Shown: piece after piece, positions 1 through 64,000 of the stretch
How positions within the stretch are numbered: the stretch's first letter is position 1
Layout: the number at the start of each line of letters is the position of its first letter
DNA from: Janthinobacterium sp. SUN073
Lineage (GTDB): Bacteria > Pseudomonadota > Gammaproteobacteria > Burkholderiales > Burkholderiaceae_D
DNA length: 64,000 nucleotides
Direction: 5' to 3'
NCBI RefSeq assembly: GCF_030397665.1
Contig: NZ_JAPUBT010000005.1
Span: 310,001-374,000, forward strand
Position numbers and translations under genes: made by a program
The notes under the pieces: generated by a model
Database searches by the model: none
What the model was told of the DNA's origin: nothing
The model's input: only the letters and a program-made list of their open reading frames with translations

Positions 1-594
1 CAGCATGCCCGCCACCCAGCGCGGCTTGGTGGCCATGTTGATGATGTTGGAAATCGTCAGTTTCGGCGGCGCCGACAGGCCGTTACGCAAGTCCTTGTGG
101 CGCTGGCCCAGCACCTGCAAGTCGAGCGTCAATACCAGCGCGCCGCACTTGGCCGCCTTGGCGCGGTCGATCAGGCGGTTGATGAATTCGCGGTCCTTCA
201 TCACGTACAGCTGGAACCAGAACGGTTTTGTCGTGTTCGCCGCCACGTCTTCGATCGAGCAAATGCTCATGGTCGACAGGGTGAACGGCACGCCGAATTT
301 TTCAGCGGCCTGGGCGGCGAGAATTTCGCCATCCGCATGCTGCATGCCCGTCAAGCCCGTCGGCGACAGGGCCACCGGCATGGAAACCGCCTGTCCGACC
401 ATGGTCGAGGCCAGGCTGCGGTTTTCCAGGTTGACGGCCACGCGCTGGCGGAACTTGATCTTGGCGAAATCGCTGTTGTTGGCGCGGTACGTCGATTCCG
501 TCCAGGAACCGGAATCGGCGTAGTCGTAAAACATGCGCGGCACCCGTTTCTGGGCCAGCACGCGCAAGTCTTCGATGCAGGTAATGATACTCAT
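1..594 (-). CDS. lldD: L-lactate dehydrogenase, FMN-dependent (5' part; runs off the window)
   Basis: The reverse strand reads from an ATG at 594 (protein begins MSIITCIEDLRVLAQKRVP) to the window edge, giving 198 codons of an alpha-hydroxy-acid oxidase. Visible family features are the N-terminal YDYADSGSWTE segment, the SPTGLTG loop and the WFQLYV strand that lines the FMN site. LldD oxidises L-lactate to pyruvate and passes electrons to the membrane quinone pool. A good ribosome site (GAGGAAACGC before ATG) supports the start. The C-terminal half with the catalytic His/Arg lies outside, so close relatives such as glycolate or mandelate oxidases are not fully excluded. Confidence 0.88.
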   Translation of the reverse strand, partial: MSIITCIEDLRVLAQKRVPRMFYDYADSGSWTESTYRANNSDFAKIKFRQRVAVNLENRSLASTMVGQAVSMPVALSPTGLTGMQHADGEILAAQAAEKFGVPFTLSTMSICSIEDVAANTTKPFWFQLYVMKDREFINRLIDRAKAAKCGALVLTLDLQVLGQRHKDLRNGLSAPPKLTISNIINMATKPRWVAGML

Positions 595-686
595 GCGTTT
601 CCTCGGTCGATGGCAAGTCGAACCATGATCGTGCATTTACCCGCAATTGTCTATCCGGCAGGCAAGACTGGCGGACAGAACGTGGC

Positions 687-1643
687 TTACCAGTCGCGCG
701 CGCCGAGGATCTGCTCGCCCAGCGCAGTCAAACACGCCTGCGGATAGCGCAGCTTTTCCTTTTCCTCGGGGTCGCCGGGAAACGCGTAGCCCTGCGGCGC
801 GCTGCGCTCGCGCCAGCTTTGCACACGCCAGTCGCGCAGACTTTGATTGTCTTCCTGGGCGGGCGTGAAGGAAATATATTGCGCCAGGCGCACCTGGTCC
901 GTGGACGTGTTCGGGCGGATGCCGTGCGCCAGCAGGCTGTTGAAGATCAACAACTCGCCTTTCTTCATGGCGATGAATTGCATCGGATACGGCACCGTCG
1001 CCAAGTCCGGCTGCCACGGGTTGCGATCCGCCGGCACGGTCTTGCGCCAGCTCAATAAATTATTGAACAGTTCCGGATAGCACTGGAAACCGCCGCTCTC
1101 GGGCGAGGTGTCGGACAGGGCCAGCACGCCCTGCACGTTGACGGGCAGCGGGTCGAGCGTGGTGTCCGCATCCCAGTGGATGAAGCCGCCAAACTTGCGC
1201 TTGCCATGGTTCGGCGTGTTCAGGTTGGCGCGGTCGATGGTCACCCACAAATCCTCACGGTCCCAGATGTCGACGAAGGCGTCATATACCCGTTGGGTCT
1301 GGCGGTTATCCCACAGGGTCTGGTTGTGATAGGCCTCGACCATGCCGGAACCGTTGAGTTCCTTCATCGCGTGGTCGCGCAGCTGGTCCCGGTTCCAGGT
1401 GGCAGGATCGTGCTGGTCCAGTCCCTGGAATTCCCACAGGAAATCCGTCGTGCGCCGCACCTGTTCCGGCGACACCGCATCCTTGACGATGACATAACCG
1501 TAGGTTTGCCAGTGCAAAAATTCGCTGTCGGACAGCACGCGCAGGGGCAGCTGTTTCTCGATGTCGCGCAACTGCGTCTGTTCCGTGTAGGCCACGGACG
1601 GGTTGCCGGGACGGTCTTCGCCGTATTGATATTTGTCTTGCAT
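687..1643 (-). CDS. Phytanoyl-CoA dioxygenase (PhyH) family protein
   Basis: 318-residue Fe(II)/2-oxoglutarate-dependent oxygenase. The metal triad is visible: H156 and D158 in FIHWDAD and H240 in LLAHGIRPN; R252 is a candidate 2-oxoglutarate anchor. The start at 1643 (MQDKYQYGED) has an AGGAG ribosome site seven bases upstream; an earlier in-frame ATG would add 17 residues without such a site. It is divergent from an AraC regulator at 1759, which probably controls it. The family hydroxylates small molecules or lipids; the substrate cannot be told from sequence. Residues around NLNTPNHGKRKFGG and SDTSPESGGFQ resemble bacterial PhyH proteins linked to catabolic clusters. Confidence 0.85.
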   Translation of the reverse strand: MQDKYQYGEDRPGNPSVAYTEQTQLRDIEKQLPLRVLSDSEFLHWQTYGYVIVKDAVSPEQVRRTTDFLWEFQGLDQHDPATWNRDQLRDHAMKELNGSGMVEAYHNQTLWDNRQTQRVYDAFVDIWDREDLWVTIDRANLNTPNHGKRKFGGFIHWDADTTLDPLPVNVQGVLALSDTSPESGGFQCYPELFNNLLSWRKTVPADRNPWQPDLATVPYPMQFIAMKKGELLIFNSLLAHGIRPNTSTDQVRLAQYISFTPAQEDNQSLRDWRVQSWRERSAPQGYAFPGDPEEKEKLRYPQACLTALGEQILGARDW

Positions 1644-1758
1644 GGCTGTCTCCTGTGTTGGTGTGAGACAGATTGTGCGATGGCACGGCGCCATGAAATG
1701 CGCGCTGAGCGGCCAATACTGATACTATCCTGACTATTCATCCGCTTCAAACGTCAGA

Positions 1759-2631
1759 ATGACGCCTTTATTCGAACAAGTCACGATACCAACAGGCCAC
1801 TCCTGGGGCTTGCTGTGGCGCGAACTCGACACCATTCCCTTCCTCTGGCATTACCACCCGCAATTCGAGCTGACCCTGACCGTCAATGCGCGGGGACAGC
1901 GCTACATCGGCGACCACCTGGGCGACTTCGAGCCGGGCGACCTGGTGCTGCTGGGGCCGAATTTGCCGCACACGTGGTCGGCCAGCGAGCGCATCGACGG
2001 CGCGCAGCCGATGCTGGCCGTTGTCGTGTGGTTTTCCTTGGAATGGGTGGAGCAGCTGGCGGCCTGTTTTCCCGAGTTGCACAGCTTGCGGCAACTGGCG
2101 GCCCGGGCCGGCCCTGCCCTGCACTTTTCGCCGGCAGCGAGCGCGCGCAGCGCAGATAAACTGCTGCAACTGAATGCCCTGCCCGTGCCGCAGCGCTTGC
2201 CGCTGCTGCTCAACGTGCTGCTGGACCTGGCGGGCGATACGGGCGCGCGGCCGCTGGCCTCGATGGCGCAGGCGCCGCTGCCCGATGGGCAGCACAAGCG
2301 CATGGCCGGCGTGTTTGATTTCATGCACGCGCATTTCCGGGAAGAGATCGCACTGGAAAGCCTGGCGCAGAAGGCGGCCCTGTCGCTGGGCGCTTTCCAC
2401 CGCTGCTTCAAGCGCCACGCGCATTGCACGCCGGGCGAGTACCTGGCGCGGTTGCGCATCGGCCGCGCCTGCCAACAGCTGATCGAGAGCAATCTCGCCA
2501 TCGCCGTCATCGCGCAAGAGGCGGGCTATCGCAACCTTGCGCATTTCAACCGCCAGTTCCGCGCCGCCAGGCACGTCACGCCGCGCGCGTTCCGCCAGCA
2601 ATACCGGCACGCCACCAGAGTGGCGGCATAA
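1759..2631 (+). CDS. AraC-family transcriptional regulator with N-terminal cupin
   Basis: 290 residues. The first ~90 form an AraC-type cupin sensor (WHYHPQFELTL, then GDHLGDFEPGDLVLLGPNLPHTW). The last ~100 carry the two helix-turn-helix motifs of AraC/XylS proteins (HFREEIALESLAQKAALS and IAVIAQEAGYRNLAHFNRQF). It is divergently paired with the PhyH-type dioxygenase at 687-1643, with 115 bp between start codons, so control of that gene is the simplest inference. The effector is unknown. Confidence 0.9.
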   Translation: MTPLFEQVTIPTGHSWGLLWRELDTIPFLWHYHPQFELTLTVNARGQRYIGDHLGDFEPGDLVLLGPNLPHTWSASERIDGAQPMLAVVVWFSLEWVEQLAACFPELHSLRQLAARAGPALHFSPAASARSADKLLQLNALPVPQRLPLLLNVLLDLAGDTGARPLASMAQAPLPDGQHKRMAGVFDFMHAHFREEIALESLAQKAALSLGAFHRCFKRHAHCTPGEYLARLRIGRACQQLIESNLAIAVIAQEAGYRNLAHFNRQFRAARHVTPRAFRQQYRHATRVAA

Positions 2632-2645
2632 AGCGTCCGGACAAC

Positions 2646-2679
2646 GAAAAAGGGGATCAGATTATACAATCTGATCCCC
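2646..2679 (-). terminator. Rho-independent terminator of the lone tRNA-Arg
   Basis: Read on the reverse strand, just after the tRNA CCA end, a 12-bp perfect stem (GGGGATCAGATT / AATCTGATCCCC, 4-nt loop) is followed by TTTTT. It ends the tRNA transcript and faces the convergent araC-type gene. The stem core recurs at 23417-23459, so it may come from a dispersed palindrome. Confidence 0.85.
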
Positions 2680-2686
2680 GATATTC

Positions 2687-2763
2687 TGGTGCGGCTGGCA
2701 GGAATTGAACCCACGACCCCTTGGTTCGTAGCCAAGTACTCTATCCAGCTGAGCTACAGCCGC
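2687..2763 (-). tRNA. tRNA-Arg(ACG), copy 1
   Basis: 77 nt including an encoded CCA. The acceptor stem is GCGGCTG/CAGCCGC, the anticodon stem-loop is CTTGG-CTACGAA-CCAAG, and the T-arm contains GGTTCAATTCC. Anticodon ACG (wobble A becomes inosine) reads CGU/CGC/CGA. The sequence is identical to the three copies at 5299-5689. A TATAAT-like -10 box sits at 2774-2779 on the same strand. Confidence 0.98.
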
Positions 2764-2773
2764 CTAAGACAAG

Positions 2774-2779
2774 ATTATA
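2774..2779 (-). promoter_or_regulatory. -10 box for tRNA-Arg copy 1
   Basis: The reverse strand reads TATAAT eleven bases upstream of the mature tRNA 5' end. A weak -35 (TTTGCC) lies 17 bp further up. The position fits a short tRNA leader. Confidence 0.6.
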
Positions 2780-2951
2780 GCAGGGCTTTGCAGAATGGCA
2801 AAGGGCGTGGCGGCACTATTTCACAATTGACGGCCTCCCCTATTTTTCACGGGCCGACCCGCTCCGCTCACTTGCATCTTTCATCACATTTATTTTCTGA
2901 CTGCGGCGCAAAACCGACAGGTTTATTTCTTCTTAGTCATTATCAATGCAT

Positions 2952-2978
2952 CCATGAAAAATGAATTGCAATTCATGG
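2952..2978. promoter_or_regulatory. Palindromic site upstream of the lipoprotein gene
   Basis: A perfect 16-bp palindrome (ATGAATTGCAATTCAT, 2961-2976) nested in a CCATGAA...TTCATGG inverted repeat lies about 60 bp before the lipoprotein start in an AT-rich intergenic stretch. Its symmetry and position suggest a protein-binding operator. The regulator is unknown; a Fur-type site is possible but the match is poor. Confidence 0.35.
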
Positions 2979-3034
2979 AAAATTTTGAGAATGTTTACTG
3001 GCAGTAATTCCAAAAAAAATACCAAGGGGATGTC

Positions 3035-5179
3035 ATGAAAAAGAATTTGCACCTATTATTGCCGCTGGCTGCCGCCTGCACCATCACCTTCATGCTGGCC
3101 GCCTGTGGCGGCGGCAGCAGCACCCCCGCCGACCCGGCGCCACCAGTTCCCCCCGTCGTACTGGCAACCACGCTCAGCGGCACGGCAGCCGTCGGCGCGC
3201 CCGTCGCGGGCAGCGTCGTGGCCATCGACAGCAAGGGCAAAGTGTCCGTGGCGGTCAACACCGGCGCCGGCGGAGCCTTTACGGTCGATGTGGCCGGCAT
3301 GACGGCGCCGTTTTTCCTCAGTATCACCGGCACGTCCGGCGGCAAGCAAGTGACGCTCAATTCCATCGCCACCGCGGCGGGGCAAACCGTCAACATCACG
3401 CCGCTGACGGACCTGATCGTCTCCACGGCGTCGGGCCAGCCCGGCGGCACGGCCCTGGCCACCGTCTGCGCACCCGTCGCCAATACGGTCTCGGCCGCCT
3501 GCACCACGGCGCTGGCCACGGCGGCGACCCAGCAACGGCTCGATGCGGCCGTGGCCGCCGTCATCGCCATGATCAAACCCATCAATACCGGCAATGCCAA
3601 TCCGCTGACGGGCGCCTTTGTTGCCAACGGCACGGGCATGGACGCCGTGCTGGACCAGATCCTCGTCGCACCTGCGGAAGCGCAAGGCGCCATGGCGACC
3701 GTCACCCTGATTGCCACCAACAGCGCGCTGGGCAGCGTGACCTTGCCTGCCGCCGCCGGCGGCGCTGCGACGATACCGGCGGCGACACCGCCATCGGATG
3801 CCGACCTGACCAAGGCGAGCGCCGCAGCCAGCGTCTTGCCGGAAATCCGCGCCTGCATGGCCTCGCTCAGCGCGCTGTATCCGAAGACGGACTTCGTCGT
3901 ACCGTCGACGGCGGCAGTGTCGCCGTTTATCGACAGCACCTTCAATCTGGGGGCAGGGGTGGGCCAGGCGGACATCGTGTCGGCCCTGACCAGCACGGAC
4001 CAGGCCGCCCATGCGGGGCTGATGATCGAAGTACTGGGCTTGGCCAGCGTCAACATGCAGCCCTTGAGCACGGATGAAATTGCCACACTGACTTCCTCGT
4101 CCAGCACCTCGACAACGCGCGTCGCGGACTTCATCGGCAATCGCCTTGGCGCCGGGGCGACGGCCATCACCTTTACCGCAGGCAAGCCGAGCAGTGCATG
4201 GGTGCAGTTGCGCATAGGCGGCGACGCGGGCATGCTCAACTGGAAACTGGTCAAGACCAGCGACACCAGTGCCTGCGCCGGCGGCTGGAAACTGGCCGGC
4301 AGCGGCCACCTGGACATGCACATGAATGCGCGCATCCAGCGCAGTGTCGATGGCGCGGGCACGGCCAGCTTTGCGCGCGAATGGGCCGCGCACGTGGAAC
4401 TCGACACCGTGCTGCAGGAAAATCCCGCCATCAACAAGATCGATGTGCGGGGACCGGGCCTGACGACGTTTGGCGACTTCCAACTACCCGGCACGGCCGG
4501 CAGCAAATTGCAGCTGATCCTGCCAGCGACCGGCTACACCCATATGCGGGTGGCCGACAGCAATGGCGCCGCCAGCGCTTTCTACAATAACGCGGAAGCC
4601 ATTCAAAGCTGCCAGGACCTGGCCAGCCTGCCCGCCAACACGCCGGGCCTGGGCGCCGGCACGGCTTGCATCGACGAGACGAAAGTCGCGCCGGGCAAGG
4701 TATATGTCTGGACCCTGAAAACGCCGAATGGCCCTGTCAGCGCCTTCCCGTTCCAGATCAATGCCGTACCGCTGTCAAAAGCCTTTGCCAGGGCCAACCA
4801 GGCCAGCCTGTTTGCCACGCTCACCGGCATCACGCCGGCGAAACTGTCATCCCTCCCCGCCGCCACCCTGCTGGACGGCGTGGTGACCTTCAACTACACG
4901 CAGTCTGCCACCTACGGTTCCAAAATGGATAATTGCGGCCTGTCCCTGTTCAATGGCGCCACGCCGGTGCTGAACGCGGAACAAAATGCAGTTGGACAAG
5001 AAACCTCGTGCACCTTCACGACCTCGGGGCTCAATTCCCTGGCATCGAATGTGCCGGACCAGGCACATTCGGGCGCCTCGCTATTCAAGTTCACGGGACC
5101 CGTGACGAATGGCGGACTGTGGGTGACCACCATCGTCCTGGGCAACCAGGCCTCCTCAGGCCAGCCCTATCCGAATTGA
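3035..5179 (+). CDS. Large lipoprotein of unknown function
   Basis: 714 residues beginning MKKNLHLLLPLAAACTITF, then a lipobox LAAC before a Gly/Ser linker (GGGSS) and a Pro-rich stretch, so it should be a membrane-anchored lipoprotein. Residues ~45-110 (LSGTAAVGAPVAGSVVAIDS, then GAFTVDVAGM) look like a carboxypeptidase-regulatory-like beta-sandwich. The rest is rich in Ala, Thr and Ser and has scattered cysteines but no catalytic motif I recognise. AAGGGGATGTC precedes the ATG. The gene sits between tRNA-Arg copies on the opposite strand and is the only protein gene there. Function unknown. Confidence 0.85.
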   Translation: MKKNLHLLLPLAAACTITFMLAACGGGSSTPADPAPPVPPVVLATTLSGTAAVGAPVAGSVVAIDSKGKVSVAVNTGAGGAFTVDVAGMTAPFFLSITGTSGGKQVTLNSIATAAGQTVNITPLTDLIVSTASGQPGGTALATVCAPVANTVSAACTTALATAATQQRLDAAVAAVIAMIKPINTGNANPLTGAFVANGTGMDAVLDQILVAPAEAQGAMATVTLIATNSALGSVTLPAAAGGAATIPAATPPSDADLTKASAAASVLPEIRACMASLSALYPKTDFVVPSTAAVSPFIDSTFNLGAGVGQADIVSALTSTDQAAHAGLMIEVLGLASVNMQPLSTDEIATLTSSSSTSTTRVADFIGNRLGAGATAITFTAGKPSSAWVQLRIGGDAGMLNWKLVKTSDTSACAGGWKLAGSGHLDMHMNARIQRSVDGAGTASFAREWAAHVELDTVLQENPAINKIDVRGPGLTTFGDFQLPGTAGSKLQLILPATGYTHMRVADSNGAASAFYNNAEAIQSCQDLASLPANTPGLGAGTACIDETKVAPGKVYVWTLKTPNGPVSAFPFQINAVPLSKAFARANQASLFATLTGITPAKLSSLPAATLLDGVVTFNYTQSATYGSKMDNCGLSLFNGATPVLNAEQNAVGQETSCTFTTSGLNSLASNVPDQAHSGASLFKFTGPVTNGGLWVTTIVLGNQASSGQPYPN

Positions 5180-5248
5180 CGCCCCGTTAACGGACTGAAA
5201 CATGCCGCGCTGCTGGCGGCGTGTTTCAAGCAACAGTTTGGCTGGACG

Positions 5249-5284
5249 AAAAAAAACCCGGAAAGCATGCTTTCCGGGTTTTTC
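5249..5284. terminator. Bidirectional terminator between the lipoprotein gene and the tRNA-Arg array
   Basis: The perfect palindrome CCCGGAAAGCATGCTTTCCGGG is flanked by a run of A on the left and T on the right, so it makes a strong hairpin plus U-tract on either strand. It serves the lipoprotein gene on + and the three-tRNA transcript on -. Confidence 0.9.
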
Positions 5285-5298
5285 TTTACTGCTGATAC

Positions 5299-5375
5299 TG
5301 GTGCGGCTGGCAGGAATTGAACCCACGACCCCTTGGTTCGTAGCCAAGTACTCTATCCAGCTGAGCTACAGCCGC
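5299..5375 (-). tRNA. tRNA-Arg(ACG), copy 2
   Basis: 77 nt, identical to the copy at 2687-2763, with encoded CCA and anticodon ACG. It is the last of three tandem copies read from a promoter near 5700. A strong terminator (5249-5284) follows. Confidence 0.98.
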
Positions 5376-5453
5376 AAACTCTGACACACTTCGCCTGACG
5401 GCGCGAAGCTTGAAACTTTCATCAGAATGAAGTGAACTCCACCCTGGTAATAC

Positions 5454-5530
5454 TGGTGCGGCTGGCAGGAATTGAACCCACGACCCCTTGGTTCGTAGCC
5501 AAGTACTCTATCCAGCTGAGCTACAGCCGC
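5454..5530 (-). tRNA. tRNA-Arg(ACG), copy 3
   Basis: 77 nt, identical to the other copies, with encoded CCA. It is 78 nt upstream of copy 2 in the direction of transcription. The spacers on either side are not alike, so only the tRNA itself is conserved. Confidence 0.98.
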
Positions 5531-5612
5531 AAAACTTCTACAACATTCCATGAACAACATGGAGGTGAAACTTGTTACAACAAAACCAGGCAAAGTCTGA
5601 TTTTCAGTATTC

Positions 5613-5689
5613 TGGTGCGGCTGGCAGGAATTGAACCCACGACCCCTTGGTTCGTAGCCAAGTACTCTATCCAGCTGAGCTACAGCCGC
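5613..5689 (-). tRNA. tRNA-Arg(ACG), copy 4
   Basis: 77 nt, identical to the other copies, with encoded CCA. It is the first tRNA of the three-gene transcript, with a TATAAT box just upstream at 5700-5705. Confidence 0.98.
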
Positions 5690-6114
5690 GCAGGCAAACA
5701 TTATAGCGTATTCATTTCGCTTTGAAAAGTTCGATTTTTCAATCGCTTAGCTGATTTTTGCAGAATACCACCCCGCACCATCAGCCACCTTTTCACTGCC
5801 GAAAAGCGCACGCCTTTCATCGATGGACACAACGGCTTTCACAGTGGCATCCAGCGCATCGAGAAGTTGCTGTCTCGAAAGAAGCGGGATTATAGGGACT
5901 GCCTTCCCGTCTGTCCAGTGCTATCTGCAGGCGGCACGCAAGCGTGCGGTGGCGCCACGCCGCTTGGAGCTACAATACCAGCAGACAGGGGCGCTCGTGT
6001 CTCCGCTCATGCATGACGGCAGGCAATTCCATCATGACCAACGCATTGAGCTTGGCGACGGCGGCCCGGCGAGGCACCAGCCCGTGCGGCAGACTCACCG
6101 TTGCAGGATTTCCG
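5690..6114. promoter_or_regulatory. Intergenic region with the tRNA-Arg array promoter
   Basis: On the reverse strand TATAAT lies at 5700-5705, with TTTTCA 17 bp upstream as a weak -35; this should drive the three tRNA-Arg genes. The rest of the 425 bp leads to the hybrid kinase at 6115. Open frames here have no ribosome site or family resemblance, and I see no other feature. Confidence 0.6.
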
Positions 6115-8577
6115 ATGGCTAAGCATGACCACAAGCAAGATCTGCTCCCCCCATCAGCGCCGCTGAGCCTGTCAGACGAGCGCCTGGCCAACTTGCTGGA
6201 GAGCATTACCGACGGCTTCTGCCTGCTCGACCACGACTGGACCATCCGCTACATCAATACGCGCGGCGCCGACATGCTCGCGCCGCAACGTCCGCCCGGC
6301 AGCCAGCTGGCGGGCAGCAGCCTGTGGCAAGCCTGCCCCCACTTGCAGGGCACGGAACTGGAAGTGCAGTACCGGCGCAGCATGGCGCAGCAGCACAGCT
6401 GCAGTTTCGAGCTGCTGTATCCGCCGCTGGGGCGCTGGCTGGAAGTGCGCATCTTCCCGTCCAGCGAAGGCTTGACCACGTATATCCAGGACATCAGCCA
6501 GCGCAAGGCGGCCGAGGAAAGCTTGCGCCAGAGCGAAGAAGACTTGCGCGCGCTGGCCAACTCCATCCCGCAATTGGCCTGGATCGCCAGCTTCGACGGC
6601 ACCATCGCCTGGTACAACCAGCGCTGGCACGACTACACGGGCACCAGCGCCGCACAGATGGCGGGCGACGGCTGGAGCATCGCCTATGACACGCGGTACC
6701 TGCCGCCCATGCTGCAAGGCTGGAAGGCCGCCTTGCGCGATGGGACGCCGTTCGAAATGGAGTTCCCCATCCGCGGCGCGGACGGCCAGTACCGCTGGTT
6801 CCTGACGCGCGCCAATCCCGTGCGCGACCGTGGCGGCCAACTGCTGCGCTGGTTTGGCACGAGTACCGACGTCGACCAGGTCAAGCGCGCGCAGGAAGCC
6901 TTGCGCGACGAGACGCGCGTGCTGGAATTGCTCAACAATACGGGCGCGGCCCTGGCCAGCACGCTCGACTTGCCAGCCCTGCTGCAGGAAACCGTCGATG
7001 CGGCCACGCGCATCAGCGGCGCGCGCTTCGGCGCCTTGTATTATGACGATGCGGGCGATGCCCACCCTGCGGCGCGCGCCGTCAACGGCATCAGCCTGCG
7101 CCAGGCCGACACCATCGCCGCGGAACTGCGCCAGGGACCGGCCATGCGCCAGAACGACTTGCTGGCCGCACCCGACGCCAGCGCCGATGGCATGCCGCCG
7201 CTGCGCAGCTGCCTGAGCCTGCCCGTCAGCTCGCGCTCGGGCCTGTTGCTGGGGCGCTTGCTGCTCGGTCATCCGCAGGCCGGCATGTTCAGCGCGCGCA
7301 GCGAACGCATCGTCTCGGCCATCGCGGCGCAGGCCGCCGTCGCGCTCGACAATACGCGCCTGTACGCGGCCGCCACGCGCGCCGCCGACGAGCGCAAGGT
7401 GCTGCTCGACAGCGAACGCGAAGCGCGCGCCGAAGCCGAACGCACGAACCAGCTGAAAGACGATTTTCTCGCCACCCTGTCGCATGAACTGCGCACGCCG
7501 CTGTCGGCCATCCTGGGCTGGGCCCAGGTGCTGCGGCGCGGTACGCGCGACCAGGCCGACCTGCACCGCGGCTTGCAAAGCATCGAACGCAATGCGCGCG
7601 CGCAGGCGCAACTGATCGAAGACTTGCTCGACATGAACCGCATCACCTCCGACAAGGTGCTGCTCGACCTGCAGCCCCTTGCGCCCGCCAGTGTCATCGC
7701 CTCGGCCATCGAAACGCTGCGCCCGGCGGCCGACGCCAAGCACATCGCCATCCACAGCAGCATCGCCAGCGATGCGGGCACGATCATGGGCGACCCCGGC
7801 CGTATCCAGCAAGTGATCTGGAACCTGCTGTCGAATGCCCTGAAGTTCACGCCGCAAGGGGGACGGGTCGATATCGGCGTGCGCCGCGAGGCGAGCCGCC
7901 TGGCCATCACGGTGGCCGACAACGGCGTGGGCATCAAGAAAGACTTCCTGCCCCACGTATTCGACCGTTTCCGCCAGGCGGACGCCTCCACCACGCGCCG
8001 GCACGGCGGCCTGGGGCTGGGACTGGCGATCGTCAAGCACCTGGTGGAACAGCATGGCGGCACGGTCACGGCCAGCAGCGCAGGCGACATGCTGGGCGCC
8101 AGCTTTACCGTGCGCCTGCCCCTGGACACGCCCACCGCTACCGCGCGCCAGGAGGGCGGCGCCCCGTCCGCCAGCCCTGACTTGCGCGGCGTCAGGGTGC
8201 TGCTGGTCGATGACGAAGCCGATGCGCGCGAACTGACGGAACGCATCCTGCGCGACAATCACGCCGAAGTACACAGCGCCGGCAGCGTGGCGCAGGCGCT
8301 GCAACTGCTGGAGCAGGTGCGCCCGCATGTACTGGTCAGCGACATCGGCATGCCCGATGCCGACGGTTTCGACTTGCTGGCGCAAATCCGCGCGCACGCT
8401 CCGCCTGACGCCGCCCGCCTGCCCGCGCTGGCGCTGACGGCATTCGCGCAACCGCAGGATCGCCAGCGGGCGCTGGCCAACGGTTTCCAGTCCTGGGTCT
8501 CGAAACCGCTGGAGCCGGCCGAATTGGTGGCGGCCGTGGCGCAACTGGTCGCCACGCGTGTCACGGCCCACTCTTGA
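6115..8577 (+). CDS. Hybrid sensor histidine kinase (PAS-PAS-GAF-HisKA-HATPase-REC)
   Basis: 820 residues, no membrane segment, so a soluble sensor. Order: PAS around 20-130 (LESITDGFCLLDHDWTIRYIN), a second PAS/PAC around 140-265 (LANSIPQLAWIASFDG, then YRWFLTRANPVRD), a GAF-like region around 275-420, HisKA with the phospho-acceptor in LSHELRTPL (H457), HATPase_c with N574 in NLLSNALKF plus DNGVGI and GLGLGLAIV, and a C-terminal receiver with acceptor D743 in VSDIGMPDADG. The start at 6115 (MAKHDHKQ) follows GCAGGA; upstream in-frame ATGs lack such a site. A REC-GGDEF gene lies 309 bp downstream on the same strand and is a plausible phospho-transfer partner. Confidence 0.92.
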   Translation: MAKHDHKQDLLPPSAPLSLSDERLANLLESITDGFCLLDHDWTIRYINTRGADMLAPQRPPGSQLAGSSLWQACPHLQGTELEVQYRRSMAQQHSCSFELLYPPLGRWLEVRIFPSSEGLTTYIQDISQRKAAEESLRQSEEDLRALANSIPQLAWIASFDGTIAWYNQRWHDYTGTSAAQMAGDGWSIAYDTRYLPPMLQGWKAALRDGTPFEMEFPIRGADGQYRWFLTRANPVRDRGGQLLRWFGTSTDVDQVKRAQEALRDETRVLELLNNTGAALASTLDLPALLQETVDAATRISGARFGALYYDDAGDAHPAARAVNGISLRQADTIAAELRQGPAMRQNDLLAAPDASADGMPPLRSCLSLPVSSRSGLLLGRLLLGHPQAGMFSARSERIVSAIAAQAAVALDNTRLYAAATRAADERKVLLDSEREARAEAERTNQLKDDFLATLSHELRTPLSAILGWAQVLRRGTRDQADLHRGLQSIERNARAQAQLIEDLLDMNRITSDKVLLDLQPLAPASVIASAIETLRPAADAKHIAIHSSIASDAGTIMGDPGRIQQVIWNLLSNALKFTPQGGRVDIGVRREASRLAITVADNGVGIKKDFLPHVFDRFRQADASTTRRHGGLGLGLAIVKHLVEQHGGTVTASSAGDMLGASFTVRLPLDTPTATARQEGGAPSASPDLRGVRVLLVDDEADARELTERILRDNHAEVHSAGSVAQALQLLEQVRPHVLVSDIGMPDADGFDLLAQIRAHAPPDAARLPALALTAFAQPQDRQRALANGFQSWVSKPLEPAELVAAVAQLVATRVTAHS

Positions 8578-8886
8578 AAAGATGATGCAAAGAAATACAT
8601 ACTGCAGAACAAAATGACTATTTTTGCAGGTTGGCCTTCCTACTTCCAGACGCGGCACTGTCCTACAAGCAACTAAGCTGAAGTTTGCTACACTGAAATG
8701 CAGAAGCACACCCTGCACGGCAGGCAGGAGACAGGCAGCCTTGGCTGCCATCAGTGGCAGAAGCGAGTTCAAGCGCTGTTGTGCGCCGTATCTTGTTGCA
8801 AGGCGCTACTATCTTTCCCACCGCCGTCAGCCGATCATCAGCGGTAGAAGCCAGCGTTGCATAGACCGTATTAACCGAGACCCTAC
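8578..8886. other. Intergenic region before the REC-GGDEF gene
   Basis: 309 bp between two same-strand signalling genes. No coding frame with a ribosome site and no clear terminator hairpin was seen. It probably holds the promoter of the downstream gene. Confidence 0.4.
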
Positions 8887-9870
8887 ATGCCCAGCCAAGA
8901 TGAGATTTTGAAAGCCAAAATTTTGGTCGTCGACGATTCGCCCGACAATGTCGACCTGATGCTGGAAATCCTGCGCGATGCCGGCTATACCAATGTCACG
9001 GCCACCATGCGTCCGGCCCAGGTCTGCCCCCTGCACCGGGAGCATTGCTACGACTTGATCTTGCTGGACCTGCAAATGCCGGAACTGAATGGTTTCCAGG
9101 TCATGAAAGGCTTGAAGGAAATCGAGCATGGCGGCTATCTGCCCGTGCTGGCCCTGACGGCGCAGCCGAGTTTCAAGATCGCCGCCCTGGAAGCGGGGGC
9201 GCGCGACTTCATCAGCAAGCCCTTCGACCTGATGGAAGTGCACAAGCGCATCCACAACATGCTGGAAGTGCGCCTGCTGTACAAGGAACTGGCGCAATAC
9301 AGCAAGCAGCAGCAGGAACTGGCGCTGCACGACCCGCTGACGGGCTTGCCCAACCGGCGCCTGCTGGAAGACCGCATCGAGCACACCTTGCAGCAATCGG
9401 CCCGCAGCCGCGGCAAGTCGGCCATCCTGTACCTGGACCTGGACGGCTTCAAGGCCATCAACGACAGTTACGGCCACGGCTATGGCGATGACATCCTGAA
9501 AATGGTGGCGGCCCGCCTGGTGGGCGCCTCGCGCAAGGAAGACACGGTAGCGCGCATCGGCGGCGACGAATTCGTCATCGTGCTGGGCAACCTGGCCGGC
9601 AAGGGCGATGCGCGCGAACCGGCCGCCAAGCTGATCGAAGTCATTTCCGAGCCGTATTTCATCAACGACCTGACCTTGCGCCTGTCGACCAGCATCGGCA
9701 TCGCCATCTACCCGGACGATGCCAGCACCGTCGAATCCCTGCTGGGCGCGGCCGACACGGCCCTGTACGAAGCCAAGCGTGCCGGCAAGAACCGCTTTTG
9801 CTGCTCGCCCCACGAAGTGATCGCGTCGCAGGTCAACATGCAGAAAAACAGCATCCCCTCGATCGCCTGA
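8887..9870 (+). CDS. Response regulator with GGDEF output (diguanylate cyclase)
   Basis: 327 residues. The receiver domain spans ~1-125, with acidic pair D16/D17, acceptor D61 in LILLDLQMPEL and the lysine of FISKPFD. The GGDEF domain spans ~150-310, with intact GGDEF at 225-229 and the inhibitory RxxD site (RKED, 216-219) five residues before it. It should make cyclic di-GMP when phosphorylated and be product-inhibited. It belongs to the same domain layout as PleD-like and WspR-like cyclases but has one receiver. The hybrid kinase upstream may feed it. Confidence 0.93.
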   Translation: MPSQDEILKAKILVVDDSPDNVDLMLEILRDAGYTNVTATMRPAQVCPLHREHCYDLILLDLQMPELNGFQVMKGLKEIEHGGYLPVLALTAQPSFKIAALEAGARDFISKPFDLMEVHKRIHNMLEVRLLYKELAQYSKQQQELALHDPLTGLPNRRLLEDRIEHTLQQSARSRGKSAILYLDLDGFKAINDSYGHGYGDDILKMVAARLVGASRKEDTVARIGGDEFVIVLGNLAGKGDAREPAAKLIEVISEPYFINDLTLRLSTSIGIAIYPDDASTVESLLGAADTALYEAKRAGKNRFCCSPHEVIASQVNMQKNSIPSIA

Positions 9871-9893
9871 ACTTGCTTTTCGCGCGGCACATG

Positions 9894-9931
9894 AAAAAAG
9901 CCGGCAAGCCTCACGGCCAGCCGGTTTTTTT
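9894..9931. terminator. Bidirectional terminator
   Basis: CCGGC...GCCGG stem flanked by six A on the left and seven T on the right, between the convergent REC-GGDEF gene and the small gene at 9946-10341. It works in both directions. Confidence 0.8.
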
Positions 9932-9945
9932 CTGCCTGGCAGGCG

Positions 9946-10650
<705 letters not shown>

Positions 10651-11364
10651 ATGTCCGCACAAACAGATCCGAACAAGGAAGCGGCCCAGGCCGATGCGGA
10701 ACGCGCCGCCGATCTCAGCGAGTTGCTCGGTCATGTCAACACCAGCTGGGACAATGAACGGCGCGCCCTGTCGCGCCAGCTGCACGACAGCCTCGGTTCC
10801 TCGCTGACGGCGCTGACCATGCACCTGTCGCTGCTGACGCAAAAAATGCCGCAGGAAGCGGCCTTGCTCGACCGTGCGGCGACCATGAAGCAATTGCTGC
10901 TGAATGTGATTGAAACCAACCGGCAAATGCAGATGAAGCTGTGGAACGACAAGCTGGAGTTTCTTGGCGTCAATGTCGCGCTGGGCGAACTGGCCGCGCA
11001 ATTTGCCGACCAGCACAAAATTACCGTGCGCTGCAGCCTGCCCGACGATGAACTGATTTGCCCCCGCAACGTGGGCGTGGCCCTGCTGCGCACCCTGGAA
11101 GAAGCGCTCAGCAACATCGCCACGCACGCCAACGCCACAGAGGTGGACATCATCATCGACGACAACGACGAAGCACTGATGATGACCGTCAAGGATAATG
11201 GCGTGGGGCTGCCGGCCAGCGAACCCGTCGAAATGAGCAAGCACGGCTTGCGCTCCGTGCGCGAGCGCGTGCATTACCTGGGCGGCAGCCTGAGCCTGAC
11301 AGCCAACCCGCAAGGCGGCACGGCGCTGACCGTCGTCTTGCCGCGCATTAATCCGAAAGAATAG
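10651..11364 (+). CDS. Soluble NarL-partner-type sensor histidine kinase (HisKA_3)
   Basis: 237 residues, cytoplasmic. The HisKA_3 dimerisation helix holds the phospho-acceptor H45 in SRQLHDSLGSSLTAL. A HATPase_c domain fills the C-terminal half (TLEEALSNIATHANA, DNGVGLP, HGLRSVRERVHYLGGSL). There is no sensor domain beyond a short N-terminal coiled-coil-like helix, so the input must come from a partner protein. No LuxR-type response regulator is adjacent, making it an orphan kinase. Confidence 0.88.
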   Translation: MSAQTDPNKEAAQADAERAADLSELLGHVNTSWDNERRALSRQLHDSLGSSLTALTMHLSLLTQKMPQEAALLDRAATMKQLLLNVIETNRQMQMKLWNDKLEFLGVNVALGELAAQFADQHKITVRCSLPDDELICPRNVGVALLRTLEEALSNIATHANATEVDIIIDDNDEALMMTVKDNGVGLPASEPVEMSKHGLRSVRERVHYLGGSLSLTANPQGGTALTVVLPRINPKE

Positions 11365-11414
11365 TCCTTGCCAGGCGCCCTCATCCGCTGAACGCTTCGA
11401 CAACAGGAGACCGC

Positions 11415-11930
11415 ATGCAACGACTGATCCCCACCCTGCTGGCAGCACTGCTGACCCTGGGCAGTGCCCAGGGCGCCGACAACACCGTGCCACCGCCGGA
11501 AACCGTGGACAAGCTGGCCTGGCTGGCAGGCTGCTGGAATGTCGACGGCGCCGAGCCCGGTTCCGGCGAACAATGGAGCACGGCCGCCGGCGGCACCCTC
11601 CTGGGCACCAGCCGCACCGTCAAGGGCGGCAAGACGACGGCCTTTGAATTCGTGCAAATCCGCCTGACGGAACCGGGCCAGCTGGCCTACATCGTGCAGC
11701 CGTCGGGCCAGCCGCCCGTGATCTTCAATTTGCTGCGCCAGGACAAGCCGGATGAATTCATCTTCGCCAACCTGGACAATGACTTCCCCAGCCGTATCCT
11801 CTACCGCCACGACAGCGAGCGCATCTTGCACGCCAGCATCACAGGCACGTTGAAAGGCAAGCTCACCACCATCGCCTTTCCCATGACGCGGGGCCGCTGC
11901 GAAGCGGCGCCGATTACGCGCAGCAAATAA
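11415..11930 (+). CDS. DUF6265-type secreted protein
   Basis: 171 residues with a signal peptide (MQRLIPTLLAALLTLGSAQGA). The mature part begins with the pattern KLAWLAGCWNVDG ... GEQWSTAAGGTLLGTSRTV, then FEFVQIRLTEPG and FPSRILYRH, typical of DUF6265 lipocalin-like beta-barrels. The export signal places it in the periplasm; the ligand is unknown. AGGAGACCGC precedes the ATG. It lies 50 bp after the orphan kinase on the same strand and may share its transcript. Confidence 0.82.
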   Translation: MQRLIPTLLAALLTLGSAQGADNTVPPPETVDKLAWLAGCWNVDGAEPGSGEQWSTAAGGTLLGTSRTVKGGKTTAFEFVQIRLTEPGQLAYIVQPSGQPPVIFNLLRQDKPDEFIFANLDNDFPSRILYRHDSERILHASITGTLKGKLTTIAFPMTRGRCEAAPITRSK

Positions 11931-11952
11931 AAAGGGGCCGCGAGGCCCCTTT
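11931..11952. terminator. Bidirectional terminator
   Basis: GGGGCC-GCGA-GGCCCC stem with A-rich left and T-rich right flanks between the convergent DUF6265 gene and the NDH-2 gene. Confidence 0.85.
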
Positions 11953-11972
11953 CTGCTCTGACACCCATTCAA

Positions 11973-13271
11973 TTAATGCAGCTTGACCTGCGGCGTGCTG
12001 CGCTTGATCAGGAAGCGGCCCATGGCCATGACGGCCGTGCGCACACTGCCCAGCACGGCGTTGTGGTGCATCAGGTGCAGGCTGACATACATCATGCGCG
12101 CCACAAAGCCTTCGACGAACCAGCTCAGGCCCTTCAGCGAACCCATCAGGGTGCCCACCGAGGTGGTGCGGCCGAACGACACGAGCGAACCGTAGTCCAG
12201 GTACTCGTACGGCTTGCTTTGCGGCGGCTTGCCCTTCGCTTGCAGCAGGAAAGTTTTCAGCAGGTAATCGGCTTGCTGGTGGGCGGCCTGGGCGCGCGGT
12301 GGCACCAGCTTGCCGTCCGGCCCCATGCAGGCGGCGCAATCGCCCAGCGCGAAGATATTCGCATGGCCCTGCACATTGAGCATGCCCGTTACTTCCAGCT
12401 GGCCGGCGCGGTTGGTCGGCAAGCCCAACGTGGCCAGGAATTCGGGCGCGCGGATACCGGCTGCCCACACGCAGATGTCGGCCGCATAACTGGTGCCGCT
12501 GGCCACCGTCACCTTGTCGGCTTCGATCGTGGTGACGCGCGTATCGGTCACCACGCTGATGCCATGTTGATGCAGCAGTTTCGAGGCGGCGATGGAGACG
12601 CGCTCGGGTAGCGGCGCGAGGATGCGCGGCGCCCCTTCGAGCAGGGTGATGCGCACATCCTTGATGGCGTTGAGATTCTGGAAACCATACGCGGCATACA
12701 CGCCGCTCGCTTCGCGCAATTCGGCCGCCAGCTCCACGCCCGTGGCGCCGCCACCGATGATGACGATATCGACACCGGGATGGCCCGCGTCGCCCTGGCG
12801 CTGCTCGGCCATGGCCAGCAGTTTCAGCAGGGTCAGACGGAAACGTTCGGCGTCTTCCGTGGCATTCAGGGAAATCGTGTTTTCCTTGGCGCCGGGCACG
12901 CCGAAGTAATTCGAGGTGCTGCCCACGGCCAGCACCAGCTGATCATAGTGGACCGTGCGCTGCGGCAAGAGCTGTTCATGCTTGTCGGTGGCGATGGCGC
13001 CTACGGTGAGGCTGCTCGACGCGGCGTCGAGCGCGATCAGGGGGCCATAGACATAGGTAAAACCATTGTCATGCGCCAACATCTGGTACGACAGACCCTC
13101 CTGGTGTATATCCAGGGTGCCGGCCGCCACTTCATGCAGCGACGGCTTCCAGATATGGTACAGGCGGCTGTCGACCAGGGTCACCTGGCCGGGGCCGAGC
13201 TTGCGGCTGAGTTTGCAGGCCAGCTCCAGGCCGCCTGCGCCGCCACCTACGATGACGATTTTACTATGCAA
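11973..13271 (-). CDS. ndh: Type II NADH dehydrogenase (NDH-2)
   Basis: 432 residues. Two Rossmann dinucleotide motifs are visible: KIVIVGGGAGGLELA at the N-terminus for FAD and VIIGGGATGVELAAEL near residue 175 for NADH, plus the GDCAAC segment that closes the FAD site. NDH-2 passes electrons from NADH to quinone without pumping protons; the C-terminal ~60 residues (GLSWFVEGFVARMMYVSLHLMHH) match the amphipathic membrane anchor. The only in-frame start near the N-terminus is TTG at 13271, four bases after a strong AGGAGG, so I take it as a true TTG start. A terminator shared with the convergent gene follows. Confidence 0.92.
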   Translation of the reverse strand: MHSKIVIVGGGAGGLELACKLSRKLGPGQVTLVDSRLYHIWKPSLHEVAAGTLDIHQEGLSYQMLAHDNGFTYVYGPLIALDAASSSLTVGAIATDKHEQLLPQRTVHYDQLVLAVGSTSNYFGVPGAKENTISLNATEDAERFRLTLLKLLAMAEQRQGDAGHPGVDIVIIGGGATGVELAAELREASGVYAAYGFQNLNAIKDVRITLLEGAPRILAPLPERVSIAASKLLHQHGISVVTDTRVTTIEADKVTVASGTSYAADICVWAAGIRAPEFLATLGLPTNRAGQLEVTGMLNVQGHANIFALGDCAACMGPDGKLVPPRAQAAHQQADYLLKTFLLQAKGKPPQSKPYEYLDYGSLVSFGRTTSVGTLMGSLKGLSWFVEGFVARMMYVSLHLMHHNAVLGSVRTAVMAMGRFLIKRSTPQVKLH

Positions 13272-13291
13272 AGATCCTCCTGCTTATTTGT

Positions 13292-13804
13292 TTAGTCCCT
13301 GTGCCCGTTGCCATTGCCGTGACCATTGCCATTGCCATTGCCATTGCCTCGGCCCGGCTTGTCATCATGCTTGTCGCGCTTGCCTTCATGTTTATCGCGC
13401 TTGTCATCATGCTTGTCGTAATGGCCGCGATCACGGTCGCGGTCGCGGTCGCCGTAATCGGGACGGCCATGGTCGCCATGCTGTTGGCGGTAACGGGGCA
13501 CATATTGGTTGTTATACCAACTATCCTGGACGAAATAGACCTCTTGGTTACAGGCATTATACTTGCGGCAGTGCTTGGACCAGTGTTTCGCATGGCCGGG
13601 CGGCACGCGCAAATAGATGGGGTGCGCCGCATAGTATTGCGGGCGCTGCACGATGACGGGCTGGGCGTAGATCAATTGCGGCGCGGGATAGTCGCCTATG
13701 TCGATGCGTCCGTAAAAGCCGGGCTGGCCGATGGTGACGGAAACCTGGGCAACAGCGGCGGTACCTGCCGACAGCAGGACGGCGGCGAGAATGAGGGTTT
13801 TCAT
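13292..13804 (-). CDS. Secreted protein with charged low-complexity and Gly-Asn repeat tail
   Basis: 170 residues. A signal peptide (MKTLILAAVLLSAGTAAVAQ) is followed by a short folded region of ~90 residues with two cysteines (KHCRKYNACNQ) and Tyr/Pro-rich segments (PQYYAAHPIYLRVPPGHAKHW). The last ~60 residues are low complexity: an Asp/Arg run, repeats of the type DKHDDKRDKHEGKR, then GNGNGNGNGHGNGNG. ATG at 13804 gives the signal peptide at the N-terminus; an earlier frame start would bury it. The N-terminal part resembles small YXWGXW-like secreted proteins of Burkholderiales. Function unknown. Confidence 0.8.
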   Translation of the reverse strand: MKTLILAAVLLSAGTAAVAQVSVTIGQPGFYGRIDIGDYPAPQLIYAQPVIVQRPQYYAAHPIYLRVPPGHAKHWSKHCRKYNACNQEVYFVQDSWYNNQYVPRYRQQHGDHGRPDYGDRDRDRDRGHYDKHDDKRDKHEGKRDKHDDKPGRGNGNGNGNGHGNGNGHRD

Positions 13805-13897
13805 GAGGACACTCCTTTTATCAGTTATGCCGCAATTGTAGACCTTGTGTGACCAACTGTTTGTGCGCAAGGACACATAAGGAATCGCGTCCCAATC

Positions 13898-14665
13898 TCA
13901 CCACAGCTTGCCAATAGGCACGACCAGGCCGCTAAACAGCGACCAGTCCGGCGACGCCGCCGTCAAGCCGCGCGCCATGCCGATATCGATGGCCAGCCGT
14001 GGCGTGGGACTCCAGGTGGCCGCCAGCAGCAACTGCGCCGTGGCCGGCGCGCCGCGCAAACGCGTGCCCGAGACTTCCGCCGTGGCGCCCCAGCGCGCGC
14101 TGACGGGCGTGGAAAATGAGGCCGCCCAGCCCGTTTGCACCTTGCCAGTATGCGGGTCGGATGCGCCCAGGCGCGTGGCGTTCAGATTGGCGTCCATGTG
14201 CACGGCGCCCAGGTCGCGACTGAAAATGCCGTTCAGCGACACGTCGCTCTTGCCGCTACCGATGCTGTCCTTGGCCGTCGGCAACTTCCAGCCCAGTTCC
14301 AGGCCCAGCGCCGTGGCGCTGTCGAGCAAAAAGGCGCGCTTGAGCACGACGGTCGTGTCGCCCACGCCCGTCTCGCGCCGGCCCGTGTCATCGCGCGCGC
14401 GCACGATGCCCTCGCCTTCGAGCAGCACGCCCCATTCGGGTGTGAACGCCAGTTTGAACGTGTATGGCAGGCTGGCGCGGCGCGTGGCGTCCGTTTTGGA
14501 CAGCAAGCCGCCGGCCTCGAATTCCAGCTGGCCCGGCGTGGGCAGCTGGGCGGGACTGGCCACGGAAGGCCGGTAAGGCAGGACGGGATCACCCTCCTGC
14601 GCCTGCGCCAATGGCGCCAGGGACAGCAGGGAGAAACACAGCAACGGCAAGCAGAGAGAAGACAT
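13898..14665 (-). CDS. Outer-membrane beta-barrel protein, phenol MetA-pathway/transporter-like
   Basis: 255 residues starting MSSLCLPLLCFSLLSLAPLAQAQ, a clear signal peptide. The mature protein alternates hydrophobic and polar residues in strands (LEFEAGGLLSK, YTFKLAFTPEWGVLLEGEGI, TVVLKRAFLLDSATALGLELGWKLP) and ends GLVVPIGKLW, with the terminal aromatic typical of outer-membrane barrels. This is the pattern of the family annotated as MetA-pathway of phenol degradation or putative transporter. The substrate is unknown. Confidence 0.72.
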   Translation of the reverse strand: MSSLCLPLLCFSLLSLAPLAQAQEGDPVLPYRPSVASPAQLPTPGQLEFEAGGLLSKTDATRRASLPYTFKLAFTPEWGVLLEGEGIVRARDDTGRRETGVGDTTVVLKRAFLLDSATALGLELGWKLPTAKDSIGSGKSDVSLNGIFSRDLGAVHMDANLNATRLGASDPHTGKVQTGWAASFSTPVSARWGATAEVSGTRLRGAPATAQLLLAATWSPTPRLAIDIGMARGLTAASPDWSLFSGLVVPIGKLW

Positions 14666-14747
14666 GGAAGACCCGAAGTGGCAAATGCGCAATAGCGACA
14701 GCCTACCACCAAGCCCAGGTGTGCGTGTTGCGCCGATACTGCCGGGT

Positions 14748-16403
14748 TCAGGCCAGGCGCCGCACGCCCTGCCTGGCGGCCGGCGCCGGCCGGCGCATCG
14801 GCGTGACATTGCTGGCCGGCGCCACGGCCAGCTGTTGCGCCTGGGCATGCAGGCGGAACACGCCCACCAGTTCCGTCAGGATCTGCGCCTGGTCTTGCAG
14901 CGATTCGGCGGCGGCCGCCGCCTCTTCCACCAAGGCCGCGTTCTGCTGCGTCACCTGGTCCATTTGCAAGACGGCCTGGTTGACTTGCTCGATGCCGGCG
15001 CTCTGTTCGGCGCTGGCGGCCGTGATTTCCTGCATGATGTCGGCCACCTGGCGCACGCTGGTGACGACTTCATCCATCGTCTTGCCCGCGTCATGCACGA
15101 GCCTGGAGCCGATTTCCACCTGCTCGACGGAGTCGCCGATCAGAGTCTTGATTTCCTTGGCGGCACTGGCCGAGCGCTGGGCCAGGTTGCGCACTTCGGA
15201 CGCCACGACGGCGAAACCGCGCCCTTCCTCGCCCGCCCTGGCCGCTTCCACGGCCGCGTTCAAGGCGAGGATGTTGGTCTGGAAGGCGATGCTGTCGATG
15301 ACGCTGATGATGTCGACGATCTTGCGCGAGGAGGCATTGATCGATTCCATCGTCTGCACCACCCGCCCCACCACGGCGCCGCCTTTGCCGGCCACGTCGG
15401 AAGCGGCGCCGGCCAGCGCATTGGCCTGGCGCGCGTTATCCGCATTCTGCCGCACGGCCGACGTCAGCTGCTCCATCGAGGATGCCGTTTCTTCCAGCGA
15501 ACTGGCCTGTTCTTCCGTGCGCGACGACAGGTCGAGATTGCCCTGGGCGATTTCGCTGGAGGCCGTATGGATGGTGTCCGTGCCCGCACGCACCTGGCTG
15601 ACGATGCCCACCAGCTTGTCGCGCATGGCTTTCATGGCAAACAACAGGCTGGCGTTGTCATGGCTGGCCGTACGGATATCGACGGTCAGGTCGCCCTCGG
15701 CGATGGCGCCCGCGATCTTGACGGCATACGCCGGTTCGCCGCCCAGCTGGCGCGTCAATCCGCGCGTGATCAGCGCACCCAGCGCCAGGCCGGCCGCCAT
15801 GCTGCCCAGCACCAGCGCGATCATGAAGCTGCGGCTGGCCTGGTATACGCCCGACGCCTGCTCGGCCGCCGCCTTGGCGCGCTCTTCTTTCTGCAGCGAC
15901 AATTTATCGAGCACACCGTCGAGTTCGTCCGCATGCTGGCGCGTCTTGTTGAGCAGCTCGACCAGTTGCGCGCTGCGCTGGGCCAGTGGCTCGGCCGCGG
16001 CCAGGGTCAGCGCCTGCTGCATGGTGGCAACATACTCGGCTTGGACAGCGGCGAAGCGGGCAAACAGTTCCTTGGCGGCCGGCGTGACGAACAGCGGCCG
16101 GGCCTTGTCCAGGTAACTTTTATTTAATTCGAGGAATTTGGCGATGTCGGCCTGGCGCGTGGCGCGCTCCTCTGCGGTAGTGGCCAGCAAGAAATTACTA
16201 CGGGCACGGCCCACCTTGATCAAGGCGATATTGGCTTCCTTGATGTGCGACAGGCCCAGCAATTCGCTGTTGTACATCTGCCCCGCCATGGTATCGATCT
16301 TGCCCATGTTGAAGATGCCGATGCCGGCCACGATGGCCCCCATCAGTGCGACACAAAAAAATGCCGCCAGCAAGCGCGTTCCCACCTTCATCCGGTTCAA
16401 CAT
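14748..16403 (-). CDS. Methyl-accepting chemotaxis protein, Tar-like
   Basis: 551 residues. A first membrane segment ([21 protein letters not shown], near 11-31) precedes a ~150-residue periplasmic four-helix bundle ([32 protein letters not shown]) and a second membrane segment near 190-210. HAMP and the long cytoplasmic signalling coiled coil follow, with the conserved hairpin tip [21 protein letters not shown]. It should sense small ligands in the periplasm and signal through CheW/CheA. There is no C-terminal CheR-tethering pentapeptide; the tail is Arg/Pro-rich. GGGAGAAATC precedes the ATG. No che genes are near. Confidence 0.95.
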
Positions 16404-16587
16404 GATTTCTCCCGTAGACTGGCCGATACTCGATGTAACTGGAGCTTACTGGCTTGAATATAAAGAAAAACCACGAAACAAAATGCTCGAATTGTCACCA
16501 AACAACAATTCATTGATCTGCAACAACATGCGAAACGGCTTGCCATGCTAGGCAAGCCATCCGCTGTCATCCAGGAAATACCGTCGA

Positions 16588-17973
16588 TTAATGCCCGCTG
16601 TGGCCGGCTGGCTTGCGCACCGTCATCTCGACGTCGCCTTTCGCCGCCGCTTTGCCTGCACCCTGGCTGCGCACCGGTTCCGGCAAGGCACCCGTCCATT
16701 CATACGCCACGCTGCCTGCCGGGTGCTTGTACCAGCCCGGATCTCGGTAATCGCCCGGTTTCTGCTCCTTGCGCACCTTCACCGTGGTAAACATGCCGCC
16801 CATGCCGATGGCGCCGAACGGGCCGTCGCCGGCCATCATCGGCAAGGTGTTGTCGGGAATCGGCATCTGCATCTCGCCCATGTCAGCCATGCCCCGTTCG
16901 CCCATCACCATGTAGCCGGGCACGAGCTGGTTGATCTTCGCCGCCACGCCCTGGTGGTCGACGCCGATCATGGTGGGTACGTCATGCCCCATGGCATTCA
17001 TCGTGTGGTGCGACTTGTGGCAGTGGAAAGCCCAGTCGCCCAGGTCCGTGGCCGTAAATTCCACGGCGCGCATCTGGCCCACGGCCACGTCCGTGGTGAC
17101 CTCGGGCCAGCGCGACTCGGGGCGCGTCCAGCCGCCATCCGTGCCCGTCACCTCGAATTCATGGCCATGCATGTGGATCGGGTGGTTGGTCATAGTCAGA
17201 TTGCCCACGCGCACGCGCACCTTGTCGCCCTGGCGCACCACCATGGGATCGATGCCGGGGAAGACGCGGCTGTTGAACGTGAACAGATTAAAATCCGTCA
17301 TGGTCATGATCTTCGGCGTGTAGCTGCCCGGGTCGATATCGTAGTTGCTGAGCAAGAAGACGAAATCGCGGTCCACCTTCATGAAATGCGGGTCTTTCGG
17401 GTGCGTCACCCAGAACCCCATCATGCCCATGGCCATTTGCGTCATTTCATCGGCATGCGGGTGGTACATGAAGGTGCCGGGCCGCTTGGCGACGAATTCA
17501 TACACGAAAGTTTTACCAGGAGGAATGCCCGGCTGGGTCAGGCCCGTGACGCCATCCATGCCGTTGGGCAAGCGCTGGCCATGCCAGTGCACGCTCGTGT
17601 GTTCCGGCAATTTATTCGTGACAAAGATGCGCACGCGGTCGCCCTCCACCACTTCAATCGTCGGCCCCGGCGACTGGCCGTTGTAGCCCCACAGGTTCGC
17701 CATCATGCCCGGTGCCAGCTCGCGCACGACGGGTTCGGCCACCAGATGAAATTCCTTGACGTTGTTGTTCATGCGCCAAGGCAAGGACCAGCCATTCAGG
17801 GTGACGACGGGGTTGTATGGCCGCCCGTTCGGCGGCGGTGGCGGCGCCTTGGTGTCGGCGCCGGCCATGCTGACGGCTTCCGGCAGCGACGCCGCGCCGA
17901 CACGGCTGACGGCCGCGGCACTGAGGGCGACGGCGCCCGCGTTCATGAAAAAGTTTCTACGTGTAATCATCAT
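16588..17973 (-). CDS. Multicopper oxidase (copper-resistance type)
   Basis: 461 residues. The N-terminus has a twin-arginine signal (ITRRNFFMNAGAVALSAAAVSRVGA), so it should be exported folded with copper. Copper-binding motifs are complete: HWHG 129-132, HPH 171-173, HPIHMHGH 264-271 and HCHKSHH 317-323 followed by the axial Met. Met-rich segments near the C-terminus (MVMGERGMADMGEMQMPIP, then MMAGDGPFGAIGMGGM) suggest Cu(I) handling. Its start overlaps the stop of the TolC-like gene by one base (TAATG), so it is the last gene of the copper operon. It probably oxidises Cu(I) to less toxic Cu(II) in the periplasm. Confidence 0.93.
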   Translation of the reverse strand: MMITRRNFFMNAGAVALSAAAVSRVGAASLPEAVSMAGADTKAPPPPPNGRPYNPVVTLNGWSLPWRMNNNVKEFHLVAEPVVRELAPGMMANLWGYNGQSPGPTIEVVEGDRVRIFVTNKLPEHTSVHWHGQRLPNGMDGVTGLTQPGIPPGKTFVYEFVAKRPGTFMYHPHADEMTQMAMGMMGFWVTHPKDPHFMKVDRDFVFLLSNYDIDPGSYTPKIMTMTDFNLFTFNSRVFPGIDPMVVRQGDKVRVRVGNLTMTNHPIHMHGHEFEVTGTDGGWTRPESRWPEVTTDVAVGQMRAVEFTATDLGDWAFHCHKSHHTMNAMGHDVPTMIGVDHQGVAAKINQLVPGYMVMGERGMADMGEMQMPIPDNTLPMMAGDGPFGAIGMGGMFTTVKVRKEQKPGDYRDPGWYKHPAGSVAYEWTGALPEPVRSQGAGKAAAKGDVEMTVRKPAGHSGH

Positions 17974-19331
17974 TATTCCTTGTCGGCAGGGCCGCTGCCA
18001 TTGATGGCCGATTGCAATGCCGTTTGGGCGATCCAGAAATCGCGCTGGGTCTCGATGGCGCTGTTCACGCTGGCGACTTGCTCGCGCGCATCGGCCAGCA
18101 GTTCGAAGACGCTGGCCAGCATGCCGTTGTAGCGCAGCAGTACTTCATGCGAAATCGTCTTGCGTAGCGGCACGACTTCATCGCGGTAGTGGCGCGCCAG
18201 GTCGTAGGCCGTGCGGTAGCTGGAATACGCCTCGCGCACTTCCGAGCGGGCCCGCACCGCCGTGCCCGCAGTGCGCTGCAGCGACTGCTCGTACAGGGCT
18301 TGCGCCTTCGCATTGCGCGCGGAACCCCAGTCGAACAGGGGCAATTCGAGGGACACTTCATAACCGTTTTCGCGCGGCGCCTCGCTGCTGCTCTTGTTGG
18401 TATAGCCCACGTCGAGCACATTGACGAAACCCGTCACCTTGGACAGGCCCAGCGCGTCGGCCGTGGCATGCACGTCTAGTTTGCTCATCTGCACGTCGAG
18501 GCGCTGCTCCATCGCCTGCGCCTCGATATTGCCCGCGTCCACCACCTGGGCCGGCAAGTCGGGCAGGCGCGACGGTAAAGTAAAGCTGGCCTGCTTGCCC
18601 CACAGGCCCAGCAGCCGCGTCAGGTGCTCGCGCGTGGCGGTGGCCTGGTGGCGCGCGCGGGCCAGGTCGCCGACGGCGTCCGCGTAAAACACCTGCTGGC
18701 GCGCCTGGTCGAGGCGGCTCCAGTTGCCCGCCTTCTGCAAGCGCGTGGCCAGTTCGGCGCCCGCCTCGGCCGACAGCAGCGCGCGCTGCATGAACGCTTC
18801 CGTCTGCACGGCGGCCACGGCATTGAAGTAGGCGCGGCGCGTGTCGGCCGCCAGCTGCACGGCGCTGCTGGCCGCCTGCAGCTTGGCCTGTTCAAAACGG
18901 CCCCGCTCGATGTTGACGCGCATCGGCATGGTCAGCAAGCCGGCCAGGTCGAAGCTGACGCCGCGGTCGATTTCATTGCCATGGCTGCCGTGCGAGCGGC
19001 CGAACGACAGGCCGGGGTTGCGCAAGCGCCCCGCCTGCACCAGGTCCGCCTCGGACGCGCCCAGTTCGGCCAGCGCCACTTTCATGCCGTGGTTGTTCAT
19101 CAGGGCGATGCGCACGGCGCTGTCGGCGTCCAGGGGCTGGGCCAGCAGGGAGGCCAATTTTTCCTCGCCGCCCTGGTCCGTCAATGCCGCAGGGGCGCCC
19201 GTGCGGACGTCGGCCAGCGTGGACACGGTCCGCATGCCGCCATCCTCGCTGAAACTGGCACAGCCACTGAGCAGCAGGACAGCCGCCAGCGACAGCGGCG
19301 TGAGGCAAGTTGATTTTGTGAAACGGGCCAT
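17973..19331 (-). CDS. TolC-family outer-membrane efflux lipoprotein
   Basis: 452 residues with a lipoprotein signal (LLLSGC, lipid-bearing C24) and the two repeated helical halves of the CusC/CzcC/OprM family (LRNPGLSFGRSHG ... FDLAGLLTMPMRVNIERGRFEQAKL and VSLELPLFDWGSARNAKAQALYEQSL). It would be the outer-membrane channel of a metal efflux system. The start at 19331 (MARFTKS) lies one base after the preceding stop and has AAGGA eight bases upstream; an ATG five codons earlier is possible. No RND pump or membrane-fusion protein is adjacent, so its inner-membrane partner must lie elsewhere. Confidence 0.88.
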   Translation of the reverse strand: MARFTKSTCLTPLSLAAVLLLSGCASFSEDGGMRTVSTLADVRTGAPAALTDQGGEEKLASLLAQPLDADSAVRIALMNNHGMKVALAELGASEADLVQAGRLRNPGLSFGRSHGSHGNEIDRGVSFDLAGLLTMPMRVNIERGRFEQAKLQAASSAVQLAADTRRAYFNAVAAVQTEAFMQRALLSAEAGAELATRLQKAGNWSRLDQARQQVFYADAVGDLARARHQATATREHLTRLLGLWGKQASFTLPSRLPDLPAQVVDAGNIEAQAMEQRLDVQMSKLDVHATADALGLSKVTGFVNVLDVGYTNKSSSEAPRENGYEVSLELPLFDWGSARNAKAQALYEQSLQRTAGTAVRARSEVREAYSSYRTAYDLARHYRDEVVPLRKTISHEVLLRYNGMLASVFELLADAREQVASVNSAIETQRDFWIAQTALQSAINGSGPADKE

Positions 19332-19332
19332 C

Positions 19333-19665
19333 TCAATGTCCTTCATGCTGGTGTTGCTGATGTTGCGGGGCCGGCTGGGCGACCGGCTTCGCCTCCGGCT
19401 TGGGGCTGGGCTTATGCATGGGCATGGTGTGGCCTTCCATCCTCATCATGCCCATGTGGCCGCCAGCCTTGCCGACTTTCTCGTTGACGGCGCGCCAGGC
19501 CTGGTCGGGCGTGGCATCGTCCTCGGCGGCGGGACGGTAGCCGGCGAAGGCGGAGCGGTAGGTGGTGGCCGGCACGGATGCTTGCGCCTCTTGCGGGGCG
19601 GACGTGGATTGCGCTGCGGCGGCCAGCGGCAGCACAGCCAGCACGAAGCTGAACAGGTATTTCAT
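19333..19665 (-). CDS. Small periplasmic Met/His-rich protein of the copper operon
   Basis: 110 residues: signal peptide MKYLFSFVLAVLPLAAAAQ, then a region with AFAGYRPAAEDDATPDQAWRAVN, then a metal-binding-like tail rich in Met and His (GGHMGMMRMEGHTMPMHKP and QHQQHQHEGH). AAGGAATACC precedes the ATG. It lies between a His/Met-rich gene and the TolC-like gene and ends one base before the latter. By composition and position it is a likely periplasmic copper-binding or delivery protein; this is inference. Confidence 0.85.
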   Translation of the reverse strand: MKYLFSFVLAVLPLAAAAQSTSAPQEAQASVPATTYRSAFAGYRPAAEDDATPDQAWRAVNEKVGKAGGHMGMMRMEGHTMPMHKPSPKPEAKPVAQPAPQHQQHQHEGH

Positions 19666-19778
19666 GGTATTCCTTGATTGACAGGGTATGGCGCGGCAGG
19701 TGCGCGACTGGAACGCTGGCGCGGCCGCGGCAACGTGCAGGGACGTGCGACGGCGGCACCGCCAGGTTCAACGGGCGG

Positions 19779-20204
19779 TCAGGCGGAGTGCGTGCTTCTC
19801 GGGGGACGTTCGGGACCAGGCGGGATATGCCCGGCGAACAGGGAATCGGGCGCCAGCGCCGGAGGCGGCGCGCGCAGGGTCAGGGCGTGCAAGGCGGGCA
19901 TGCCCGGTGGCGCCGTGGCGCCCACGGTGCAAGCGCCATGGTTGCTGCAATCGTGGCCATGCTGCATGGCGCCGCCATCGTCCATGGCCATGGTCATCGG
20001 ATGGTCCGCCATCCGCATGTCGGCCATGTCGCTCATGTCATGGCACTGTGGCGCCTGCATTGCCGCGGCGGCGAGCGTGACCGCCACTGCCAGCTCGTCC
20101 ACGCAGCAGCTGCGCATGGCCGACGCAAAGCCCTGCATGGGCAGCGTGACGGCCAGCAGCCAGAGCAGCGAGCGGGCGAGTGAGCGGAAAAAGGCACGGT
20201 TCAT
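19779..20204 (-). CDS. Small Cys/His/Met-rich protein, first gene of the copper operon
   Basis: 141 residues. A hydrophobic N-terminal helix (SLLWLLAVTLPMQGFASA) works as signal or anchor. The mature part starts with RSCCVDE and carries a metal-ligand-rich stretch of Cys, His, Met and Asp (CHDMSDMADMRMADHPM, MQHGHDCSNHGAC), then a Pro-rich tail. It resembles small DUF2946-like proteins found with copper genes. Its ATG at 20204 sits almost exactly at the predicted start of transcription of a CueR-type promoter, so the mRNA may be leaderless. Residues upstream of ~35 give no homology help, so a later start (Met near residue 23) is possible. Confidence 0.78.
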   Translation of the reverse strand: MNRAFFRSLARSLLWLLAVTLPMQGFASAMRSCCVDELAVAVTLAAAAMQAPQCHDMSDMADMRMADHPMTMAMDDGGAMQHGHDCSNHGACTVGATAPPGMPALHALTLRAPPPALAPDSLFAGHIPPGPERPPRSTHSA

Positions 20205-20210
20205 GGCAGG

Positions 20211-20241
20211 ACTATAAACCTTCCCACATGAGGAAGGTCAA
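20211..20241 (-). promoter_or_regulatory. CueR-type (MerR-family) copper promoter
   Basis: Read on the reverse strand: -35 TTGACC (20241-20236), a 19-bp spacer, -10 TATAGT (20216-20211). The spacer holds the perfect dyad ACCTTCC-N7-GGAAGGT (20238-20218). The over-long spacer and this dyad are hallmarks of MerR-family activators, and the half-site is that of CueR. It should fire the four-gene copper operon at 20204-16588 in response to Cu(I)/Ag(I). No cueR gene is in the window. Confidence 0.9.
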
Positions 20242-20245
20242 GCCC

Positions 20246-20809
20246 CTATTTGCGCCCGTCGCCGTGCGTCAGCCAGATGACGTACACGCCATAATATCCC
20301 TGCCCTTCGAACAGGGCCTGGCCATCGGCAAAAGTCACTGTCTGCACTTCATTGATGGTGAAATACGCGCGGCCATCGGCCGCCTCGACGTCGCCCCAAT
20401 GGCGCGCGCGCGGTGGCCGGTAGCCGCTGGCGCGCCCGATGGCGGCCAGCAGGTCGCCGATCATGAAGTCGAGCAACATGTCGGCCAGCAGCGGCCGCTG
20501 CCCCGCCAGCATGGCCGTGATGTCGGGGTAGCCCGCTTCCTTAATTTCGGGCAAGTCGCTTTCCTCGTACTGCAAGTCGTCTGCGCGGCAAGTCTGGATA
20601 AAACTGTTGAACGGCTCGTCGAGCAAGCCCGCCAGCGCCGCTTCCGGCACGCTCAGGCGGAACGGCTGCAGCGGCAATGCGCTGCGCTGGCCGTAGTTGA
20701 GTTCGCGGCAGCCGAGGAAGGCCAGCGGGTGCAGCTGGCCACCGACCTCGCAGCGGATGCCCGTCAGCTGCCCATCCCCGCCGCCCGCATCAGCAGGCGC
20801 ATCGCCCAC
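20246..20809 (-). CDS. Hypothetical protein downstream of cydAB and DUF2474; start unresolved
   Basis: A protein-like frame follows the DUF2474 gene: GIRCEVGGQLHPLAFLGCREL, then FNSFIQTCRADDLQYEESDLPEIKEAGYPDITAML, then GRAYFTINEVQTVTFADGQALFEGQGYYGVYVIWL. No ATG is in frame near the DUF2474 stop. The listed GTG (20809) overlaps that gene by 46 bp; an ATG at 20878 would overlap almost all of it. No family recognised. The frame ends five bases before the CueR -35 box of the next operon. It may be co-transcribed with cydAB. Confidence 0.5.
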   Translation of the reverse strand: MGDAPADAGGGDGQLTGIRCEVGGQLHPLAFLGCRELNYGQRSALPLQPFRLSVPEAALAGLLDEPFNSFIQTCRADDLQYEESDLPEIKEAGYPDITAMLAGQRPLLADMLLDFMIGDLLAAIGRASGYRPPRARHWGDVEAADGRAYFTINEVQTVTFADGQALFEGQGYYGVYVIWLTHGDGRK

Positions 20810-20907
20810 GCGGCCAGGCCCAGGGTGGCCACGCTGGTCAGCCAGATGCCGGCCAGCCACGCCAGTCGTTTCCGCCATGATTGTTGTTCCTGTTCCAATT
20901 GTTTCAT
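20764..20907 (-). CDS. DUF2474 small membrane protein of the cytochrome bd operon (CydX-like role)
   Basis: 47 residues, MKQLEQEQQSWRKRLAWLAG then one membrane helix (IWLTSVATLGLAAWAMRLL). The basic stretch before the helix and the short length fit DUF2474, a companion of CioAB-type oxidases with a role like CydX in stabilising the complex. Its ATG overlaps the cydB stop by one base (TGATG), so translation is coupled. Confidence 0.85.
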   Translation of the reverse strand: MKQLEQEQQSWRKRLAWLAGIWLTSVATLGLAAWAMRLLMRAAGMGS

Positions 20908-21914
20908 CAGTGATATCCATCTTCCGGCTGAACTTTGCCACGAAACACATAATATGACCACACCGTATACATCAGGATGATGGGGATGATGAACAGCGCG
21001 CCCACCAGGGTAAAACCCTGGCTTTGCGGCGGCGACGACGCCTCCCATATCGATACCGACGGCGGGATGATGTTGGGCCACACGCTGATGCCCAGGCCCG
21101 TGTAGCCGAGAAAGACCAGCGCCAGGGTACACAGGAACGGCGCCGTCTGCCGCCCGCGCCGCACGGTGCGCAGCAGCAGCCAGCCCACGCCCAGTACCAG
21201 CAGCGGCACGGGCAGGAACCAGAACAGTTGCGGCAGCGCAAACCAGCGCGCGGCGATAGCCGGATCGACGAAGGGTGTCCACAGACTGATGATGGCGATC
21301 ACGCCCAGCAGCAGCCAGACCAGCGTGCACGTGATGCGCCCCGCGCGCGCCTGCAGGCCTCCGTCCGTCTTCATGATCAGCCAGGTGCTGCCCAGCAAGG
21401 CATACGCCACCACCAGCCCCACACCCGTGAACAGCGAGAACGGCGTGAGCCAGTCCAGCGCGCCGCCCGCATAGCTGCGGTTGACGACCGGCATGCCCTG
21501 GATGTAGGCGCCCAGGGTCACGCCCTGGAAAAAGGCGGCCGCCACCGAGCCGCCGATGAACGCCTTGTCCCACACATGGCGCTCATGCTCGCGCGCCTTG
21601 AAGCGGAACTCGAAGGCCACGCCGCGGAAGATCAGGCCCATCAGCATGAAGCTGAGCGGCAGGTAGCAGGCGCTGAGCACCACGGAATAGGCGAGCGGAA
21701 AGGCCGCCAGCAGGCCCGCGCCGCCCAGCACCAGCCAGGTTTCATTGCCATCCCAGACGGGCGCGACCGTATTCATCATCACGTCGCGCTCGCTCTTCTC
21801 CTGGAAAAACGGATACAGGATGCCGATGCCCAGGTCAAAGCCATCCATCACCACATACATCATGATGCTGAACAAGATAATAATGGCCCACAGTAGTGGC
21901 AGATCAATGCCCAT
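20907..21914 (-). CDS. cydB: Cytochrome bd ubiquinol oxidase subunit II (CIO type)
   Basis: 335 residues, mostly membrane helices. The N-terminus (MGIDLPLLWAIIILFSIMMYVVMDGFDLGIGIL) and PVWDGNETWLVLGGAGL are signatures of CydB/CioB. With subunit I it forms the quinol oxidase that reduces oxygen to water. The ATG at 21914 follows a strong AAGGAGG at the right distance; an in-frame ATG 29 codons earlier lacks one. It overlaps the end of cydA by 11 bp, consistent with an operon. Confidence 0.95.
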   Translation of the reverse strand: MGIDLPLLWAIIILFSIMMYVVMDGFDLGIGILYPFFQEKSERDVMMNTVAPVWDGNETWLVLGGAGLLAAFPLAYSVVLSACYLPLSFMLMGLIFRGVAFEFRFKAREHERHVWDKAFIGGSVAAAFFQGVTLGAYIQGMPVVNRSYAGGALDWLTPFSLFTGVGLVVAYALLGSTWLIMKTDGGLQARAGRITCTLVWLLLGVIAIISLWTPFVDPAIAARWFALPQLFWFLPVPLLVLGVGWLLLRTVRRGRQTAPFLCTLALVFLGYTGLGISVWPNIIPPSVSIWEASSPPQSQGFTLVGALFIIPIILMYTVWSYYVFRGKVQPEDGYH

Positions 21915-23319
21915 GCGAATTTCCTCCTTGTGCTGCGGACAGTGGCCGCGCGGGTGTACGTTGTTGGCCCGGTCCGCCTTGTTCGACGCGCTCGCCTTCA
22001 TGCGGCTGCGGCCCCACGCGGATCAAGCGCAGCAGGTAGCCGATGCCCGTGCCGAAGACGGCAAAATAAATAACGATGAACAGCACCAGGGTGATGCCCA
22101 GCTGCGTGGCGCCGTGCGCCGAGACGGCGTCTTGCGTGCGCAGCAAGCCGTACACGGTCCACGGCTGGCGGCCAATCTCGGTCGTGTACCAGCCGGCCAG
22201 CATGGCCACCAGCCCGCTGGGCCCCATCCACAGGGCGCAGCGCAGGAACAGGCGCGAGCGCCACAGGGTACCGCGCCAGCGCAGCCACGCACTCCAGATG
22301 CCCAGCGCGATCATCAACATGCCCAGCCCCGCCATGATGCGGAAAGACCAGAAGACGACGGCGGAAGGGGGCCGGTCGCGCGGCGCGAATTCCTTCAGCG
22401 CGGGTATCGTGCCATTCCAGTCATGCGCCAGGATCAGGCCGCCCAGGCGGGGAATTTCCACCTTGTACAGGGTTTCCTCGCGCTCCATGTCGGGCCAGCC
22501 GAACAGGATCAGCGGCGTGCCCTCGCCTCCTTTGTTTTCCCAGTGGCCTTCCATGGCGGCCAGCTTGGCCGGCTGGTGCTCCAGCGTGTTCAAGCCATGC
22601 AGGTCGCCGATCACGGCCTGGATGGGCGCGACGATCAGCAGCATCGACAAGCCCATGGTCATCATCTTGCGAATGGCCGCGTTGTCATTGCCGCGCAGCA
22701 AGTGCCAGGCGGCCGACGCCACCACCAGCAAGGCCGTGGCGAGGAAGGCCGCCACGCTCATGTGCAGCAGCCGGTAGGGGAACGAGGGATTGAAGATGAC
22801 GGCCAGCCAGTCCACGGGCACCACGCGCCCGTCGATGATTTCATGGCCCTGCGGCGTCTGCATCCAGCTGTTCGAGGCGATGATCCAGGTGGCGGAAATC
22901 AAGGTGCCCAGCGCCACCATGGCCGTGGCGAACATGTGCAGGCCCGGCCCCACGCGGTGCCAGCCGAACAGCATCACGCCGAGGAAGCCCGCTTCCAGGA
23001 AAAAGGCCGTCAGCACTTCATAGGCCAGCAGCGGGCCTGTGATGCTGCCCGCGTAATCGGAAAAGAAGCTCCAGTTGGTGCCGAACTGGTAAGCCATGAC
23101 GAGGCCGGAAACGACGCCCATGCCGAAATTGACGGCGAAAATCTTCGACCAGAAGTGGTACAGGTCGCGGTACACGCCATCCTGCGTGCGCAGCCACGCC
23201 GCCTCCAGTACCGTCAGGTAACTGGCCAGGCCGATGGTGATGGCAGGAAAAATGATGTGGAACGAGATGGTGAAGCCGAACTGGACGCGCGCCAGTTCCA
23301 ATGCAGTGAGCCCTAACAT
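21904..23319 (-). CDS. cydA: Cytochrome bd ubiquinol oxidase subunit I (CIO type, short Q-loop)
   Basis: 471 residues. Haem ligands are in place: H21 in FTISFHIIFPA and the His of LLHMSVAAF near 185. The quinol-binding Q-loop holds GLNTLEHQPAKLAAMEGHW but lacks the long C-terminal insertion of E. coli CydA, and GDLHG precedes it. Both point to the cyanide-insensitive oxidase (CioA) branch. The C-terminal tail is hydrophilic and His-rich (AAQGGNSHGH). It starts the cydA-cydB-DUF2474 operon and gives a copper-free, high-affinity terminal oxidase next to a copper-resistance operon. Confidence 0.95.
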   Translation of the reverse strand: MLGLTALELARVQFGFTISFHIIFPAITIGLASYLTVLEAAWLRTQDGVYRDLYHFWSKIFAVNFGMGVVSGLVMAYQFGTNWSFFSDYAGSITGPLLAYEVLTAFFLEAGFLGVMLFGWHRVGPGLHMFATAMVALGTLISATWIIASNSWMQTPQGHEIIDGRVVPVDWLAVIFNPSFPYRLLHMSVAAFLATALLVVASAAWHLLRGNDNAAIRKMMTMGLSMLLIVAPIQAVIGDLHGLNTLEHQPAKLAAMEGHWENKGGEGTPLILFGWPDMEREETLYKVEIPRLGGLILAHDWNGTIPALKEFAPRDRPPSAVVFWSFRIMAGLGMLMIALGIWSAWLRWRGTLWRSRLFLRCALWMGPSGLVAMLAGWYTTEIGRQPWTVYGLLRTQDAVSAHGATQLGITLVLFIVIYFAVFGTGIGYLLRLIRVGPQPHEGERVEQGGPGQQRTPARPLSAAQGGNSHGH

Positions 23320-23416
23320 GTGTTGCCTTCCCGACGTGTGACGTCTGTTTTACCCAGGCCTCCACTCTAGGCTTTTCGGGCAAAACATAACAGACTCAGA
23401 AACGGGAGAAAACATA

Positions 23417-23459
23417 GGATCAGTTTGACGTTTGCCGAATGACAAGGTCAATCTGATCC
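23417..23459. repeat. Palindromic REP-like element
   Basis: Inverted repeat GGATCAGTTTGAC...GTCAATCTGATCC (12 of 13 pairs) around a 17-nt loop, between the divergently arranged end of the Cache-GGDEF gene and the 5' side of cydA. The GGATCAG core also makes the stem at 2652-2679. It may act as a terminator for the GGDEF gene but lacks a strong U-tract. Confidence 0.5.
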
Positions 23460-23473
23460 GGCGCAAAAACGCC

Positions 23474-25066
23474 TCAGGCCGGCTCGGCGAGACCCACGCG
23501 GTTGCGTCCATTTTCCTTGGCCACATACAGGGCCGCGTCGGCCGCCAGCAGCACGGCGTCCGCACCGAGCACCTTGCCCGCCCCCTGTTCCGACGACACG
23601 ACGCCCAGCGACACCGTGACGGGACCGGCGCCGGGGATCTCGGCGGCGGCCACCCGGGTGCGCAGGCGCTCGGCCACCTGCAGCGCCACGTCGAGGTCGG
23701 CCTCGGGCAGCAGCATGATGAATTCATCGCCGCCATTGCGGCACAGCACGTCGGCATCGCGCGAGCAGGCGCGCATCAGTTGCGCCAGGTGCAGGATGAC
23801 TTCATCGCCCACCGCATGGCCCCAGCGGTCGTTGACTTGCTTGAAATGGTCGATGTCGATGGCGATGACGGAAAACGGCCGCGCCTGCGCCTGCCAGGCA
23901 TCCAGCGCCGCCGCCATGCCGCGCCGGTTCGACAGGCCCGTCAGCGGGTCCGTCTGCACGTCGAATTTCAGCTTGCCGATCTTTTTCTGCAGCAAGGACA
24001 TTCCCACCAGCAAGGCGCGCTTGATCTGCGCCGCTTCCAGATACCAGGCGCGGATGCCGCCGATGCGCTCGGCCATGCCGGGCGCGTCCATGCGGCTGGC
24101 GCCTTCGGCCAGTTGCACCAGGGGCCGCGAAATGAGGCGTGCCAGCCACCAGATGAACGGCAGGCTGAGCAAGGCAATGGGCAAGGAATACCACAGGGTG
24201 TTGAGCATCAGCTGGTTCAGCGGCGCCAAAGTGGCGGCCGTGGGCCGCTGGGCCACGATACCCCAGCCCGTTGACGGCAGCACGGCATAGCCGGCCAGCA
24301 TGTCCGTGCCCCGGCTGTTGACGGTGCTCCCGCTGCCGCTTTCCTGGCGCAGGATGGCGTCGATCACGGTATTCTTGCCAGCCACTTCGCCGACCCGCGA
24401 AGGATCGGGGTGGTACAGCAGGCGCCGGCTCTGGTCGACCACATATAAATACGAACCATCGCGGTAGTAATGCTGTCCCAGCAAGGTGAACAGGATGTTT
24501 TTCTGCTTCAGGTAAATCGAACCGCCCACATAGCCCAGATAGCGTCCGCCGTGATCGAACACGGGATGGGAAATGAAGACCACCAGGTTGCCCACCGACG
24601 ACATATACGGCCGGGTGATCAGCGGGCGGCGTTCGCGCAGCGCCAGGCGCGCCCCTTCCGAGGCCAGTTGGCTGTTCTGCAGGGCCAGCGTCTCGGGCGA
24701 CACGCCCAGCACCTTGCCCTGCGCATCGACGATCAGGACGGAATTGAAGCTGTTGGTCTGCCCGCGCAAGCGTTCGGCTTCCATCTTGAGGGCAGCCGGG
24801 TCGGCAAAATGCCGGGGCAGATGGCTGGCGCTGTAGGCCAGCTGCTGGCGCGCCGCCAGCAGGAAGTTCTCCGTGCTGCTGGCCAGCTTCAGCGCATACG
24901 CGTGGTTGGCCTCCAGGGTCGTATCGATCAGCAACTGGCGCTGCACCTGATACGTGGCATAAAAGCTGTTAACCAGGGAGATCACGGCGCTGGCAAACGC
25001 CACCAGCACGATCAGACGGCGCAGATTGATGCGCAACAGAGGTTGCGCCACAGGTTGAAGCGGCAT
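23474..25066 (-). CDS. Membrane diguanylate cyclase with dCACHE sensor
   Basis: 530 residues. A first membrane helix (LIVLVAFASAVISLVNSFYATY) and a second (LWYSLPIALLSLPFIWWLARLI, near 290) enclose a periplasmic double-Cache domain (NSVLIVDAQGKVLGVSPE; VVFISHPVFDHGGRYLGYVGGSI). A HAMP-like linker and a GGDEF domain follow. The active-site GGDEF is intact at 445-449 and the I-site RxxD (RDAD) lies five residues before it. It should make c-di-GMP in response to an extracellular small molecule. No EAL partner is adjacent. Confidence 0.93.
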   Translation of the reverse strand: MPLQPVAQPLLRINLRRLIVLVAFASAVISLVNSFYATYQVQRQLLIDTTLEANHAYALKLASSTENFLLAARQQLAYSASHLPRHFADPAALKMEAERLRGQTNSFNSVLIVDAQGKVLGVSPETLALQNSQLASEGARLALRERRPLITRPYMSSVGNLVVFISHPVFDHGGRYLGYVGGSIYLKQKNILFTLLGQHYYRDGSYLYVVDQSRRLLYHPDPSRVGEVAGKNTVIDAILRQESGSGSTVNSRGTDMLAGYAVLPSTGWGIVAQRPTAATLAPLNQLMLNTLWYSLPIALLSLPFIWWLARLISRPLVQLAEGASRMDAPGMAERIGGIRAWYLEAAQIKRALLVGMSLLQKKIGKLKFDVQTDPLTGLSNRRGMAAALDAWQAQARPFSVIAIDIDHFKQVNDRWGHAVGDEVILHLAQLMRACSRDADVLCRNGGDEFIMLLPEADLDVALQVAERLRTRVAAAEIPGAGPVTVSLGVVSSEQGAGKVLGADAVLLAADAALYVAKENGRNRVGLAEPA

Positions 25067-25193
25067 GGAAGAGACGGGGCAGCGTGGGATTGCGCCTGAA
25101 AAAAAAGGCCATTATACATGTCCATACAGCAACAAAGTGCCATGGACAACGGTTTATTGCCCCATTTGTCCCCGCCCGACAAGCCTGGGCCAT

Positions 25194-25751
25194 TCAGGCA
25201 TGCACGGCGTGCTTGCGTACCCAGTCCGCGTAGCGCTGCATCCAGCCCTGGAAGAAACCCAGGCTGGCCGGACCGATGCCGCCATGCTCGTCGAACAGGC
25301 CTTCCTTGGCCTGGATAAACATCTCTGGCTGGCCCAGCAGCGGCACGTCCAGGTAAGCGAGCACATTGCGCAAATGCTGCTGCGCCAGGGCCGTGCCCGT
25401 GGCGCCGACGGAGACGCCCAGCACGGCGCCCGGCTTGCCGCCCCACACGCTCTGGCCGTAAGGGCGCGAGCCGTGGTCGAGGGCGTTTTTCAGCACGCCG
25501 GGGATGGAACGGTTGTATTCGGGGGTGAGGAAGAGCAAGGCTTGCGATGCGGTAATGTCGGATTTGAGGCGCAGCACCTGCTCCGCTTGCGCGCCATCGT
25601 CATCCTGGTTGTACAGCGGCAAGTCACCGATCTCGATATGTTTGAAGGAAAACTCGGGCGGCGCCAGCTTGACGATGGCGTCGGCCAGCTTGCGGTTGAA
25701 GGAATCCTTGCGCAGGCTGCCGACGATGATTGCGACTTGATATTGGCTCAT
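25194..25751 (-). CDS. NADPH-dependent FMN reductase
   Basis: 185 residues of the flavodoxin-like NADPH-dependent FMN reductase/ChrR family. Motifs: VGSLRKDSFNRKLA for the FMN phosphate and TPEYNRSIPGVLKNALDHGSR for the flavin and quinone pocket. Such enzymes reduce flavins, quinones or chromate in the cytoplasm. It stands alone between the Cache-GGDEF gene and a terminator that ends the dad operon, so it has its own transcript. Confidence 0.9.
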   Translation of the reverse strand: MSQYQVAIIVGSLRKDSFNRKLADAIVKLAPPEFSFKHIEIGDLPLYNQDDDGAQAEQVLRLKSDITASQALLFLTPEYNRSIPGVLKNALDHGSRPYGQSVWGGKPGAVLGVSVGATGTALAQQHLRNVLAYLDVPLLGQPEMFIQAKEGLFDEHGGIGPASLGFFQGWMQRYADWVRKHAVHA

Positions 25752-25771
25752 GAAAATCCCCGATGATGGTT

Positions 25772-25807
25772 AAGAAAAAGCCCTGAGGTGCGATGCACGT
25801 CAGGGCT
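25772..25807 (-). terminator. Terminator of the dadA-dadX transcript
   Basis: Reverse strand: AGCCCTGA stem pairing with TCAGGGCT, 13-nt loop, followed by TTTTTCTTA. It sits between the end of dadX and the start of the flavin reductase gene. Confidence 0.85.
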
Positions 25808-25837
25808 ATCTTGCCACACAATTATCGGTTTTGCGCG

Positions 25838-26968
25838 CTAGCGTGCAGCTTGCGCCAGGCCTTGATACTCGCGGTAATAGCGCCCGCCCAGGTTGGTCAA
25901 CACTTCATAGCCGATGGTATTGGCCATGGCCGCCACGGCGTCGACCGGGTGTTCGGCGCAAATCAGGTCGACCAGGCTGCCCGGCGCGACGCGCTCCTGC
26001 GCGATGGCGCTGACGTCCAGGGTGATGGAATCCATGGAAATGGCGCCGATCTGCGGCACTTTCACGCCGTCGACGATGGCCAGGCCCTGGTTGCTCATGC
26101 TGCGCAGCCAGCCATCGGCATAGCCGACGGAGACGGTGGCCACCTGGCGCGGCGCGCTGGCCGTGTAGCGGCGGCTGTAGCCCACGTGGTCGCCGGCGGC
26201 GATGGTGCGCGTCTGCAGCACCTTGCCTTGCAGGCGCACGACCGAGCGCAGGGGATTCGGTTCGCCGCCCTGCGGCCCGATGCCGTACAAGGCAGCGCCG
26301 GGGCGCACCAGGTCAAAGTGGTAGTCGGGCGACAAAAAGATGCCCGAGGAATTGGCCAGGCTGGCGCGGTATTGCGGTAAACGGGCGCGGATGGCGATGA
26401 AACGGGCCAGCTGCTCGCCATTCATCGGGTTGCTGCGCTCGTCGGCGCAGGCCAGATGGCTCATGATGTAGCGCACCTTGATGCCGTCAAGAAAGTGGTC
26501 ATCCAGCAGCCAGGCGTCGATTTCCTGCGGCGACAGGCCCATGCGCGACATGCCCGTGTCCACCTGCACGATGGCGTCCAGGGTTTTCCCCAAGGCCTTG
26601 GCGTGCGCGCGCCAGCCGGCCACCTGCGGCTCGCTGTTGAGCACTGGCGTCAGGCCATGGGCCGTGAATTCGCCTTCCGTATCGACGGGCGGGCCGTGCA
26701 GCACGAAGATGGCCGCGTCGGGCGCCACGTGCGGGCGCAGGCTGATGCCCTCTTCCAGATGCGCCACAAAAAAGTGCCGGCAACCCTCTTCATACAGGGC
26801 CGCGCCCACTTGCGCGGCGCCCAGGCCATATGCGTCGGATTTGACGACGGCCGAGCAGGCGGCCGGATGCGCCTTGTCGCGCAGCAAGCGGTAATTGGCG
26901 CGCACGGCATCGAGGTCCACCGTCAGGATGGCGCCGCTACGTTCCTTTGCAGGCATGCTGGCCGCCAT
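25838..26968 (-). CDS. dadX: Alanine racemase (catabolic)
   Basis: 376 residues. The PLP lysine is K43 in AVVKSDAYGLG; the second catalytic base is Y264 in GDHVGYSRRY; the substrate-contacting M-R-G-type loop MSRMGLSPQE is present. It interconverts L- and D-alanine in the cytoplasm. It follows dadA with one base between them, and an Lrp-family gene is divergent from dadA, which is the arrangement of the alanine-catabolic dad operon; so the catabolic DadX rather than the biosynthetic Alr is likely. A second alr elsewhere in the genome is expected but not visible. Confidence 0.93.
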   Translation of the reverse strand: MAASMPAKERSGAILTVDLDAVRANYRLLRDKAHPAACSAVVKSDAYGLGAAQVGAALYEEGCRHFFVAHLEEGISLRPHVAPDAAIFVLHGPPVDTEGEFTAHGLTPVLNSEPQVAGWRAHAKALGKTLDAIVQVDTGMSRMGLSPQEIDAWLLDDHFLDGIKVRYIMSHLACADERSNPMNGEQLARFIAIRARLPQYRASLANSSGIFLSPDYHFDLVRPGAALYGIGPQGGEPNPLRSVVRLQGKVLQTRTIAAGDHVGYSRRYTASAPRQVATVSVGYADGWLRSMSNQGLAIVDGVKVPQIGAISMDSITLDVSAIAQERVAPGSLVDLICAEHPVDAVAAMANTIGYEVLTNLGGRYYREYQGLAQAAR

Positions 26969-26969
26969 C

Positions 26970-28259
26970 TCAGGCTCCCGCGTATTGCAGTTTGCCGCCG
27001 CGCTGCGCGCCGCTGTAGCGGCTGACGGACAGGTCGTCGGCCAGAATCGCCGGCTGTTTCGACGACATCAGGTCGGCCAGCAATTGCGCCGAACCGCAGG
27101 ACATGGTCCAGCCCAGCGTGCCGTGGCCCGTGTTGAGGAACAGGTTGCGCAGCGGCGTGCGGCCGACGATCGGCGTGCCGTCCGGCGTCATCGGACGCAA
27201 GCCCGTCCAGAACGTGGCGTCGGCCGTGTTGCCGCCGCCGGGGAACAGGTCGTTGACGACCATTTCCAGCGTTTCGCGGCGGCGCGGGTTCAGGTTCAGG
27301 TTGTAGCCAGCGATTTCCGCCATGCCGCCCACGCGGATGCGGTCGTCGAAACGCGTCACGGCAATTTTATATGTTTCATCGAGGATGGTCGACACGGGCG
27401 CCTTGGCCGCGTTGACGATCGGCACGGTGATCGAATAGCCCTTCAATGGATACACGGGAATGTCGAGCAGCGGCTTCATGAAGCCCGTCGAGTAGGAACC
27501 CAGCGCCACCACGTAGGAATCGGCCTTGACGATTTCCGCGCCGCATTGCACGCCGGCAATCTCGTTGCCCTGCGTCAGCAAGGCATCGATGGAGACGCCG
27601 TAACGGAACTTCACGCCCAGCGCCTCGGCCATTTCCGACAGGCGCGTGGTAAACAGCTGGCAATCGCCCGTTTCATCGTTGGGCAGGCGCAAGCCGCCGA
27701 ACAGTTTATGCTTGACCGCTTCGAGGGCCGGCTCGGCGCGCGACAGCTCGTTGCGCTGCAGCACTTCATACGGTACGCCGGCATCCTTGAGCACTTCGAT
27801 ATCCTTGGCGGCGTCGTTGTATTGCTTTTCGGTGCGGAACAATTGCATCGTGCCTTGCTGGCGGCCTTCATACGTGATGCCCGCTTCGGCGCGCAGCACC
27901 TTGAAGCAGTCGCGGCTGTATTCGGCCAGGCGCACCATGCGTTCCTTGTTCACCGCATACGCTTCCGGTGTGCAATTACGCAACATCTGCCACATCCATT
28001 TGAGCTGGGCGGCGCTGCCGTCGAGCGAGATGGCCAGGGGCGCGTGGCGCTGCATCATCCACTTCACGGCTTTCAGGGGAATGCCGGGCGCGGCCCATGG
28101 CGAAGCGTAGCCGGGCGAGATTTGCCCCGCATTCGCGAAGCTGGTTTCCAGTGCCGGGCCCGGCTGGCGGTCGATGACGGTCACCTCATGTCCTGCCTTG
28201 GCCAGATAGTAAGCACTGGTGACGCCGATGACGCCGCTACCCAGAATCACGATACGCAT
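26970..28259 (-). CDS. dadA: D-amino acid dehydrogenase
   Basis: 429 residues. FAD-binding Rossmann motif [22 protein letters not shown] at the N-terminus, and the C-terminal FAD/substrate signature [24 protein letters not shown]. DadA oxidatively deaminates D-alanine and other D-amino acids and passes electrons to the respiratory chain. With dadX it turns L-alanine into pyruvate. The gene is divergent from an Lrp regulator across 105 bp. Confidence 0.95.
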
Positions 28260-28364
28260 AGTTTCCTCATTATATTTTTTAGGCTATTGCCAGATTAACC
28301 GCTATCATATTGGGAAAGAGCCAGTATTTGTTCACGTATAAATCGAGATATTCAGCAATAAATC

Positions 28365-28865
28365 ATGAGAATCCTTAAAGAATCGGCACGTGGCCTCGAC
28401 AAGCTGGACCGCCACATCCTGCGCATCCTGCAGCAGGATGGCCGCATCTCGATGAAAGACCTGGGCGAACAGGTGGGCCTGTCGATCACGCCCTGCATCG
28501 AGCGGGTCAAGCGCATGGAGCGCGACGGCGTCATCACGGGCTACCATGCCAAGGTGAACCCGGCCGCGCTGGGCGCCAAGCTGCTCGTCTTTGTGGAGAT
28601 TACTCTCAATCAAAAGTCGGCGTCCGCCTTCGAACAATTCCGCCGCGAAGTGTTGCAAATTCCCGAAGTGCAAGAATGCCATCTGGTGTCGGGCGACTTC
28701 GATTACCTGATCAAGGCGCGCATCCATGAAATGGCCGAGTACCGCAAACTGCTGGGCGACATGCTGCTGCAGCTGCCGGGCGCCGCGCAATCGAAAAGCT
28801 ATGTGGTGATGGAAGAAATCAAGGAAACCCTGGCGCTCTCGACCGACGTGCTGCAGAGCCGCTAA
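28365..28865 (+). CDS. dadR: Lrp/AsnC-family regulator of the dad operon
   Basis: 166 residues. An N-terminal winged helix (LDKLDRHILRILQQDGRISMKDLGEQVGLS then TPCIERVKRMERDGVITGY) is followed by the RAM effector domain (LLVFVEITL, VQECHLVSGDFDYLIKARI). It is divergent from dadA, so by analogy with DadR of other proteobacteria it should activate dadAX with alanine as effector. The intergenic stretch is AT-rich, as Lrp sites usually are, but I cannot place a single consensus box. Confidence 0.9.
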   Translation: MRILKESARGLDKLDRHILRILQQDGRISMKDLGEQVGLSITPCIERVKRMERDGVITGYHAKVNPAALGAKLLVFVEITLNQKSASAFEQFRREVLQIPEVQECHLVSGDFDYLIKARIHEMAEYRKLLGDMLLQLPGAAQSKSYVVMEEIKETLALSTDVLQSR

Positions 28866-29012
28866 AGGTAGCACCAGCCGGCACCAAAGGCATCATTTTG
28901 TGCGCCTTTGTATAATCTGGTAGCACATTCGTGGCGACCCAAGCACACTCCCTCCTGACATCACGCCCGTCCCCTCTGAGATTGGAAGCAGTGATGCACA
29001 CCGGGAGTCCAT

Positions 29013-29360
29013 ATGAACACATTGATAAAACTGGCAGCTTCCTGCCTCGCGGGCCTGGCCGTGGCCATGTGCACCGCCAGTGAATACAAGGTCAACCGCG
29101 CGCCCGACAATGGCGCCATCTATCAGAACATCCAGGTCGGCAAGACCACCCGCCTCGACCTCGACGCGGCCCTGGGCAACGCCACCGTCGTCAGCTTCGA
29201 TCCCGGCTATGAAGTCTGGGTCTACAAGAACCAGTTGCAAACCCCCAAGGTGACGCGGCTGCTCCCCCTGCTGGGTGAAAAAGGCACGCGCGAAGTGGCC
29301 GTCATGTTCGACCAGGCGGGTGTCGTCAGGAAATTCCGGATACACGAGCCGCGCAAGTAG
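29013..29360 (+). CDS. BamE/SmpA-like small exported protein
   Basis: 115 residues with an N-terminal export signal ending VAMCTAS; the Met before Cys makes the lipobox imperfect, so lipidation is uncertain. The mature part has the BamE-like layout: YQNIQVGKTTRLDLDAALGNATVV (helix after a QxGxT turn) followed by YEVWVYKNQLQ and MFDQAGVVRKFRIHEP strands. A role in outer-membrane assembly is possible; it is shorter than BamE itself. Its 3' end overlaps that of the convergent EamA gene by 35 bp. Confidence 0.75.
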   Translation: MNTLIKLAASCLAGLAVAMCTASEYKVNRAPDNGAIYQNIQVGKTTRLDLDAALGNATVVSFDPGYEVWVYKNQLQTPKVTRLLPLLGEKGTREVAVMFDQAGVVRKFRIHEPRK

Positions 29361-30270
29361 GCGGCCGATGCGCTGCGGCGCATGCCAGCACGCCCGCCAG
29401 CAGCAGCATGGTGGCCGCAGCCTCGGCCAGCGTGGGCCAGCGCTGCTCCCACAAGTAGCCGTACAGCAAGGCAAACAGGAATTCAAAGACAATCATCTGA
29501 CCCATCAGGGTCAGCGGCAAGACGCGGCTGGCATGGTTCCACAAGCCATTGCCAAGGACGGAACACAGCAGCGCGACACCCGTGACGACACCGGCAAACT
29601 GCAGCCAGGCCGTGGCGCCATGCTGGACAGGTGCGGCAAGTGCAACGGGGATGGCCAGCAGTACCGCGGCACCACCCGTGACCACGCCCGTCAGTAAATT
29701 CCACTCGTGCGCCGAGACCGAACGCAACTGCCCCAGCCAGCGGCTGTTGCCGACCGCGTACACCGTCCACGATAGCAGCGCCGCCAGCGCGCACAGCAAA
29801 CCCGGCAGCGATGCATGACGGGGACTGGCCAGCGACTGCCAGCTGATGCACAGCAAGCCGGCAATGCTGAGCAGCAGCGAGGGAAGCAGGCGCCGCAGCG
29901 GCACGGCATGCCGGTCGCGGCTGCCCACGAGCGTGACGACCAGCGGCAGCAAGCCGATCACCATCGACGTCATGGCCACGCCACCCGTCTGCACGGCGCT
30001 GGCCAGCAGCACGTAATACACGATATTGCCTGTCAGGCTGAGCCAGATCAGCCCGCGCCATTCGCGCCAGGTCAGTGTGCGCAGCAGACGCCGCCACGAC
30101 GGCGCGACCAGCACGGCCGCGATCAGGCCATACGCCAGGTAGCGGCCCACGGACATTTCCAGCGGCCGGAATGCGGGGATCAGCGCCGGCGCCAGGAACA
30201 CCAGCCCCCATAGCGCGCCCGCGCCGATGCCAGCCAGCATACCCAGCCGGCTCTTGTTTTCTTGATGCAT
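29326..30270 (-). CDS. EamA/DMT-family membrane transporter
   Basis: 314 residues, about ten membrane helices in the two EamA repeats (LAGIGAGALWGLVFLAPALIP at the start of the first; SVLGNGLWNHASRVLPLTLMG in the second). The ATG at 30270 follows AGGAGATTGAGC; a TTG two codons earlier is too close to the ribosome site. Members export amino acids or other metabolites across the inner membrane. It follows an AraC regulator on the same strand by 58 bp, so the two may form one transcript and the regulator may control export. Confidence 0.88.
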   Translation of the reverse strand: MHQENKSRLGMLAGIGAGALWGLVFLAPALIPAFRPLEMSVGRYLAYGLIAAVLVAPSWRRLLRTLTWREWRGLIWLSLTGNIVYYVLLASAVQTGGVAMTSMVIGLLPLVVTLVGSRDRHAVPLRRLLPSLLLSIAGLLCISWQSLASPRHASLPGLLCALAALLSWTVYAVGNSRWLGQLRSVSAHEWNLLTGVVTGGAAVLLAIPVALAAPVQHGATAWLQFAGVVTGVALLCSVLGNGLWNHASRVLPLTLMGQMIVFEFLFALLYGYLWEQRWPTLAEAAATMLLLAGVLACAAAHRPPTCAARVSGIS

Positions 30271-30328
30271 GCTCAATCTCCTGAAAAGGAGATTGTGGCA
30301 AGTCTGCCGCGTCCATTCTTGGCGCCAG

Positions 30329-31093
30329 CTACTGCCTTATTGACTGTTTCTCGCGACATGCGCGCCGGTAGGCGGCAGGCGTGACATCCATGCTGTCACG
30401 CATGGCCCGCGTCAGCGCGCTCTGCTCGGAAAAGCCGGTCGCCAGCGCGATCCCGGCGAGGCTGGCGTCGCTGGCGGCAAGCAGTTCGCAAGCCCGCGTT
30501 ATGCGCTGCTGCAACAGCCAGGCATGTGGACTGGCATCCATTTCCTCGCGGAACAGCGCGTGCAAGCGACTGACGCTCAGGCTGGCAAAACGCGCCATCG
30601 ACGCCGTCGACCACGGCAAGCCCGGCTCGGCTTGCACACGGGCAACCAGCGCGCCCAGGCGCGAACGGGGCTGCGGCTCTCCCAGCAGCAAGGTATCGAG
30701 CAATAGCGGCGTCCAGCCCGCGACGATGGCTGGCGTCAGCGCCTGCTGCTGCGCCATGACGCCCAGGTACTCGATCAGCTTGCGGGCGCCCGGCCCGATC
30801 GCCGTATAAGGACGCTCCAGCAGCAGCTGCCAGCAGCCCTTGGTCACGGTGGCCGCACCCACGTCGAGGATGATGGAATGGTTGGCCACCTGGCTATACT
30901 GGGCATGCCAGGTGTGCGCCGGGATCACCACGCCCTGCTGCGCATCCACCTTTCCCGCCCTGCCGTCGATGTCCAGCAACAGCTGGCCGTGCAGGGGCAG
31001 CACCAGTTGCACGAAATCATGCCGGTTCGGCGCACCGATTTCCGCATAGCTGCGAAAGCTGAGGTCGATGGCAGGCTGTGGTGTGCTGGACAT
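30329..31093 (-). CDS. AraC-family transcriptional regulator
   Basis: 254 residues. A cupin-like sensor half (FVQLVLPLHGQLLLDIDGRAGKVDAQQGVVIPAHTWHAQ) is followed by a C-terminal AraC domain (PWSTASMARFASLSVSRLHALFREEM and SLAGIALATGFSEQSALTRAMRD). It is upstream of and on the same strand as the EamA transporter gene, probably its regulator. The effector is unknown. Confidence 0.9.
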   Translation of the reverse strand: MSSTPQPAIDLSFRSYAEIGAPNRHDFVQLVLPLHGQLLLDIDGRAGKVDAQQGVVIPAHTWHAQYSQVANHSIILDVGAATVTKGCWQLLLERPYTAIGPGARKLIEYLGVMAQQQALTPAIVAGWTPLLLDTLLLGEPQPRSRLGALVARVQAEPGLPWSTASMARFASLSVSRLHALFREEMDASPHAWLLQQRITRACELLAASDASLAGIALATGFSEQSALTRAMRDSMDVTPAAYRRACREKQSIRQ

Positions 31094-31207
31094 GGCGAGG
31101 GTGCCCGGGTGAATAAGCCCCTATTTTATCAGCAGGCAGGTGCACCGAGACGCGCGCCTGGCGCTGCCAGCTTGCCCTACACTGGCATTTTATATTCCGG
31201 TGCCTCC

Positions 31208-32068
31208 ATGCAACAACCTGCGAACCTCGCCCACATTTCGGTGGAACAAGACTGGCAACACACGACAGCGTTTCCACCGCTCGGCTTCACCCCGTTTTCC
31301 GAAGGCGCGCTGGGCAATGGCGACACCTTCGGCCTCTACTGGCCTATCGGGCGCGAAGCGTCCGAACCGATCGTGGTCGAGACCTGGCACGACGAGTGGC
31401 GCATCCAGCCGCACTTTTCCAGCCTGGCGGCATTTCTGCAAGCCTATGCAGCCGCGGAGGACGAGTATGTCGGCACGCCGTCGCTGGCCGATGATCCCGC
31501 CTCGCCGCGCGCCGCCTATCTGGAAGCCAAGGAATTGATTGCGCAGCAAAACCCGGCGGCGGCCATCGCGCTGCTGGAAGCGGCGCTGGCCGTCGTTCCC
31601 GAATATACGGACGCCCTGGTGCTGCTGCATGGCCAGTATGTGCGCGCGGGAAGAATCGGGGAAGCCGTCAAGGTGGCCATCCAGGCGATCATCTCGCCAC
31701 CGTCCTTTGGCGGCCCGCCATTCAAGGCCTTGCAATGGCTGCGCACGCAGCCGGTGCCGGACGGAGAACTCGACCCCATCTGGCGCGCCTGCGGGCAGTT
31801 GTCGTTCAACTTTGGCGGCAGCAAGGAAAATACCGATTATCCCGTGCTGCTGGCCGCCATCGCCACCTATGTGGAGCAAGGCAAGCATGTTTGCGCCTCG
31901 ACCCTGATGCAGACGTATGCCGAACTGATGAGCGCGGAAACCGTGTCCTTCCAGGAGCGCTACGATTTCGATGCCACAGCATTTGTCGCGCGGCAAATTG
32001 CCGTCAGCGCGATGCTGCCCCAGGGCAGCCGCGACCCGGCCACGCTATGGTTGTCCCACATGGCCTAG
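31208..32068 (+). CDS. SMI1/KNR4 (SUKH)-like and TPR-like protein
   Basis: 286 residues. Residues ~20-75 (PLGFTPFSEGALGNGDTFGLYWPIG, EPIVVETWHDEWRIQPHFSSLAAFLQAY) look like a SUKH/SMI1 domain, with the YWP and WHDEW strands. Residues ~100-150 (AKELIAQQNPAAAIALLEAALAVVPEYTDALVLLHG) form TPR-like helices, and the rest is helical. SUKH proteins are often toxin-immunity proteins, but no toxin is adjacent here. The ribosome site is weak. The 3' end overlaps that of the convergent GlxA-type gene by 24 bp. Confidence 0.7.
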   Translation: MQQPANLAHISVEQDWQHTTAFPPLGFTPFSEGALGNGDTFGLYWPIGREASEPIVVETWHDEWRIQPHFSSLAAFLQAYAAAEDEYVGTPSLADDPASPRAAYLEAKELIAQQNPAAAIALLEAALAVVPEYTDALVLLHGQYVRAGRIGEAVKVAIQAIISPPSFGGPPFKALQWLRTQPVPDGELDPIWRACGQLSFNFGGSKENTDYPVLLAAIATYVEQGKHVCASTLMQTYAELMSAETVSFQERYDFDATAFVARQIAVSAMLPQGSRDPATLWLSHMA

Positions 32069-33052
32069 CTGCTGCCGGAACAGCTTGCGATACGCCGACG
32101 GCGACGTCTGCAAGTTTGCCCGGAAATGCTGGCGCAGCGACAAGGCCGTGCCGAAGCCGGCCTCTTGCGCTACGACATCGATCGAGGCTGCGCTTTTTTC
32201 CAGCAGGCCTTGCGCATGCGCCAGACGCTGGTTCAGCAACCACTGCTTGAACGATGTGCCCGTGGCCTGGCGGAAATGGCGCGTGAAGTTGCGCCGGCTC
32301 ATGGCGGCCCGCTCGGCCAGCGCGTCGATGCTGTGCGCCTGGCCCAGGTTGGCGGTCACGCAGGCGAGCACCTCGGCAAAGCGCCCTTCGCTGCCGGACA
32401 CGGGCAGCGGGCGCTCGATGAATTGCGCCTGCCCACCCTGGCGGTGTGGCGCCACCAGCAGCCGGCGCGCCACGCGGTTGGCCACCTCGGCGCCGGCCAG
32501 CTGGCGCAGCAGGTACAAACAGCAATCGAGACCGGCCGCCACGCCCGCCGACGTCAGCACGGCGCCATCGTCCACATACAGCACTTCGCGGTCCACCCTG
32601 ACCCTGGGATAGCGGGCCGCCAGCTGCTCCGCCATGCCCCAGTGCGTGGCCGCGCGCTTGCCATCCAACAAGCCCCCCTGCGCCAGGGGAAACGCGCCCA
32701 GGCACAGGCCCACCATGCGCGCACCGCGCCGGCTGGCCGCCTGCAGCGCCGCGACCAGTGACGGTGCGGCATCGCGGCAATCGTCGTGCCAGGCTGGCAT
32801 GATGACGATATCGGCATCCTCCAGCCCTTCCAGGCCGAACTCGGGCGTGATGCAAAAGCCGGCCGCCGTGCGCAAGGGCGCGGGATCGGCGGCGCAGACG
32901 CGCACGTGAAAAGGCGGCAGATCGGCCTCGTCCGTCTGGGCGCCAAACACGAGGCAAGGCACGGACAAGTGAAATGGCGTCATGCCATCGAAGGCGATCA
33001 CGGCGATGCGCAAGGGAGCGGAAGTAGCGGAAGTATCGGAAATTGTAGGCAT
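32045..33052 (-). CDS. GlxA-type regulator (DJ-1/PfpI domain plus AraC HTH)
   Basis: 335 residues. The first ~190 form a DJ-1/PfpI-like domain (RIAVIAFDGMTPFHLSVPCLVFG, VGLCLGAFPLAQGGLLDGKRAATHW, with the nucleophile elbow Cys in GLCLGAF). The last ~100 hold two AraC-type helix-turn-helix motifs (HSIDALAERAAMSRRNFTRHFRQ and ASIDVVAQEAGFGTALSLRQHF). It is divergent from an isochorismatase-family gene 112 bp away, which it probably controls. Confidence 0.92.
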   Translation of the reverse strand: MPTISDTSATSAPLRIAVIAFDGMTPFHLSVPCLVFGAQTDEADLPPFHVRVCAADPAPLRTAAGFCITPEFGLEGLEDADIVIMPAWHDDCRDAAPSLVAALQAASRRGARMVGLCLGAFPLAQGGLLDGKRAATHWGMAEQLAARYPRVRVDREVLYVDDGAVLTSAGVAAGLDCCLYLLRQLAGAEVANRVARRLLVAPHRQGGQAQFIERPLPVSGSEGRFAEVLACVTANLGQAHSIDALAERAAMSRRNFTRHFRQATGTSFKQWLLNQRLAHAQGLLEKSAASIDVVAQEAGFGTALSLRQHFRANLQTSPSAYRKLFRQQLGHVGQP

Positions 33053-33164
33053 GGCCCGATTTTATCGCAGATAGGCCTTCAGGCCACTTTTTGTTTGTAA
33101 CGCACGGCTTGAAAATGACTGTATCGGGGAAGTCCTTCCTCTTTCAACCATCTCAGGAGAACCC

Positions 33165-33809
33165 ATGTCCACCGAATTATCCACCGCCCCACGCCGCGCC
33201 CTGCTCGTCATCGACGTGCAAAATGAATACTTCACGGGCGACATGCCCATCGAATATCCGTCCGTCGACATTTCCCTGCCCAACATCGTCCAGGCCATGG
33301 CCGCCGCCCACGCCGCCGGCGTGCCCGTCATCGTCGTCCAGCACGATGCGCCGGAAACTTCCCCCATCTTCGCCAAGGGCAGCGACGGCTGGCAGCTGCA
33401 CCCGCAAGTAGCCGCCTTTGCCGCCGACCACCGTATCAACAAGGTCATGGGCAGCGCCTTCGCGGGCACGGACTTGCGCGCCTGGCTGGAGAACCGCAAC
33501 ATCGACACCCTGACGGTGACCGGCTACATGACGCACAACTGCGACGCCGCTACCATCTACCACGCCGCGCACGACGGCTTGCAAGTCGAGTTCCTGCAGG
33601 ACGCTACCGGCACCCTGCCCTACGCGAATGCGGGTGGCACGGCCAGCGCCGAGGAAATCCACCGCGTCTTCAGCGCCGTATTCCACTCGAATTTCGCCGC
33701 CGTCGCCAGCACGCAGGACTGGCTGGCTGCCGTGCGCGAGGGCAAGCCGCTGGAAAAGGATAATATTTATCTGTCGAACCAGCGCGCGCGACAAGCGCAG
33801 GCGAACTGA
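33165..33809 (+). CDS. Isochorismatase-family cysteine hydrolase
   Basis: 214 residues of the isochorismatase-like hydrolase fold. The catalytic Asp is D17 in LLVIDVQNEY, the Cys is C126 in GYMTHNCDAA, and the family Lys is in the NKVMGSAF segment before it. Such enzymes cleave amide or vinyl-ether bonds (nicotinamidase, N-carbamoylsarcosine amidase and others). The substrate is not clear. AGGAGAACCC precedes the ATG. The divergent GlxA-type regulator is the likely controller. Confidence 0.9.
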   Translation: MSTELSTAPRRALLVIDVQNEYFTGDMPIEYPSVDISLPNIVQAMAAAHAAGVPVIVVQHDAPETSPIFAKGSDGWQLHPQVAAFAADHRINKVMGSAFAGTDLRAWLENRNIDTLTVTGYMTHNCDAATIYHAAHDGLQVEFLQDATGTLPYANAGGTASAEEIHRVFSAVFHSNFAAVASTQDWLAAVREGKPLEKDNIYLSNQRARQAQAN

Positions 33810-33863
33810 CGCGGGCAGGCATGGGCGGGTATCATGCGTCCATTCCCTACTTGATGATGAACG

Positions 33864-34424
33864 ATGCGAAAAATAACTGTGCTGGGCTTGACGACTGCGG
33901 GTGTTTTCCTGCTTTCTACCGCCGCGTTGGTGCTGGCGGGCCTGCACGACAAACTGGCGCCCGCCGACGTGATCGTCGTGCCCGGCAACACCATCCTGCC
34001 CGACGGCACGCCCAGCCCCCGCCTGCAGGCGCGGCTCGACGTGGCACTCCAGCAATTCCAGGAACACCGGACGCCGCGCATCCTCGTCAGCGGGGCGACG
34101 GGCAAGGAAGGTTTTGATGAGGCCGCATCGATGGCCCGCTATCTGATCAATCGCGGCGTGCCTGCCAGTGCCATCATCGAGGATAGTCAAGGCTGGACCA
34201 CGGATGCCACGGCGCGCAACGCGGCGTTTCTCATGCGCCAGCACGGCTGGAAGACGGCCATGGTCGCCACGCAATATTTTCACGTGCCCCGCTTCCGCCT
34301 GGCACTGGAGCGGGCCGGCATCACCGTCAGCGGCCAGGTGCACGCGCCCTATGTTGAACTGCGCGACCTGTATTCCGTGCCGCGCGAAACGGTGGGGTAC
34401 GCCGTGTATTTCATGCGCCATTGA
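33864..34424 (+). CDS. YdcF-family (DUF218) membrane-anchored protein
   Basis: 186 residues. One N-terminal membrane helix (VLGLTTAGVFLLSTAALVLAGL) is followed by a DUF218 domain: ADVIVVPGNTILPDGTPSPRLQARLDVALQQF, RILVSGATGKEGFDEAASMARYLINRGVP, and TDATARNAAF with VATQYFHVPRFRLALERAG. These are the usual conserved segments of the family, thought to act on envelope precursors. It lies 54 bp after the isochorismatase gene and ends 7 bp before the convergent glpK. Confidence 0.85.
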   Translation: MRKITVLGLTTAGVFLLSTAALVLAGLHDKLAPADVIVVPGNTILPDGTPSPRLQARLDVALQQFQEHRTPRILVSGATGKEGFDEAASMARYLINRGVPASAIIEDSQGWTTDATARNAAFLMRQHGWKTAMVATQYFHVPRFRLALERAGITVSGQVHAPYVELRDLYSVPRETVGYAVYFMRH

Positions 34425-34431
34425 TACCAGC

Positions 34432-35925
34432 TCACTCGCTCCAGTCGCGCGAGCGCTCCACGGCGCGCCGCCATTTGTGCAGCCGCGTCAGGCGCTCGTC
34501 GGCCGCCATGGCCGGTTCGAAACGTCGCCCCACCTGCCACTGGGCGGCGATTTCTTCCTGCGATTCCCAGAACCCCACGGCCAGGCCCGCCAGGTAGGCG
34601 GCGCCCAGGGCCGTCGTTTCCGTCACCACGGGACGCACCACGGGCACATTCAAGATGTCGGCCTGGAACTGCATCAGCATGTCGTTGCGCGCCGCGCCGC
34701 CGTCGACGCGCAATTCGGAGAGCGCAATGCCCGCGTCGTCCTGCATGGCGGACAGCACATCGACGTTCTGGTACGCCACGCCTTCCAGCGCCGCGCGCGC
34801 GATGTGCGCCTTGCCCGTGCCGCGCGTGATGCCGATCAGGGTACCGCGCGCATACGGGTCCCAGTACGGCGCACCGAGACCGGCGAACGCGGGCACGAAG
34901 ACCAGGCCGCCCGAATCGGGCACGCTGGTGGCCAGCGCTTCCACTTCGGACGAGTCGCGGATGATGCCCAGCCCATCGCGCATCCACTGCACGGCTGCGC
35001 CCGCGATAAAGGCGCTGCCTTCGAGCAAGTAGTCGGTCTTGTCGCTGCCCGCGCCCAGGCTCCAGCCCACCGTCGTCAACAGCCGGTTTTTCGATGGCAA
35101 GGGGCGCTTGCCCACGTTCATCAGCATGAAGCAGCCCGTGCCGTAGGTATTTTTCGCCATGCCCGGCTTCAGACACACCTGGCCGAACGTCGCGGCCTGC
35201 TGGTCGCCCGCGATGCCGGCGATCGGCACGGAGATGCCCAGCAAGTCCACGCGCGTGTGCGCGGCCACGCCGCTCGATGGCACGACGTCTGGCAGCAGCG
35301 AGGCGGGAATGTCGAGCAGCGCCAGCAGATCCGTGTCCCACTGTAAAGTATGAATATTGAACAGCATGGTGCGCGCCGCGTTGCTCGTATCCGTCAAGTG
35401 GGCGCCGCTCATCTTGTAGATCAGCCAACTGTCGATGGTGCCGAAGGCCAGTTCTCCCCGCTCGGCGCGCGCGCGGGCGCCGGGAACGTTGTCGAGCAGC
35501 CATTTCAATTTAGTCGCGGAAAAATAGGCGTCCAGCACGAGCCCCGTCTTTTGCTGGATCAGGTCCGCCTTGCCCTGCCCGACCAGTTGCTCGCAATAGG
35601 CGGCATTTCTCCGGTCTTGCCAGACGATGGCGTTGGCGACGGGCTCGCCCGTGGCGCGGTCCCACAGCACCGTCGTTTCGCGCTGGTTGGTCACGCCGAT
35701 GGCGGCCACATCGGAAGCGGCCACGCCGCTGTCGCGCAGCACCTGCCGCAGCACGCCTTCCTGCGAGGCCCAGATGTCGTTCGCGTCATGCTCGACCCAG
35801 CCCGGCTGGGGGAAAATCTGGCGGAATTCGCGCTGCGCGCTGGCGTGCGGCCGGCCCGCATGATCAAACAGGATGGCACGCGAACTGGTGGTACCTTGGT
35901 CTAAAGCAAGTATGTATTTGGTCAT
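34432..35925 (-). CDS. glpK: Glycerol kinase
   Basis: 497 residues, the usual length. The N-terminal ATPase motif is [21 protein letters not shown]; the FGGY signatures include [24 protein letters not shown] and [34 protein letters not shown]. It phosphorylates glycerol to glycerol-3-phosphate in the cytoplasm. It is the last gene of the glp operon, 80 bp after glpV, with a stem-loop between them. The start at 35925 (MTKYILALD) fits the family; an earlier ATG would add 13 non-conserved residues. Confidence 0.97.
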
Positions 35926-35953
35926 GGTCGCTACTACGTCTATACAGTGAAGA

Positions 35954-35975
35954 GGCACGGGCAAGCACCCGTGCC
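35954..35975 (-). promoter_or_regulatory. Stem-loop between glpV and glpK
   Basis: Perfect 8-bp inverted repeat GGCACGGG/CCCGTGCC with a 6-nt loop in the 80-bp gap. No U-tract follows, so it is not a terminator. In ABC operons such intercistronic stems often protect the 3' end of the abundant binding-protein mRNA. Confidence 0.6.
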
Positions 35976-36005
35976 CCGGGACAACGGCGGCAGAAGTTTA
36001 CACGA

Positions 36006-37733
36006 CTACCTTACCTTGCCTTCTTTCCAAGCCTGCAATAATTTATCGTAGGCAATCGTTTCACCCTTCGGCTTTTCATTCGCCAGCTTTTTCCATGGAG
36101 CGTGCTGGTCCGACAGATACTGGTTCGGATCGCCCTTGGCATTGAGCTTGGGCGCGCACGCCTTCATGCCCGCCCGCTGCAGGCGCGCCATGACCTGGTC
36201 CATTTCCTCGGCCAGATTATCCATGGCCGCCTGCGGCGTTTTTTCCGCCGTAATCGCCGTGGCCACGTTTTTCCACCACAACTGGGCCAGCTTCGGATAG
36301 TCGGGCACGTTGTTGCCCGTCGGCGTCCACGCCACGCGGGCGGGGCTGCGGTAAAACTCGATCAAGCCGCCGTACTCGTTCGCGTGTTTCGTAAAATAAT
36401 CGTGGCGGATATCGGAATCGCGAATAAAAGTCAGGCCGACGATGGATTTCTTCAGCGACACGGTTTTCGAGGTGACGAATTGCGCATATAGCCAAGCGGC
36501 GGCCTTGCGGTCGTCCGGCGTGGACTTGAACAGGAACCAGGAACCCACGTCCTGGTAACCGTTCTGCATGCCCTCTTTCCAGTACGGGCCGTGCGGCGAC
36601 GGCGCCATGCGCCATTTCGGCGTGCCGTCCTTGTTGACCACCGGCAAGCCCGGTTTCGTCATGCCAGCCGTAAATGCCGTGTACCAAAAGATTTGCTGGG
36701 CAATTTCACCCTGCGCCGGCACGGGACCCGCTTCCGAGAAATTCATGCCGTTCGCCTGCGGCGGCGCGTATTTCTTCATCCAGTCGATGTATTTCGTCAG
36801 CGCATACACGGCCGCCGGCGAATTGGTGGCGCCGCCGCGTGAAACGGACGCGCCCACAGGCGTGCACTTGTCGGCCGCTACCTTGATGCCCCACTCGTCG
36901 ACGGGCAAGCCGTTCGGGATGCCCTTGTCGGCCGCGCCGGCCATCGACAGCCAGGCATCGGTGAAGCGCCAGCCCAGGGATGGATCTTTCTTGCCGTAAT
37001 CCATGTGGCCATACACTTTCTTGCCATCCAGTTCCTTCACGTCATTGGTAAAAAAGTCGGCGATGTCTTCATACGCGGACCAGTTCTGCGGCACGCCCAG
37101 CTCGTAGCCATACTTCGCCTTGAACTTGGCTTGCAAATCCTTGCGCGCGAACCAGTCGGCGCGGAACCAGTACAGGTTGGCGAATTGCTGGTCGGGCAAC
37201 TGGTACACCTTGCCGTCGGGCGCCGTGGTAAAGCTGATGCCGATGAAATCTTTTAAATCGAGACCGGGATTGGTGAATTCCTTGCCCTTGGCGGCCATGT
37301 AATCGGACAGCGGCTCGACGGCGCCATAGCGGTAATGCGTGCCGATCAGGTCGGAATCGGAAATCCAGCCGTCATAGATGCTCTTGCCGGACTGCATGGA
37401 GGTCTGCAGCTTTTCCACCACGTCGCCTTCCTGGATGATGTCGTGGCGCACCTTGATGCCCGTGATTTCCTCGAAGGCCTTGGCCAGGGTCTTCGATTCG
37501 TAGACGTGGGTATCGATGGTTTCCGAGACCACGGAAATTTCCTTGATGCCCTTGGCTTTCAGCTTGGCCGCCGCATCGATGAACCATTTCATTTCAGCAA
37601 GCTGTTGCTGCTTGCTCAGGCTGGATGGCTGGAATTCCTTGTCGATCCAGGTTTGCGCCTGCTTGGCGTCGGCCAGGGCCGCATTCGACACGAGCATGGC
37701 CACCGCCGCGAAGACCGTGAACTTCAATTTCAT
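36006..37733 (-). CDS. glpV: Glycerol ABC transporter substrate-binding protein
   Basis: 575 residues with a signal peptide (MKLKFTVFAAVAMLVSNAALADA). The long extracellular solute-binding domain (ISVVSETIDTHVYESKTLAKAFEEITGIKVRHDIIQEGDVVEKLQTSMQSGK) and its size fit GlpV of the rhizobial glpSTPQUV system. The ATG at 37733 follows AAGGAGATTCACG. It delivers periplasmic glycerol to the permease GlpPQ. The gene sits between the DUF2160 gene and glpK, the same order as in Rhizobium with glpK added. Confidence 0.95.
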   Translation of the reverse strand: MKLKFTVFAAVAMLVSNAALADAKQAQTWIDKEFQPSSLSKQQQLAEMKWFIDAAAKLKAKGIKEISVVSETIDTHVYESKTLAKAFEEITGIKVRHDIIQEGDVVEKLQTSMQSGKSIYDGWISDSDLIGTHYRYGAVEPLSDYMAAKGKEFTNPGLDLKDFIGISFTTAPDGKVYQLPDQQFANLYWFRADWFARKDLQAKFKAKYGYELGVPQNWSAYEDIADFFTNDVKELDGKKVYGHMDYGKKDPSLGWRFTDAWLSMAGAADKGIPNGLPVDEWGIKVAADKCTPVGASVSRGGATNSPAAVYALTKYIDWMKKYAPPQANGMNFSEAGPVPAQGEIAQQIFWYTAFTAGMTKPGLPVVNKDGTPKWRMAPSPHGPYWKEGMQNGYQDVGSWFLFKSTPDDRKAAAWLYAQFVTSKTVSLKKSIVGLTFIRDSDIRHDYFTKHANEYGGLIEFYRSPARVAWTPTGNNVPDYPKLAQLWWKNVATAITAEKTPQAAMDNLAEEMDQVMARLQRAGMKACAPKLNAKGDPNQYLSDQHAPWKKLANEKPKGETIAYDKLLQAWKEGKVR

Positions 37734-37805
37734 CGTGAATCTCCTTTTATTGTATTGCCGGCCGCCTGCTGACGGTCCGGCCTCCATCAACACCGGCAAG
37801 CCGGC

Positions 37806-38111
37806 TCACCCCCAACGCATTACCACTAATAAAAGTACAAAACTGATGGCAGCCCCGATGGCCTGCTGCATCTCCGTCAACCCCGCCCAGGCCAGGTTGA
37901 CGTAGGCCGCCGTGAGCAAGCCGATGAACAAACGGTCGCCGCGCGTGGTGGGCATGGGCAAGAAGCCCTTGCGCGCGATGCTGGGCGAACGGATTTGCCA
38001 CACCGTCATGCCAGCGAGCATCAAGCCGATGCAGATGAAGAAGATGGCCACTTCCGGCGTCCACGCCATCCAGCCGAACAGGCTGGCTGTGCTATCAGTA
38101 TTGTTTTCCAT
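37806..38111 (-). CDS. glpU: DUF2160 membrane protein of the glycerol transporter operon
   Basis: 101 residues with three or so membrane helices (VAIFFICIGLMLAGMTVWQI, LFIGLLTAAYVNLAWAGLTEMQ, AIGAAISFVLLLVVMRWG). This family occurs almost only between glpQ and glpV in glycerol ABC operons. Its part in transport is unknown. GGAGGGTGTGAT precedes the ATG at 38111. Confidence 0.9.
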   Translation of the reverse strand: MENNTDSTASLFGWMAWTPEVAIFFICIGLMLAGMTVWQIRSPSIARKGFLPMPTTRGDRLFIGLLTAAYVNLAWAGLTEMQQAIGAAISFVLLLVVMRWG

Positions 38112-38112
38112 A

Positions 38113-38919
38113 TCACACCCTCCCCATCGCGAAACCCTTGGCAATGTAATGCCGCACGAACCAGATCACCAGCGCGCCGGGCACGATGGTCAAGACGCCT
38201 GCCGCCGCCAGCACGCCCCAGTCCATGCCGGCCGCCGAGACGGTACGCGTCATGGTGGCGGCGATGGGCTTGGCGTTGACGGATGTCAAGGTGCGCGCCA
38301 ACAGCAATTCCACCCAGCTGAACATGAAACAGAAGAAGGCCGTCACGCCCACACCCGACTTGATCATCGGCAAGAAGATGCGGATGAAAAAGCGCGGGAA
38401 GCTGTAACCGTCGATATACGCCGTCTCGTCGATTTCCTTCGGTACGCCGGACATGAAACCTTCCAGTATCCACACGGCCAGCGGCACGTTGAAGACCATG
38501 TGCGCCAGCGCCACAGCCAGATGCGTATCCATCAGGCCCACCGTCGAATACAGCTGGAAGAACGGCACGAGGAAGACGGCGGGCGGCGTCATGCGGTTGG
38601 TCAAAAGCCAGAAGAACAGATGCTTGTCGCCGACAAAGTTGTAGCGCGAAAAGGCATACGCGGCCGGCAAGGCCACCGTGACCGACATCACCATGTTCAG
38701 CGCCACGTAAATCATGGAATTGATGTAGCCGCTGTACCACGATGGGTCGGTAAAGATGGTCTTGTAATTGGCGAACGTCAGGTGTTCGGGCCACAGGCTC
38801 AGCACGCCGACGATTTCTTCGTTGGTCTTGAGCGACATATTGAGCATCCAGTAGATGGGCAGCAAGGAACCCAGCAGGAAGACGATCAGGATGGTGGCAC
38901 TGATTTTCTTGTGCATCAT
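38113..38919 (-). CDS. glpQ: Glycerol ABC transporter permease
   Basis: 268 residues, six membrane helices. The ABC-permease EAA loop is EIDETAYIDGYSFPRFFIRIFLPMIKSG, which docks the ATPase. The start overlaps the stop of the upstream permease by four bases (ATGA), and two adjacent ATGs are possible. Together with the gene upstream it forms the heterodimeric glycerol channel. The stop is one base before the DUF2160 start. Confidence 0.95.
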   Translation of the reverse strand: MMHKKISATILIVFLLGSLLPIYWMLNMSLKTNEEIVGVLSLWPEHLTFANYKTIFTDPSWYSGYINSMIYVALNMVMSVTVALPAAYAFSRYNFVGDKHLFFWLLTNRMTPPAVFLVPFFQLYSTVGLMDTHLAVALAHMVFNVPLAVWILEGFMSGVPKEIDETAYIDGYSFPRFFIRIFLPMIKSGVGVTAFFCFMFSWVELLLARTLTSVNAKPIAATMTRTVSAAGMDWGVLAAAGVLTIVPGALVIWFVRHYIAKGFAMGRV

Positions 38920-39800
38920 TTCTGGTCTCCCGTGCCGACTCTCTGCATCCACGTGTACAGCACAAAGCAGAACAGCAGGATGATCAGGAAGTAAATCAGG
39001 GAAAACGCGGAAGCCGGTCCCAGGTCGAACTGGCCCACGGCCTTTTGCGTCAGGTATTGCGACAAAAAGGTGGTGGCATTGCCGGGACCGCCACCGGTCA
39101 GCACGAACGGTTCCGTGTAGATCATGAAACTGTCCATGAAGCGCAGCAAGACGGCGATCATCAGCACATTGCGCAGTTTCGGCAGCTGGATGTAGCGGAA
39201 CACGGCCAGGCGCGAGGCGCCATCGATGCGTGCCGCCTGGTAATACGCGTCGGGAATGGCGCGCAGACCCGCATAGCACAGCAGCACCACCAGGGGCGTC
39301 CAGTGCCAGATATCCATCACCATCACCGTCAGCCACGCGTCGAGCGAGTTGCCGTTGTAGTTGTAATCAAAACCCAGCTGATTCAGGGTGTAGCCCATCA
39401 GGCCGATGTCGCCACGGCCAAAGATTTGCCAGATCGTGCCCACCACGTTCCACGGTATCAGCAAGGGCAGCGCGATCAGCACCAGCGCCAGCGACGCCTT
39501 CCAGCCCTCGGCCGGCATGCACAGGGCGATCAAAATACCCAGCGGAATCTGGATCGCCAGCACGGAGCCGGAAAACAGCAACTGGCGCAGCAAGGCGCTG
39601 TGCAAGTCGCCGTCGAGCATGACCATGCGGAACCACTCCGTACCCACAAACACCTTTTGCGTGGGACTCAGGATATCTTGCACGGAATAGTTCACCACGG
39701 TCATCAGGGGCAGGATGGCGGAAAAGGCCACGCACAGCAGCACGGGCAGGATCAGTAGCCAGGCGCGGCGGTTGTTATCGGTTTTACCGTTATGTATCAT
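38916..39800 (-). CDS. glpP: Glycerol ABC transporter permease
   Basis: 294 residues, six helices with a short cytoplasmic N-terminus (MIHNGKTDNNRRAWLLILP). The EAA loop is AIPDAYYQAARIDGASRLAVFRYIQLPKLR. Its ATG overlaps the stop codon of the ATPase gene glpT by one base at 39800. Partner of the gene downstream. Confidence 0.95.
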   Translation of the reverse strand: MIHNGKTDNNRRAWLLILPVLLCVAFSAILPLMTVVNYSVQDILSPTQKVFVGTEWFRMVMLDGDLHSALLRQLLFSGSVLAIQIPLGILIALCMPAEGWKASLALVLIALPLLIPWNVVGTIWQIFGRGDIGLMGYTLNQLGFDYNYNGNSLDAWLTVMVMDIWHWTPLVVLLCYAGLRAIPDAYYQAARIDGASRLAVFRYIQLPKLRNVLMIAVLLRFMDSFMIYTEPFVLTGGGPGNATTFLSQYLTQKAVGQFDLGPASAFSLIYFLIILLFCFVLYTWMQRVGTGDQK

Positions 39801-40891
39801 CAGGCCACCCGCTTATCGTTGACATAGAACAAGGTGCGTTGCGGCGGAAAGCGCAGCCGTACAGCCTCCCCTGCCACCGCATCGATGGCGCGCAACTTGG
39901 CCGCCACCGTGGCGCCGCCCAGCTGAAATTCGGCCAGGTAATGCGTGCCCATGTTGCGCACGGCAGTCACCGTGGCATCCAGGCAATGGTCGCCACCCGC
40001 GCCCGCCCGCAGGCATTCGACGAATTCCGGCCGCACGCCCAGCGTGATCTTGCCTTGCGCGCCAGCCAGGGCCGCGCGGGCGGCGGCGGACACGGCCAGC
40101 GGCTGGCCCGCCACCCTCGCCCCGCCATCGTCCAGAGTGCAATCGAGCAAGTTCATGCCCGGATTGCCGATGAAATAGCCGACAAAGGTGTGCTCAGGCT
40201 CCTCGAACAGCGCTTGCGCGCTGCCCGTCTGCACCACTTCGCCCTGCGTCATGACGACCACCTGGTCGGCAAAGGTCAAGGCTTCCACCTGGTCGTGCGT
40301 GACGTAGATCAACGATAACTTCAGTTCGTGGTGGATTTCCTTGAGTTTTCGGCGCAGCAGCCATTTCAAATGCGGATCGATCACCGTCAGCGGTTCGTCG
40401 AACAGCACGGCCGCCACGTCGGGGCGCACGAGCCCCCGTCCCAGCGAAATCTTTTGCTTGGCGTCCACGGACAAGCCGCTGGCGCGCAGTTTCAGGTCGC
40501 TCGTCAGCTCCAGCATCTGCGCCACCTGCTGCACGCGCTTTTTCACCTCGATCTCTTTCCAGCCGCGATTGCGCAGCGGAAACGCCAGGTTGTCGTGCAC
40601 GGTCATGGTGTCGTAGATGACGGGAAACTGGAACACTTGCGCGATATTCCTCGCTTCGGTCGGCAACTGCGTCACATCCTTGCCATCGAACAGCACCTTG
40701 CCATGCGACGGTTTCACCAGGCCGGAGATGATATTGAGCAAGGTCGTCTTGCCGCAGCCGGAAGGCCCCAGCAAGGCATACGCGCCGCCGTCATGCCACG
40801 CCATGCTCATGGGCCGCAGCGCATAGTCGGCGGGTGCCGCCGGGTTCGGTTTGTAGGCGTGGGCCAGGTCGACCAGTTCGATGCGCGCCAT
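39800..40891 (-). CDS. glpT: Glycerol ABC transporter ATPase
   Basis: 363 residues. Walker A is GPSGCGKTT, Walker B is AAVLFDEPLTVID and the H-loop is YVTHDQVEAL. The signature motif is degenerate (LSVDAKQKISLGRG instead of LSGGQ), which is a known trait of this member of the GlpS/GlpT pair and implies one weak ATP site in the heterodimer. A TOBE-like C-terminal domain follows. ATG at 40891 follows GGAGGAGTGTGAC. One base separates it from glpS. Confidence 0.95.
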   Translation of the reverse strand: MARIELVDLAHAYKPNPAAPADYALRPMSMAWHDGGAYALLGPSGCGKTTLLNIISGLVKPSHGKVLFDGKDVTQLPTEARNIAQVFQFPVIYDTMTVHDNLAFPLRNRGWKEIEVKKRVQQVAQMLELTSDLKLRASGLSVDAKQKISLGRGLVRPDVAAVLFDEPLTVIDPHLKWLLRRKLKEIHHELKLSLIYVTHDQVEALTFADQVVVMTQGEVVQTGSAQALFEEPEHTFVGYFIGNPGMNLLDCTLDDGGARVAGQPLAVSAAARAALAGAQGKITLGVRPEFVECLRAGAGGDHCLDATVTAVRNMGTHYLAEFQLGGATVAAKLRAIDAVAGEAVRLRFPPQRTLFYVNDKRVA

Positions 40892-40892
40892 G

Positions 40893-41987
40893 TCACACTC
40901 CTCCTTGCACAGGGGCGAACAGCAGGCCGCCATCGTCGGCAAAAATCAGCAAGGCATGCGGCTGGCAATACACGGTGCAAGCGCTGCCGATCTCCAGGTT
41001 GTGCACGCCACCGAGTTGCGCCACCAGGGCCAAGTCGCCGCGGCGCGCATGCACATAGGTTTCCGAGCCGCTGATTTCCGCCAGGTCCACCGTCGCTGCG
41101 ATGGCCACGTCGCCATCGGACTGGGGAGACAGATACAGGCTGTGCGCGCGCACGCCGAGGATCACCTCCGTGCTGTCGCCCAGGCGGGCGCGCTGTTCGC
41201 CGCTCAGGTGAATGGACAGGCCATCAGCCGCCTGCGCCACGCCCTGCGCATCGACGCGCGCGGGAATCAGGTTGATGGGCGGATCGCTGAAGGTGCGCGC
41301 CACATCGATGGAATTGGGCGCGTTGAACACGTCCAGCGTCGGCCCCTGCTGCAGCAAGCGTCCCTCGTGCAGCACGGCCACGTGGCCGCCCAGCTGCAGC
41401 GCTTCCAGCGGCTCCGTGGTGGCGTACACGACCGTCGTGCTGCCGCTGGAAAACAGTTCCGTCAATTCGCGGCGCAATTCCTCGCGCAGTTTGTAGTCGA
41501 GATTGACGAGCGGTTCGTCGAGCAGCAACAGCGACGCATCCTTGATCAGCGCGCGTCCCAGCGCCGTGCGCTGCTGCTGGCCGCCCGACAGTTCGCCGGG
41601 TGTGCGTTGCAGATACGGCGTGATATGCAGGCGCTCGGCCAGCGCCAGCACTTTCGTGCGGATCTGTTCCTCGGGCACCTTGCGCAAGCGCAAGGGCGAG
41701 GCGATATTATCGTACACGGTAAAAGCCGGATAGTTGATGAATTGCTGGTACACCATGGCCAGATTGCGCTTACTGACGGGCACGCCCGTCACGTCGACGC
41801 CGTCGGCCGTCACCGTGCCCCCGCTGGGCTTGTCCAGGCCCGCCATCACGCGCATCAGGGTGGTCTTGCCGGCACGCGTAGTGCCCAGCAAGACGTTGAT
41901 GGCGCCCGGCACCAGCGCCAGCGACATCGGATACAAATAATCGTCAGCCCCCTGCTTCCTGCTGATCTTGTCCAGTACCAGTTGCAC
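40893..41987 (-). CDS. glpS: Glycerol ABC transporter ATPase
   Basis: 364 residues. The Walker A is atypical (GTTRAGKTT), the signature is canonical (LSGGQQQRTALGRAL) and the Walker B is ASLLLLDEPLVNLD. In the H-loop position the usual His is replaced by Thr (YATTEPLEAL). With GlpT, whose signature is degenerate, it makes an asymmetric ATPase pair. The start is a GTG at 41987 with GGAGGAGACGCGC upstream; upstream in-frame codons overlap glpD and show no conservation. Confidence 0.93.
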   Translation of the reverse strand: MQLVLDKISRKQGADDYLYPMSLALVPGAINVLLGTTRAGKTTLMRVMAGLDKPSGGTVTADGVDVTGVPVSKRNLAMVYQQFINYPAFTVYDNIASPLRLRKVPEEQIRTKVLALAERLHITPYLQRTPGELSGGQQQRTALGRALIKDASLLLLDEPLVNLDYKLREELRRELTELFSSGSTTVVYATTEPLEALQLGGHVAVLHEGRLLQQGPTLDVFNAPNSIDVARTFSDPPINLIPARVDAQGVAQAADGLSIHLSGEQRARLGDSTEVILGVRAHSLYLSPQSDGDVAIAATVDLAEISGSETYVHARRGDLALVAQLGGVHNLEIGSACTVYCQPHALLIFADDGGLLFAPVQGGV

Positions 41988-42061
41988 GCGCGTCTCCTCC
42001 AGTGATGGTTTCCTGTTCTTCGCGGCACCCTCTGCGGGGCGTGGTCGCCAACGTGTGCTGC

Positions 42062-43630
42062 TTACGACAAAGGGTGCTGCAACAGCCAGGCGTCGAGCCT
42101 GCCCGCCGTCTCGCGCGGCAGGTGCAGGCCCAGCTTGGAGCGCCGCCACAGGATGTCGGCCGCGCTGCCGGCCCATTCATGGCGCCGCAAATAGTCCACT
42201 TCCGCCCCGTACAGGCCGGCGGCGACTTCCTCGCCCATGGCCGCCACATCCTTGCGCCCTTCGAGCATCAGATGGATGCGCGTGCCATAGGCGCGCGCAT
42301 AGCGCGCCACCAGCGCCGCCGGCAGCCACGCATAGTCGCGCTGCAAGCCTTGCACGAACTGGCCGAATTCGCGCACGGCCCGGTTCTGCGGCACGCTGCC
42401 GAACACGTCGCCGCCGGGCAGGCAAGCGCTGGCCGTCCAGGCTGGGCGCGTATTGCCCAGCGAGGGCGCCAGTAAATCCAGCGCTTCCTCGGCCAGCTTG
42501 CGAAAGGTGGTGATCTTGCCGCCGAAGATACTCAGCAGCGGCGCGCCTTCCTGGTCCAGTTCGAAGCGGTAATCGCGCGTGACGGCCTTGGCGTCGGCGG
42601 ACGCGTCTTCCACCAACGGGCGCACGCCCGCATACGTCCAGACCACATCAGCCGGCACGACGGGCTTGCTGAAATAGTAACTGGAAAGCTCGCACAAGTA
42701 ACGAATTTCCGCGTCATCGATTTCCACCTTGCCGCGCTCGCCCTGGTAGTCGAGGTCGGTGGTGCCGATCAGGGTGAAATCATGCTCATACGGAATGGCA
42801 AACACGATGCGTCCATCGGGATGCTGGAAGATATACGCGTGATCATGCTCGAACAAGCGCTTGACGACGATATGGCTGCCCTTGATCAACCGCAAATGCC
42901 GGCCCTGTCCGCCAGGCGCCGCCTGTTGCAGGAACTCGGCCGTCCACGGCCCGGCCGCATTGACGACGCTGCGCGCGCGCACGGACAACTCACGTCCATC
43001 GCCTTGCTGCAAGGTGGCCTGCCAGGAAGCGTCCGCACCCGCGCCATCGCGCCGCAAGGCCGTGCAGCGCGTCTGCGTCAGGATGGTCGCGCCCTTGTCC
43101 GCCGCGTCGATGGCGTTCAGCACCACCAGACGCGCATCATCGACCCAGCCATCGGAATACACGAAGCCGCGCTTGAACTGGGGTTGTAACGGTTGTCCTG
43201 CCGCGTGGCGCTCAAGGTCGATGCCTTGCGAGGCAGGCAGAATTTCGCGCTTCGCCAGCATGTCGTAAAGGAACAAGCCGGCGCGTATCAGCCAGGCGGG
43301 GCGCTGGCCCTGCGCGTGCGGCATGACGAAGCGCAAGGGCCACATGATGTGCGGCGCCGAGCGCAGCAGCACTTCGCGCTCGATCAGCGCCTTGCGCACG
43401 AGGCCGAATTCATAGTATTCGAGGTAGCGCAGGCCGCCGTGTATCAGCTTGGTGGACGCGGACGAGGTGTGCGCGGCCAGGTCGTCTTTTTCGCACAGCA
43501 CCACGGACAAACCCCGCCCGGCCGCGTCGCGCGCGATGCCGGCGCCGTTGATGCCGCCGCCCACCACCAGTACGTCGCATGCCATCGCCGGCTGCGGCAC
43601 TGCGTCGATTCCCTGCTGCATTGAGGCCAT
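42062..43630 (-). CDS. glpD: Glycerol-3-phosphate dehydrogenase, FAD-dependent
   Basis: 522 residues. FAD motif CDVLVVGGGINGAGIARDAAGRG at ~15-37 and the GlpD signatures STKLIHGGLRYLEYYEFGLV and GGKITTFRKLAEEAL. It oxidises glycerol-3-phosphate to dihydroxyacetone phosphate at the inner membrane and feeds electrons to quinone. First gene of the glp operon. The ATG at 43630 (MASMQQG) has GGAGTCCCG upstream; the ATG three codons later is an alternative. Confidence 0.96.
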   Translation of the reverse strand: MASMQQGIDAVPQPAMACDVLVVGGGINGAGIARDAAGRGLSVVLCEKDDLAAHTSSASTKLIHGGLRYLEYYEFGLVRKALIEREVLLRSAPHIMWPLRFVMPHAQGQRPAWLIRAGLFLYDMLAKREILPASQGIDLERHAAGQPLQPQFKRGFVYSDGWVDDARLVVLNAIDAADKGATILTQTRCTALRRDGAGADASWQATLQQGDGRELSVRARSVVNAAGPWTAEFLQQAAPGGQGRHLRLIKGSHIVVKRLFEHDHAYIFQHPDGRIVFAIPYEHDFTLIGTTDLDYQGERGKVEIDDAEIRYLCELSSYYFSKPVVPADVVWTYAGVRPLVEDASADAKAVTRDYRFELDQEGAPLLSIFGGKITTFRKLAEEALDLLAPSLGNTRPAWTASACLPGGDVFGSVPQNRAVREFGQFVQGLQRDYAWLPAALVARYARAYGTRIHLMLEGRKDVAAMGEEVAAGLYGAEVDYLRRHEWAGSAADILWRRSKLGLHLPRETAGRLDAWLLQHPLS

Positions 43631-43733
43631 CGGGACTCCATCGTTATCAAGGACAAGCGACCAAGAAAGACTAGGCACACCCGGCGACTGTGGTTAAGAT
43701 CAATACGGATGTCATACGAATGCAATATGGATA

Positions 43734-43763
43734 AGATTACGCCATAAATCGAACTCATAGCAA
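43734..43763 (-). promoter_or_regulatory. Candidate glpD-operon promoter with a GlpR half-site in the spacer
   Basis: Reverse strand: TTGCTA (43763-43758), 18-bp spacer, TAATCT (43739-43734). The spacer contains GTTCGATTTAT, a good match to a GlpR half-site, which would place the repressor over the polymerase site. Confidence 0.5.
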
Positions 43764-43779
43764 CATGTTTTCACCCACA

Positions 43780-43799
43780 TTTGTTCGATTTTGTTCGCT
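43780..43799. promoter_or_regulatory. Tandem GlpR-type half-sites
   Basis: Two direct copies of TTTGTTCG with a 10-bp period (43780-43787 and 43790-43797), 26 bp before glpR. The E. coli GlpR half-site is, from memory, WATKYTCGWW; the copies match at 9 and 8 of 10 positions. A third, inverted copy (ATCGAAC) lies at 43748-43754. Auto- and operon repression by GlpR is inferred. Confidence 0.6.
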
Positions 43800-43824
43800 T
43801 ATGCAATTTTAAAGAGACACACCC

Positions 43825-44583
43825 ATGAATTTGAATCCCCGCCAGCGCCGCTTGCTTGAAGTGGTGCGCCAGAAAGTCACCATGTCGGTCGAGGAGTTGG
43901 CCCAGCAACTCGACGTCACGCCGCAAACCGTGCGGCGCGACGTCAAGCAGATGGAAGAAGCGCGCCTGCTGGCCCGCTATCACGGCGGCGTGGGCTTGCC
44001 CTCGTCCGTGGAAAACATCGATTACAGCCAGCGCCAGGTATTCAACAGCGACGCCAAGCGGCGCATCGCCACCGCCGTGGCGGCGCAAGTGCCGCATGGC
44101 TGTTCGCTCCTGATCAATATCGGCACCACCACCGAAGAAGTGGCGCGCGCGCTGGGACAGCACACGGGCTTGCACGTGGTGACGAACAACCTGAACGTGG
44201 CCGCCATCCTGGCCGACAACGCCGCCTGCGAAGTCATCGTGGCCGGCGGCGTGGTGCGCGGACGCGACCGTGGCATCGTGGGTGAAGCCACCATCGACTT
44301 CATCCGCCAGTTCAAGGTCGACATCGGCATCATCGGCATTTCCAGCATCGACGAAGACGGCAGCCTGCGCGACTTCGATGCGCGCGAAGTGAAGGTGGCG
44401 CAAGCCATCATCGAGCAGTCGCGCGAAGTGTGGCTGGTGGCTGACCAGCATAAATTCGGCCGCAAGGCGCTGGTGCGCCTGGCCGATCTGGCGCAAATCG
44501 ATATCTTGTTTACGGATGCGCCGCCACCGGCCCGCTTTGCCGACGTACTGCGCGACGCGGGCGTAAAGGTGGTGGTGGCCTGA
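43825..44583 (+). CDS. glpR: DeoR-family repressor of glycerol genes
   Basis: 252 residues. The DeoR-type helix-turn-helix is VEELAQQLDVTPQTVRRDVKQM; the C-terminal sugar-phosphate sensor has INIGTTTEEVARAL, VTNNLNVAAIL, VAGGVVRGRDRGIVG and DIGIIGISSID. Divergent from glpD over 194 bp that contain GlpR-like half-sites. It should repress the glp operon until glycerol-3-phosphate accumulates. Confidence 0.93.
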   Translation: MNLNPRQRRLLEVVRQKVTMSVEELAQQLDVTPQTVRRDVKQMEEARLLARYHGGVGLPSSVENIDYSQRQVFNSDAKRRIATAVAAQVPHGCSLLINIGTTTEEVARALGQHTGLHVVTNNLNVAAILADNAACEVIVAGGVVRGRDRGIVGEATIDFIRQFKVDIGIIGISSIDEDGSLRDFDAREVKVAQAIIEQSREVWLVADQHKFGRKALVRLADLAQIDILFTDAPPPARFADVLRDAGVKVVVA

Positions 44584-44893
44584 GCGGCAGGTAGGGGCAA
44601 GCGCAGCGAATGATCTGAAATATTTATCAATTCGGCAAAAAAAGCTGTTACCATTGATGCAACATGAGTTATTTTTTTAATCTTCCTCTCCGGCAATACG
44701 ATTACTCGCTTGATACTGCTTTTTATCTATCCAGAGCAAGGAAATGAGGAAAAACTCTTTGTTGGTCAGTGATTTCCTGTGAAAACAGTGTTAAAACTAC
44801 CTCAAGCACGATGATTATTCCCAAACAAACCACTCGACAGCAAGCGTCAAGGCCCTAACCATGCCGGTAACGCCGCCCAGTGAAGGAAAAGAA
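44584..44893. other. Intergenic region before the MarR gene
   Basis: 310 bp, clearly more AT-rich than its surroundings. No coding frame, RNA gene or clear hairpin terminator was seen. It likely holds the MarR gene promoter; the stretch near 44640-44700 is especially AT-rich. Confidence 0.4.
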
Positions 44894-45397
44894 ATGAGCC
44901 ATAATTTTGAAACGGCCGGCATGCCGCACGCCGCCCATCCCAACAGCGTTCCCGTCAGCGAGCTGGAAGCCCATCTCGGCTACTGGCTGCGTTTCGTCTC
45001 CAACCACGTTTCCCACAGCTTCCAGAAAAAAGCCGAAGCCAACGGCGTGACGGTGTCCGAATGGGTGGTGCTGCGCGAAATGTTCCGCCTGGGCTGCACC
45101 TCGCCCACAGTGCTGGCGCAAGTGTCCGGCATGAGCAAGGGCGCCGTGTCGAAGCTGATCGACCGCCTGGAAAGCAAGGGCATGGTCAGCAAGTCCATCC
45201 TGCTGGCCGACCGCCGCCAGCATTCGATCGAGCTGACCACGGAAGGCGAAGCGCTGGTGCCCGTGCTGGCCGAGATGGCCGACCAGAACGACGAGGAATT
45301 CTTCGGCAAGCTGCCGCGCCAGCTGCGCGACGACCTGCTCGAGGCAATGAAGGAAGTGGCGCGCACGCATCAGCTCAAGAGCGCGCCCCTGAATTAA
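44894..45397 (+). CDS. MarR-family transcriptional regulator
   Basis: 167 residues. Winged helix with VSEWVVLREMFRLG, the recognition helix VSGMSKGAVSKLIDRLESKGMV and the wing ADRRQHSIELT. ATG at 44894 (MSHNFETAG) follows AAGGAAAAGAA; an ATG eleven codons earlier has no ribosome site. It lies 79 bp before a PLP-dependent dehydratase gene on the same strand. Targets and ligand unknown. Confidence 0.9.
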   Translation: MSHNFETAGMPHAAHPNSVPVSELEAHLGYWLRFVSNHVSHSFQKKAEANGVTVSEWVVLREMFRLGCTSPTVLAQVSGMSKGAVSKLIDRLESKGMVSKSILLADRRQHSIELTTEGEALVPVLAEMADQNDEEFFGKLPRQLRDDLLEAMKEVARTHQLKSAPLN

Positions 45398-45476
45398 GGC
45401 GGCTTGCGGCAAGGGTAGCACGGTGGCACGGGCGCTTCGGCTATGATGCTGGCCTGACCGTTTACCAGGAACACGC

Positions 45477-46394
45477 ATGGCCCTGCACATCGAAACCCCT
45501 CTGCTCAACTCGCGCGCCCTGAGCCTGCACAGCGACCGCGCCATCTGGCTCAAGCTCGAAGCCTTGCAGCCGCCCGGCTCCTTCAAGATCCGCGGCATCG
45601 GCCTCGCCTGCGAAGAATACGCGCGGCGCGGCGCCAGCCGCTTCATCTCTTCTTCCGGCGGCAATGCCGGCATCGCCGTCGCCTACGCGGGACGCCAGCT
45701 GGGCATTCCCGTCATCGTCGTGGTGCCGGAAACGACCAGCGCGCGGGCCAGGGCCCTGATCGCCCAGGAAGGCGCCGAAGTCATCGTGCACGGCGCCGCC
45801 TGGCAAGAGGCCAACGCGCTGGCGCAAGCCATGCTCACGCCGCAAGACGCTTTCCTGCATCCCTTCGACGATCCGCTGCTGTGGCAGGGCCACGCGGGCA
45901 TGATCGATGAAGTGGCCAGCGCTGGCCTGAAACCGGACGCGGTGGTGCTGTCGGTGGGCGGTGGCGGCCTGCTGGCCGGCGTGGCCGAAGGCTTGCAGCG
46001 CAACGGCTGGGACGACGTGGCCCTGGTGGCCGTGGAAACCGAAGGCGCGGCCTCGCTGGCCGCCGCCGTGGCCGCGCGCGAACACGTGGCCCTGCCCGCC
46101 GTGAGCAGCATCGCCACCTCGCTGGCCGCGCGCCAGGTGTGCGCGCAAGCCTACGCCATCAGCCAGACGCGCCTGCTGCACAGCGTGGTGGTCTCGGACA
46201 AGGCCGCCGTCGATGCCTGCCAGCGCTTTATTGACGACCAGCGCCTGGTGGTGGAGCCGGCCTGCGGCGCGGCGCTGGCCGCCGTCTACGGCAAGGTGCC
46301 GGAACTGGCGCCCTACCGCAATGTGCTGGTCATCGTCTGCGGCGGCGTCACGGCCATCACGCAGCAGCTCGACCACTGGACTGCCACTCTGTAA
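45477..46394 (+). CDS. PLP-dependent serine/threonine dehydratase-like enzyme
   Basis: 305 residues, fold type II. The PLP lysine is K37 in PPGSFKIRG, with the SSSGGNAGIAVAYAGR loop binding the carboxylate and GGGGLLAG binding the PLP phosphate. There is no C-terminal ACT regulatory domain, and it has the length and layout of single-domain serine dehydratases of the eukaryotic SDS type. It should deaminate L-serine and/or L-threonine to keto acids. It ends three bases before the convergent GGDEF gene. Confidence 0.9.
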   Translation: MALHIETPLLNSRALSLHSDRAIWLKLEALQPPGSFKIRGIGLACEEYARRGASRFISSSGGNAGIAVAYAGRQLGIPVIVVVPETTSARARALIAQEGAEVIVHGAAWQEANALAQAMLTPQDAFLHPFDDPLLWQGHAGMIDEVASAGLKPDAVVLSVGGGGLLAGVAEGLQRNGWDDVALVAVETEGAASLAAAVAAREHVALPAVSSIATSLAARQVCAQAYAISQTRLLHSVVVSDKAAVDACQRFIDDQRLVVEPACGAALAAVYGKVPELAPYRNVLVIVCGGVTAITQQLDHWTATL

Positions 46395-46397
46395 TAC

Positions 46398-48404
46398 CTA
46401 CGGCGCCGCCTCAAGCAGCGCCACGCCGTCGCGGCCCTGCCCCTTGGCGGCATACAGGGCCTGGTCAGCCAGGTCCAGCAACTGCGCCGGCGTCAGCGCG
46501 CCATCCCGGAAGATGGCGATGCCGACGCTGGTCGTCACCGGCAGCGGGCCGCTGGCCAGGTCGAAGGGCTGGCGGATGGCATCGATGATCTTCGCGCCGA
46601 TCTGGCGCACTTCCGCCGCGCCGTTCACGCCTTCGAAAATGATCACGAATTCATCGCCGGCCAGGCGCGCCACCAGGTCGCTGGCGCGCACGCTGCGCAC
46701 CAGGCGCGCGGCGAATTCCTTCAGCACCTCGTCGCCCGTTTTGTGTCCCAAACTGTCGTTGATGGCCTTGAAACGATCGATATCGAGATAGGCCAGCGCC
46801 ATCGGCGCGCGCGCCACGCGCGTGCGCTGCATGCTTTGCACCAGCTGTTCGTCGAAGCGGCGCCGGTTGGCGATGCCCGTCAGCGTGTCGGTGGCGGCGG
46901 CAAACTGCAGCGCCGTATGCACCGCCTTGGTCTTGGTGATTTCGTGGATCAGGCCATACACGCCCTCCACCGCGCCGCTTTCGCCCACATCGGGAACATA
47001 GCTGGTCTGGAAGGCACGCCGGCCCGCCTCCCCCCCGCCGTCGATGGTGAATTCATATTCAACCTCCTCGCCCGAGAAGGCGCGCTGCAGGTAGGCTTCG
47101 CGCAATTGATACGCTTCTTCGCCCAGCACGTCGCGTATCGACTGCATCATGCTTTCCTTGCGTGACCGGCCGAACCATTTTTCAAACGTGGCGTTGATGA
47201 ACTGGTAGCGATGCTCGCGGTCGATGTAGACGATCACCACGGGGACATGGTCCGTCAGCAGCTTCAAGCGCCGTTCGCTGTCGCGCGTCTGCGCCTCGGC
47301 GATTTCGCGCTCGGCCACCAGCGAGTAAAAATCGCGGCTCAAGTCGCCGATTTCGTCGCGCCGCTCGATTTGCAGCGCCTCGATGCCCAGGCGCTGGCGG
47401 CGGATCTGGTGCACCTGGCGGCGCAAGCGCTCCAGTGGCTGCAACAGGTGCAGCACCACGCGCCAGCCGGCCAGTCCCGCCAGCGCCGCCAGCAGCACGG
47501 CGGCCAGCAGGATCTTGCTGCGAATGGCGTGCAGCGGCGCGAACGCGTCGCTCATGGGATAGACGGACGCCAGTATCCAGCCCGTCGAGGCGATGCGGTG
47601 ATAGGCAAACAAGGCATCGACGCCTTGCGTGGTGGTGCCCGTCAGCCAGCCCTCGAAGCCCTGCATGGCGCGCCGCGTCGGTTCGCTGATGGGGCCATGC
47701 GCGTCGATATGCTGCATGATGCGCGACTTGTCGGGATGCTCGACGATGACGCCTTCGCTGGTCATGATGTACAGATAGCCGCCCGGGCCCGGCTTGAGTG
47801 CGCCCAGGCGCCCCAGGAAATCGGGCTGGCGCAGGTTCACGCTGGCCGCCAGCACATAGCGCATGGCGCCCTGCGCGTCGAACACGGGCTGCGTCACCAC
47901 CACGATGGGCATGCCCGAAATACTGCCGTTGAGCGGCGCGGAAATCACCGAACGCCGGGTCGCCAGCGTCTGGTCGAAATACGGACGGCCTTTCAGGTTC
48001 ATCCCCGCCTGCGGCTTGACGGGGCCCATGCTGGCCAGCAGGGAGCCATCGGTGGCCGCCACGCCGGCCGTGTAGAATTCCTTGCCCAGCACCGTTTGCG
48101 CGGCCAGGAAGCGCTGCAGGCCGGCGCCATCGTGCGCGCCGGTGGCCGCCAGGCTATCCGCCATCGCGCGCAGCACATTGCGCTTCGCGTCGAGTTCTTC
48201 ATCGATGAAAACGGCGGCGCTGGCCAGCGATATATACTGCTGGCGTCCCGTCACGTCGCGCATGCCGCGCTCGGCCACGCTCAGGGTGGCCAGCGCCAGC
48301 GAAGCCACGGCCGCCAGCACGAGCAGGAAGACGACCACGCTCATGCGCGCCTTCAGGCTGGCCGGCAGACGTCGGCGCAGCAATTTGCGCAATCTCATAC
48401 GCAT
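46398..48404 (-). CDS. Membrane diguanylate cyclase, dCACHE-HAMP-PAS-GGDEF
   Basis: 668 residues. Membrane helices near 20-45 (MSVVVFLLVLAAVASLALATLSV) and 300-320 (ILLAAVLLAALAGLAGWRVVL) bracket a periplasmic double-Cache domain (FYTAGVAATDGSLLASMGPV; PIVVVTQPVFDAQGAMRYVLAASV). Then come HAMP, a PAS (LLTDHVPVVIVYIDREHRYQFIN) and GGDEF. The active-site loop reads AGDEF (582-586), a variant still found in working cyclases, and an RxxD (RASD) lies five residues before it. The start is uncertain: ATG at 48404 was taken; a GTG at 48413 is possible. It follows cysC closely on the same strand. Confidence 0.9.
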   Translation of the reverse strand: MRMRLRKLLRRRLPASLKARMSVVVFLLVLAAVASLALATLSVAERGMRDVTGRQQYISLASAAVFIDEELDAKRNVLRAMADSLAATGAHDGAGLQRFLAAQTVLGKEFYTAGVAATDGSLLASMGPVKPQAGMNLKGRPYFDQTLATRRSVISAPLNGSISGMPIVVVTQPVFDAQGAMRYVLAASVNLRQPDFLGRLGALKPGPGGYLYIMTSEGVIVEHPDKSRIMQHIDAHGPISEPTRRAMQGFEGWLTGTTTQGVDALFAYHRIASTGWILASVYPMSDAFAPLHAIRSKILLAAVLLAALAGLAGWRVVLHLLQPLERLRRQVHQIRRQRLGIEALQIERRDEIGDLSRDFYSLVAEREIAEAQTRDSERRLKLLTDHVPVVIVYIDREHRYQFINATFEKWFGRSRKESMMQSIRDVLGEEAYQLREAYLQRAFSGEEVEYEFTIDGGGEAGRRAFQTSYVPDVGESGAVEGVYGLIHEITKTKAVHTALQFAAATDTLTGIANRRRFDEQLVQSMQRTRVARAPMALAYLDIDRFKAINDSLGHKTGDEVLKEFAARLVRSVRASDLVARLAGDEFVIIFEGVNGAAEVRQIGAKIIDAIRQPFDLASGPLPVTTSVGIAIFRDGALTPAQLLDLADQALYAAKGQGRDGVALLEAAP

Positions 48405-48417
48405 CGTCACCACGCCG

Positions 48418-48948
48418 TCACAACCGCTGCTGCAAATGCCGGCACAGGCGCCCGACCGACTCGTCCAGCGCCAGCATGCCCGTGTCCAGGGTCAGCGCGG
48501 CAGCCAGCGGCGCTTCATAAGGCGCGGAAATGCCCGTGAATTGCGCCAACTGCCCCGCGCGCGCCTGCGCATACAGGCCCTTGGGATCGCGCGCCTCGCA
48601 CACGGCCAGCGGCGTGCTGACATGGACTTCGATGAAATGCGCCGCGCCGATAATGTCGGCGGCCATGGCCCGGTCGGCGCGGTACGGCGAAATGAAGGCG
48701 GCGATGACGGCCAATCCCGCCCCGTTCATCAGGCGCGCCACTTCGGCCGTGCGGCGGATGTTTTCATGCCGGTCTTGCGGCGTAAAACCGAGGTCGCGGT
48801 TCAGACCATGGCGCAGCTGGTCGCCGTCGAGCAGCGCCACGGCGCGGCCCTGCGCCTTCAGCGCTTGCGCCAGCGCCAGCGCGATGCTGGTCTTGCCGGC
48901 ACCGCTCAAGCCCGTCAGCCAGACCGTGGGGTGTTGTGCTACTGTCAT
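48418..48948 (-). CDS. cysC: Adenylylsulfate (APS) kinase
   Basis: 176 residues. Walker [10 protein letters not shown] near 13-21, the [15 protein letters not shown] substrate loop, and FISPYRADR plus [22 protein letters not shown] downstream are the CysC signatures. It phosphorylates APS to PAPS. No cysD, cysN or cysH is adjacent; instead it lies 62 bp after nasA on the same strand, so it may be read with the nitrate operon. Start at 48948 (ATG) has AGAGG upstream; a GTG directly before it is an alternative. Confidence 0.92.
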
Positions 48949-49010
48949 CACACTGCCTCTCTGTTATAGAGCTGGCAATATAACAAAGCCGTGCCGGAAA
49001 GGACAGATTT

Positions 49011-51680
49011 TCAGGCCGCGCTGCGCGCCTCAAGCAGCAACTGTCGTATCTCGGGCACGCAGGAGCCGCAATTGCCGCCCGCCTTGACGCAGGCAGTCAC
49101 CTGCGCCGTCGTCGTCAGTTTTTGCTCCTGGATGGCGGCGCAAATGGTGTTGCGCCCGACGCCAAAGCACGAGCACACGGTGGGCCCGGCGTCGACGCCC
49201 TTGCCGATGGGCTGGCCCAGCAGCACGCCGGCGCGGTCCGCCGCCTCCATTTGCGCGTGTGCAAACAGGCCCGCCAGCCAGCTGCGCGACGGCAGGTCGG
49301 GACGCGGCGAGACGTACACGCATTGCGCGATGCGCCCTTCATCCAGGTGCACGGCGCGGTACACGCCGGCGCTGGCGTCGGCATAATCGAGCCAGTCGGC
49401 CTTGTCGTCCGTGACGCCGAGCAGCGCGCGCGCCCAGGCGCCGAGATCCTCGATGCGCTGGCGGCCGGCCAGCTCGTAGCGCAGGAATTGCTCGCCCTGG
49501 ATGCGCGTCCAGTGCGCCACGCCGTCCAGGTTCAAGGGCGTGCGGCTCAGCACAAACGCATGCCAGTGCACGCGGAACTGCTCGATGCGCACGGGCGTAT
49601 GCTTGAATTCAGGCTCGCCCGAGACGGGATCGACGACCGGGTTGACGACGGCGCCCACGCGCGCGTCGGAGGCATTCGCATCGCTCCAGTGGATCGGCAC
49701 GAAGACCTGGCCGCGCGCGATCCCGCCGCCATGCACGACCCGCGCCACCATCGCGCCCCAGGCGCTGGAAATGCGCGCCAGCTCGCCTTCGCGCACGCTG
49801 TACAGCAGCGCATCCTGCGGGTGGAGGTCGATGAAGGCCTCGGCGACGTGACCGGATAATTTCGGCGCCTTGCCCGTGCGCGTCATCGTATGCCACTGGT
49901 CGCGCACCCGGCCCGTGTTGAGGATCAGCGGATACTCTTCGTCGGGCGCATTGCGCGGCGCGCGCGGCGGCGTGGGCACGAAACGCGCGCGCCCGTCCGC
50001 ATGGGCGAAGCGGCCGTCGCCGAACAAGCGCGCCCTGCCCTGCGGCCACTGCTGCGGCGCCAGCGCGTCGTATTGCGCCGCATCCAGCTTGTCCAGGCCC
50101 GCCAGATTGAACAGGCGCGCCTGCTCGCCCACATTGCGGAAGGTGGACAGGCGCGCGTGTTCGTCGAAGATAGCCTGCGGCGAGGTGAAATCGAAGCCCG
50201 CATAGCCCATGCGCGTGGCCACCTCGCACAGCACGTCCCAGTCGGCGCGCGCCTCGCCGGGCGCCGGCAAGAAGGCGCGCTGGCGCGAGATGCGCCGCTC
50301 GGAATTGGTCACCGTACCATCTTTCTCACCCCAACCCAGCGCTGGCAGCAACACGTCGGCATGCGTATTCGTGTCCGATTCGGCGCTGATGTCCGACACC
50401 ACCACCAGTTCGCACTTGGCCAGCGCGCGGCGCACCTGGTCCGCATCCGGCATGCTGACCAGGGGATTGGTGGCGATGATCCACACGGCTTTCACCTTGC
50501 CCGCTTCGATGGCGTGGAACAGTTCCACCGCCTTCAAGCCAGGCTTGCTGGCGATGCGGGGAGCATCCCAGAACGTTTGCACCGTGTCGCGGTGCAGCGG
50601 ATTATCCAGTTCCAGGTGCGCCGCCAGCATATTGGCCAGCCCCCCCACTTCGCGTCCGCCCATGGCGTTCGGCTGGCCCGTCAGCGAAAACGGCCCCATG
50701 CCGGGCTGGCCGATGCGCCCCGTCGCCAGGTGGCAGTTGATGATGCTGTTGACCTTGTCCGTACCGGAGGACGACTGGTTCACGCCCTGCGAAAACGCCG
50801 TGACGACCTTGCGCGTGGCGGCAAACGCCTGGTAAAACGCCAGCAAGGCAAGAGGGTCGACCTTGCAGATTTTCGCTACCTGCAGCGGATCGCTGCAATC
50901 CACGTGCGCGGCCGCCAGCGCCGCATCCAGTCCGGAACTGTGCCGCGTGACGAACGCATCGTCGATCGCGCCTTCCCTCGCCAGATAACACAATAAGCCG
51001 TTGAACAGCCACACGTCGGTGCCCGGCTTCACGGGCAAATGGACATCGGCCAGCTCGCAGGTGGCCGTGCGGCGCGGGTCGATCACCACCAGTTTCATGT
51101 GTGGCCGGCTTTCCTTGATGCGGGCGATGCGCTGAAACAGGATCGGATGGCACCAGGCCGTGTTCGAGCCCACCAGCACCACCATGTCGGCCAGTTCCAG
51201 GTCTTCATAGCAGCCCGGCACGATATCCTCGCCGAACGCGCGCTTGTGTCCCGCCACGGCCGACGACATGCACAGGCGCGAATTGGTGTCGATATTCGCG
51301 CTGCCCACATAGCCCTTCATGAACTTGTTGGCCACATAATAATCTTCCGTCAGCAGCTGGCCCGAGACATACAGGGCCACGGCGTCGGGGCCGTGTGCAT
51401 CGATGATGGCGCGCAAGCCGCCGGCCACTTTATCCAGCGCCACGTCCCATGAAGCCGGCTGCAACGCACCATCGACGCGCACTTGCGGCTGCAGCAAACG
51501 GTTGTCCAGATCCAGGGTGTCGCCCAGCGCCGAGCCTTTCACGCACAGGCGCCCCAGATTGGCGGGGTGCGCGGCATCGCCGGCGATGCGGATGGCGCCG
51601 TCGGGCAGGCGTGTCGCTTCCACGCCGCAGCCGACGCCGCAGTACGGGCAAGTGGTTTTTACGGGCGTGCAGCTTGTCAT
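49011..51680 (-). CDS. nasA: Assimilatory nitrate reductase, catalytic subunit with BFD-like tail
   Basis: 889 residues. The N-terminal 4Fe-4S site is C11-x2-C14-x3-C18 in CPYCGVGCGV with C46 in LCVKG. The molybdopterin regions follow (SANIDTNSRLCMSSAVAGHKR; SGQPNAMGGREVGGLANML-like segment; ending HWSDANASDARVGAVVNP). The last ~60 residues are a BFD-type 2Fe-2S domain (CSCFGVGRNTICAAI, then CVKAGGNCGSCVPEIRQLL). It reduces nitrate to nitrite in the cytoplasm, taking electrons from the FAD protein upstream. Start at 51680 (MTSCTPVK) by family length. Confidence 0.95.
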   Translation of the reverse strand: MTSCTPVKTTCPYCGVGCGVEATRLPDGAIRIAGDAAHPANLGRLCVKGSALGDTLDLDNRLLQPQVRVDGALQPASWDVALDKVAGGLRAIIDAHGPDAVALYVSGQLLTEDYYVANKFMKGYVGSANIDTNSRLCMSSAVAGHKRAFGEDIVPGCYEDLELADMVVLVGSNTAWCHPILFQRIARIKESRPHMKLVVIDPRRTATCELADVHLPVKPGTDVWLFNGLLCYLAREGAIDDAFVTRHSSGLDAALAAAHVDCSDPLQVAKICKVDPLALLAFYQAFAATRKVVTAFSQGVNQSSSGTDKVNSIINCHLATGRIGQPGMGPFSLTGQPNAMGGREVGGLANMLAAHLELDNPLHRDTVQTFWDAPRIASKPGLKAVELFHAIEAGKVKAVWIIATNPLVSMPDADQVRRALAKCELVVVSDISAESDTNTHADVLLPALGWGEKDGTVTNSERRISRQRAFLPAPGEARADWDVLCEVATRMGYAGFDFTSPQAIFDEHARLSTFRNVGEQARLFNLAGLDKLDAAQYDALAPQQWPQGRARLFGDGRFAHADGRARFVPTPPRAPRNAPDEEYPLILNTGRVRDQWHTMTRTGKAPKLSGHVAEAFIDLHPQDALLYSVREGELARISSAWGAMVARVVHGGGIARGQVFVPIHWSDANASDARVGAVVNPVVDPVSGEPEFKHTPVRIEQFRVHWHAFVLSRTPLNLDGVAHWTRIQGEQFLRYELAGRQRIEDLGAWARALLGVTDDKADWLDYADASAGVYRAVHLDEGRIAQCVYVSPRPDLPSRSWLAGLFAHAQMEAADRAGVLLGQPIGKGVDAGPTVCSCFGVGRNTICAAIQEQKLTTTAQVTACVKAGGNCGSCVPEIRQLLLEARSAA

Positions 51681-51702
51681 GGGCGTATCCTGTTGGTCGC
51701 TG

Positions 51703-52929
51703 TCAGGCGGCCTGGCCGCACAGGGCCTGGCCAAACAATAAATGGGAGCGCAGCGCGCTGATGTCGCGGCGCTGCTGGATCAGGTCGAAATACCAGGGAC
51801 CGTCCTGCACCTCGCCATACAGTACGGCGCCCACCAGGCGGCTACCCTGCACCACCAGGCGCTTGTAGACACCGCGGCGCGGATCGCGCAGCACCAGGTC
51901 TTCGCTGCCTTCGCCGCCGATGATGTCGCCGGCCGAATACAGATCGATGCCCGTCACTTTCAATTTGGTGGCGCTGGCCTGCTGCACGTAGCGCCGGTGT
52001 CCCGCGCCGGCCAGGTGCGCGCCGCACACGCGCGCCTGCTCCCAGATGGGCGCGACCAGGCCGAAGGTGGCGCGGCGGTGCTGCACGCATTCGCCCACCG
52101 CGTACACGCGCGGGTCATAGCTTTGCAGGCAGTCATCGACGACGATGGCCCGCTCGCAGTGCAGGCCGGCCGCTTGCGCCAGCGCGATGTTGGGGCGCAC
52201 GCCGGCCGTCATCACCACCAGGTCGGCCGGGATCGACGTACCGTCGGCAAAGCGAACGCCCTGCACCCGGTCGGTGCCAAGAATTTCCGCCGTTTGCGCC
52301 TGCATCAAAAACCGCAGGCCGCGCGCTTCCAGTGCCGTTTTCAGCAGCATCGATGCGGGTGCGTCGAGCTGCTGGTTCATCAGGGCGCCGCTCATGTGCA
52401 CCACCGTCACATCCATGCCCTGGCGCTGCAAGCCGTTGGCCGCTTCCAGCCCCAGCAAGCCGCCACCGATGACCACCGCGTGGCGGTGCGTGCGCGCCGC
52501 CTGCAGCATGGTGTCGACGTCGCTGATGTCGCGAAAACCGATCACGCCGGGCAGCGCGTGGCCCGGCACGGGCACGATGAACGGCGTCGAGCCGGTGGCC
52601 AGCAGCAAGCGGTCGTAGGCTACCGTGACGCCGGACCGCGCCTCCACCTTTCGCGCCTGGCGGTCGATGCGCACCACGGGGTCGCCCGCGTGCAGGGTGA
52701 TGCCGTTTTGCGCATACCAGTGGCGCGTGTGCAGCATGATGTCGTCCACCGTCTTTTCGCCGGCCAGCACGGGAGACAGCAAAATGCGGTTGTAATTGCC
52801 GTGCGGTTCGGCGCCGAAGACGGTGATGTCGTACAGGTCGGGGGCCAGTTTCAGCAACTCCTCGACCGTGCGCATGCCGGCCATGCCGTTGCCGACCACG
52901 ACTAAAGACGGCCGCGCGGCGGTGTTCAC
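51703..52929 (-). CDS. FAD/NAD(P)-dependent oxidoreductase, nitrate reductase electron donor (NirB N-terminal-like)
   Basis: 408 residues. FAD motif LVVVGNGMAGMRTVEELL at the N-terminus, NAD motif VVIGGGLLGLEAANGLQRQG near 145 and the C-terminal reductase domain (YSAGDIIGGEGSEDLVLRD). It resembles the first third of NirB as a separate protein and is typically found next to nasA, to which it should pass NAD(P)H electrons. The start is a GTG at 52929 that overlaps the nirD stop by four bases (GTGA), coupling translation. Confidence 0.9.
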   Translation of the reverse strand: MNTAARPSLVVVGNGMAGMRTVEELLKLAPDLYDITVFGAEPHGNYNRILLSPVLAGEKTVDDIMLHTRHWYAQNGITLHAGDPVVRIDRQARKVEARSGVTVAYDRLLLATGSTPFIVPVPGHALPGVIGFRDISDVDTMLQAARTHRHAVVIGGGLLGLEAANGLQRQGMDVTVVHMSGALMNQQLDAPASMLLKTALEARGLRFLMQAQTAEILGTDRVQGVRFADGTSIPADLVVMTAGVRPNIALAQAAGLHCERAIVVDDCLQSYDPRVYAVGECVQHRRATFGLVAPIWEQARVCGAHLAGAGHRRYVQQASATKLKVTGIDLYSAGDIIGGEGSEDLVLRDPRRGVYKRLVVQGSRLVGAVLYGEVQDGPWYFDLIQQRRDISALRSHLLFGQALCGQAA

Positions 52930-53288
52930 AGCGCCACCCACACCATGCCGCCGAACACGCGTGCCGGCCAGGCGGCGACCGAATGCTCGGGCGCTTCCAG
53001 GCACTCGCCGCTGGCCAGGTCGAAATGCTGCTTGTAGATGGGCGAGGCGACGACGACGCGCTCGCCGATGCTGCCCACCAGGCCCCGCGAGAGCACGGAA
53101 GCGCCCGCGTTCGGGTCGACATTGTCGATGGCGTACACGCGCGGCGCGGCATCGCCGACGCGGAACACGGCCACGTGGCGTCCATTCAGCAGCGCGCACA
53201 CGCCCGTGTCGGGCACGATGTCAGTCAGGGGGCAGACGGCCATCCAGTTGTCGGCGGTGGCGCCGGTCAGTTCATTCATCGCATTCAT
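52926..53288 (-). CDS. nirD: Nitrite reductase small subunit
   Basis: 120 residues with a Rieske-like fold (VCPLTDIVPDTGVCALLNGRHVAVFRV, VVASPIYKQHFDLASGECLE) but without the Cys/His pairs that bind the cluster, which is normal for NirD. It partners NirB. Start ATG at 53288 is close to the nirB stop at 53292. Confidence 0.95.
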   Translation of the reverse strand: MNAMNELTGATADNWMAVCPLTDIVPDTGVCALLNGRHVAVFRVGDAAPRVYAIDNVDPNAGASVLSRGLVGSIGERVVVASPIYKQHFDLASGECLEAPEHSVAAWPARVFGGMVWVAL

Positions 53289-53291
53289 GGC

Positions 53292-55844
53292 TCAAGCCTC
53301 CACGGCAAGGATGGGGATCACGGTGCTGCGGCGCTCGTCAAGCGTGGCGGGCCGGATCTGGCCCCGCTCTTCCACGAATACCACATTTTCATCGTTTTTC
53401 TCGCTGTTGACGAAATGGCGGAAACGCTGGCGCACGGCGGGGTTGGAGATGGCTTCCTTCCACTCGCAGGCATAGGTGTCGACCACGTGCTGCATGTCCG
53501 CTTCCAGCTCGTGGGCGATGCCCAGGCTGTCGTCGATGATGACGCGCTTGAGGTAATCGAGGCCCCCTTCCAGATTGTCGCGCCACACGCTGGTGCGCTG
53601 CAGGCGGTCGGCCGTGCGCACGTAAAACATCAGGAAGCGGTCGACATAGCGCACCAGGGTGGCTTCATCGAGATCCGATGCAATCAGTTCCGCATGGCGC
53701 GGCTTCATGCCGCCATTGCCGCATACGTACAGATTCCAGCCTTTTTCCGTGGCGATCAGGCCGATATCCTTGCCCTGCGCCTCGGCGCACTCGCGCGTGC
53801 AGCCGGACACGCCGAACTTGATCTTGTGCGGCGTGCGCAAGCCCTTGTAGCGGTTTTCCAGCTGGATCGCAAAACCCACGCTGTCGGCCACGCCGTAGCG
53901 GCACCAGGTGGAGCCCACGCAGGATTTCACCGTGCGCAAGGATTTGCCGTAGGCGTGGCCCGATTCGAAGCCGGCCGCGATCAGTTCTTCCCAGATGGCC
54001 GGCAACTGGTCGACGCGCGCGCCGAACAGGTCGACCCGCTGGCCGCCCGTGATCTTGGTGTACAGGCCGTATTTTTTCGCCACCATGCCTACGGCGATCA
54101 AGCCGTCGGCCGTCACCTCGCCGCCCGGCATGCGTGGCACGACGGAGTAGGTGCCATCCTTCTGGATATTGCCGAGAAAATAATCGTTGCTGTCCTGCAG
54201 GCTGGCATGCACGGGCGACAGGACAAAATCGTTCCAGCACGAGGCCAGGATATTTGCCGCCACGGGCTTGCACACGTCGCAACCAAGACCCTGGCCATGC
54301 GCGGACAGCAGCGCGCCGAAGCTGCGGATCTTGCCAACGCGGACCAGGTGGTGCAATTCCTGGCGCGAGTACGCAAAATGCTCGCACACGTGGTTATTGA
54401 CGGCCAGGCCCTGCTTCTGCATTTCCGCCTTCATGATCTGCGTCACCAGCGGCACGCAGCCGCCGCAGGCCGTGCCGGCTTTCGTGCAGGATTTTAATGC
54501 GCCGATGGTGGTGGCGCCATCGGCCACGGCCGCGCACAGCGCGCCTTTCGACACGTCGTTACACGAGCAGATTTGCGCCGACTCGGGCAAGGCATCCACG
54601 CCCAGGCCGACTTTTTGCTGGCCGTCGGCCTGCGGCAGGATCAGGAATTCGGGGGATGCCGGCAGCTCGATTTTATTCAACATCATTTGCAAGAGCGTGC
54701 CGTATTCGCTGGCGTCGCCCACCATCACGCCGCCCAGCAGATATTTGCCGCAATCGGAGACGACGATCTTCTTGTAGATCTGCTTGCGCTCGTCCATGAA
54801 CTGGTAGGAGCGGCTGCCCGGCGCATTGCCGTGCGGGTCGCCCAGGCTGGCCACGTCCACGCCCATCAGTTTAAGCTTGGTGCTCATGTCGGCGCCCTTG
54901 AACGACGCTTCGCCCTCCTCTTCCAGCACATGGCGCGCCACGATGCGCGCCATTTCATAGCCAGGCGCCACCAGGCCGAACACCAGGCCGCCCCACAGCG
55001 CGCATTCGCCGATCGCATAAATATCGGGGTCGGAAGTGACGCAGCGGTCATCGATGGCGATACCGCCGCGCGGACCCACGTCCAGGCCGCAAGCGCGCGC
55101 CAGTTCGTCGCGCGGACGGATGCCGGCCGAGAAGACGATCATGTCCGCTTCCAGGTGGCTGCCGTCGGCGAACTGCATGCGGTGCGTGGCCGCTACACCG
55201 TCGACGATGGCCAGCGTGTTCTTTTGCGTGTGCACGGTCACGCCCAGTTCCTCGATCTTGCGCCGCAGGACGCGCGCGCCGCCTTCATCGACCTGCACGG
55301 CCATCAGGCGCGGGGCGAATTCCACCACATGGGTGTCGAGCTTCAAATCGCGCAAGGCCTTCGCGCATTCGAGGCCCAACAAGCCGCCGCCGATCACCAC
55401 CCCCGTCTTTGATTTTCCGCCCCAGGCCAGCATGGCTTCCAGGTCTTCGATGGTGCGGTAGACGAAGCAGCCATCGCGCTCCTTGCCCGGCAGCGGCGGC
55501 ACGAACGGCGTCGAGCCCGTGGCGAACACCAGCTTGTCGTAGGCTAGCACTTCGCCCGTGCTGGCCGTGACGGTTTTCGCCACGCGGTCGATGGACACGG
55601 CCCGCGCATTCAGTTTCAGCACGACGTTGCCCTTGTCGAAGAAGCCGGGCGCCACCAGGGACAGGTCCTCGGCCGATTTGCCGTTGAAAAATTCGGACAG
55701 GTGCACCCTGTCATAGGCGGGGCGCGGCTCTTCGCACAAGACCGTCACGGACAAGTGCGGCGCGTTTTCCAGCGCCAGGCGTTCGAGGAATTTGTGCCCG
55801 ACCATGCCATGGCCGAGGACGACGATCTTCAGGGGGTGGTTCAT
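53292..55844 (-). CDS. nirB: NAD(P)H nitrite reductase large subunit
   Basis: 850 residues. Order: FAD motif VLGHGMVGHKFLERL, NAD motif VVIGGGLLGLECAKALRDL, a BFD 2Fe-2S domain around 425-480 (CSCNDVSKGALCAAV ... CGGCVPLVTQ), the ferredoxin-like nitrite/sulfite reductase half-domain, and the siroheme/4Fe-4S domain with CVGSTWC and GCTRECAEAQ in the CX5C...CX3C pattern. It reduces nitrite to ammonium in the cytoplasm. Second gene of the nitrate operon, 10 bp after narK. Confidence 0.97.
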   Translation of the reverse strand: MNHPLKIVVLGHGMVGHKFLERLALENAPHLSVTVLCEEPRPAYDRVHLSEFFNGKSAEDLSLVAPGFFDKGNVVLKLNARAVSIDRVAKTVTASTGEVLAYDKLVFATGSTPFVPPLPGKERDGCFVYRTIEDLEAMLAWGGKSKTGVVIGGGLLGLECAKALRDLKLDTHVVEFAPRLMAVQVDEGGARVLRRKIEELGVTVHTQKNTLAIVDGVAATHRMQFADGSHLEADMIVFSAGIRPRDELARACGLDVGPRGGIAIDDRCVTSDPDIYAIGECALWGGLVFGLVAPGYEMARIVARHVLEEEGEASFKGADMSTKLKLMGVDVASLGDPHGNAPGSRSYQFMDERKQIYKKIVVSDCGKYLLGGVMVGDASEYGTLLQMMLNKIELPASPEFLILPQADGQQKVGLGVDALPESAQICSCNDVSKGALCAAVADGATTIGALKSCTKAGTACGGCVPLVTQIMKAEMQKQGLAVNNHVCEHFAYSRQELHHLVRVGKIRSFGALLSAHGQGLGCDVCKPVAANILASCWNDFVLSPVHASLQDSNDYFLGNIQKDGTYSVVPRMPGGEVTADGLIAVGMVAKKYGLYTKITGGQRVDLFGARVDQLPAIWEELIAAGFESGHAYGKSLRTVKSCVGSTWCRYGVADSVGFAIQLENRYKGLRTPHKIKFGVSGCTRECAEAQGKDIGLIATEKGWNLYVCGNGGMKPRHAELIASDLDEATLVRYVDRFLMFYVRTADRLQRTSVWRDNLEGGLDYLKRVIIDDSLGIAHELEADMQHVVDTYACEWKEAISNPAVRQRFRHFVNSEKNDENVVFVEERGQIRPATLDERRSTVIPILAVEA

Positions 55845-55854
55845 TGCTGTCTCC

Positions 55855-57150
55855 TCAGGCCGCAGCCATGTTCGGTTCGGCCGCCAGCCCCGTAAAACGG
55901 GCGGCGATGGCGCACAGGGCCGAGACGACCACCAGTGCGCTGAGGATGATCAGGGTCTGGCGGATGTCGCCCGTGCCCTTCATCAGGAAACCGGCCGCCA
56001 CGGCGCCCACGTTGCCGCCGGCGCCGATGATGCCGGCCACGCCACCGAGCGCCTTGCTGTCGATGAAGGGCACCAGCGCATACGTGGCGCCGCAAGCCAT
56101 GTGGGTGAACAGGCCGAAGACCAGCATGGCGATGACGGCGTACGTGACGCTGTCGACTTTGGCAAACCACAGCAAGCCCACGCCTTCGCCTATCATCAGC
56201 ATGAACAGCAGGGTCACGCGGCTGTTCAGATTGCCGCGCAGGGCCAATTTATCCGACATCCAGCCACCGAGGGCGCGGGCAAACAGGGCCAGCAAGCCGA
56301 AGCTGCCGGCTGCCAGGCCCGCCGATTTCAGCGACAGGCCGAAATGGTCGACGTAATACACGGCGGCGATGTTGTGGATGAAAATCTCGATGCCGAAGCA
56401 GGCGCCGTAGGTGACGAACAGCAGCCACACGCGATAGTTGGAACTGGCTGCCTTGAAGCTGGCCCAGCCACCCTTTTTTCCTCCTTCGATGGCCACGCCG
56501 GCGGCGCGCAAGTCCGAGTAATTACCTTCAGGGCAATCCTGCGTATAGCGCCAGTACAGCACTGCCATCACCAGCATCAGCACGCCCGGCACCAGCAGGG
56601 CGATGCGCCAGCCCAGCGATTCGGACACGCCCAGCATCAGCACGGCACCGAGCAGCAGCGGCATCAGCGCCTGCGCCGCGCCGCCGCCCGCATTGCCCCA
56701 GCCGGCGGCGGCCGCATTCGCCGTGCCGACGACGCGGGGCGCGAACATCACCGAGGTGTGATATTGCGTGATGACAAAGCTGGCACCGACGGCGCCGATG
56801 CCCAGGCGGAAGAACAGAAAGCTTTCATAGCTTTGCGAGGCAGCCACGCCCAGCACGGGAATGGCGCCCAGCAGCAGCAAGCCCGTGTACGTCTTGCGGG
56901 GGCCGTAGCGGTCGCACAAGGGTCCGACGATCAGGCGCACGAGGATGGTGATGGCGACGGCCGCGATATTGATATTCGCCACTTGCGCCAGGGAAAGGCC
57001 GAACTCGCCCTTGATGACGGGCATCAGCGGCGCGCAGGCGAACCAGGCGAAGAAACACACGAAAAATGCCATCCACGTCAGGTGGAATGCCCGCATGGGC
57101 GGCGTGGCGAGGGAGAAGAGCGCGATGCGCGTTGCTTTTTGGCTGGCCAT
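55855..57150 (-). CDS. narK: Nitrate/nitrite MFS transporter
   Basis: 431 residues, about twelve helices of the NNP family. The family signatures are seen: GPLCDRYGPRKTYTG, AGWGNAGGGAAQALMPLL and, in the second half, AGGNVGAVAAGFLMKG. It imports nitrate and/or exports nitrite. First gene of the operon. Its ATG at 57150 is about 157 nt after the predicted start of transcription, and the leader carries hairpins and a terminator. Confidence 0.95.
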   Translation of the reverse strand: MASQKATRIALFSLATPPMRAFHLTWMAFFVCFFAWFACAPLMPVIKGEFGLSLAQVANINIAAVAITILVRLIVGPLCDRYGPRKTYTGLLLLGAIPVLGVAASQSYESFLFFRLGIGAVGASFVITQYHTSVMFAPRVVGTANAAAAGWGNAGGGAAQALMPLLLGAVLMLGVSESLGWRIALLVPGVLMLVMAVLYWRYTQDCPEGNYSDLRAAGVAIEGGKKGGWASFKAASSNYRVWLLFVTYGACFGIEIFIHNIAAVYYVDHFGLSLKSAGLAAGSFGLLALFARALGGWMSDKLALRGNLNSRVTLLFMLMIGEGVGLLWFAKVDSVTYAVIAMLVFGLFTHMACGATYALVPFIDSKALGGVAGIIGAGGNVGAVAAGFLMKGTGDIRQTLIILSALVVVSALCAIAARFTGLAAEPNMAAA

Positions 57151-57188
57151 GATAGGTTCCCGAAGTATCCCGAAAATAACAAAAATGC

Positions 57189-57246
57189 AAACAAAAACGG
57201 CGCCCGCCCCCGCCGATGAAAAAAATCAGCCAGAGCGGACGCCGTT
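57189..57246 (-). terminator. Leader terminator (attenuator) of the nitrate-assimilation operon
   Basis: Reverse strand: AACGGCGTCCGC pairs with GCGGGCGCCGTT (one mismatch in 12) around a long loop, then TTTTTGTTT. It lies between the sigma-54 promoter and narK, so by default it should stop transcription. Its 5' arm is the loop and 3' arm of the third AACG hairpin, so the two structures exclude each other. Confidence 0.85.
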
Positions 57247-57304
57247 GTCCAGGTGGTCCGTCGTTGGACCGTTGTGCGTTTATTCAGGGGATCGCCGTTG
57301 ATCC
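57237..57304 (-). ncRNA. ANTAR-type leader RNA: three AACG hexaloop hairpins upstream of the attenuator
   Basis: Reverse strand order: GGATC-AACGGC-GATCC (57304-57289), GGTCC-AACGAC-GGACC (57270-57255), GGAC-AACGGC-GTCC (57250-57237). Each loop is six nt with A first and G fourth, the signature bound by ANTAR antiterminators such as NasR of Klebsiella. The third hairpin shares bases with the terminator 5' arm. Second and third are four nt apart, the paired arrangement described for ANTAR targets. Binding in response to nitrate would let polymerase read into narK-nirBD-nasA. Confidence 0.85.
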
Positions 57305-57317
57305 GTATCTGTTGTGT

Positions 57318-57333
57318 AGCAAGCGCCGTGCCA
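57318..57333 (-). promoter_or_regulatory. Sigma-54 (RpoN) promoter of the nitrate-assimilation operon
   Basis: Reverse strand TGGCAC-GGCGC-TTGCT matches the RpoN consensus at the key bases, with GG (57332-57331) and GC (57320-57319) exactly 10 bp apart. Transcription should start near 57307. NtrC is the usual activator in this setting; a GCACC-TGGC-GGTGC dyad at 57386-57399 is a possible but off-spacing NtrC site. Confidence 0.88.
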
Positions 57334-57485
57334 GCTTTCCCAGGGGCGCGCGGCACCATGCGCACCGGCTTTGCGCCAGATCATGGCACCTGGCGGTGCA
57401 GGCACGCCTCTTCTTGGTGCGAAAAGGAACTCAAACGTGGCAATGTTTGTCTAATTACCATGAAGCTCATGAAGCGGAGGCCGGC

Positions 57486-59201
57486 ATGGTCGGGCAACTG
57501 CGGCAAGTGCAGCCATGGCGCGGCGTGGCGCGTGCGCTGGCGTGCGCCTGTGTGGGTACGTTGTTGATCGCCTGGAGTAACAGTGCTGCGGCGCAAGATG
57601 GCTCCCCCGAGCCCCGTGAACATAGCGAACTCGATGCCACCGTCGTTGCGCCCTTCCGCGCCGCAGCCGCTGCGCGGACAACGCAGGCGCGTACATTTAT
57701 TGTGCGCCTCAGTTATCCGGACGAAGGCCGCGCGCACGCCGTGCGCTGGACCTTGACCTTGTCCGGCCCCGGCCCGCAAGGGGCCGTGCTGCGGCGCTGG
57801 TCAGGCACGCAGCAAGTGGCAGCCGGTGGCCGGAGCGTCACCGTATCCTGGGATGGCCGCGCCGACGCCGATGCGCGCGAACGGCGCATGCTGGCGCCCG
57901 ATGGCTTGTACCAGTTGCGCCTGCTGGCCGTGGCCGATGCCAGCACACCGCAGGAGGCGCAAGTGGAGCAGCAATGGCAAATCCAGGTGCGACGGGGCGC
58001 CAGCACGGCACTCAGGGTGCCCGCCTTCCAGGCGGGCCTGCGACACCTGTCCAGCCTGAGTGACCAGGTGGACTACCGCATCGTCTACGCCAATCTGCAC
58101 AGCCAGACGCGCCACAGCGACGGCGGCGCGGCACTGGACGCCTGCCATGGCGCGCAGGAGCCGCAAACGGCGCCGTTCGGCCCCATCGATGCCTATAAGT
58201 ATGCACAGGATCACGGTCTGGACGCCTTGCTGACATCCGAGCACAACCATATGTATGACGGCTCGGACGGCACCAACGCCGCCGCCGTGCCGGCAGAAGC
58301 CAAGGCCCTGTACCAGACGGGACTGGCCGAAGCGGCCGCCTACACGGCTGCCCACCCGGGATTCCTGGCCCTGTACGGCATGGAATGGGGCGTCATCAAC
58401 AAGGGCGGCCATTTAAATATCTTCAATAGCGAGCAGTTGCTGGGCTGGGAAAGGAATGCCAGCGGAGAATTGCTGGCCGACATGGAAACGCCGAAAAGCG
58501 ACTACGCCGCCCTGTATGCGCTGATGCGCGAACGGGGCTGGCTCGGCCAGTTCAACCACCCTGCGTATGCGGGCCAGTTTCTCGTCAACGGCCAGCCGCT
58601 GGGCTACACACAAGATGGCGACACGGCCATGGTGCTGTGCGAAGTGATGAACACGTCCGCCTTTTCCACCAACGACGAGGAAACGGAGACACGGCGCAGC
58701 AATTACGAGGCGGCCTGCAACCGGGCCCTGGCGGCCGGCTACCACGTGGCCTTCAGCAGCAACCAGGACAACCACTGCGCCAACTGGGGCGCGTCGTATG
58801 GCAACCGCACGGCCGTGCTGGTGGCCAACCCGGCCGCCGGCATGCCCGTTTCCCGCGACAGCGTCCTCGACGCGCTGCGCGCGCGCCGCGTCTTTGCCAC
58901 CATGGACAAGCACGCACAGCTGCTGTTCACGGCGAATGACAGGCTGATGGGCGAGCGCTTCGACAACCACGGCCCGCTGCACCTGGCCACCCATTTCAGC
59001 AACAGCGCGGGGCGGCAAGCGGCGGCCATCGCCATCTTGCACGGTGTGCCGGGCGGTAACGGTTCCGTCACGCAGGTATCGGATCAGGCCGAGCTCACCC
59101 TCACGCCCGCGCCCGGCCCCCATTTCTATTACGCGCGCCTGACGCAGGATGACGGCAACATCGTCTGGTCGGCGCCCGTGTGGGTCAATCAGTTGCCGTG
59201 A
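57486..59201 (+). CDS. DUF3604 / CehA-McbA-like metallohydrolase, secreted
   Basis: 571 residues with a signal peptide (after MVGQLRQVQPW, helix VARALACACVGTLLIAWSNSAAAQ). The first ~180 residues are a beta-rich accessory region. The PHP-like metal-binding core follows: YANLHSQTRHSDG, LTSEHNHMYDG, LALYGMEWGVINKGGHLNIF, LGQFNHPAYAG and AFSSNQDNHCANWG, which supply the His and acidic metal ligands. The family includes CehA/McbA-type hydrolases; the substrate here is unknown. ATG at 57486 follows GGAGG. It is divergent from narK, and its upstream region overlaps the narK promoter. Confidence 0.88.
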   Translation: MVGQLRQVQPWRGVARALACACVGTLLIAWSNSAAAQDGSPEPREHSELDATVVAPFRAAAAARTTQARTFIVRLSYPDEGRAHAVRWTLTLSGPGPQGAVLRRWSGTQQVAAGGRSVTVSWDGRADADARERRMLAPDGLYQLRLLAVADASTPQEAQVEQQWQIQVRRGASTALRVPAFQAGLRHLSSLSDQVDYRIVYANLHSQTRHSDGGAALDACHGAQEPQTAPFGPIDAYKYAQDHGLDALLTSEHNHMYDGSDGTNAAAVPAEAKALYQTGLAEAAAYTAAHPGFLALYGMEWGVINKGGHLNIFNSEQLLGWERNASGELLADMETPKSDYAALYALMRERGWLGQFNHPAYAGQFLVNGQPLGYTQDGDTAMVLCEVMNTSAFSTNDEETETRRSNYEAACNRALAAGYHVAFSSNQDNHCANWGASYGNRTAVLVANPAAGMPVSRDSVLDALRARRVFATMDKHAQLLFTANDRLMGERFDNHGPLHLATHFSNSAGRQAAAIAILHGVPGGNGSVTQVSDQAELTLTPAPGPHFYYARLTQDDGNIVWSAPVWVNQLP

Positions 59202-59308
59202 ACGTCGCGGGTCAGGGTACGGCAACAGCCACCGAATCCATTATTTTTTCGCAGGCGTCGTGTTGTTATACTCACGCAATAAAACTGCTGAGTCCTGATT
59301 TTACTTTC

Positions 59309-59767
59309 ATGCATTCCATTAAATTCATTCTGGCATTCATCGCGCTCCTCGTGCCACTCGTGGGCTGCCATGAAAAAGCGGAAAAATACCAGGGACTGGC
59401 CGAGCGCGCAGTCATCAGCCCAGCGACTGTCAATGGTACGGCATGCGAAAACCATGGCACGGTATCTTATTCCTATGTGATCAATGGGAAAAGATATTAC
59501 GGCTGGACTTCTAATGCGGAATTATCGCTTTCCTCGTGTTCAGATATCAGACCTGGCCATGCTTTTTCCATTTATTACGACCCTCTGCATCCATCGGTCA
59601 ATTCGATCAAGGAACCATGGGAAGAATATGAACGGAGACGAGGCTACTATATCCCAGGATGGCTGATATATTTCCTGCCGCTTTTTATTCCCTTTTTCGT
59701 ACTCGGCATTGAAGTACTGAAAGACAAACAAAACGACACGGGCGCACCTACGCATAGCGATCACTAA
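59309..59767 (+). CDS. Small AT-rich lipoprotein, DUF3592-like
   Basis: 152 residues. Lipobox LVGC after a short signal (MHSIKFILAFIALLVPLVGC). The middle reads GTVSYSYVINGKRYYGWTS, then IRPGHAFSIYYDPLHPSVNSIKEPWEEY, the pattern of DUF3592-type proteins; a C-terminal membrane helix (GWLIYFLPLFIPFFVLGIEVL) follows. The gene is clearly more AT-rich than its neighbours and has no good ribosome site, which hints at transfer or at a weakly expressed gene. Confidence 0.72.
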   Translation: MHSIKFILAFIALLVPLVGCHEKAEKYQGLAERAVISPATVNGTACENHGTVSYSYVINGKRYYGWTSNAELSLSSCSDIRPGHAFSIYYDPLHPSVNSIKEPWEEYERRRGYYIPGWLIYFLPLFIPFFVLGIEVLKDKQNDTGAPTHSDH

Positions 59768-60010
59768 ACAAGCGTGTGCCCTCTGACTTCCACAACATCC
59801 GCCGGGCAACAGCACGGACTGGCGCCCCCTGAAGAGCCAACACGCCGCAGATTCTACGGCCTCGCCCTTTTCCAGCAAACAATATTGGAAAAGTAACTAT
59901 TTTTTTAAGTAGCCGTCCATAGACACTGGTTCCCCACTGCAATCCATGGCACCATGGCTGCGCCGTTTTGCCTGCAACGCGGCCTCCATCGGACCAACCA
60001 GGAACCTTAC

Positions 60011-62116
60011 ATGTCGTCATATCGTATCTTTGCCAGCAGCATGCTGCTCGGCCTGGCCGCAGCGGGCATCGCCCACGCACAAGCCCCCGCCCCTGCCGCC
60101 GCCAACACCGATCCCCACTTGTGGCTGGAAGAAGTCCTCGGCGACAAGCCGCTGGCCTGGGTCAAGCAGCACAATGCCATCACCACCAAAGAATTGGAAG
60201 CCCGGCCCGGCTTCCCGGCCCTGCAGGCGCGCCTGAAAACCATCCTCAATTCCAAGGAACGCATTCCCTACGTCAGCAAGGAAGGCGAGTATTACTACAA
60301 TTTCTGGCGCGACGCCCAGCATGTGCGCGGCATCTGGCGCCGTACCACCCTGGCGCAGTACCAGCTGGCCGAACCGGCCTGGGAAACCGTGATCGACCTC
60401 GACCAGCTGGCCGCCGGCGAGCATGAAAACTGGGTCTGGGGCGGTGCCTCCTGCCTGTATCCGAAGGGCGAACGCTGCCTCATTTCCCTGTCGCGCGGCG
60501 GCGGCGACGCCAAGGTGGTGCGCGAATACGACGTGGCCAAACGTGCCTTTGTCGACGGCGGTTTTACCCTGCCGGAAGCGAAGGGCAGCGCCAGCTGGAT
60601 CGACGCCGATACCCTGTTCGTGTCCACCGATTTCGGCCCCGGCTCGATGACCAGCTCGGGCTACCCGCGCATCATCAAAGAGTGGCAGCGCGGCACGCCG
60701 CTGGCGCAGGCACACACGCTGTATGAAGCCAAGGCCGACGACCTGAGCGCCGGCGCCTACAAGGACTTCACGCCCGGCTACGAACACCAATTCATCGAGC
60801 GGCAGATCGATTTCTACAGCGGCGAAATGTTCCTGCGCGACGGCGCCGACTTGAAGAAAGTGCCGAAGCCGGACGACGCCACGGCCTTCACCGTGCGCGA
60901 CCAATTGATCATCACCCTGCGCTCGGACTGGAAAGTGAACGGCAAGACCTACCTGCAAGGTTCGCTGCTGGCGACAGACTTCAAGGGCTTCATGCAGGGC
61001 AAACAGGCGCTGGAAGTGCTGTACGCGCCCACGGCCACGTCGTCGCTGGACAATGTCACGCCGACCAAGTCAGCCATCCTCGTGACGACTCTGGACAAGG
61101 TCAAGAACCGTCTGACGGAACTGCGCCACGTGAACGGCAAGTGGCAGCGCCGCGCCGTCGACGCGCCGAAGCTGGGCACCCTGGCCGTCAGCGCGCTCGA
61201 CCCCGTCGACTCGGACCAGTACTTCCTGACGGTGACGGACTTCCTCAACCCGACCACCTTGTACCTGGCCACGGCACAGAGCGACAAACGCACGAAAATC
61301 AAGTCGCTGCCCGCCTACTACAACGCGACGCCGTACAAGGTGGAGCAATTCGAATCGACGTCGAAGGATGGCACCAAGGTGCCGTATTTCGCCATCATGG
61401 GAAAGAAGACGAAGTTCGACGGCCGCAACCCCACCGTGCTGTATGGCTACGGCGGCTTTGAAGTGTCGCTGAAGCCAAGCTACAGCGGCACCACGGGCGT
61501 GGCGTGGCTGGAAAAAGGCGGCGTGTACGTGCTGGCAAATATCCGCGGCGGCGGCGAATTCGGCCCCCGCTGGCACCAGGCGGCCTTGAAGGAAAACCGC
61601 CAGCGCGCATACGACGACTTCATCTCCGTGGCGCAAGACCTGATCAAGCGCAAGGTCACCAGTCCGCGCCACCTGGGCATCATGGGCGGCAGCAATGGCG
61701 GCCTGCTGACGGGCGCCGTGCTGGTGCAGCGTCCCGACCTGTTCAACGCCGTCGTCAGCCAGGTGCCGCTGCTCGACATGCGCCGCTATAACAAGATGCT
61801 GGCGGGCGCCTCGTGGATGGGAGAGTACGGCGACCCGGACGTGCCGGAACAATGGGCCTACATCAGCAAGTACTCGCCGTACCAGAACGTCTTCAAGGAC
61901 AAAAAGTATCCGCGCGTGCTGTTTACCACCTCGACGCGCGACGACCGGGTTCACCCCGGCCATGCGCGCAAGATGGTGGCGAAGATGGAAGAGCAAGGCC
62001 ACGACGTGCTGTACTGGGAAAAGACGGAAGGCGGCCATGCGGGCGCCGCCAACAACGACCAGCAGGCGCTGATGTGGGCACTGACCTACACCTTCCTGCA
62101 CGAGCAGCTGAAGTAA
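60011..62116 (+). CDS. Prolyl oligopeptidase-family serine peptidase (S9)
   Basis: 701 residues with a signal peptide (MSSYRIFASSMLLGLAAAGIAHAQ). The propeller half carries WLEEVLGDKPLAWVKQHN, HENWVWGG and EYYYNFWRD; the alpha/beta-hydrolase half has nucleophile S561 in IMGGSNGGLLTG, the Asp of TRDDRVHPGHA (D644/D645) and H676 in EGGHAGA. It should cleave proline-containing oligopeptides in the periplasm or outside. ATG at 60011 is the start of the signal peptide; an ATG further up would bury it. Confidence 0.93.
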   Translation: MSSYRIFASSMLLGLAAAGIAHAQAPAPAAANTDPHLWLEEVLGDKPLAWVKQHNAITTKELEARPGFPALQARLKTILNSKERIPYVSKEGEYYYNFWRDAQHVRGIWRRTTLAQYQLAEPAWETVIDLDQLAAGEHENWVWGGASCLYPKGERCLISLSRGGGDAKVVREYDVAKRAFVDGGFTLPEAKGSASWIDADTLFVSTDFGPGSMTSSGYPRIIKEWQRGTPLAQAHTLYEAKADDLSAGAYKDFTPGYEHQFIERQIDFYSGEMFLRDGADLKKVPKPDDATAFTVRDQLIITLRSDWKVNGKTYLQGSLLATDFKGFMQGKQALEVLYAPTATSSLDNVTPTKSAILVTTLDKVKNRLTELRHVNGKWQRRAVDAPKLGTLAVSALDPVDSDQYFLTVTDFLNPTTLYLATAQSDKRTKIKSLPAYYNATPYKVEQFESTSKDGTKVPYFAIMGKKTKFDGRNPTVLYGYGGFEVSLKPSYSGTTGVAWLEKGGVYVLANIRGGGEFGPRWHQAALKENRQRAYDDFISVAQDLIKRKVTSPRHLGIMGGSNGGLLTGAVLVQRPDLFNAVVSQVPLLDMRRYNKMLAGASWMGEYGDPDVPEQWAYISKYSPYQNVFKDKKYPRVLFTTSTRDDRVHPGHARKMVAKMEEQGHDVLYWEKTEGGHAGAANNDQQALMWALTYTFLHEQLK

Positions 62117-62124
62117 GTGGTGAT

Positions 62125-62160
62125 GTCGGATTACGCGCTCACGCGCCAATCCGACCTACC
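62125..62160. repeat. REP-like palindrome
   Basis: GTCGGATT...AATCCGAC inverted repeat around a GC-rich core (CGCG-CTCA-CGCG), followed by CTACC, just after the peptidase stop. This layout is like the REP/BIME units scattered after genes in many proteobacteria. No U-tract follows directly. Confidence 0.6.
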
Positions 62161-62176
62161 CGGCTTTTTCGGGAGC

Positions 62177-62800
62177 TTACTTCGCTTGCGCGCTGGGGCG
62201 CTCGGCGATGCGGTCGCGGTAGGCTTGCAGGTTCTGTAACCCTTCCGCGCCCGGCCGGTACTTCATCAGCCCACGCGCAAATTCCAGCGCGCAGAAGGCC
62301 GTGATGTCGGCAATCGTAAAGCGCTCGCCGGCGATGTAGGGCTGGCCGGCCAGCACCTGGTCCAGCCACTGCGCCGTTTCGCGCAGCTTGCCCGCCTGCG
62401 CCGTGGCGAAGTCGGGAAACTGCGGGTTTTCCAGCGCCACCAGGGCCGGATGGCCATGGCGCACCCAGTTGGCGGCGGCGCTGAACAGGTGCAGTTCCAC
62501 GCGGCGGTCGGCCATTTCAATGAAGGCGCGCTCCTCGAATCCTTCGCCCATCAGGTTCGGCTGCGGCTGCAGTCCTTCCAGGTAGGTGCAGATGGCGCGC
62601 GTCTCGGTCAGCACGCGCCCGTCCGCCAGCTCCAGCACGGGCACGCGGCCCAGCGGGTTTTTCGCCAGGAAGGCGGGATCGCGGTGCTGGCCCGCCATCA
62701 GGTCGAGCGCCACTTCCTCGATGCCGGTGATGCCTTTCTCGGCGATGAACATGGTGACGCGGCGCGGATTGGGCGTGCGGGGGCTGATAGTCAGTTTCAT
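62177..62800 (-). CDS. Glutathione S-transferase family protein
   Basis: 207 residues. The N-terminal thioredoxin-like half has SPRTPNPRRVTMFIAEKG, NPLGRVPVLELADGRVLTETRAIC (cis-Pro and Glu/Ser-like GSH contact); the C-terminal half is all-helical with the capping box FTIADITAF. The conserved GSH-contacting residue in the first motif is Ser or Thr-like rather than Tyr. Convergent with the S9 peptidase gene. Confidence 0.9.
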   Translation of the reverse strand: MKLTISPRTPNPRRVTMFIAEKGITGIEEVALDLMAGQHRDPAFLAKNPLGRVPVLELADGRVLTETRAICTYLEGLQPQPNLMGEGFEERAFIEMADRRVELHLFSAAANWVRHGHPALVALENPQFPDFATAQAGKLRETAQWLDQVLAGQPYIAGERFTIADITAFCALEFARGLMKYRPGAEGLQNLQAYRDRIAERPSAQAK

Positions 62801-62917
62801 GTGCGTGGGTCTCGTCTCGTTATGGTGGTGGCCAATCAGCTGCGGGACTGGCCTGTGGCAGTACAGTCAGGCGTCCATCATACCAGCGCACGGCAGGCGT
62901 GCGCCGCCCCTGGCGCG

Positions 62918-62946
62918 TTGACTTTGCCCCCGTTTCGCCTTAGATT
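62918..62946 (+). promoter_or_regulatory. Sigma-70-like promoter of the M1 aminopeptidase gene
   Basis: TTGACT (62918-62923), 17-bp spacer, TAGATT (62941-62946). Transcription should start near 62953, about 100 nt before the start codon. Confidence 0.55.
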
Positions 62947-62999
62947 GCTGTACGGGAACGCTGGCCACCAGTTCCAGCGATGTCCCCCAAACCGTCATC

Positions 63000-63034
63000 A
63001 ACGCCCGCAGCCTATCCGGCTGGCGGGCGTTTTA
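63000..63034 (+). terminator. Terminator-like hairpin in the aminopeptidase leader
   Basis: AACGCCCGC pairs with GCGGGCGTT (9 bp), extended by AGCC/GGCT across one bulged G, 5-nt loop, followed by TTTTAT. It lies between the predicted promoter and the start codon and looks like an intrinsic terminator; whether it acts as an attenuator is unknown. Confidence 0.55.
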
Positions 63035-63055
63035 TCCATGAACCAAGGGCATACC

Positions 63056-64000
63056 ATGCATCGCACACCGACTCCGCGCTTCCGGCGCAGCCAACTGGCC
63101 GCCGCCGTCCTGGCACTGGCTTCCATCACCGCAGCCCATGCGAGCCACGCCGCTCCCGCCGCCAGGTACGTCTCGGCCAGCCATGCGCCCAGCACCACCA
63201 CGCAGCTGCCGCGCGGCGTCACGCCCTTGCACTATATAGTCTCGATCACGCCAGACGCCGCCGCCTCCACCTTCAAGGGCGAAGCCGCCATCAAGGTGGC
63301 CGTCGACAGGCCAACGGCCAGCATCACCTTCAATGCCTTGAACCTGGCATTTGCCGCCGCCGCCATCGAAGGCCAGGGCGGCAGCAAGCAGGTGACGCGC
63401 AAGATCGAGTTCGATGCGGACAAGCAGACGGCCACCGTGCACTTTGCCGAGCCACTGGCCAAGGGCGAGTACCTGTTGCGCATCGATTACAGCGGCAAGA
63501 TCGGCACGCAGGCCACGGGCCTGTTCTCGCTCGACTACGACACGCCGCAAGGGCGCCAGCGCGCGCTGTACACGCAGTTCGAAAATTCCGATGCGCGCAG
63601 CATGCTGCCATCGTGGGATGAGCCGGACTACAAGGCCACCTTCGATCTCAGTGTGGTCGTGCCGAGCAGCCAGATGGCCGTCAGCAACATGCCGATTGCC
63701 CGCAGCGAGGAGATGGGCTATGGCATGAAGCACGTGTACTTCGCCACCACGCCGCGCATGTCGACGTATCTGCTGTTCTTCGGCCTGGGCGACTTCGAGC
63801 GCGCCACGGCCATGAGCGACGGTACGGAAATAGGCGTCATCACCAAGAAAGGCGCGCTGGCGCAAAGCCGCTTCGCGCTCGACGAGTCAGCCGCCCTGCT
63901 GCGCGAATACAACGATTATTTCGGCGTGCGCTACCCACTGCCCAAGCTCGACAACATCGCCGCGCCGGGCCGCAGCCAGTTCTTCGGCGCCATGGAGAAC
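63056..64000 (+). CDS. M1-family metallo-aminopeptidase (5' part; runs off the window)
   Basis: 315 codons are visible. After a basic N-terminus and signal peptide (LAAAVLALASITAAHASHA) the M1 N-terminal beta domain begins with TPLHYIVSITPD and FKGEAAIKVAV, then SMLPSWDEPDYKATFDLSVVVP, and the last residues are the substrate-binding GAMEN motif. The HExxH zinc site lies beyond the window. It should cleave N-terminal residues from peptides in the periplasm. ATG at 63056 follows AAGGG; an in-frame ATG six codons upstream is an alternative. Confidence 0.9.
   Translation, partial: MHRTPTPRFRRSQLAAAVLALASITAAHASHAAPAARYVSASHAPSTTTQLPRGVTPLHYIVSITPDAAASTFKGEAAIKVAVDRPTASITFNALNLAFAAAAIEGQGGSKQVTRKIEFDADKQTATVHFAEPLAKGEYLLRIDYSGKIGTQATGLFSLDYDTPQGRQRALYTQFENSDARSMLPSWDEPDYKATFDLSVVVPSSQMAVSNMPIARSEEMGYGMKHVYFATTPRMSTYLLFFGLGDFERATAMSDGTEIGVITKKGALAQSRFALDESAALLREYNDYFGVRYPLPKLDNIAAPGRSQFFGAMEN

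Follow-up and report, generated by a model that had tools for sequence, protein, structure and literature searches.

Genes and leader at the narK locus

We analyzed a window of 64,000 nucleotides from Janthinobacterium sp. SUN073 (contig NZ_JAPUBT010000005.1, positions 310,001 to 374,000). Its minus strand carries a set of nitrate and nitrite genes, given here from narK onward with their protein domains:

55855..57150, minus strand, open reading frame for a narK-type nitrate/nitrite MFS transporter (PF07690), named narK by context
53292..55844, minus strand, nirB, nitrite reductase large subunit (PF07992, PF04324, PF03460, PF01077)
52926..53288, minus strand, nirD, nitrite reductase small subunit (PF13806 Rieske_2)
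51703..53199, minus strand, FAD oxidoreductase of the nas operon (PF07992, PF18267), reading frame as listed, overlapping nirD, start provisional
49011..51734, minus strand, nasA, assimilatory nitrate reductase (PF00384, PF01568, PF04879, PF04324), reading frame as listed, start provisional

Between 57333 and 57150, the minus strand reads in order as a sigma-54 promoter, three hairpins with 6-nt loops (H1 to H3), a terminator, and narK, with an NtrC-like inverted repeat further upstream:

57385..57400, minus strand, NtrC-like inverted repeat TGCACC-N4-GGTGCC, separated by about 51 bases from the promoter element, score 11/12
57319..57333, minus strand, sigma-54 (-24/-12) promoter TGGCAC-N5-TTGC, read in the sequence
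57289..57304, minus strand, H1, 5'-terminal hexaloop hairpin GGATC-AACGGC-GATCC
57255..57270, minus strand, H2, hexaloop hairpin GGTCC-AACGAC-GGACC
57237..57250, minus strand, H3, putative antiterminator hexaloop hairpin GGAC-AACGGC-GTCC, overlapping the terminator arm
57197..57245, minus strand, intrinsic terminator stem in the minimum free energy (MFE) structure, its 5' arm starting in the H3 loop
57193..57197, minus strand, terminator T tract, read in the sequence

A first-pass annotation of this DNA had described an RpoN promoter with GG-N10-GC spacing. That reading stands: the GG lies at 57332-57331 and the GC at 57320-57319, so the spacing is exact, and the genome encodes RpoN (domain PF00309). 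Promoters of this type in NasT systems are sigma-54 dependent. We scored promoters and upstream repeats against what we take to be the sigma-54 and NtrC site consensus sequences. The promoter spacing predicts a transcript start (+1) at about 57307, with three bases between it and H1. The loops of H1, H2, and H3 are AACGGC, AACGAC, and AACGGC; each has A at loop position 1 (A1), G at position 4 (G4), and a C:G closing pair.

RNAfold predicted that the transcript forms H1 and H2 followed by a long terminator stem (-54.6 kcal/mol). The segment from H3 to the terminator adopted the terminator fold at -36.7 kcal/mol, compared to -5.5 kcal/mol for H3 by itself. The terminator arms span 57245-57225 and 57217-57197 and are followed by the T tract. 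Because H3 contributes its own loop and 3' arm to the 5' arm of the terminator, the two structures are mutually exclusive, as in known ANTAR attenuators.

Titles by Romeo (2012) and Wang (2012) reportedly name antitermination for leaders regulated by NasS-NasT. The nirB and nasA leaders of this system in Pseudomonas, Azotobacter, and Paracoccus involve the same kind of reader and genes as the window leader, and in the Paracoccus nasA leader two hairpins, HI and HII, were mutated (PMC5424462). The dual-hexaloop RNAs of eut, Klebsiella oxytoca nasF, and amiE share with the window leader tandem A1/G4 hexaloops, the last of which overlaps a terminator, and an ANTAR reader. However, they have two hexaloops, whereas the window leader has three, with the first two wider apart. 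In Ramesh 2012 (PMC3369931) and an actinobacterial survey (PMC8164766), the ANTAR target is a dual motif, and the NasR target is given in the same way in PMC7496416. Walshe 2022 reports that EutX has an additional hexaloop on its own and now sets the minimum ANTAR target at one hexaloop. The window leader is not an exact pair; it does contain at least two hexaloops. Among titles and the opening parts of abstracts retrieved for a third hairpin, narK, or P11, we found no description of triple ANTAR leaders; Romeo 2012, Wang 2012, or Weinberg 2017 may hold one.

Conservation of the three hairpins in the family

We collected narK leaders from the family of the source genome. NarK protein matches at E 1e-100 were present in 142/294 family genomes; within the genus, 40/40 genomes had a match at E 0.001, those in G244 and G305 being distant homologues only. 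Leaders were taken from 36/40 genus genomes and 104/116 other family genomes (n = 140), leaving out 4 genus and 12 non-genus genomes. Because these leaders were located through the NarK protein, the set is free of selection for H1 or H2.

A sigma-54 promoter scoring at least 17/21, together with a leader, was present upstream of 138/140 narK orthologues. Three hexaloops were found in 130 leaders and two in 8, while the remaining 2 genomes, both from one genus (g8), had no leader; their NasT matches were weak, at about 1e-25 to 1e-28. Five of the eight two-hexaloop leaders lack H1, all from a single genus (g40); L149 has G for A at loop position 1, and L065 and L160, which have a damaged H3 3' arm, were counted as two-hexaloop. 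The terminator overlap with H3, which had been read in the window at first pass, is confirmed there and recurs in 137/138 leaders, scored as at least 8 pairs, with one mismatch allowed, that join the H3 loop and 3' arm to a terminator 3' arm adjoining a T tract. The sole leader without a good terminator is L065. The NtrC-like repeat is enriched, not universal: it scored at least 10 in 46/138 leaders, compared to about 3.3 expected from mononucleotide shuffles.

The hexaloops themselves are strongly constrained. H1 has A1 and G4 in 132/138 leaders and H2 in 138/138. Among distinct H1 sequences, A1 is found in 77/78, and G4 and the C:G closing pair in 78/78; all 83 distinct H2 sequences have A1 and G4, with a closing pair of C:G in 56 and U:G in 27. 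H1 and H2 vary at loop positions 3, 5, and 6, and across the 63 distinct H3 sequences positions 1, 2, 4, 5, and 6 are invariant. Loop starts are 19-27 nt apart between H2 and H3 and 27-54 nt apart between H1 and H2. At least two non-overlapping hexaloops lie upstream of H3 in 121/138 leaders, compared to a mean of 0.04 and a maximum of 2 in 200 rounds of dinucleotide shuffling (hexaloops defined by A1, G4, and at least 4 contiguous pairs), which rules out a chance origin of the hairpins.

In 38 diverse leaders, 95.0% of alignment cells kept the pairing, compared to 22.0-49.8% for slid versions of the structure. Double changes occurred in 44 cells, against a shuffled mean of 13.9 (0/500 shuffles as high). 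By the weakest covariation measure, 7 pairs had changes on both sides, against a shuffled mean of 4.8 (8/500 shuffles as high). Both-sided changes affected 2/5 pairs of H1, in which 98.9% of cells are paired, and 5/8 pairs of H2 (90.8%). The three ANTAR-type hexaloops of the first-pass annotation are thus both conserved and covarying, and the alignment of narK leaders that it proposed as a check shows covarying stems, invariant G4, and A1 invariant but for one H1 sequence. Its view that a third hairpin in line is unusual does not hold, since most leaders of the family have it and it also appears elsewhere, both in further families and in Pseudomonas. Pairing between arms of H1 and H2, which we considered as a conserved alternative, fails across genera when judged by eye on the leader alignment rows.

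The same changes bear on whether H1 might instead act in the DNA, as an operator across the start site. In favor of this, its position is fixed just past +1 in the family and its stem sequence is strongly conserved, but the changes that do occur obey RNA rules, with G:U pairs (9/38 at one pair) and double changes, and H1 in Pseudomonas sits elsewhere with another stem sequence. The G:U and compensatory changes disfavor an operator, and we regard this as the least probable of the readings discussed here.

Three-hexaloop leaders beyond the family

We searched more widely with R1, a three-hairpin covariance model, at a cutoff of E ≤0.01. It matched in 85/399 order genomes, 8 of them from the source genome's own family, and in 40/369 class genomes, including the source genome and one of the same order. 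After 7/78 order loci, one own-family locus, and 15/29 class loci were dropped for their promoter score or a missing H3, at least three hexaloops were found in 16/70 kept non-family order leaders (11/23 families) and 3/14 kept class leaders; these counts are enriched because the loci were found with a three-hairpin model. The count followed a strict rule (hexaloops ahead of H3 with A1, G4, and 5 or more contiguous pairs). Five listed order places (two from contigs or genomes already sampled, or else late rows) and 14 class places were left out, and L206 was replaced by L265. In these cross-class counts, A1 and G4 are constant by construction, as they were needed for detection, whereas the closing pair and stem changes are free of that effect, as is the family set, in which an absent loop would have lowered the count. 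L235, L319, and L329 may have four hexaloops, two of which overlap in L319 and L329.

Many other order and class leaders have two hexaloops, some of them with a non-hexaloop middle hairpin in the MFE structure. This variation in hexaloop number among relatives, and some leaders of three families (f31, f43, and f50) whose MFE structure has a 5' hexaloop and H3 around a non-hexaloop middle hairpin, would suit a reading in which H1-H3 or H1-H2 form alternative two-hairpin units, with the middle hairpin as spacer or backup and just two loops in use at any time. Against it, H2 keeps A1 and G4 in every family leader and its spacing to H3 is classically short, and we judge alternative units unlikely.

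A pattern of the promoter and H3, blind to H1 and H2, returned at least 120 stretches. By title, nearly all matches listed were from Pseudomonas, Stutzerimonas, and Azotobacter, with three from Thioalkalivibrio and a few from metagenome-assembled genomes. Among the matches listed, H3 was preceded by two hexaloops that do not overlap in 75/120 when stems of 4 or more pairs were accepted (shuffles: mean 0.05, maximum 1) and in 58/120 when 5 or more pairs were required. C:G closes the first hexaloop in 75/75 of the two-hexaloop leaders among these matches. Pooled over families, C:G closes H1 in 103/106 distinct sequences; part of this set was found with a model of C:G-closed stems, whereas the Pseudomonas-pattern set was not. 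The closing pair was not a search criterion, and its conservation therefore speaks for H1 as a genuine ANTAR site.

Another reading is that H1 is chiefly a protective or insulating stem at the 5' terminus, its hexaloop a bonus or remnant, with H2 and H3 doing all of the antitermination. The first stem begins at predicted +2 to +8 in 132/133 H1-bearing family leaders, two leaders of another family (f27; L249 and L262) carry a 4-base loop at the H1 position, and a stem-only role also fits the leaders that the Rfam narK model found in one genus (g26), 17/17 of which keep a 5' stem, mostly GCGCA/TGCGC, with a non-hexaloop loop in H1's place (L006, L008-L010, L012-L019, L022, L023, L026, L028, and L031). 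However, in narK leaders H1 keeps A1, G4, and the C:G closing pair no less strictly than H2 and H3 do, and among the matches listed the Pseudomonas-pattern H1, with its different stem sequence, starts at +12 to +25, off the end of the transcript. We consider a mainly protective stem possible but doubtful, and prefer an ANTAR-binding H1.

Three of the Pseudomonas-pattern loci were scanned, and they proved to be Rfam P11 (RF00625), at 121.9 to 134.5 bits (L342 4281-4415, L306 6298-6434, and L331 296-432). P11 shares with the window leader the sigma-54-like promoter columns, two hairpins, and a third element that holds the 5' arm of the terminator; its hairpins have AACGau and AuaGAA loops, and its terminator starts inside a GGAC-AAAGGC-GUCC element. 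In contrast to the window leader, its stem and loop sequences are different, its model draws no third hairpin, and its description line is without ANTAR. The P11 model gave the window leader 21.6 bits against a gathering threshold of 70, and a scan of the window at gathering returned no match. The Rfam narK RNA (RF03032) likewise shares the sigma-54-like promoter columns, a hexaloop hairpin, and the nitrate-gene context, but it has two hexaloops, the second unpaired in the model, compared to three in the window leader. Its model gave the window leader 23.2 bits against a gathering threshold of 43.2, had no match in the window at gathering, and found none in the genome at E 0.001; as a detector, it misses the window leader. 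A P11 leader and a narK RNA with two hexaloops occur together in Pseudomonas mendocina (L342), which indicates that both designs are usable in one genome.

Judged by sequence, P11, although listed as an sRNA gene, is the same layout as the window leader, and the three-hexaloop leader is real and widespread, a variant form of the "dual hexaloop" ANTAR target rather than a local oddity. P11 could accordingly be re-described as an ANTAR attenuator, and the poor scores of such leaders under two-hairpin models would be explained.

ANTAR readers and a proposed role for H1

A search of the genome for NasR or NasT had been suggested with the first reading of the leader, and NasT is present along with a NasS-like protein. 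The genome has two ANTAR genes, which encode a NasT-like protein of 217 residues (ANTAR domain PF03861, E 5.1e-20) and a REC-ANTAR protein. The NasS-like protein (PF13379), of NasS or NrtA type, is encoded on the contig that carries nasT, at a distance of 4.2 kb. Genes named by eye as FecR-like and TonB-receptor genes lie between the two (L172 8551-12415, G000 contig 29), an arrangement that looks like a single module interrupted by an insertion. The second REC-ANTAR gene (L002 1438-2070, minus strand) sits between alcohol dehydrogenase-like and thiE-like genes, also named by eye. R1 returned no significant second leader in the genome (window leader 1.3e-13, next match 0.76), and two-hairpin leaders could escape this model.

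Across the family, NasT-like proteins (E ≤1e-20) occur in 204/294 genomes. A NasT match is present in 130/142 narK genomes, and each of the other 12, all from genus g26, encodes another ANTAR protein, so that an ANTAR gene tracks the leader across narK genomes. In 11 of these 12 genomes, the open frames are 421-470 residues long. Ten of the proteins were scanned for domains, without the frames of L434 and L438; nine were NIT-ANTAR proteins, which is the NasR architecture, and one, in G258, was of AmiR type. G258 has an intact leader, yet the AmiR-type protein is the only ANTAR protein found there. The genomes with NIT-ANTAR proteins (L428-L433 and L435-L437) mostly have three hexaloops where the narK leader was fetched. 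NIT-ANTAR readers beside kept leaders suggest that the RNA was retained and that the reader seems to have changed in its sensor half.

The second REC-ANTAR gene of the source genome, and the differences among H1, H2, and H3 in the pairs below the loop, raise the question of whether a second ANTAR protein reads H1, such that the leader integrates two signals. Of 12 tested relatives, however, 10 have a single ANTAR match, and 5/6 of the leaders fetched from these keep three intact loops, which indicates that one ANTAR gene suffices. Weakened by these single-ANTAR genomes, a scheme with two different readers seems very unlikely.

We favor, with a probability of roughly 0.6, antitermination by a NasT-type ANTAR protein that docks on three hexaloops of the leader, with H1 as an added early recruitment site. 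RNA polymerase with sigma-54 would start near 57307. Without nitrate, NasS would hold NasT, H3 would lose its loop and 3' arm to the terminator, and transcription would stop before narK. With nitrate or nitrite, freed NasT would bind the hexaloops as they emerge, H1 first, then H2, then H3; with H3 held, the terminator could not form, and narK-nirBD-nasA would be transcribed. H2 and H3 would constitute the classic pair, with H2 as the transfer site, and H1 would load the protein sooner or raise its local concentration. We infer NasT binding, its order, the nitrate response, and the role of H1. The most likely division of labor is early recruitment by H1, classic recruitment by H2, and antitermination by H3. 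As the first-pass annotation proposed, expression of the operon may require low nitrogen as well as nitrate or nitrite, and the third hairpin might play a part in graded read-through.

Published work on other ANTAR proteins offers points of comparison. In Klebsiella, nitrate assimilation is under joint control of NtrC and the ANTAR protein NasR (PMC5424462). The NasR SELEX consensus combines A1 and G4 with closure by C:G, and NasR binds a hairpin pair with an affinity of about 1 uM and a single hairpin with about 12 uM (PMC7496416). For EutV, binding to a single hexaloop followed by successive transfer from P1 to P2 was proposed, and a linker longer by 20 nt abolished antitermination (PMC8934654). 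Set against this linker result, the 27-54 nt between H1 and H2 count against recruitment through H1, as do leaders that manage without it: the five in genus g40 and the two-hexaloop leaders that G201, G190, and G290 have before nrtA/nasS-like genes (named by eye) alongside their three-hexaloop narK leaders.

A bolder and tentative possibility, to which we give little weight, is that ANTAR targets are arrays rather than pairs and that a common gammaproteobacterial nitrate leader with at least three hexaloops engages, as one unit, an oligomer of NasT. In Paracoccus, free NasT is reported to form an oligomer of about 130 kDa, broadly compatible with a hexamer (PMC3795266). If arrays were the rule, three dimers on three hexaloops would match a hexamer, and how sensitive or steep the nitrate switch is would depend on loop number. 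Models of ANTAR action began with simultaneous binding of two hexaloops and have since shifted to a single dimer passed from P1 to P2 (PMC8934654). The conserved third loop, the relatives lacking H1, and the apparent NasT-to-NasR swaps with three loops kept offer direct tests between these models.

Elsewhere in the window, 2690-5689 contains four tRNA genes that score identically; three of these lie inside 400 bases.
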